Virus record (IMG/VR): IMGVR_UViG_3300045738_001654
Span: 1-20,223 of that record
Length of the DNA stretch: 20,223 nt
Strand: one strand, 5' to 3'
Origin: a virus
The position numbers were made by a program, and so were the translations under genes. The notes below the pieces were generated by a model, which saw nothing but the letters and a program-made list of their open reading frames with translations, was not told the origin of the DNA and made no database searches. Positions 1 through 20,223 of this stretch are shown piece by piece (position 1 is the first letter of the stretch; every line of letters starts with the position of its first letter).

Positions 1-191
1 GCATTGCCATAGTAATTAACTATGAGTCCTTTTTTATTCTTGTATCCAAGATGGGCTGTCCCTTTGATTTGGAAGCAAGCCAACTTCCACCCTACTCTTC
101 TTCGGTTATCTTGGGAAACCTTGTTGCTGTGTACTCAACAGGAGAAAGGATTTTCACCTTTCGGAGAAACTTCCATAGAACAGCTTGACTG
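1..191 (-). other. minus-strand stretch of uncertain coding status
   Basis: The minus strand is purine-rich here, like the coding strand elsewhere in the window, so any gene is probably on the minus strand. Two frames look protein-like. One, from a CTG or TTG codon near 211-225 down to a TAG at 94-92, reads LIKIPVDSQAVLWKFLRKVK and continues to TEEE. The other is in phase with the upstream 192-602 gene, carries one in-frame TGA (137-135), and is open to the window edge with a GWKLACFQIKGTAHLGY stretch. Neither has a convincing ATG with a ribosome binding site. I cannot choose between a short gene with an unusual start, a decayed gene, or a partial gene continuing beyond position 1. Confidence 0.3.
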
Positions 192-602
192 TCAACAGGA
201 ATCTTTATCAGCCATCGTTTGGGCAACAAAACACAGTGACTTTATGTCCTGTTCTTTCAGGCAAGAGGGATCGCATTTATAGTTTTGCATAAAATTTTCT
301 GAACCGAGACACTCTACGAAAGTATTTATGATCATTGAGATTTCCAATGCGGTTGAGTGGGTGATACACACTTCTTGGTCAGATTCATCGAGCTTTCTTT
401 TTAATACCCAAATTTCCGAGTCTTCGGATTTCGATATCATACCTGTCTCTTCTAGGCTTTTTAGGGCTAATCTTATTGAGCATGTATCTTTTTTTTCACT
501 GTCGCTAATTGGTATGATTTTTTTAAAGTCTTTTTCCATAGAAAAATAATCATGATCCGAAAACCATTTCCATAAAGACATTGATGATTCAAATACTGTC
601 AT
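192..602 (-). CDS. hypothetical phage protein, possible winged-helix
   Basis: A 136-residue soluble protein and the only convincing minus-strand gene. It opens with MTVFESSMSLWKWFSDHDYF and has a helical middle (SIRLALKSLEETGMI) followed by a strand-like WVLKRKL, the order expected of a small winged-helix domain; that is inference from pattern only. I have the impression of similar small proteins in marine phages, but no function is known to me. The ATG at 602-600 has no Shine-Dalgarno; a promoter-like TTGCTT-N17-TATTGT lies just upstream on the minus strand. It is divergent from the gene at 682. Confidence 0.7.
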   Translation of the reverse strand: MTVFESSMSLWKWFSDHDYFSMEKDFKKIIPISDSEKKDTCSIRLALKSLEETGMISKSEDSEIWVLKRKLDESDQEVCITHSTALEISMIINTFVECLGSENFMQNYKCDPSCLKEQDIKSLCFVAQTMADKDSC

Positions 603-681
603 TTTTTTTACAATAGATTAAAATTGATAAAAAAGCAAAAAAAACTTGCTTCTTTATTTTTTTTACGTATTATCAGGGCGC
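603..681. promoter_or_regulatory. divergent promoter region with back-to-back -35 elements
   Basis: On the + strand, TTGCTT (646-651), a 16-nt spacer and TATTAT (668-673) resemble a sigma-70 promoter; the -10 box ends 8 nt before the ATG at 682. On the minus strand, TTGCTT (638-633), a 17-nt spacer and TATTGT (615-610) point the other way, ending 7 nt before the ATG at 602. The two TTGCTT elements form a 6-bp inverted repeat. If both promoters are used at normal spacing, both mRNAs would be leaderless or nearly so. The inverted repeat with flanking A and T runs could instead be a weak terminator-like hairpin. Confidence 0.4.
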
Positions 682-963
682 ATGAAGAAACAAAAATCAA
701 AATCAAAATCAAAATCGAAAAAAAGAGGTAGGCCATCGGTGTCTGTCACTTGGCCGAGCGAAGAGTTTACCGCGAGAGATGTCGTAGACTCTTTGAAAGA
801 GGCCACTCTGACGCCTACTGCAATAAGGGTTAAAATTAGGAGTGCCGTCAAGAACGGTGTGCTGGAAAGGGTAGGGAAAAAATCAGACTCAGTAGGTAGA
901 CCCCTATATACTTACCGAAAACTGAAGGAAAAGAAGACGACAAGCACAGGGTTGCCCAACTAA
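682..963 (+). CDS. small basic DNA-binding-like protein, AT-hook plus winged-helix-like
   Basis: About 93 residues from the ATG at 682, preferred over one at 646 because AGGG lies just upstream and the earlier codons fall in the promoter-like region. The N-terminus is a lysine/serine run encoded by a hexanucleotide repeat, followed by KKRGRPSV, which matches the AT-hook core (RGRP) that binds the minor groove of AT-rich DNA. The rest (FTARDVVDSL, TAIRVKIRSAVKNGVLERVG, GRPLYTYR) has helix-helix-hairpin spacing as in small winged-helix domains and ends in a second GRP. Likely role: DNA binding, perhaps gene regulation or nucleoid organisation; this is inference. A terminator follows within 20 nt. 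Confidence 0.75.
   Translation: MKKQKSKSKSKSKKRGRPSVSVTWPSEEFTARDVVDSLKEATLTPTAIRVKIRSAVKNGVLERVGKKSDSVGRPLYTYRKLKEKKTTSTGLPN
693..716 (+). repeat. hexanucleotide tandem repeat (AAAATC)x4
   Basis: Four perfect AAAATC units in tandem encode alternating Lys-Ser near the N-terminus of the gene at 682. Because the unit is six bases, slippage would lengthen or shorten the basic tail by two residues without shifting the frame. Confidence 0.9.
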
Positions 964-978
964 CCTCAGTAAACCAAC

Positions 979-1008
979 AAGCCAGCGGGATTTTTCTCGC
1001 TGGTTTTT
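979..1008 (+). terminator. rho-independent terminator
   Basis: Arms CCAGCGGGA (982-990) and TCTCGCTGG (995-1003) form a 9-bp stem with one G-U pair and a TTTT loop, followed by five T (1004-1008). It ends the 682 gene. Unusually, the next start codon (1011) follows the T run almost directly. Confidence 0.85.
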
Positions 1009-1010
1009 CT

Positions 1011-1424
1011 ATGAATATAGAGGTACAAAAACTTTCTAAGGAAGCTATAGATCCGGTTGAGTGTGATGATTGTTCTTATTATATCCTTGCGAAATCAGGA
1101 GATAGGATTGATCCTTTCGAAAGAAAAGCTATCACAACAGATTTGCAATTTGCAATGCCAGAGGGAGTAGTTGCTCATGTTGTTCCGATTTTAGAACTAT
1201 ATTATCACAAGGGGCTTTATGTTTTGGAAACAATATACAGCAGCAAAGAACCAATTATGCTTTGCCTGATGAACATGAGCTTGCCTGATCAACTATACGT
1301 AACAGATAAATCAGCCCTAACCGCTTCTTATTATTTTGGCTCTATGAATTCTTTTCATTTTAACAGAGGAGATAGATTAGCAAAAATAATCTTCCACAAA
1401 ACAGAAAAAATTAAACATGATTGA
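1011..1424 (+). CDS. dUTPase-fold protein, catalytic motifs missing
   Basis: The 137-residue protein follows the trimeric dUTPase/dCTP deaminase layout: a first conserved segment (residues 18-27), ERKAITTDLQFAMPEGVVAHV (37-57) aligning with the family's 'P.G....TG...A.P.GY.A.V' strand region, and FNRGDRLAKIIFHK (117-130) aligning with the terminal 'RGDRIAQLVI'. The functional motifs are degenerate. AGYDL is replaced by CSYYI, PRSGLA by VPILELYY (58-65), and the segment with the uracil-binding Asp/Tyr by LETIYSSKEP. It is therefore unlikely to hydrolyse dUTP and may be a structural or regulatory relative. The start abuts a terminator and has no Shine-Dalgarno. The C-terminus overlaps the next gene by 8 nt. 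Confidence 0.65.
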   Translation: MNIEVQKLSKEAIDPVECDDCSYYILAKSGDRIDPFERKAITTDLQFAMPEGVVAHVVPILELYYHKGLYVLETIYSSKEPIMLCLMNMSLPDQLYVTDKSALTASYYFGSMNSFHFNRGDRLAKIIFHKTEKIKHD

Positions 1425-1779
1425 ACCGCTAGTATTATCTTCCCTTTGGGTGGTGTTTGTTTTGATTGGCTGGTTTGAAACGAATGCTTTTGAATATTAT
1501 GCTAGATATTTTAATTTTGGACACTGGACAAGGCTTCACGAGTATGATGAAGAAGATCCCGATAGAATAATGGATTATCTATCTTTTATTAGGGCAAAAT
1601 ATTCTTCTAACTCTTTTATGGTTGCCTTGATTACTTGTCCCGTTTGTTTGAGTGTCTGGCTCTGCGTGATAAGTTCTATTGTTTTTTCTGTGCTCTATTA
1701 CTTTCCGATAGTGTATTTACTCTCTCTGGTGGTGTATTTATCAGTGAAGAGAGGGTTTTTTGAAGACGTTAGATTATAG
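1417..1779 (+). CDS. small membrane protein with CPVC motif, DUF1360-like
   Basis: A 120-residue protein with hydrophobic segments at about residues 5-20, 68-90 and 92-110. Between them lies a polar, acidic region (HEYDEEDPDRIMDYLSF). The TCPVCLSVW motif (Cys74, Cys77, Trp81) at the start of the second segment resembles the CPxCxxxW signature of DUF1360 membrane proteins, found in phages and bacteria. The cysteine pair could form a disulphide or bind metal. Function unknown; topology suggests inner membrane. It overlaps the preceding gene by 8 nt and the following one by 20 nt, so it is probably co-transcribed with the AcpS/ACP operon. Confidence 0.75.
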   Translation: MIEPLVLSSLWVVFVLIGWFETNAFEYYARYFNFGHWTRLHEYDEEDPDRIMDYLSFIRAKYSSNSFMVALITCPVCLSVWLCVISSIVFSVLYYFPIVYLLSLVVYLSVKRGFFEDVRL

Positions 1780-2029
1780 AAATTTTGTTTCTTTTCTGGA
1801 AAGTGATGATGATTTAAAAGGATTTGCTTTCGTGAAAATGGCCTTCCTATTGAAACAGGATGCAAAAAATTGTTGCAAATGCCAAAGGGCAGAGAAAGTA
1901 CACGCCTTTAAACATTGGGTTGGTGAGGTACGAAATTCTCTTCTCCAAGAAGAAAAAAATTTAATACTCGAAAAAATAGGTGAGAATTTTATTGTGGATA
2001 TGGATGGAAACAATATATTAGAGGTATGA
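1760..2029 (+). CDS. hypothetical protein with CCxC cluster
   Basis: An 89-residue soluble protein that I do not recognise. It begins with TTG at 1760, supported by a GAGG five bases upstream. The N-terminal half is hydrophobic-helical (GFAFVKMAFLLKQ) and is followed by a Cys38-Cys39-x-Cys41 cluster, then a charged helical stretch (LLQEEKNLILEKIGENF). The cysteines hint at a metal site but no second half-site is visible. Its stop overlaps the AcpS start as ATGA, which implies translational coupling. Confidence 0.7.
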   Translation: MKTLDYRNFVSFLESDDDLKGFAFVKMAFLLKQDAKNCCKCQRAEKVHAFKHWVGEVRNSLLQEEKNLILEKIGENFIVDMDGNNILEV

Positions 2030-2403
2030 TAGTTGGAATTGGGACTGACATTGTAAGCTTAAAAAAGCTAAAACAGGTTATTGATAGGCATGGAGATCGT
2101 TTTTTTGAAAAAATATTAACGAAAAAAGAAAGGGATCGTTGGAGTTCTCTTCAATTTGTCGGCGGAAGATTTGCAGCAAAAGAGGCCATCATAAAATGTT
2201 TGAGTGATTTTCTGGATGTTCCCGTTCCTTTTAATGAGATAGAAATCAATAATGACGAAAAGGGTAAGCCTTCGGTCAATTTTTTATCTCCGCAAGTAAA
2301 ATATCAGAGCGGCATTGGTAGCAAATTCAAATTTTGGATAAGTATTTCTCATTCCGGAGAATACGCTTCTGCGACTGCCATTTTAGAAAAAAATGATAAA
2401 TAG
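2026..2403 (+). CDS. acpS: holo-[acyl-carrier-protein] synthase
   Basis: A 125-residue protein of normal AcpS length. It transfers 4'-phosphopantetheine from coenzyme A to the active serine of acyl carrier protein. The signatures are clear: VGIGTDIV at residues 3-10, with the Mg-binding Asp8; FEKILTKKE (27-35); and GRFAAKEA (47-54), with the second metal ligand Glu53. KFWISISHSGEYASATAI near the C-terminus matches the conserved 'vSiSHs..yA.A.av' strand. GAGG upstream serves as Shine-Dalgarno. It sits two genes ahead of an acyl carrier protein, so the pair likely forms a self-sufficient carrier-activation module. A trimer in the cytoplasm is expected from the family. Confidence 0.93.
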   Translation: MIVGIGTDIVSLKKLKQVIDRHGDRFFEKILTKKERDRWSSLQFVGGRFAAKEAIIKCLSDFLDVPVPFNEIEINNDEKGKPSVNFLSPQVKYQSGIGSKFKFWISISHSGEYASATAILEKNDK

Positions 2404-2623
2404 GGAAACAATTAGTTCTCTGACAGACATGGAATTATGTGCCTTATTATACATTATAAAAAAATTTGGTCCAAAAAGAGGTTTTCCTATTGACTCTGAT
2501 GTGTTATCATTTTACAAGGTTGAATTCATTCACCACATCTTAAAGATGGGGAAAGAAAAAATAAGGCCAGAGCATAAAGAATTTTACAAACGATTAGCCT
2601 CCAAATTTGGACTAGAGCTATGA
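2393..2623 (+). CDS. hypothetical protein between AcpS and ACP
   Basis: A 76-residue, mostly helical, charged protein that I do not recognise (TDMELCALLYIIKKFGPKRG, HHILKMGKEKIRPEHKEFYKR). It starts inside the end of acpS (11-nt overlap) and its stop overlaps the ACP start as ATGA, so the three are translated as one coupled unit. That position makes a role with the carrier protein plausible, but nothing in the sequence shows one. Confidence 0.75.
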   Translation: MINRETISSLTDMELCALLYIIKKFGPKRGFPIDSDVLSFYKVEFIHHILKMGKEKIRPEHKEFYKRLASKFGLEL

Positions 2624-2868
2624 CAAAAGAAGAAGTTTACAAGAATGTAATCGAAGAAATTGAGGATACCTCTGTCGTCGAGGGTATAGAAGTGACCCTT
2701 GATTCTAAACTTGAAGAGCTAGAGATAGATTCCCTAGATGCCATAGATATGATTATTTTCATGGAAGACAAATATAAAATAAAAATTGATAATTACCAAT
2801 TGAACTTAAAGGAAATTACGACAGTAAGAGAATTTGCTGACTTTGTTTATAGCAAAATGGAAAAATAA
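2620..2868 (+). CDS. acpP: acyl carrier protein
   Basis: An 82-residue acidic protein of typical ACP length. The phosphopantetheine attachment motif is DSLDAIDMI, with Ser38 as the modified residue, after a helix I region rich in Glu and the usual 'L..L.iDSLD' approach (LEELEIDSLD). Helix II/III sequence continues with FMEDKYKIKI and ends TVREFADFVYSKME, matching the family's 'T..d....I'. It would carry acyl groups as thioesters in the cytoplasm once modified by the AcpS encoded two genes upstream. No acyltransferase, ketosynthase or thioesterase is seen in the window, so the substrate and partner are unknown. Confidence 0.93.
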   Translation: MTKEEVYKNVIEEIEDTSVVEGIEVTLDSKLEELEIDSLDAIDMIIFMEDKYKIKIDNYQLNLKEITTVREFADFVYSKMEK

Positions 2869-2888
2869 TTAAGAAAATTTCTGAATGT

Positions 2889-3185
2889 ATGGCGAAAACC
2901 AAAACACAAAAACAAACGACGGCTTGTACAGAAGTGCAAGGAAAATCCAAAGCCAGTTCATTATTTGAACCTAAAACTCTATATGCGAGAATTGCTCTCA
3001 TGTTGGTGGCTTTTAACATCCTGTTCATTGGGTATGCTACCTATAAGATTACCAATGTACAGGGAAGTAGCTCGGAAAATGTGACAATTGAAACAGTTAC
3101 AACTACTGAGCCTACCAAGGGATCTACTGAGGTCAAGCCCCTTGATTCTCGAAAACAGTCCGAGGAGGTGGATAACCGGAAGTAG
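2889..3185 (+). CDS. single-pass membrane protein
   Basis: A 98-residue protein with a basic, Thr/Lys-rich N-terminus (MAKTKTQKQTT), one hydrophobic segment at about residues 34-52 (RIALMLVAFNILFIGYA), and a hydrophilic, Ser/Thr/Glu-rich tail of about 45 residues. The positive-inside rule puts the tail in the periplasm. It looks like the phage lysis-associated or inner-membrane anchor type of small protein, but no family is recognised. It is last in the operon; a strong terminator begins 14 nt after the stop. Confidence 0.7.
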   Translation: MAKTKTQKQTTACTEVQGKSKASSLFEPKTLYARIALMLVAFNILFIGYATYKITNVQGSSSENVTIETVTTTEPTKGSTEVKPLDSRKQSEEVDNRK

Positions 3186-3198
3186 ACTCCGATATATC

Positions 3199-3240
3199 AA
3201 GGCCCTCGTCGGGTACTACGGCGAGGAGCCTTTTTTATTT
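3199..3240 (+). terminator. strong rho-independent terminator
   Basis: Arms GGCCCTCGTCG (3201-3211) and CGGCGAGGAGCC (3219-3230) form 11 pairs with one bulged A and a 7-nt loop. A6 T T T... read as TTTTTTATTT follows directly (3231-3240). It ends the AcpS/ACP operon, yet the next start codon is at 3243, immediately after the T tract, repeating the arrangement seen at 979-1011. Confidence 0.88.
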
Positions 3241-3242
3241 TT

Positions 3243-4121
3243 ATGGAACCAAAACACCATATAGCATTTATTGATAGACTAAGAATAGGCATTGTCGGCA
3301 ACGGTTATGTCGGAGGCGCGACTGCTCTCCTAGAGAATGCGAAAACTAGAATTTACGTATATGATACTAATGAGTCTAAATGTGTTCCGGAGGGGCTTGA
3401 TTTTGAGGATCTTAGTTTATGTAATGTAGTTTTCATTTGTGTCCCAACGCCAAGTAAACCAGATGGTGAATGTCATACGAATATTGTATCTGATGTTATC
3501 GAGAGGTTAAAATCTTTCGATGAATGCCCCTATATAGTAGTTAAATCTACTGTTCCAGTTGGATTTTGTGAGGAACATGGGGTTAATTTTATGCCAGAGT
3601 TCCTAACTGAAAAAAATTGGAGAAACGATTTTTGTGGAAATGAGGATTGGATTTTTGGAAGCAACGATCCAGAAGATAAACACTTACCCCAAATTATAAA
3701 GCATTTGTTTAAAAATGCTCACAAAGAAAAGAAAATAAAACGCCCCCCTTCTATTTATTTCACAGATACAAAAACAGCAGAACTTTGCAAACACGCGAGA
3801 AATTGTTTTTTAGCAACCAAAGTTTCTTTTTTCAATGAAATATATAGTTTTTGCGAAAAGAATGACATAACCTTTGAAGCGGTAAGAGAATTAGTTTGTT
3901 TGGATTCCAGAATTGGAGAAAGTCATACTAAAGTTCCCGGACATGACGGGAAAAGGGGATTCGGGGGAACGTGTTTTCCAAAAGACATGGGCTCCTTGGT
4001 TAACCAGTTTAAAAAGAATGGCACTCCCAGCCATATCTTAGATGCTGCGATTAATAGAAATGTGTCCATAGATAGACCTGAAAAAGATTGGCTTGAGGAT
4101 AGGGGCCGCGCAGTAGTGTAG
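3243..4121 (+). CDS. short nucleotide-sugar (UDP-glucose type) dehydrogenase
   Basis: A 292-residue NAD-dependent enzyme of the UDP-glucose/GDP-mannose dehydrogenase family, which oxidises the sugar C6 alcohol to a carboxylate in two steps. The Rossmann motif is GIVGNGYVGGA (16-26). Then come VFICVPTPSKPDG (63-75), KSTVPVG (101-107), EFLTEKNW (119-126), KHARNCFLATKVSFFNE (183-199, with catalytic-type Lys183 and Asn187) and GFGGTCFPKD (239-248), with the thiohemiacetal cysteine Cys244. It is much shorter than typical ~400-residue bacterial enzymes because the C-terminal nucleotide-binding domain is missing, a form seen in phages. A likely role is making uronic-acid precursors for surface or DNA glycosylation; this is inference. 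Confidence 0.88.
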   Translation: MEPKHHIAFIDRLRIGIVGNGYVGGATALLENAKTRIYVYDTNESKCVPEGLDFEDLSLCNVVFICVPTPSKPDGECHTNIVSDVIERLKSFDECPYIVVKSTVPVGFCEEHGVNFMPEFLTEKNWRNDFCGNEDWIFGSNDPEDKHLPQIIKHLFKNAHKEKKIKRPPSIYFTDTKTAELCKHARNCFLATKVSFFNEIYSFCEKNDITFEAVRELVCLDSRIGESHTKVPGHDGKRGFGGTCFPKDMGSLVNQFKKNGTPSHILDAAINRNVSIDRPEKDWLEDRGRAVV

Positions 4122-4122
4122 T

Positions 4123-4199
4123 GCGCTCATAGCTCAGTTGGATAGAGCACGAGTCTTCTAAACTTGGGGTCGGGGGTTCGAGTCCCTCTGAGCGTACCA
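4123..4199 (+). tRNA. tRNA-Arg (anticodon TCT)
   Basis: Full cloverleaf with encoded CCA. Acceptor GCGCTCA/TGAGCGT (4123-4129 with 4189-4195, first pair G-U), D-arm GCTC/GAGC, anticodon stem CGAGT/ACTTG around the loop CTTCTAA (anticodon TCT), T-arm GGGGG/CCCTC around TTCGAGT, discriminator A and CCA 4197-4199. It reads AGA/AGG, which are the dominant arginine codons in the neighbouring AT-rich genes, so it probably supplements host decoding. It begins one base after the dehydrogenase stop. Confidence 0.95.
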
Positions 4200-4201
4200 T
4201 T

Positions 4202-4828
4202 ATGACTTTAAAGGAGAAAATTTTAAAATTAAGAGAAAAGGACTATTCCTATAATCAGATCTCTAAGGAATTACAGTGCTCGAAAAGCATAATATCGTTT
4301 CATTGTTCCCCATCGTATAGAAAAAAATCTGATGAGTCACACAAAAGATACTGTAAGACTGAATCGGGGGTATTATCTAAAAAACTTGAGACATTTAAGA
4401 ATCAGCCTGAGAGAAGAAAAAAAAGTAGGAAATTTAAAAAAAGAAAACGAAAAAGAGGAAAACGAGAAAAAGACAAGTCGAGCCCATTGACTAGAAAATT
4501 GCATAATTTTAAAAGGAGAGACAAAAGAGGCTATTCGAAAGTAGGGAGAATGAAAAAAAACTATGGAATAAACGACGTAAAAGAAAAAATAGGAGAGGAA
4601 CCCTATTGTTATTTAACTGGCAGGGTCATAGACATTCAGAATAGAAGTGAATTTCATTTCGATCATATTATGCCAGTTTCGAAGGGCGGGTCAAATGATT
4701 TGTACAATCTTGGAATTACCTGTAAGGAAGCGAATCAAGCAAAAGCAAATCTAACTACAGGTGAATTTGTTAGTTTGTGTGCTGAAATTTTGATGCATCA
4801 CGGCTACAAAGTAGAACCCCCAAAATAA
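4202..4828 (+). CDS. HNH endonuclease with N-terminal helix-turn-helix
   Basis: A 208-residue protein in three parts. Residues 1-35 resemble a resolvase/sigma-type helix-turn-helix (YNQISKELQCSKSIISFH). Residues 40-125 form a very basic linker rich in Lys/Arg, suited to DNA contact. The C-terminal HNH nuclease (about 134-190) has CYLTG (Cys136), FDHIMPVSKGG with catalytic-type His155, and NDLYNLGITCKEANQAKAN carrying the Asn ligands. HTH plus HNH is typical of free-standing phage homing endonucleases, and lying 2 nt after a tRNA gene fits a mobile insertion. No intron is visible in the tRNA. A packaging or defence nuclease is an alternative. Confidence 0.85.
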   Translation: MTLKEKILKLREKDYSYNQISKELQCSKSIISFHCSPSYRKKSDESHKRYCKTESGVLSKKLETFKNQPERRKKSRKFKKRKRKRGKREKDKSSPLTRKLHNFKRRDKRGYSKVGRMKKNYGINDVKEKIGEEPYCYLTGRVIDIQNRSEFHFDHIMPVSKGGSNDLYNLGITCKEANQAKANLTTGEFVSLCAEILMHHGYKVEPPK

Positions 4829-4838
4829 AAATTAATTT

Positions 4839-4934
4839 ATGGCAACCAAGGGTAAAATACCGTGTAAAAAAACAATGGAGGGACTCATACACCACCATGA
4901 AGCGGGATCATCAAAAACGTATTCGGAGGGTTGA
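4839..4934 (+). CDS. possible 31-residue peptide
   Basis: A short frame, MATKGKIPCKKTMEGLIHHH to a TGA at 4932, overlaps the next gene by 38 nt in another frame. It has no clear ribosome binding site. An internal GGAGGG (about 4876-4881) may act for the downstream ATG at 4897 instead. It may be a leader or not a gene at all. Confidence 0.3.
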   Translation: MATKGKIPCKKTMEGLIHHHEAGSSKTYSEG

Positions 4935-5142
4935 AAAACACTCGTGCGATTCCTCAGTTCCTTGCTCTATGTCTTCCGATGGTAACCACTGGGATACTCA
5001 CAAACTGTATCAGTGTAACTATAATCCTTTTGATGTCGAATGGATAAAATTTTTTAATCCAGTAGAAGGTCGTGATCAAATCATATTTCTTTACAGGGAC
5101 AAAGAAACCAAAAAAATTGTAAAGCACAGAATACTAAGATAA
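4897..5142 (+). CDS. hypothetical protein, 81 residues
   Basis: A small soluble protein that I do not recognise. The first 15 residues are strongly basic (MKRDHQKRIRRVEKH). Three cysteines lie in two groups (Cys17, Cys23, and Cys39 in YQCNY), and the end is strand-rich (DQIIFLYRDKETKKIVKHRI). GGAGGG sits about 16 nt upstream of the ATG, farther than usual. It is followed by an AT-rich gap with promoter-like sequence. Confidence 0.6.
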   Translation: MKRDHQKRIRRVEKHSCDSSVPCSMSSDGNHWDTHKLYQCNYNPFDVEWIKFFNPVEGRDQIIFLYRDKETKKIVKHRILR

Positions 5143-5236
5143 TCGAGTTACACTTGTTTAATTAAGTTCTAAATTGTTATTTTTGGGTGTTTGACTTTGC
5201 TATATTTCTAATAAGGGTGTAAATTATATTAGATTT
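5143..5236 (+). promoter_or_regulatory. AT-rich upstream region of the protease gene, promoter-like
   Basis: It contains TTGACTTT (5191-5198) and, 27 nt after the first T, TGTAAAT (5218-5224), then TATATT (5225-5230) six bases before the ATG. A similar TGACT/AGACT...GTGTAAAAT arrangement occurs at 7803-7836, and TTGACTTT recurs at 11610. The spacing is longer than for a standard sigma-70 promoter, so a phage-modified promoter class is possible but unproven. Confidence 0.35.
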
Positions 5237-6178
5237 ATGAAAAATTTTATCCTTGCCTTGTTAGTGGCGTCATTTTCTTCATTTGGCGCTGAAAAGAAAC
5301 AAACTACGGCAGAACACCTCCAGAATGTGTCTGTTACAATACGAGCCGAGGGCGGGTGGTCTGCTGCTGAAGGAAGCGGGGTTATATTTACCCGAAAAGA
5401 TTCGAAGGGTAATCTTGTAAATTTTGTTTGGACCGCCGCTCATGTCGTAGATAATCTTCGTCTTGAGAAGCGTGTTTTAATTGACGGCACGTACAAAACA
5501 ATTGTGCATTTTAAAGACGCATTAATTGTAAAGGAGATTAGACAAAATGGAAGAACTGTTGGTCGTCTCCAAATGGATGCCGAAGTTCTAAAGTATAGTG
5601 AGAGTAAAGATGGTCACGATCTTGCGCTACTTCGTGTCCGTAAACTCAATTTTGTTACTGATAGCGTAATATTTTACCTTGATAAAGATGACATCCCTCC
5701 CCTTGGCACAGACCTTCTACACGTTGGTTCCCTGCTCGGCCAAATGGGCGCAAATAGTATGACAGATGGAATCTATTCACAGCATGGCAGAATTTTAAAA
5801 GATTTAAATAAGCATATCTTCGACCAGACGACTTGTACAGCTTTCCCCGGCTCTAGCGGAGGTGGTGTGTATCTAAAATCTGACGCCAGATATGTAGGGA
5901 TGTTGGTTCGTGGAGCAGGAGAAGGGTTTAATTTAATCGTACCTGTTCGCAGGATGGTTGAGTATTGCCAAGAGCATAAAATCATGTGGGCGCTAGATAA
6001 GAATGTAGCAATGCCTACCAATGAGGAATTGAAAAAGATGCCTATCGAAAGTACGCCAAAAGAAAAAGATGACGATAAGGGTGACGCAAAAAGGAAAATG
6101 GCGGAGAAGATGTTTCCCTTTATGATTCGCATAACTTATCCTGACGTATTGATTATCAAAGAAAAAGTGAAGGAATAA
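5237..6178 (+). CDS. exported trypsin-like serine protease
   Basis: A 313-residue protein with a signal peptide (KNFILALLVASFSSFGA, cleavage likely after Ala18), so it acts in the periplasm or outside. The trypsin/HtrA-like fold is shown by a complete catalytic triad in the expected order: His69 in WTAAHVV, Asp128 in GHDLALLRV, Ser207 in FPGSSGGGVYL. SGVIFTR and GMLVRG fit the flanking strands. There is no PDZ domain; the C-terminal 55 residues are charged and low-complexity (KEKDDDKGDAKRK), then a short hydrophobic strand. Substrate unknown; processing of host envelope or virion proteins is possible. No Shine-Dalgarno is seen; the next gene follows 3 nt after the stop. Confidence 0.88.
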   Translation: MKNFILALLVASFSSFGAEKKQTTAEHLQNVSVTIRAEGGWSAAEGSGVIFTRKDSKGNLVNFVWTAAHVVDNLRLEKRVLIDGTYKTIVHFKDALIVKEIRQNGRTVGRLQMDAEVLKYSESKDGHDLALLRVRKLNFVTDSVIFYLDKDDIPPLGTDLLHVGSLLGQMGANSMTDGIYSQHGRILKDLNKHIFDQTTCTAFPGSSGGGVYLKSDARYVGMLVRGAGEGFNLIVPVRRMVEYCQEHKIMWALDKNVAMPTNEELKKMPIESTPKEKDDDKGDAKRKMAEKMFPFMIRITYPDVLIIKEKVKE

Positions 6179-6181
6179 AAA

Positions 6182-6511
6182 ATGGATTTTAGAACAGATG
6201 GAATTCCGGTAGGATTAAAGTACGCCTATAAAAAGGGCACGAATATTAGCAGCGCTGCGGATGTAATCGCTGCACCCAATAGCGATCAAGCCATTGTCAT
6301 AACAGACCTCGTTATTAGTAAATTGACAGCGGGGACAATGACTCTTCAAGACGATACAACAGCTATTGCGGTATTATATCCAGCCGCCAAATCAATTAGC
6401 TCGATAAATTTTTCTGGCCCACTTATGATAACGGCGGGAAATGCGTTCAAGGCGATGTTGGATGACGGTGACACCGACTACTCAATTTTGGCAACTTACT
6501 ACATTAAATAA
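6182..6511 (+). CDS. small strand-rich protein, possible virion component
   Basis: A 109-residue protein with alternating short hydrophobic strands and many Ala, Ser, Thr and Asp (SDQAIVITDLVISKLTAGTM, GPLMITAGNAFKAMLDDG, SILATYYIK). There are no Cys or Trp and few charges. This composition and the strand pattern resemble small phage decoration, fibre-associated or collar-type beta-sandwich proteins, but no specific family is recognised. It starts 3 nt after the protease stop and is presumably co-expressed with it. A substrate or partner relationship with the protease is conceivable, though one is exported and this one has no signal peptide. Confidence 0.6.
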   Translation: MDFRTDGIPVGLKYAYKKGTNISSAADVIAAPNSDQAIVITDLVISKLTAGTMTLQDDTTAIAVLYPAAKSISSINFSGPLMITAGNAFKAMLDDGDTDYSILATYYIK

Positions 6512-6513
6512 AA

Positions 6514-6666
6514 ATGAAAAAAATTATCACATTATTTGCAGCACTATTTGTAATCGGATGTAACTGGGGAAATTCCGGATGCCCTGACTGTTCGTGTGAC
6601 GACGCAAATTGTTGTTCATCCGACGCTTGCTTGGTTGCCGATTGCAATTGCGCTTGCAAAAAATAA
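6514..6666 (+). CDS. cysteine-rich small lipoprotein
   Basis: A 50-residue protein. MKKIITLFAALFVIGC is a clear lipoprotein signal ending in a lipobox (VIGC, Cys16), so the mature peptide is about 35 residues and lipid-anchored. After the lipid cysteine there are nine more (positions 23, 26, 28, 33, 34, 39, 44, 46, 48), in patterns CxxCxC, CC and CxCxC typical of metal-thiolate or disulphide-knotted peptides, with several Asp/Asn between. It resembles metallothionein in composition but no family is recognised. It starts 2 nt after the previous stop. Roles could be metal binding at the cell surface or superinfection exclusion; both are inference. Confidence 0.8.
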   Translation: MKKIITLFAALFVIGCNWGNSGCPDCSCDDANCCSSDACLVADCNCACKK

Positions 6667-6672
6667 GTTCAA

Positions 6673-7353
6673 GTGCTTTCCAATTTCTGCCAAATTAATA
6701 ATTTTACTTGGGTCTGTGATGGGGTTTTAAGCGACCATGATTGTAGCTTGCTAATCGAAGAAGCCACCCCAAAACTTAAAGAAGCCGGAACTTTAGTCGG
6801 GAACAAAACAGAACGTAATGATGCCAGAAGGGCCTTCGATACGTCTCTTCTAAAGAAAAACTATAACTCCGAACAAGAAATATATTCTATTATAAAAAAG
6901 ATAGAAGAATTAACTTCGGATCTCACAGACTTGCCAATAGAAAATCAGGAATCATTAAACATCATAAAATATCCTGAAGATGGTCAATATATTGAACACT
7001 ATGATATTTTTCTTCGAAGTGAAGAATATTATGGGGAGTACATGGAAATGGGGGGTCAAAGACTTTTTACTATAATGTTTTATTTGAATGATTCTTTTTT
7101 TGGAGGGGAAACAAATTTTCCTAAATTAGACGATTTTAAAATCAATCCTCATAAAGGTCGCAGTGTTTTTTTCAAAAGCATGGAAGATGGAAATCTCATA
7201 AAGGAGAGCAAACACTCAGGATTACCCGTTAAAGATGGGGAAAAGTGGTTGGCGGTTAAGTGGATAAGAGAAAGAAGGTATCAACCAAAAAAAGCTGGAC
7301 ATACGAACAAAAATCCAGTAACCTTCTTGAATGAAAGCGAAGAAGCTGAATGA
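6673..7353 (+). CDS. 2-oxoglutarate/Fe(II) oxygenase, prolyl-4-hydroxylase-like
   Basis: A 226-residue double-stranded beta-helix dioxygenase of the prolyl 4-hydroxylase alpha-subunit type, using O2 and 2-oxoglutarate to hydroxylate a side chain. The facial triad is visible: His109-x-Asp111 in EHYDIF and His181 in SKHSGLPV; the 2OG-binding basic residue is Lys191 in GEKWLAVKWIRE. QRLFTIMFYLND and FGGETNFP are characteristic strands. The start is GTG at 6673 without a clear Shine-Dalgarno. Such genes are frequent in marine phages, with substrates usually unknown. The tail (after residue 200) is basic and disordered-looking. It overlaps the next gene by 23 nt. Confidence 0.88.
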   Translation: MLSNFCQINNFTWVCDGVLSDHDCSLLIEEATPKLKEAGTLVGNKTERNDARRAFDTSLLKKNYNSEQEIYSIIKKIEELTSDLTDLPIENQESLNIIKYPEDGQYIEHYDIFLRSEEYYGEYMEMGGQRLFTIMFYLNDSFFGGETNFPKLDDFKINPHKGRSVFFKSMEDGNLIKESKHSGLPVKDGEKWLAVKWIRERRYQPKKAGHTNKNPVTFLNESEEAE

Positions 7354-7519
7354 AGCTTTAGGACTGTTAGATCAAGTCATAGAAAAGTCGTCCGTTGATG
7401 ACAAAATTGAATCGTCAAGCGATTCGGACATCGCCCTTGATGGAGATGGTTGGGTTACTCATCACTTAAAGCTACTGAAAGAAATGCTTGAGCAATTAGA
7501 GGAAACAGAAAATGCCTAA
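7331..7519 (+). CDS. hypothetical acidic protein, 62 residues
   Basis: A small acidic protein with two amphipathic helices (LNEALGLLDQVIEKS and HHLKLLKEMLEQLEETEN) separated by a Ser/Asp-rich linker. It looks like a small dimerising or adaptor protein; no family recognised. It starts inside the oxygenase gene and its stop overlaps the next start by 8 nt. Confidence 0.65.
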   Translation: MKAKKLNEALGLLDQVIEKSSVDDKIESSSDSDIALDGDGWVTHHLKLLKEMLEQLEETENA

Positions 7520-7679
7520 GATAAAAGGAAAGAGAAGTTGCTATGTCGTTACAAACGATAGGAATTATACATATGGCGCTTTTGAATTTACCGAAGAAGG
7601 ACTTAAGAAAGCAAAAAAACACATAAGGACTTTAAAGAAAACTTCTGGTGGAGAATTTTATATAAAGGAGGTGAAGTAA
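7512..7679 (+). CDS. small hypothetical protein, 55 residues
   Basis: MPKIKGKRSCYVVTNDRN continues through TYGAFEFTEEGLKKAKKHI to EFYIKEVK. A strand-helix-strand layout with basic helix is expected. The start lies within the previous gene. Its 3' end contains the strong Shine-Dalgarno for the next gene. Unknown function. Confidence 0.65.
   Translation: MPKIKGKRSCYVVTNDRNYTYGAFEFTEEGLKKAKKHIRTLKKTSGGEFYIKEVK
7665..7673 (+). promoter_or_regulatory. near-perfect Shine-Dalgarno AAGGAGGTG
   Basis: A nine-base match to the anti-Shine-Dalgarno complement ends 7 nt before the ATG at 7681. It stands out because many starts in this window lack such a signal, and it supports the short membrane-protein gene that follows as real and highly translated. 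Confidence 0.85.
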
Positions 7680-7680
7680 A

Positions 7681-7788
7681 ATGCATGACTGGACACCGAA
7701 AGGGTTAGAAACTGGAGATATATTTTTTATATTTGTAGTGATTGCTATAGGGGTTCTATATTTTTGGCATTCAAAAAAATATGAGTAA
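7681..7788 (+). CDS. 35-residue single-pass membrane peptide
   Basis: MHDWTPKGLETGD leads into a hydrophobic helix at residues 14-29 (IFFIFVVIAIGVLYFW), ending HSKKYE. The basic C-terminus suggests an N-out/C-in orientation. The strong Shine-Dalgarno upstream indicates high expression. A holin-like or lysis-regulatory small membrane protein is one option, but nothing specific supports it. Confidence 0.7.
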   Translation: MHDWTPKGLETGDIFFIFVVIAIGVLYFWHSKKYE

Positions 7789-7841
7789 CTTTATATTTAT
7801 TTCAGACTATCTTTTGTAGAAATAAAAGTGTAAAATGGAGT
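7789..7841 (+). promoter_or_regulatory. short AT-rich gap with promoter-like motif
   Basis: CAGACT (7803-7808) followed by GTGTAAAAT (7828-7836) parallels TTGACT and GTGTAAAT ahead of the protease gene at similar spacing. GGAG (7837-7840) lies close to the ATG at 7842. It is probably the promoter of the 7842-9416 gene group. Confidence 0.35.
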
Positions 7842-8150
7842 ATGATACAAGTTACGGTGTTACGCCCATATAAGTGCAAGCATGAAATAAAATGCGATCA
7901 CTGTGATCTATTATATACCAAGCCCCATTACAAAATTCTTTTCGAGGGTAAGAAACTTGTTTATTTTGAAGTAGAGAATAAAAAAGATAAAGAAATAATC
8001 TGTCATGGCTGCTTCTTCAATTATCTGAATAAAATATCCAACTCAAAAAAAAAGAAAAAACCCTTTAATATAAACTTTGTGAACGGAAGAAAAAAAACCG
8101 AGATGGAAATTTTACCCTTCAAAGAAGTTGGAGATTTATTTGAACTATGA
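7842..8150 (+). CDS. zinc-ribbon-like hypothetical protein
   Basis: A 102-residue protein with two cysteine pairs, CDHC (Cys18, Cys21) and CHGC (Cys54, Cys57), about 33 residues apart and separated by strands. That is a common four-cysteine zinc-binding arrangement. Cys12 and His residues add possible ligands. The C-terminal third is lysine-rich, then acidic. No family is recognised; nucleic acid or protein binding is plausible. It is the first of a run of overlapping genes; its stop overlaps the next start as ATGA. Confidence 0.7.
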   Translation: MIQVTVLRPYKCKHEIKCDHCDLLYTKPHYKILFEGKKLVYFEVENKKDKEIICHGCFFNYLNKISNSKKKKKPFNINFVNGRKKTEMEILPFKEVGDLFEL

Positions 8151-8434
8151 GTTCTTTAAAATCAGCCCAAGAATCCGTGCAGAATTCTGATGTTACTCTT
8201 TCATGGTGGGCGGAAGAAACCCTCCTAGCTATTGCAGAAGCAGAGGTGATAAATGATTTAGTAGACCAGCTAGACCCAGAGGACATAAACTCTAGCATAG
8301 TAATTGAATATTTAAAAATTAGAAAAAAAATTAATTATCTTACTACTAAAGGGAACTACGAGCTTAGAAAAAGGCATAATTACGAACAAAAATTATCTAA
8401 ACGGTTAATAGATAAAATTTTTAATGGAATATGA
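8147..8434 (+). CDS. hypothetical helical protein
   Basis: A 95-residue, mostly helical protein. The N-terminal half is acidic (WWAEETLLAIAEAEVINDLV) and the C-terminal half basic (YLKIRKKINYL, YELRKRHNYEQKLSKRLIDK). I do not recognise a family. ATGA overlap with the previous stop and another short overlap with the next start indicate coupled translation. Confidence 0.7.
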   Translation: MSSLKSAQESVQNSDVTLSWWAEETLLAIAEAEVINDLVDQLDPEDINSSIVIEYLKIRKKINYLTTKGNYELRKRHNYEQKLSKRLIDKIFNGI

Positions 8435-8712
8435 AAAAATTGAAAAACCGCATAGGCGTAGGCGGAGAAGACATACTAATTCCAACACCCCCCAAAAAAG
8501 CCACCCATTTTAAGTTGACTGTAGAGGGGATCAAGGGAAAACAAAGGGCTTGTGTAGCGATTAAGGATATAGATACCCTGATTGGGTCTTCCGGAGAACT
8601 TAGGTTCATAAGCAAAAAAGGTGTAAAGGTAGTTGAAGAGTTTGATCCTCCATATATTTGGAATGGTAGGGAAATCCTCGGACTATCTGATCATGAAGGG
8701 GAGAAAAAATAA
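8431..8712 (+). CDS. hypothetical protein, 93 residues
   Basis: A strand-rich, basic small protein (THFKLTVEGIKGKQRACVAI, GELRFISKKGVKVVEEF) with no recognised family. It sits between a helical unknown and the metallopeptidase-like gene, overlapping both, so it belongs to the same translationally coupled block. Confidence 0.65.
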   Translation: MKKLKNRIGVGGEDILIPTPPKKATHFKLTVEGIKGKQRACVAIKDIDTLIGSSGELRFISKKGVKVVEEFDPPYIWNGREILGLSDHEGEKK

Positions 8713-9004
8713 GAATAAATGCTTTACCTTTAAGAATGATGAAGGAATTGAATACCAAGTCCTCTTTAGAAAACCAGACCAAAGAACAAATGGAGAAGCA
8801 GATGGGCTTTGTCTTCACCCCTTGGAAAAAGTACCAAAAATATATATAAATCCCCATTTAACGCAACAAAGCGAATTAAATACTTGCATTCATGAAGTCT
8901 GTCATGCTTATTTCTGGGATGAGACAGAAGCAAAGGTTACTAAATGTGCGAATACATTGAGTAGATTACTATTTAATAAGTGTGGATGGAGGAAAACGAA
9001 ATAA
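8693..9004 (+). CDS. HExxH metallopeptidase-like protein
   Basis: A 103-residue protein from the ATG at 8693; an upstream in-frame start at 8633 would lie deep inside the previous gene. CIHEVCHAYFW contains the zinc-peptidase motif His67-Glu68-x-x-His71, and Glu79 in WDETEAKV is placed to be the third ligand, as in compact SprT-like or ImmA-like peptidases. The C-terminal helix NTLSRLLFNKCGWR matches a pattern I associate with small phage metallopeptidase-like proteins. The preceding segment KIYINPHLTQQSELNT fits the strand before the active helix. The target is unknown; cleavage of a host repressor or a DNA-bound protein would fit the families. Confidence 0.75.
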   Translation: MKGRKNKNKCFTFKNDEGIEYQVLFRKPDQRTNGEADGLCLHPLEKVPKIYINPHLTQQSELNTCIHEVCHAYFWDETEAKVTKCANTLSRLLFNKCGWRKTK

Positions 9005-9416
9005 AAGATTAGATTGGGATGAATATGCTCTATCCCTAGCTAAAACGGCGCTACTCAGGAGCGAAGACCCCTACCAACAGGTGGGGGCTTGCGCTTTAAA
9101 TAAGGAGCACATGGTTTTAGCCTTGGGATATAATGGATTAGCTACGGGCAAAACTATCGAAGGGGACTGGTTTTGGGGAAACAGGGATCATCGTCGTCCC
9201 TATATGGTACACGCAGAGACGAATTGCCTATCTCTTTGTAGAAAAGGGGAAGTAAAACTACTCGCCGTTACTCTTTTACCCTGTTCTTATTGCGCTACGA
9301 TGATTGCTTCATATGGGATACCGAAGGTAGTTTACGAAGAAGAATATAAAAGAGATACTGAGGCTCATGAAATTTTTAAGTTTTATAATATAGAACTTAA
9401 AAAAATTTCTTCTTGA
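8982..9416 (+). CDS. deoxycytidylate (dCMP) deaminase family
   Basis: A 144-residue zinc-dependent deaminase. The signature is complete: HAETNCL (His77, catalytic Glu79) and PCSYCA (Cys101, Cys104). DPYQQVGACALN (29-40) and GYNGLATG (49-56) fit the substrate-binding loops of dCMP deaminases. The reaction is dCMP to dUMP, the precursor of dTMP, in phage DNA precursor synthesis. The length is at the small end of the family. The start at 8982 overlaps the metallopeptidase gene by 23 nt. The related cytidine or riboflavin deaminases are less likely given the dCMP-type spacing. Confidence 0.88.
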   Translation: MDGGKRNKRLDWDEYALSLAKTALLRSEDPYQQVGACALNKEHMVLALGYNGLATGKTIEGDWFWGNRDHRRPYMVHAETNCLSLCRKGEVKLLAVTLLPCSYCATMIASYGIPKVVYEEEYKRDTEAHEIFKFYNIELKKISS

Positions 9417-9526
9417 TTTTTTTATGATTTTGTTATATTTTTTGTCTGGTTCTAAAAAACTTTAGATGAAAAAAAATTGTAGATTCCAAAAAAATCGAAT
9501 TTTAAACCGGAACGAAAAGTTTTCCT
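9417..9526 (+). promoter_or_regulatory. AT-rich intergenic gap
   Basis: This 110-nt gap has long A and T runs (TTGTTATATTTTTTG near 9430-9444) and a short frame from ATG 9466 that runs 29 residues into the next gene in another frame, without a clear ribosome binding site. No convincing terminator hairpin is seen after the deaminase. It probably holds the promoter of the 9527-11571 group. Confidence 0.3.
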
Positions 9527-9709
9527 ATGGGTGGACGATATATAGTGAAGTATAAACCACAAAAAAAGTATTTTAAGACGGACAAGGGGAAAAAGAGCCT
9601 AAAAAAAGCAAGAGACAAGTACGATAAAAAAGATCCCCAAAAACGAAGGAAACAAAAAAGGGATTATATGCGAAGAAAAAGAGAAATTGATCCAGATGCG
9701 TGGAGGTGA
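9527..9709 (+). CDS. very basic small protein
   Basis: A 60-residue protein in which roughly half the residues are Lys or Arg (KTDKGKKSLKKARDKYDKK, RRKQKRDYMRRKREIDPDAWR). It would bind nucleic acid or ribosomes by charge alone. The 'YKPQKKYFKTDKGKKSLKKA' stretch resembles short linker segments near HNH-type or ribosome-associated proteins, but no family is assigned. A GTG at 9545 is an alternative start. It lies just upstream of the sigma factor and two genes before bS21, another basic protein. Confidence 0.65.
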   Translation: MGGRYIVKYKPQKKYFKTDKGKKSLKKARDKYDKKDPQKRRKQKRDYMRRKREIDPDAWR

Positions 9710-9757
9710 TCACAATTTTTAAAAACTGGCTAATCTTAAAGCAAAAGAGAGGTAGCT

Positions 9758-10624
9758 TTGCCAAAAAAACAGAATGATACCCCAAAAATATTTTATAAAT
9801 TTTACAACCAAAAAGAATTGCCGGAACTTCTTACTCGCGAAGAAGAACGACAATTGGCCAACACCATCAGTAGATATGCAACCGGAAAGAAGAAACAGGA
9901 AGCAAGATTTAGGTTTATATCATCGAATCTCAGGCTCGTAATTAAAATTGCTAGGTCTTACGAAAATCTAGGATTAGACTTGGACGACTTAGTCGGAGAA
10001 GGAAACATCGGCTTGACTCAAGCGGTTGATAGATTTGATCCCAATAAAGGAGCTAAATTTTCTACTTATGCGGCGTTTTGGATAAGGCAGCGAATTATGA
10101 GAGCATTGAGTAATCAGAGTTCAGTTATAAGGATGCCCTGCTACCTAAAACAAATATATTTAAATTATTTAAAATATAGTGATAGGTTCAACGATAAACA
10201 TGACAGACGGCCCACTAATAAAGAAGCTTCGAAAGAACTGAACATTTCGGAAATAAAAGTCATTGAAATGCTTGAGGCTACTTCGGCTATGATTCCATTG
10301 AACTCTCCCGTTGGGGATAACGATGAGGGCGATTCCTATTCTGATATATTAAAAGATTCTAGTGCCAAAGATCCTTTAGATCTTTTTATCAAAAAAAACG
10401 GAACTGAAAACATTAATAGAATTTTGGGTAAGCTTGATCCAAGAGAAAAGGTTATTATTGAGAGGCGTTTTGGTCTCGATGGAGATGATCCAGAAACACT
10501 GGAAGAGATAGGGAAAACATTTAGCGTTACAAGAGAAAGAATCAGACAAATAGAAAAAGTAGCCCTTGGGAAGATAAAAGAAATGTATATTTCATCCCAA
10601 AAGTTTACTTTGGTTAGCCGATAA
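9758..10624 (+). CDS. RNA polymerase sigma factor, sigma-70 family
   Basis: A 288-residue sigma factor with regions 1.2-4.2 in order. Region 1.2: LPELLTREEERQLAN (21-35). Region 2: RFISSNLRLVIKIARSYENL, then DLDDLVGEGNIGLTQAVDRFDP (74-95) and FSTYAAFWIRQRIMRALSNQ (101-120). Region 3: RPTNKEASKELNISEIKV (151-168). Region 4: LDPREKVIIERRFGLDG (226-242) and TLEEIGKTFSVTRERIRQIE (247-266) as the -35-binding helix-turn-helix. It resembles primary/group 2 sigmas rather than phage late sigmas and lacks the acidic region 1.1. The TTG start is supported by GAGAGGT just upstream. It should direct host polymerase to phage promoters. Confidence 0.93.
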   Translation: MPKKQNDTPKIFYKFYNQKELPELLTREEERQLANTISRYATGKKKQEARFRFISSNLRLVIKIARSYENLGLDLDDLVGEGNIGLTQAVDRFDPNKGAKFSTYAAFWIRQRIMRALSNQSSVIRMPCYLKQIYLNYLKYSDRFNDKHDRRPTNKEASKELNISEIKVIEMLEATSAMIPLNSPVGDNDEGDSYSDILKDSSAKDPLDLFIKKNGTENINRILGKLDPREKVIIERRFGLDGDDPETLEEIGKTFSVTRERIRQIEKVALGKIKEMYISSQKFTLVSR

Positions 10625-10668
10625 AATGCTTGACTTTTGGAACAAAATATCGTGTTCTTGGGCGAAAG

Positions 10669-10947
10669 ATGCTTCCTAAGATTTTAATCGAAATATTGGG
10701 TTCCTTAGATGAACAAAGGGCAGAATACGTAGAATTAGGAAAGAGAGAAGACCATCACTATAAAAAAGTAAGTATTATAGGTATCTCCGTTGTGGGAAAA
10801 ATGAAAAGAAAAATAGTCAAAATTATTAAAAAACACTATGACAGAAGTAAACCTAAAAGACGGAACCTCTCTAGAATTCGCTCTAAAAATCCTACGAAAA
10901 AGAACAGCAAAAGTTCTAGGACAGGCAAGAGATCGCAGGTTTTATGA
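10669..10947 (+). CDS. hypothetical basic protein overlapping bS21
   Basis: A 93-residue protein from the ATG at 10669; a TTG at 10630 would add 13 residues. The N-terminal part (MLPKILIEILGSLDEQRAEY) is helical, the middle strand-rich (KKVSIIGISVVGKMKR), and the last 37 residues, encoded over the bS21 gene in another frame, are Arg/Lys/Ser-rich and look like incidental coding. A 17-codon frame (MLDFWNKISCSWAKDAS) ends over its start codon and could couple translation. Unknown function. Confidence 0.55.
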   Translation: MLPKILIEILGSLDEQRAEYVELGKREDHHYKKVSIIGISVVGKMKRKIVKIIKKHYDRSKPKRRNLSRIRSKNPTKKNSKSSRTGKRSQVL

Positions 10948-11035
10948 AAAACCAAGTGAGAAAAAATACAAAAGAAAAAAGAAAGCGAAATTTCGAGCGA
11001 AACTTCAAGCTAGAGAAGATAAACTTTGGAGATGA
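10838..11035 (+). CDS. rpsU: ribosomal protein bS21
   Basis: A 65-residue basic protein matching small-subunit protein bS21 in length and pattern. SLEFALKILRKRTAKVLGQ corresponds to 'pfd.ALrrFkr..ekaGvl', RDRRFYEKPSEKKYKRKKKA to the hallmark 'rRR.FYEKPs.kRkrK...a', and the end is Lys/Arg-rich helix. bS21 sits near the 3' end of 16S rRNA by the anti-Shine-Dalgarno and aids initiation. Phage-encoded bS21 is known from marine phages such as pelagiphages. It has no clear Shine-Dalgarno and lies inside the end of the preceding frame. Its stop overlaps the next start as ATGA. Confidence 0.88.
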   Translation: MTEVNLKDGTSLEFALKILRKRTAKVLGQARDRRFYEKPSEKKYKRKKKAKFRAKLQAREDKLWR

Positions 11036-11571
11036 GTAACACACTAGAAAACACGAGAACCTATCTTGTCGGACATATGCAGTACGCTAGTGGTAGAGAT
11101 TGGCGTGAGTATGTTGAACAAGAGCTAACCCCTCTCAACATAAAAATTTTTAACCCCTACAAAAAGCCTTTCGTAAAAGATGTAGATGAGGATGATGAAT
11201 CTCGTGCCAAAATTGCGCGTGATATGGAATGTGGTTATTACAATGATGTAGCAGAAAGGATGAAGCAAATTAGAAGCTATGACCTTAATCTCGTTGATCG
11301 TAGTGATTTTATTATAGCCCACCTTCTACCGGAAGTAGCAAGTTGGGGCAGCGCGGAGGAAATCGTTACTGCCGTCAGGATGAAGAAACCAATCTTTATA
11401 AGCATGGAAGGCGGAAAACGGAAAACCCCATTGTGGATTATGGGTAAGCTTCCGCATCATTATATTTATGATACTATTGAAGAAGTAGTAGATATGATTA
11501 AAGCTATTGATAGTGGCACGAAAGAAATTGATAGTGACCGATGGAGACTTTTGAAAAAGGAATTGCGGTAA
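11032..11571 (+). CDS. nucleoside 2-deoxyribosyltransferase-like protein
   Basis: A 179-residue protein from the ATG at 11032 (ATGA overlap with bS21; the TTG at 11026 is less likely). The N-terminus TYLVGHMQYASGRDWREYVEQ matches the 'YLaGPM....d.g..WR' opening of nucleoside 2-deoxyribosyltransferases. KIFNPYKKP follows as the second strand, then DLNLVDRSDFIIAHL, and SWGSAEEIVTAVRMKKPIFI with the catalytic-type Glu (109 or 110). The enzyme swaps the base on a deoxyribonucleoside and would recycle DNA precursors. The fold is shared with MazG-neighbour and nucleotide-cleaving or sensing proteins, so an NAD or nucleotide hydrolase role is an alternative. Confidence 0.78.
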   Translation: MSNTLENTRTYLVGHMQYASGRDWREYVEQELTPLNIKIFNPYKKPFVKDVDEDDESRAKIARDMECGYYNDVAERMKQIRSYDLNLVDRSDFIIAHLLPEVASWGSAEEIVTAVRMKKPIFISMEGGKRKTPLWIMGKLPHHYIYDTIEEVVDMIKAIDSGTKEIDSDRWRLLKKELR

Positions 11572-11665
11572 CTTCTGTTTCTGATTGATCTAAAACATTT
11601 ATATTTAAATTGACTTTATCAACACGTCCAAGTGACATGTCGATAAGACAAGCATAAGTCAAGCG
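11572..11665 (+). promoter_or_regulatory. leader region with imperfect 13-bp hairpin
   Basis: TTGACTTT at 11610 is the same octamer as ahead of the protease gene. Overlapping it is an inverted repeat: 11616-11628 pairs with 11634-11646 at 11 of 13 positions (two A-C mismatches) around a 5-nt loop. Its right arm includes the palindrome GACATGTC. No T run follows, so it is not a terminator. It could be an operator or a 5' leader structure for the gene at 11666. Confidence 0.45.
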
Positions 11666-12265
11666 ATGAGTAAAGAAAGAACAATCATAAAAGAAGAAAT
11701 CGTTGGACGATTCATGGAAGACATTTGCGACAGGGCAAAGGTTCCTTGGTATAAAAGAGTCTGGTGGAGATTCTGTTGGAAGTATGATGCGGTTTCTAGG
11801 TGGTGGCGTAATAAACGTCAGACTTGGCAAACAGGCTTTCCGCATGAAGAGTCATGGAATTTTTTTAGTTGGCACTCTGAGACGGTTGTGCCCCGCTTGA
11901 AATATCTCCGAAATAATCTTAACGGTTGCCCTAGCGAGATGTTTGAAAAGAATTACGATCACGCAGCCGACTCTGAATTAACCAAGCAGGAGAGAGAATT
12001 AGCTATGGACAGGGCTATGCGTAAATGGGAGAAAACTTTAGATAAAATGATTTGGTCATTTAAACATTGGGATGATTCAATTAACCCAATTAAGCCCAAA
12101 GACTACGACCCAAGACACAAGAAGACTACCTACAGTGATGGGAGCGTTGGGTATGAGGGCTTGGATGAGAGAAAATGGGACTGGACACCATGCGAAAAAC
12201 ATAGTAAAAGAGTCCAAGAAGGGTTAGACTTGTTTAGCAAGTATTATTTGAATTTGTGGGATTAG
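11666..12265 (+). CDS. conserved phage-type hypothetical protein, Trp-rich
   Basis: A 199-residue soluble protein unusually rich in Trp (WYKRVWWRFCWKY, RWWRNKRQTW). GFPHEESWNFFSWHSETVVP followed by RLKYLRNN matches a pattern I recall from phage hypothetical proteins ('RGfsdedtW.ld......PRL..l'), in which a Trp-rich helix precedes a 'PRL' helix and an acidic loop. The middle is helical (ELTKQERELAMDRAMRKWEK). No catalytic motif is seen. It stands alone after a gap with a leader hairpin, so it may have its own promoter. Function unknown. Confidence 0.75.
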   Translation: MSKERTIIKEEIVGRFMEDICDRAKVPWYKRVWWRFCWKYDAVSRWWRNKRQTWQTGFPHEESWNFFSWHSETVVPRLKYLRNNLNGCPSEMFEKNYDHAADSELTKQERELAMDRAMRKWEKTLDKMIWSFKHWDDSINPIKPKDYDPRHKKTTYSDGSVGYEGLDERKWDWTPCEKHSKRVQEGLDLFSKYYLNLWD

Positions 12266-12415
12266 CAACTGACAAGGATTCCTTTACAGTTGGGACAAAA
12301 ATGCGTGGTCGCTGAGTATTCGGAGATTCACGCGAGAGCCTGTCGCCCTCGTGGCGGTGGTAAAGGGTCGTTTTGGGCTGGTAATTACTGGTCGGCGACC
12401 CCGCTCTCAATTTAT
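12266..12415 (+). ncRNA. candidate structured RNA between a gene and a tRNA
   Basis: No gene fits in these 150 nt, which are visibly more GC-rich than the surroundings. Successive hairpins can be drawn. At 12266-12292, CAACTG/CAGTTG encloses AAGG/CCTT with a 3-nt loop. At 12303-12333 there is GCGTG/CACGC with an inner CTGA/TCGG. At 12344-12356 there is CGCC/GGCG. At 12365-12401 there is GGGTCG/CGACCC. No T run follows any of them, and no tRNA T-loop consensus is present. It may be a small RNA or a structured leader processed from the downstream tRNA. No known RNA family is recognised. Confidence 0.5.
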
Positions 12416-12490
12416 CGCGGGATAGCGCAGTGGTAGCGCGTTTGGCTCATAACCAAAAGGTCAAGGGTTCGAATCCCTTTCCCGCAACCA
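12416..12490 (+). tRNA. tRNA-Met (CAT), initiator-like
   Basis: Cloverleaf with encoded CCA. Acceptor CGCGGGA/TCCCGCA pairs at six positions, with a C1-A72 mismatch, the hallmark of bacterial initiator tRNA. D-arm GCGC/GCGC, anticodon stem TTTGG/CCAAA around CTCATAA, T-arm AAGGG/CCCTT around TTCGAAT, discriminator A. The stem keeps only two of the three G-C pairs that mark initiators (TGG/CCA rather than GGG/CCC), and pair 11-24 is C-G rather than A-U, as in elongators. It is probably tRNA-fMet; elongator Met or Ile2 (lysidine) remain possible. Confidence 0.92.
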
Positions 12491-12500
12491 TTGAAATAAA

Positions 12501-12899
12501 ATGACAGCACAAGACATACTAAATAAATACTCTGAACTTTATCGAGAGAAAGACCTCCCGATGGAAGAGACCACTATGTGCTGGGGTCTAGAAGTCCCCG
12601 ATGGTTGGTTACCAGTGATTGATAAATTAAGCAACGTACTAGCCAATCCATATAGAGTAGGTCTCGGCGGTGGTCGGATAATCAAACCCAAATTCACAGC
12701 AAAACAAGTAAAAATAAAATTCGGTGAATTAAGATTCTACTACGAGGTGGATATTGAAGTAAGCACTTGTTCAGGAATTTCTCTATCCAGTATTTGCATT
12801 ACCAAAGAAGAAAGAGCAATCGAAGTAAGACTCGCAAGAAAATACGCTGACGGAGCAATTGCAATGGCGACAGAACTTTGTGAGGGGGAACCATATTGA
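12501..12899 (+). CDS. conserved phage hypothetical protein
   Basis: A 132-residue protein. MCWGLEVPDGWLPVIDKLS followed, after a Gly-rich loop, by KQVKIKFGELRFYYE is a pattern I recognise from many phage proteins of unknown function ('C..e.g.GW.pii..l' then 'vKEKFG.LRfYy'). It ends with a helical VRLARKYADGAIAMATELCE in the position where this family usually carries a Cys-containing tail. There is no known activity. It starts 10 nt after the tRNA and its stop overlaps the next start (TGATG). Confidence 0.75.
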   Translation: MTAQDILNKYSELYREKDLPMEETTMCWGLEVPDGWLPVIDKLSNVLANPYRVGLGGGRIIKPKFTAKQVKIKFGELRFYYEVDIEVSTCSGISLSSICITKEERAIEVRLARKYADGAIAMATELCEGEPY

Positions 12900-13066
12900 T
12901 GAAAAAAGGAATAATTGACGGTATCCTTGGCCCCCCTATAAATATAGAGGTTAACCCAGACATACAAATAGTAACGCCACCGGAAATGACAGACGCTTTA
13001 CTTTGGATTAAATGGACTTTAATGGTGATAGCTGTTCTTTTGCTAATCAGAATTTTAAAAAAATGA
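12899..13066 (+). CDS. 55-residue membrane-anchored peptide
   Basis: A short protein with a soluble N-terminal half (GILGPPINIEVNPDIQIVTP) and one C-terminal hydrophobic helix (about residues 36-53, WIKWTLMVIAVLLLIRIL) ending in two Lys. The tail orientation suggests a C-tail in the cytoplasm. The start overlaps the previous stop. No family recognised. Confidence 0.65.
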   Translation: MKKGIIDGILGPPINIEVNPDIQIVTPPEMTDALLWIKWTLMVIAVLLLIRILKK

Positions 13067-13081
13067 AAAGACCATATTAAT

Positions 13082-13363
13082 ATGAAGGGGATGAAAGAAA
13101 TTAAATCCAGCACCAAAACCCTAATCGAAGCCCTACGCCTAATCGCAAACGGCGGAATCAATGACCCCGAAGGTGTTACAACCGCAGCTATTCTTGAGGC
13201 AGCAGATAGGCTAGAGGAATTAGGAGAAGGCTGGGTCTACACACCCGATAGGCAAGAGGCGATGACCCTCGAAAGATTTGATAAACTTGCTGAAGAAGGA
13301 AGCGACGATATAGACAAATTCATGGATTGGAAAAACGCCAAGAAAGGCAAACACCTATCATGA
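13082..13363 (+). CDS. phage hypothetical, helical
   Basis: A 93-residue protein. KTLIEALRLIANGGINDPEG, then TTAAILEAADRLEELGEGW, resembles a small-protein pattern common in phages ('EALR.LA.....gv..aai.EAAdRLEeL'), thought to be a helical hairpin; function unknown. The second half is acidic then basic. ATG 13091, three codons later, is an alternative start. The stop overlaps the next start as ATGA. Confidence 0.65.
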   Translation: MKGMKEIKSSTKTLIEALRLIANGGINDPEGVTTAAILEAADRLEELGEGWVYTPDRQEAMTLERFDKLAEEGSDDIDKFMDWKNAKKGKHLS

Positions 13364-13455
13364 ATAACAGAGAAGGAAGGGAGACCTGCCTCAGATTCAA
13401 AGTGGTCAAATTCGACCACTTTCCCGAAGGCGTCACAACCGCAACAAATGAATAA
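13360..13455 (+). CDS. 31-residue peptide, possibly a duplication fragment
   Basis: MNNREGRETCLRFKVVKFD continues to FPEGVTTATNE. A 21-nt stretch at 13423-13443 differs at only two positions from 13166-13186 in the preceding gene, both coding for PEGVTTA. A perfect inverted repeat lies in its middle. It overlaps both neighbours by a few bases. It may be a remnant of a tandem duplication rather than a working gene. Confidence 0.45.
   Translation: MNNREGRETCLRFKVVKFDHFPEGVTTATNE
13399..13422. repeat. perfect 9-bp inverted repeat
   Basis: AAAGTGGTC (13399-13407) and GACCACTTT (13414-13422) flank a 6-nt loop. No T run follows, so it is not a standard terminator. It could be an operator site or simply a feature of the small frame around it. 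Confidence 0.7.
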
Positions 13456-13810
13456 CGAACAAAACTACAACCCAAACTCCGCCAAGCACAACGACCCTTG
13501 GGAAGACAATTGGGGCGACGAAGAGTGGTTTCAGCATCAGTGGGAAAACAAAAACGTGCCCCGCCATCGAGAGGGATACTTTTGGGGAGATAAAGAAACA
13601 TTTAATGAAACCTGTAATTTTTTGCATAAATTGGATGAATTGCCAAAAGACGCCAGTGTGCCACCAGAAATGCTCAAAGACGCCTTAAATGGCATCGTGG
13701 GACGCCTAAACAGGCTCACAGATGAACGCAACTCTCTCGAAGAGTATGAATTTAACAAAATAAAAACAGCCGCAAAAACAGCCGCAAATAGAACCGAAAC
13801 AGAAAGATAG
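13448..13810 (+). CDS. acidic hypothetical protein
   Basis: A 120-residue protein. The first third is rich in Asn, Asp, Glu and Trp and looks disordered (NDPWEDNWGDEEWFQHQWEN). The remainder is helical: DKETFNETCNFLHKLDELPK, then a probable coiled coil (ALNGIVGRLNRLTDERNSLEE). The tail is Lys/Thr-rich. No family recognised. Codon choice here uses more GCC, CCC and GAC than the first half of the window. Confidence 0.65.
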   Translation: MNNEQNYNPNSAKHNDPWEDNWGDEEWFQHQWENKNVPRHREGYFWGDKETFNETCNFLHKLDELPKDASVPPEMLKDALNGIVGRLNRLTDERNSLEEYEFNKIKTAAKTAANRTETER

Positions 13811-13820
13811 AATCAATAAT

Positions 13821-14018
13821 ATGAAAACCCGAATCAAAGAAATAACAAACAGCAACGGCGAACCTAAATTCGTTCCCCAGTATAGGTTGTTTGGCTTTGT
13901 TTGGACGTCTTGGGGAGGCTCTAGTTATTACCCTCGTGTTGAGTTCTGTTCTTTGGAGAAATCAAGAGAGTGGTTAAACTTTAAAGAAGAAGCGGGGGTA
14001 AAGTATCATGAAGCCTAA
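13821..14018 (+). CDS. small hypothetical protein
   Basis: A 65-residue protein with aromatic strands (PQYRLFGFVWTSWGG, SSYYPRVEFCSLEKSREWL). The layout suggests a compact beta-sheet with a final helix, as in other short phage proteins with a 'W......F.sleeA..wl' ending. It overlaps the next gene by 11 nt. No function assigned. Confidence 0.65.
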   Translation: MKTRIKEITNSNGEPKFVPQYRLFGFVWTSWGGSSYYPRVEFCSLEKSREWLNFKEEAGVKYHEA

Positions 14019-14265
14019 ATACCTTTATCTAATCGCCCTTTGGATTCCCTTCCCCGAATCAGAATACGGCGGACTCTTAAACGCCATAGCAGAAAGCGAC
14101 GAGGACTGTATTAAAATCCTCGAACTAGAGTATGAAAGCGAAGGCTCTTGGAAGGGAGGGTACGCTAAGGAATTAAAAAAAGCAGTAAAAGAAGCCAAAA
14201 AATTTGAACTCTCTGACGCTCACAAACACGAAGAGCAAAGAATAGTAATGGAATTTACGACATGA
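14008..14265 (+). CDS. small hypothetical protein
   Basis: An 85-residue protein, strand first (YLYLIALWIPFPESEYGG), then acidic helix (AIAESDEDCIKILELEYE), then lysine-rich helix. It resembles short phage proteins that process 'edc..iL' helices near macro-domain genes, but no family is assigned. Its stop overlaps the next start (ATGA). Confidence 0.65.
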   Translation: MKPKYLYLIALWIPFPESEYGGLLNAIAESDEDCIKILELEYESEGSWKGGYAKELKKAVKEAKKFELSDAHKHEEQRIVMEFTT

Positions 14266-14753
14266 GATACACCCCAGAAATAATTAGCTCCTTGGGAGGG
14301 AATCAAATCTTTGTATTCGGCTCAAATCGTCGGGGTGTTCACGGGGCAGGAGCAGCCTTATTGGCTCGCAAGGTCTTTGGTGCTCGACGCGGTGTAGGTA
14401 TTGGGCTAACGGGTAAATGTTATGCGCTTCCGACTAAAGGTTTCGAAATCGAGACCTTAAGCCTAAGTGAAATCAGCGTGTCATTTCAAAAATTTATTAA
14501 ATGCGTTCTCGACAACCCTCAACTTGATTTCCTACTCACAAAAGTCGGCTGCGGTTTGGCGGGGTACACCACCGACGACATTGCCGGAGAATTTTGGCAC
14601 GGCATGGAATACAACGGGCAAAAGAAAATCCCCGTAAATTTATGGGTTCCAAGAGAATTTATCTTCACCGCAGACTACGAAGAATCCCACTCAATACTCT
14701 CTGGGCAGCACCTTTGTTTATTCTCTTATTCCAAATCGGCGGAAATAAATTAA
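14262..14753 (+). CDS. macro-domain-like phage protein
   Basis: A 163-residue protein. IFVFGSNRRGVHGAGAALLA (16-35) is the glycine-rich nucleotide/ADP-ribose loop of the A1S_2505-type phage macro-like family. GVGIGLTGKCYALPTKG (44-60) and LLTKVGCGLAGYTTDDIA (near 91-108) are its other conserved blocks, matching 'GyG...G.SYAIPTK' and 'f.vT.iGcGlAGy...dIa'. It should bind ADP-ribose or a related nucleotide; whether it removes ADP-ribose from proteins or RNA is not shown. The C-terminal 35 residues look family-specific. It could act against host ADP-ribosylation-based defence, or simply in nucleotide metabolism. Confidence 0.8.
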   Translation: MRYTPEIISSLGGNQIFVFGSNRRGVHGAGAALLARKVFGARRGVGIGLTGKCYALPTKGFEIETLSLSEISVSFQKFIKCVLDNPQLDFLLTKVGCGLAGYTTDDIAGEFWHGMEYNGQKKIPVNLWVPREFIFTADYEESHSILSGQHLCLFSYSKSAEIN

Positions 14754-14764
14754 AAGAAATATAG

Positions 14765-14995
14765 ATGAAAACAAATTTTAAATTATTGTGGCCTTGGTTT
14801 CGTTGGAAAAATGAGGCTGAAGATAATGCCACGTTTAAAGGGGTGGGTTTTCCCACGGAAATATCATATCACGAAATGTTTGGGGAGTGGCACTTTGAGG
14901 TTCAAATCTTTGGGTTTGGGTTCCATATTGAAAGATTCCCGATTGGAGAAAATAAAAAACAAAAGACTAAAACCAAAACTCGAAGGAGACATTGA
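14765..14995 (+). CDS. hypothetical protein, paralogue of the 15230 gene
   Basis: A 76-residue protein. GVGFPTEISYHEM, then WHFEVQIFGFGFHIERFP, is a strand-rich core and shares a layout with the protein at 15230 (GFSFPTE... then LGFGFTITR). The tail is a run of Lys, Thr and Arg. A second frame from 14811 overlaps it and was not used. No function known. Confidence 0.6.
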   Translation: MKTNFKLLWPWFRWKNEAEDNATFKGVGFPTEISYHEMFGEWHFEVQIFGFGFHIERFPIGENKKQKTKTKTRRRH

Positions 14996-14997
14996 GT

Positions 14998-15243
14998 ATG
15001 TTACTAGAAAAGACAGAACACGAAGGCTATAATACCTACAAAGTATACTGGGACAACGGAAAGTATTTAGGTGATTTTGAACCTATGGACGATGGCTACT
15101 TAGCATATTGGCCCGACAAAGAAAACGGCGGAGCCTTCACAGAACATCTTCTCCATCAACTGTATCTAGAGCTAGAGAAATTGAACGCGTCTTGGGATAA
15201 AACGGTCAGAGAGGGCTTGAGAAAATCGAATGAAACTTTATAG
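14998..15243 (+). CDS. hypothetical protein with strong ribosome binding site
   Basis: An 81-residue acidic protein. ATG at 14998 is chosen over TTG 14992 because AAGGAG (14983-14988) is nine bases upstream of ATG but only three of TTG. Sequence: strand-rich N-terminus (YNTYKVYWDNGKYLGDFEP), an aromatic centre, then helix (HLLHQLYLELEKLNASWD). It looks like a small phage protein with a WD-type turn; no family assigned. It overlaps the next gene by 14 nt. Confidence 0.65.
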   Translation: MLLEKTEHEGYNTYKVYWDNGKYLGDFEPMDDGYLAYWPDKENGGAFTEHLLHQLYLELEKLNASWDKTVREGLRKSNETL

Positions 15244-15466
15244 AAAAGAAAAACACTGGAGTGACTATTGGGAAGTCCATATCAATTTCCCGTGGATGGG
15301 GAAAAGATTTGCGCCACACCCGCCACACCATTCGCTTGGTGGGCTAGAATATGGCTTCAGTTTTCCTACGGAATGTTGTTTGTATGTAGAAGATGAGTTT
15401 TTTTGGTTTTTTACCTTGAAGTGCCTAGGGTTTGGGTTTACAATAACGAGACAGAATGGATATTGA
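15230..15466 (+). CDS. hypothetical protein, paralogue of the 14765 gene
   Basis: A 78-residue protein, aromatic- and His-rich (YWEVHINFPWMGKRFAPHPP). GFSFPTE at about residues 43-49 and LGFGFTITR near the end parallel the protein at 14765. The two genes are separated by one unrelated gene, so a local duplication is likely. Function unknown. Confidence 0.6.
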   Translation: MKLYRKEKHWSDYWEVHINFPWMGKRFAPHPPHHSLGGLEYGFSFPTECCLYVEDEFFWFFTLKCLGFGFTITRQNGY

Positions 15467-15468
15467 TT

Positions 15469-16086
15469 ATGGGAATGTTTGATTATATAACATGTGAAAT
15501 GCCGCTACCACGAGGAGGCGCGAATACTATACCTACTTTTAGGTACGACTACCAATTCCAAACCAAGGATTTGGCTAACGCGCTTATAGAGTACAAGATT
15601 GGTAAGGATAAAACTCTTTACGAGAAGAGGGTAGAGTACGAGGAAAGGGAACTAACCGAAGAAGAAAAGAAGGATAGAGACAGCGGCGGGTTTTGGAGTC
15701 CTATGTGGGCTATGGAAGAAAAGAGTCACGAATGGGTAAAGGACGACTTTACAGGCTATATTAGGTTCTACGACATTCTTTACGATGTAGACAGTACGCA
15801 TGATGCTTGGGTAGATTACCGCGTTCATATAAAGAATGGGGAAGTGCAGGGAGATGTGGAGCTAGAAACATACAGGCTTGAAGACAACACGGAGAACAAA
15901 GTCAACAAGACAAAATGGAAAGAAGAAGCAAAAGCCCGAAAAGAATACGAGCAGAAATGGAGATACAAATATTGCTTCAAGTATTGGAACAGGCTAGTAG
16001 GTTGGACATTCCGTATAGGTAGAAGACTTCACGGATGCGAAGGTAAATTGGTTTCGTGGAAGGCAGAGCGTTGGTTAAAATTTTGA
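15469..16086 (+). CDS. conserved phage hypothetical protein, 'GMFDYI' family
   Basis: A 205-residue protein. The start at 15469 (MGMFDYITCEMPLP) is chosen over an upstream in-frame codon because this N-terminus is a hallmark of a widespread phage hypothetical family ('mFDyi.CeypLP'), which continues 'FQTKdL' (here YQFQTKDLANALIEYKI). The middle (LTEEEKKDRDSGGFW) is a charged linker. TGYIRFYDILYDVDSTHDAW and YRVHIKNGEVQGDVEL are strand-rich. The C-terminus is Lys/Arg/Trp-rich and helical. It has no known function and no catalytic motif. It begins 2 nt after the previous stop. Confidence 0.8.
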   Translation: MGMFDYITCEMPLPRGGANTIPTFRYDYQFQTKDLANALIEYKIGKDKTLYEKRVEYEERELTEEEKKDRDSGGFWSPMWAMEEKSHEWVKDDFTGYIRFYDILYDVDSTHDAWVDYRVHIKNGEVQGDVELETYRLEDNTENKVNKTKWKEEAKARKEYEQKWRYKYCFKYWNRLVGWTFRIGRRLHGCEGKLVSWKAERWLKF

Positions 16087-16087
16087 T

Positions 16088-16321
16088 ATGACGTTCAAAA
16101 TATTATCAGAAAAACCGCAAAAAGATGGAAGCCTACTCCTTGAATGTGAATTTGATGAAGAGTGGAAGAAAGCCTACAAGAAGGCAACGGGCAAAAAGAG
16201 GGCCACAAAAAAGGGCATGGAAAAATGGCTTATCGAAAAGATAATGGAAGGATGCAAAATGGATAAGGCAAGCAACTTAGACAAACTGCCGGAAGACACC
16301 TACGAAGGGGGACACTACTAA
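16088..16321 (+). CDS. small hypothetical protein
   Basis: A 77-residue protein: a short strand (DGSLLLECEFDEEW), then a lysine-rich helix (KAYKKATGKKRATKKGMEKW) and an acidic tail. It resembles the many short phage proteins with 'F.eeW....kk..gkkr.t......fl...l', which I recall without function. It starts 1 nt after the previous stop and ends 2 nt before the next start. Confidence 0.65.
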   Translation: MTFKILSEKPQKDGSLLLECEFDEEWKKAYKKATGKKRATKKGMEKWLIEKIMEGCKMDKASNLDKLPEDTYEGGHY

Positions 16322-16323
16322 TA

Positions 16324-16491
16324 ATGAAAATAACAATTGAACCAACCGAACAACGTAGGGTGGAAACCGCAGACACCATGCACTCGACGGTAAGCGTAAG
16401 CATTGCCAGCGACGACTTGGATATTGGCGAAGCGATGGAACAAGTAGTGAAAGCCCTGCAAGCGTGGGGTTTTCACAACGAGAGCATTGCG
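16324..16491 (+). repeat. 168-nt direct repeat, copy 1 (copy 2 at 17234-17401)
   Basis: The two stretches align without gaps over 168 nt with about 23 mismatches by hand count, then diverge abruptly. They begin at the ATG of each gene. The level of identity at third codon positions indicates a fairly recent duplication or a gene-conversion tract, about 910 bp apart. Confidence 0.9.
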
Positions 16492-16683
16492 GGATACCTT
16501 GATGAAGAACTTGTGTGGCAACTTGGGTTGGGTGGAAGAGACGACCAAGCGGCGATGCTCGAAAGCATTTATAAGGCTGGCGGGGTTCTCACTTCCACTA
16601 CCGCAGACGCAATCAGCAAGGACGTAATAGAAAGCACTCTTGATAAGGACATAGACAAAACTCCTGAATATGGGGGAGTATAA
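16324..16683 (+). CDS. duplicated hypothetical protein, copy A
   Basis: A 119-residue protein. The first ~56 residues (MKITIEPTEQ..., SIASDDLDI, EQVVKALQAWGFHNESIA) are nearly the same as in the gene at 17234. The 'T.SI..DDLdi.E....v..aL.a.Gf' pattern is reminiscent of a short phage family that I know only as hypothetical. The C-terminal half differs from copy B (DQAAMLESIYKAGGVLTS). A ribosome binding site is weak. It sits in a run of genes with almost no gaps. Confidence 0.75.
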   Translation: MKITIEPTEQRRVETADTMHSTVSVSIASDDLDIGEAMEQVVKALQAWGFHNESIAGYLDEELVWQLGLGGRDDQAAMLESIYKAGGVLTSTTADAISKDVIESTLDKDIDKTPEYGGV

Positions 16684-16854
16684 ATGATATTTTACGAAGT
16701 ACAAGAAAACGCGCAGCAAAACTGGCGTACTGTTGGTTATTTTTTATCTAGAGATAAGGCTAAAGAATATACGAAAAAGTTTAATACTTTAGTTGTAGTT
16801 AATGGCCCACTTAGAATAGTCGAAAGAGAGTTTCAAGACGAATTGGAAGATTAA
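16684..16854 (+). CDS. small hypothetical protein, 56 residues
   Basis: MIFYEVQENAQQNWRTVGYF leads to LSRDKAKEYTKKF, then VVVNGPLRIVEREF. It has a strand-helix-strand layout with a basic helix, as in short 'W..vg.f.....A......' phage proteins. It lies exactly between copy A and the ferredoxin gene, starting at the base after the previous stop. Unknown function. Confidence 0.65.
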   Translation: MIFYEVQENAQQNWRTVGYFLSRDKAKEYTKKFNTLVVVNGPLRIVEREFQDELED

Positions 16855-17085
16855 ATGGCTACTAAAGAAGACAAGTACGAAGACAACGTCGTTGGGAAAT
16901 ATTACTGCGATACCGAGTGCATCGACTGCGACCTGTGCCGAGAGATTGCTCCTGACAATTTTAAACGGGATGAAGACGGTGGTTACTCATTCGTTTACAG
17001 CCAGCCGGAAAACGAAGAAGAAGAAACTTTATGCGAAGAAGCTATGAATAGTTGCCCAGTTGATGCTATAGGTGATGACGGATGA
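16855..17085 (+). CDS. ferredoxin, [4Fe-4S]
   Basis: A 76-residue acidic ferredoxin that shuttles single electrons. CIDCDLCREIAP (Cys22, Cys25, Cys28) and NSCPVDAIG (Cys67) supply the four cluster ligands in Cx2Cx2C...CP form; Cys18 and Cys60 are extra cysteines that could support a second site. GGYSFVYSQPENEEE between the halves is a loop I associate with ferredoxins from Verrucomicrobiota and Planctomycetota (from memory, not a search). A viral ferredoxin could feed electrons to a reductase or the oxygenases. It overlaps the next start as ATGA. Confidence 0.88.
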   Translation: MATKEDKYEDNVVGKYYCDTECIDCDLCREIAPDNFKRDEDGGYSFVYSQPENEEEETLCEEAMNSCPVDAIGDDG

Positions 17086-17231
17086 ATTATAAAGAGTGGC
17101 TAAAATGGAGAGAAGAATATTTTAAAGAGAGTATGAATTTGGGTAACAAAAAAGAATTAACCGAAGAACAACAAATGGAAGCTTGGGAAAAACATCTTAA
17201 TGAGACAGACTCAGGCCACAGACCTAGTTAG
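17082..17231 (+). CDS. small hypothetical protein, 49 residues
   Basis: MNYKEWLKWREEYFKESMN continues through KKELTEEQQMEAWEKHL. It is helical and highly charged with regularly spaced Trp. It resembles a short helical-hairpin phage protein. It starts in the ferredoxin stop (ATGA) and ends 2 nt before copy B of the duplicated gene. Unknown function. Confidence 0.6.
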   Translation: MNYKEWLKWREEYFKESMNLGNKKELTEEQQMEAWEKHLNETDSGHRPS

Positions 17232-17233
17232 AA

Positions 17234-17401
17234 ATGAAAATAACAATTGAACCAACCGAGCAGAATCGCGTGACAACCGTGGACACCATGCACTCAACGG
17301 TAAGCATAAGCATTGCCAGCGATGATTTGGATATTACCGAGATAATGGGACAAGTAGTCAAAGCCCTGCAAGCGTGGGGATTTCACAACGAGAGCATTGC
17401 G
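17234..17401 (+). repeat. 168-nt direct repeat, copy 2 (copy 1 at 16324-16491)
   Basis: Partner of the repeat at 16324-16491; the substitutions are spread along the length and no gaps are needed. Confidence 0.9.
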
Positions 17402-17527
17402 AAAGAGCTCGATTATGAACTCGCGCATGAGCTTGGACTGAAGAAGGAGCCCCCCGAAGAAACCGTTATGGTTATGAGAGAGGCTGTGGAGCGAGCCAGT
17501 GACGCAATGAAAAATGATGAAAACTGA
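17234..17527 (+). CDS. duplicated hypothetical protein, copy B
   Basis: A 97-residue protein with the same first ~56 residues as copy A (SISIASDDLDI, GQVVKALQAWGFHNESIA) but a different C-terminal part (KELDYELAHELGLKKE, then VMVMREAVERASDAMKNDE), which is a charged helix. The shared domain is strand then helix. The two copies may interact as homologous subunits; this is inference. It overlaps the next gene by 14 nt. Confidence 0.75.
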   Translation: MKITIEPTEQNRVTTVDTMHSTVSISIASDDLDITEIMGQVVKALQAWGFHNESIAKELDYELAHELGLKKEPPEETVMVMREAVERASDAMKNDEN

Positions 17528-17783
17528 ATACCCAGAAGATTATGGCAAATATAATGAGTATGATTTTGACAACAGAATCACCTATGACGAAGAAGCAGAT
17601 GCGATGTATATTTACGTTGCCCCTCCGCAGGGACGAATAGGAACGGTATTAGTTTATAAGGACAAAAGTGGTAACATGATTGCGATTGATACTGACGAAG
17701 TAAACACTCAGGTAGGAATAGAGATAATCGGGGTATCGAAGTTAATGAAGAAGTTTAATTTAAATAAAATAATAAATAATTAA
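17514..17783 (+). CDS. DUF2283-family protein
   Basis: An 89-residue protein whose core, ITYDEEADAMYIYVA (23-37), and VGIEIIGVSKLMKKF near the end match the DUF2283 pattern 'v.YD.e.DalYI.l' followed by 'd.....vGIEil.aS'. DUF2283 proteins are short beta-rich proteins of unknown function, widespread in bacteria and phages. The first 18 residues (MMKTEYPEDYGKYNEYDF) are an added acidic, tyrosine-rich extension. The start is inside copy B. Confidence 0.82.
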   Translation: MMKTEYPEDYGKYNEYDFDNRITYDEEADAMYIYVAPPQGRIGTVLVYKDKSGNMIAIDTDEVNTQVGIEIIGVSKLMKKFNLNKIINN

Positions 17784-18167
17784 ATGAAAAATAATAAAAT
17801 AAAAAGAACTATATTTTTAGTAGCGTTTTTTTTCGCGGTACTATTGGGAACATTATGCATTACGGGCTGCCCATCAACCCAACAGCGACCATCATCCGCT
17901 TCCATATTAAAGCCAGACTTGCATATGCCGACGTACAAGGTCTATGTTAAAGGATTGGTATGTCCATCTTGCGCGGTTGGACTGAAAAAGGGGCTGATGA
18001 AATTACCTTTCATTAAATCAATCCATGTTAATTATAAAACTGGTTTGGTTTTAATATATGAAATAGACAATCGCATAGACCACAAAGGCATCAAAAGATA
18101 CGACAAGTCACGAATCACAAAAGCCGTTGATAATAGCGGGTACAAAGTAGATAGATTTGTAAAATAA
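17784..18167 (+). CDS. lipoprotein with heavy-metal-associated (HMA) domain
   Basis: A 127-residue protein. A basic start then hydrophobic helix ends in a lipobox (ITGC, Cys29), giving a lipid-anchored protein outside the inner membrane. After a Ser/Pro linker comes an HMA domain: YKVYVKGLVCPSCAVGLKKG with the metal-binding Cys60-x-x-Cys63, then KLPFIKSIHVNYKTGLVLIY and a C-terminal strand. This is the MerP/CopZ-like fold that binds Cu(I), Hg(II) or other soft metals. It may scavenge or deliver metal in the periplasm. Note another metal-thiolate-like lipoprotein at 6514. It starts at the base after the previous stop. Confidence 0.85.
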   Translation: MKNNKIKRTIFLVAFFFAVLLGTLCITGCPSTQQRPSSASILKPDLHMPTYKVYVKGLVCPSCAVGLKKGLMKLPFIKSIHVNYKTGLVLIYEIDNRIDHKGIKRYDKSRITKAVDNSGYKVDRFVK

Positions 18168-18178
18168 AGGAAAACATT

Positions 18179-18337
18179 ATGACATTCGAGAAATGGTGCG
18201 AGAAAAACGAAGAGGAATTGCATATAATGTTTGCTGAAACAGGGATGGACAGGGAATTGGATTTCGATGCGGAAAGAGAAATAGAAGAATATTACCAAAG
18301 ATACCTAGAAGGCGAACGTTACGAAAAAAATGCTTGA
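18179..18337 (+). CDS. small acidic hypothetical protein
   Basis: A 52-residue highly acidic helical protein (MTFEKWCEKNEEELHIMF, EREIEEYYQRYLEGERYEKN). AAGGA eight bases before the ATG supports the start. It resembles small phage proteins beginning 'mtFeeW.e.....L...f'. Unknown function. Confidence 0.68.
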   Translation: MTFEKWCEKNEEELHIMFAETGMDRELDFDAEREIEEYYQRYLEGERYEKNA

Positions 18338-18369
18338 CTCAGCAGGTTAATTCTGGTAATCACAGAAAC

Positions 18370-18864
18370 ATGCACGTACTGGACGATGTTTTAGACGATG
18401 ATTTGCGAAAATCTTTTTTAGACCATGATTATAATGGTGCGAAATCAAATGGATTGGGTGATTTTTGGTATGGTCAAAAATATGACGATATAGAATTTCC
18501 ATATGCACAAAAAATATTACGCATATGTAGTTCATATGCAGACATTTCTAAAATGGTTGGTTATGAAATGCACCATAATTATTTTAATGGAGGAACTTAC
18601 CATTTGGATAAAGATGAAATTCTGTACAAAAAAACTGACGAGGTAAAATGCCCGATTGTTAGCGTGGTTTACTATCTATCGATAGAGGAGATGGTGGGTG
18701 GGACTTTTTATACAAGTGATATAACTATAATACCAAAAACCAATAGGTTAATAATCTTTTCAAGTGATTTGCATCATGGGTATGCGCCCGTAACAGGAGG
18801 CACTAGAATATCAGTTGGTATAAATCCTTGGGGTGAAGCACCAATGTATCCCGATGAGAATTGA
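18370..18864 (+). CDS. 2-oxoglutarate/Fe(II)-type oxygenase, second copy
   Basis: About 164 residues from ATG 18370; a TTG at 18334 overlapping the previous stop would add 12 residues. [12 protein letters not shown] is a typical opening ('vvDnvls'). The facial triad appears as His78-x-Asp80 in YHLDKDE and His135 or His136 in [11 protein letters not shown], with Arg146 in [11 protein letters not shown] as the 2OG-binding residue. It is smaller than, and different from, the P4H-like enzyme at 6673. GGTFYT fits the strand between. The substrate is unknown. It overlaps guaC by 11 nt. Confidence 0.75.
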
Positions 18865-20008
18865 ATCAGACATAAAGCTAGACTATAAGGATGTTCTTAT
18901 GCGTCCGAAGCGTTCCACGTTAACCTCTCGCAAGGAAGTTGACTTGGTTCGTGAGTTTACTTTCCCCAACGCTGGCGGCGAAGGCAGCGACCCCAAGGCT
19001 TACGGGTGGAAAGGTGTTCCGATTGTAGCGTCAAATATGGATACAGTTGGCACTTTTGAGATGGCGACAGCCCTTGCCCAACACCGTATGCTTACTTGCA
19101 TCAGCAAACACAATGATATAAAAAGATGGCTTCACAAACTAAATGGGTATGGCGTTTATAAATCTCAAGAACAAAAAGAAGGCACGGTTTGGAAGCATGA
19201 TCGTGACTCAAGAGGTTGGCAAAATAGAATTTATGAACATATCTCTCCCTCTATCGGCATTAAATATGACGAGAAAGAGTTTGACGATATGGATTATTTA
19301 CATACTATTACTTGGAACTTCCATCATACTAGGTTTGTATGTATTGACGCGGCAAATGGATACACAACGAGATTTTGCGATTTTATTAAACGAGTCAGAG
19401 AAGAGCATCCAGCATTGATTATTATTGCGGGTAATGTTGTTACTGGCGAAATGACGGAACAATTAATTTTAAATGGAGCAGATATTGTCAAGGTTGGTAT
19501 TGGAAGTGGTTCTGTTTGTACTACTCGCATTCAGACTGGTGTTGGTTATCCCCAATTTAGCGCGGTGGTTGAGTGTGCCGATGCCGCTCATGGCGTTGGT
19601 GGGTATATTATGGCTGATGGCGGTTGTACCTGTGCTGGAGACGTTGCCAAGGCTTTTGGTGGAGGTGCTGATTTTGTCATGCTTGGCGGGATGCTGGCTG
19701 GACATACGGAGTGTGAAGGACAAGAAGAAGAAATAGATGGTAAAAAGTATAAGACTTTTTATGGCATGAGTTCAGATACCGCTATGAAAAAACATAGCGG
19801 TGGTGTAGCGAGTTACCGGAGTTCCGAAGGTAAAACGGTGAGAATCGAAGATAAGGGGCTGGTTAAGAATACGTTAGAAAATATTCTTGGAGGATTACGA
19901 TCTGCTTGTACATATATTGGGGCTAGAAGAATAAAAGATATGCCAAAGTGCGCCACATTTATTAGAGTGTCACAGCAATCTAATGAAATATTTGGGAAGA
20001 ATATTTAA
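18854..20008 (+). CDS. guaC: GMP reductase
   Basis: A 384-residue enzyme that converts GMP to IMP with NADPH, releasing ammonia. Assigned to GMP reductase rather than IMP dehydrogenase by the close match of its C-terminal half to Gua[25 protein letters not shown] with the catalytic Cys, [18 protein letters not shown], then [36 protein letters not shown] and [25 protein letters not shown] at the start is also typical, and no CBS domains are present. A segment around residues 90-150 is longer than in the ~347-residue E. coli enzyme. The start ATG 18854 is preferred over an upstream in-frame codon. It overlaps the next start. Confidence 0.93.
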
Positions 20009-20223
20009 TGACCATTTATTTGTTATATGGACAACCAGCATCAGGTAAGACAACGTTAAGTAAACTTTTATGTAAACATATAGAACATAAGGTAGATGGG
20101 TGTGACCCTGCTATTATTGACGGAGACGAATTCAGAGAACTACTTGCGAATAAGGATTATAGCAAAAAAGGTAGATATCAAAACATTAGAAATGCGAACG
20201 CAATTGCAACATACATAAACAAT
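20008..20223 (+). CDS. adenylylsulfate-kinase-like P-loop kinase, partial at window end
   Basis: The first 72 residues are present and the gene runs off the window. LLYGQPASGKTTLSKLL is a Walker A motif. IIDGDEFRELLANKDYSKKG, then RYQNIRNANAIATYI, follow the APS-kinase pattern 'lDGD..R..l..dlgfs...R.eniRR...va'. In that case it phosphorylates adenylylsulfate to PAPS. Other small P-loop kinases (for example polynucleotide or nucleoside kinases) share part of this pattern. The ATG overlaps the GMP reductase stop by one base. Confidence 0.75.
   Translation, partial: MTIYLLYGQPASGKTTLSKLLCKHIEHKVDGCDPAIIDGDEFRELLANKDYSKKGRYQNIRNANAIATYINN

Follow-up and report, generated by a model that had tools for sequence, protein, structure and literature searches.

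bS21 is the commonest ribosomal protein in phages, and to our knowledge its purpose there is unproven. We asked whether a phage bS21 gene and a nearby tRNA gene with features of the initiator form a set that acts on host translation, as a preliminary description of this DNA had proposed, and how the two genes relate to the use of Shine-Dalgarno (SD) sequences by the phage. The stretch analysed, here called the window, is the whole 20,223-base virus record IMGVR_UViG_3300045738_001654, a linear fragment with nearly all of its genes on the + strand. Its second half (9500-20223) gave no DNA matches in 50,697 phage records.

The bS21 gene and its surroundings

Table 1. Features of the window considered in this analysis
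Feature	Position	Strand	Remarks
tRNA-Arg(UCU), second tRNA of the record	4123..4199	+	also found in the relative G006
Sigma-70 family sigma factor, regions 2, 3 and 4	9758..10624	+	adjoins bS21 upstream; RpoD-like
Small ORF with basic tail, internal ATG near 10670	10630..10947	+	other frame; covers the bS21 start by 110 nt
bS21 (rpsU-like), 65 aa	10838..11035	+	Pfam, NCBIfam, PHROG
Nucleoside 2-deoxyribosyltransferase-like gene	11026..11571	+	directly 3' of bS21; Pfam PF15891 at cut-off; syntenic in L007
G+C-rich, strongly folding stretch	12295..12415	+	directly 5' of the CAU tRNA; -49 kcal/mol, z -3.4
tRNA with CAU anticodon, initiator class	12416..12490	+	ARAGORN; Rfam RF00005, 73.7 bits
dCMP deaminase, GMP reductase-type protein, HNH nuclease, trypsin-like protease			further genes of the window

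The ORF read as bS21 in the preliminary description scores above cut-off against both Pfam PF01165 (37.3 bits; cut-off 27) and NCBIfam TIGR00030 (42.3 bits; cut-off 28.95) and also matches PHROG 21469, "ribosomal protein S21", so that identification stands. Like the Pelagibacter phage HTVC008M and uncultured aquatic phages (PMC6375957), the window represents a large phage with a single bS21 gene of this family. Another phage bS21 has been incorporated into E. coli ribosomes (Mizuno et al. 2019; PMC6375957), and by analogy the window protein would be expected to assemble into host 30S subunits.

The closest relative is locus L007 in record G006 (52 kb), whose bS21 is 61% identical to that of the window. 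There, too, a sigma factor (60% identical to the window's) and a dCMP deaminase lie upstream of bS21, and the same deoxyribosyltransferase-like gene follows directly downstream. Because the order of sigma factor, bS21 and deoxyribosyltransferase-like gene is common to both, the position of bS21 is conserved in this phage group; in the Bacteroidetes-infecting phages with bS21 (PMC9723584), by contrast, the gene lies among structural genes. The small ORF that runs over the bS21 start has a counterpart in L007 (13322-13591), which overlaps bS21 by 101 nt, and since the part preceding bS21 seems conserved, translation may run on through the start of bS21.

No SD precedes bS21 in the window (CAAAATTATTAAAAAACACT-ATG) or in L007. 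A strong SD of the autoregulatory type is thus absent from both, whereas it is present at two other phage loci, L212 (in LR756501) and L210. In L212 it lies upstream of 20001 (AAAGGAGGATAA-ATG) and in L210 upstream of 5984 (GAGAGGAAAAA-ATG); both belong to SD-poor phages with Bacteroidota-type bS21, and this SD resembles the autoregulatory one of the host rpsU.

Several other features of the window were recorded. The folding stretch before the CAU tRNA had no equally stable shuffled version, and it matched no family in Rfam. Next to a gene for a holo-ACP synthase (2026-2403) this phage has an acyl carrier protein-like gene (2620-2868), and its UDP-glucose dehydrogenase-like gene (3243-4121) is missing the C-terminal domain as well as the beginning of the NAD-binding domain. 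The GMP reductase/IMPDH-family gene (18833-20008), with counterparts in G006 and G089, is probably a marker of this phage group. A direct repeat of 204 nt with 82% identity (16323-16526 and 17233-17436) represents a duplicated small gene region.

The CAU tRNA and its linkage to bS21

ARAGORN, Rfam and the sequence itself agree on a CAU tRNA with a C1-A72 mismatch, as first described, and pair 1-72 is flagged as non-standard in the Rfam RF00005 alignment. The determinants of formylation are C1.A72, G2:C71, C3:G70 and A11:U24, and those of P-site binding are three G-C pairs at 29-31 (PMC7949028; PMC4611024). With bacterial tRNA-fMet the window tRNA shares C1.A72, G2-C71, C3-G70, the CAU anticodon, G30-C40 and G31-C39; it also has G4-C69, A73 and an encoded CCA. 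It differs in the D stem, where C11-G24, the elongator type, stands in place of A11-U24, and in the anticodon stem, where U29-A41 in place of G29-C41 leaves two of the three initiator G-C pairs.

To weigh these features together, we built an initiator-versus-elongator profile from 39 CAU tRNAs with a mismatched 1-72 pair and 25 with a paired one. The window tRNA received an initiator log-odds of +25.1, of +19.6 when positions 1 and 72 were left out and of +11.9 without the acceptor stem, values whose size is inflated because the initiator training set was partly selected by pattern, but whose sign is not in doubt. Every elongator was negative in the same test (from -46 to -10 over the whole molecule, none above -4.6), and scoring of the window tRNA as an elongator or Ile2 tRNA, against which the preliminary description had staked its assignment, did not occur with this profile.

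The departures from the textbook pattern could also mark a gene in decay or put to another use, either an elongator or an inactive chimera, that merely resembles an initiator: the tRNA has an elongator-type C11-G24, it has lost the G-C pair at 29-41, and the CAU tRNA of G006 is solely of the elongator/Ile2 type. We consider this very improbable, as all stems are intact, CCA is encoded, the tRNA model is matched at the score given in Table 1, the initiator profile holds without the acceptor stem, and C11-G24 is found in bacterial C1-type CAU tRNAs as well.

The wider distribution of these pairs was surveyed in two scans. The pattern C1...A72 with a CAU anticodon occurred in at least 119 virus contigs; among 81 of the tRNAs that were examined, the D stem had A11-U24 in 71 and C11-G24 in 5, and pair 29-41 was A-U in 48, G-C in 20 and U-A in 12, so that 61 of the 81 lack G29-C41. 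Many of the C1.A72 viral tRNAs stand alone at contig ends and are probably host genes at the ends of prophages, while others lie within phage tRNA arrays. A genome scan for CAU tRNAs with a C start (CGCGG) and C11-G24 returned 8 contigs. The bacterial genomes AUK180 and CSMAG_2929 each have such a C1-type tRNA beside an ordinary elongator Met tRNA. These two (L172 and L173 in AUK180, L176 in CSMAG_2929) are among the seven genomes of a small phylum, and the other five have A11-U24. Since C11-G24 is present both in bacterial C1-type tRNAs and in other viral C1.A72 tRNAs, it does not disqualify the window tRNA, and the sequence supports placing it in the initiator class as a member that is not textbook. 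That both phages and bacteria have initiator-class tRNAs whose D stem is non-standard bears on the question of which determinants initiators need.

A tRNA of this class might serve the phage independently of bS21, by replacing host initiator tRNA that is destroyed or depleted during infection, for instance by VapC-type toxins that cut tRNA-fMet. Phage tRNAs have been proposed to act against anticodon nucleases, and VapC cuts initiator tRNA (PMC10264068; PMC4105405); in the window tRNA the anticodon stem (UUUGG/CCAAA) departs from the usual one while the loop and acceptor stem are kept, and the phage carries a second tRNA, for Arg-UCU. The anticodon loop, CUCAUAA, is nevertheless unaltered, and phages are reported generally to avoid carrying tRNA-fMet where VapC attacks it (PMC10264068, PMC4105405). 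Replacement of this kind therefore strikes us as unlikely, if conceivable.

The bS21 gene and the CAU tRNA, described as lying within 1.7 kb, are both real, are on the same strand and are 1.4 kb apart, and action of both parts in translation initiation, which had also been claimed, is supported. The stronger proposal is that they jointly rebuild host initiation so that the altered 30S subunits favour the mRNAs of the phage. It draws on the close spacing on one strand, on L210, where an initiator-like tRNA (U1.U72, A11-U24) lies 0.74 kb upstream of bS21, and on several huge phages with both genes. The occurrence of rpS21 in huge phages was reported by Al-Shayeb et al. 2020 (PMC7162821). Three published ones (LR756501, LR756504 and LR745206) resemble the window in that a single genome has both bS21 and CAU tRNAs whose 1.72 is unpaired, but there the genes are roughly 70-370 kb apart, the bS21 is of the Bacteroidota type and the tRNAs have A11-U24 where the window has C11-G24. 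A bS21 gene was also present in 2 of 80 contigs with C1.A72 tRNAs (G062 and G069, both from IMG/VR), at 96 and 29 kb respectively. The pairing is thus not unprecedented; carrying both genes is not new, and close linkage has been seen twice, in the window and in L210.

Against a joint role stands the nearest relative. G006 retains bS21, yet the only CAU tRNA found in it (U1-A72, A30-U40, A31-U39) lies about 19 kb from that gene, and no initiator tRNA was found in its 52 kb fragment. None of the other bS21 loci examined, L210 excepted, had a CAU tRNA within 10 kb of bS21, the co-occurrence in the 80 contigs is rare, and peptide deformylase was found in none of 11 records tested. The comparisons do not support a conserved two-gene module, and we hold joint rebuilding of initiation to be quite improbable. 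Separately, we noted CAU tRNAs with initiator-like anticodon stems and long variable arms in L210 (5388-5475) and in L221 of LR756501 (1662-1752), both from phages with bS21.

Shine-Dalgarno use and the residue at bS21 position 54

SD use was scored as GGAG, GAGG or AGGA at -18 to -4, with the same simple gene caller throughout and internal ATGs as the baseline. In the window such a motif precedes 15% of the 39 called genes and 12% of internal ATGs (Fisher p=0.58), which bears out the weak SD use first described; G006 was similar, with 21% of starts against 15% of internal ATGs (p=0.28). The same method gives 45-71% in several other phages and is thus able to see SDs. As for the individual genes that had been listed as having little or no SD, those at 1011, 5237 and 10838 have none, while 3243 does have a GAGGAG (-20 to -15), which lies at a greater distance from the start codon than a normal SD allows.

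The presence of bS21 does not account for this weakness. Many phages with bS21 are rich in SDs, and bS21 presence is therefore no predictor of SD absence, contrary to the expectation that weak SD use would follow the gene. What separates the phages is a single residue. In Bacteroidia the 16S tail sits in a pocket formed by bS21, bS18 and bS6, and in Flavobacterium johnsoniae the anti-SD is freed, and mRNA with a strong SD favoured, when bS21 carries Y54A or loses its C-terminus (PMC9976891). Phe52 of the window bS21 (codon 10991-10993), 12 residues past the K-P/x-S motif, aligns with Tyr54 of the F. johnsoniae protein, an alignment that we verified against structure 7JIL; G006 has Tyr at this position. 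Among the phage loci compared, those with Phe or Tyr at the Tyr54 position (13 loci) had SDs at 16% of starts, pooled, compared with 50% for the others (19 loci; Mann-Whitney p=4e-5), and the difference held after close relatives were collapsed (p=3e-4), a rough control for relatedness.

A stricter measure, five-base SD motifs over 20-120 kb per phage, gave the same division: the window-type group (the window, G006, G088-G091 and G100) had them at 1-6% of starts, the clearly SD-using G094, G004, G002, HTVC008M and L198 at 15-42%. HTVC008M, with Lys at the Tyr54 position, has SDs at 48% of its starts, whereas the window, with Phe, shows no SD enrichment. The exceptions are L155, L157 and L203, in which SD use is low without an aromatic residue, and L150, which has His at this position and uses SDs. 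The type of bS21, as given by an aromatic residue at the Tyr54 position, and not its presence, predicts SD loss, and this is the strongest result of the analysis. New here is the association of phage SD-lessness with a single bS21 residue that is known elsewhere to occlude the anti-SD.

Aromatic residues at this position were previously described in bS21 of Bacteroidetes phages (Chen et al. 2022; PMC9723584), which, like the phage of the window, are large and carry tRNAs. The window bS21 nonetheless falls outside the Bacteroidota-type cluster in a tree that, for so short a protein, is weak in its deep branches. The window, G006, L145/L147 and L158 form one aromatic cluster (91/88), another falls with the Bacteroidota-type sequences (97/97), and L148/L149 stand apart. 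Given the separate clusters, either the window group lives on SD-blind hosts and its bS21 has diverged, or its phages acquired the residue independently; a single origin of the aromatic types is possible on this tree.

Host and proposed mechanism

Several lines of evidence touch on the host. Sigma-70-like promoter sites are above expectation in G006, G089 and G100 and below it in the Bacteroidota-type huge phages, which hints at a non-Bacteroidota host for the former, but this phage brings an RpoD-like sigma factor of its own. In the window there were no such sites (0 against 2.3), and a general scan found no excess. Protein searches with the sigma factor, GMP reductase, rIIA and RNR against cultured phages returned distant matches only, from mixed hosts. 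We also considered the phylum of AUK180 and CSMAG_2929 (7 genomes), since AUK180 provided the best bacterial match to the tRNA (85% identity), and rejected it: the bS21 of both genomes is without the aromatic residue, so a host in their phylum is not supported. Either the host is SD-blind or the phage renders its ribosomes SD-blind.

The reading that we favour, at a probability of roughly 0.55, is that of an SD-independent phage with a bS21 of the anti-SD-occluding type, in which the initiator tRNA is a separate cargo gene and not part of a co-evolved module. The fragment would come from a large phage of the lytic type, whose mRNAs are translated without SD pairing. Its bS21 would, by homology, enter new host 30S subunits, where the aromatic Phe52 may help to keep the anti-SD tail occluded and so sustain SD-independent initiation during infection. 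The C1.A72 CAU tRNA, for which we infer charging and formylation, would top up or replace host fMet-tRNA; the two would act on the same step as separate genes, presumably to the benefit of the phage. F. johnsoniae ribosomes (PMC9976891; 7JIL) offer a close likeness, with an aromatic residue at the anti-SD contact and a genome without SDs, as in the window, but there the ribosome is that of a cell, its bS18 and bS6 match, and rpsU has a very strong autoregulatory SD of the kind that the window bS21 gene lacks.

Some observations weigh against this favoured reading. Were the host already SD-blind, the SD-less genome would mirror the host and bS21 would alter nothing in SD use. The Bacteroidia pocket also requires bS18 and bS6, neither of which the phage brings in this fragment, and in the tRNA formylation or binding to the P site may suffer from C11-G24 and from the presence of two instead of three initiator G-C pairs. 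The tRNA is missing from G006, and L155, L157 and L203 are SD-weak without the aromatic residue.

In a different version, an SD-using host would be turned SD-blind by bS21 of the Phe52 type, so that SD-dependent host mRNAs lose out while SD-less phage mRNAs, initiated with the phage tRNA, go on being translated. We regard this as distinctly unlikely; if it were true, phage bS21 would have gained its aromatic contact with the anti-SD independently of Bacteroidota. The split by residue turns a vague idea of ribosome redirection into a testable one, in which a single residue of bS21 is set against SD-dependent or SD-independent translation.
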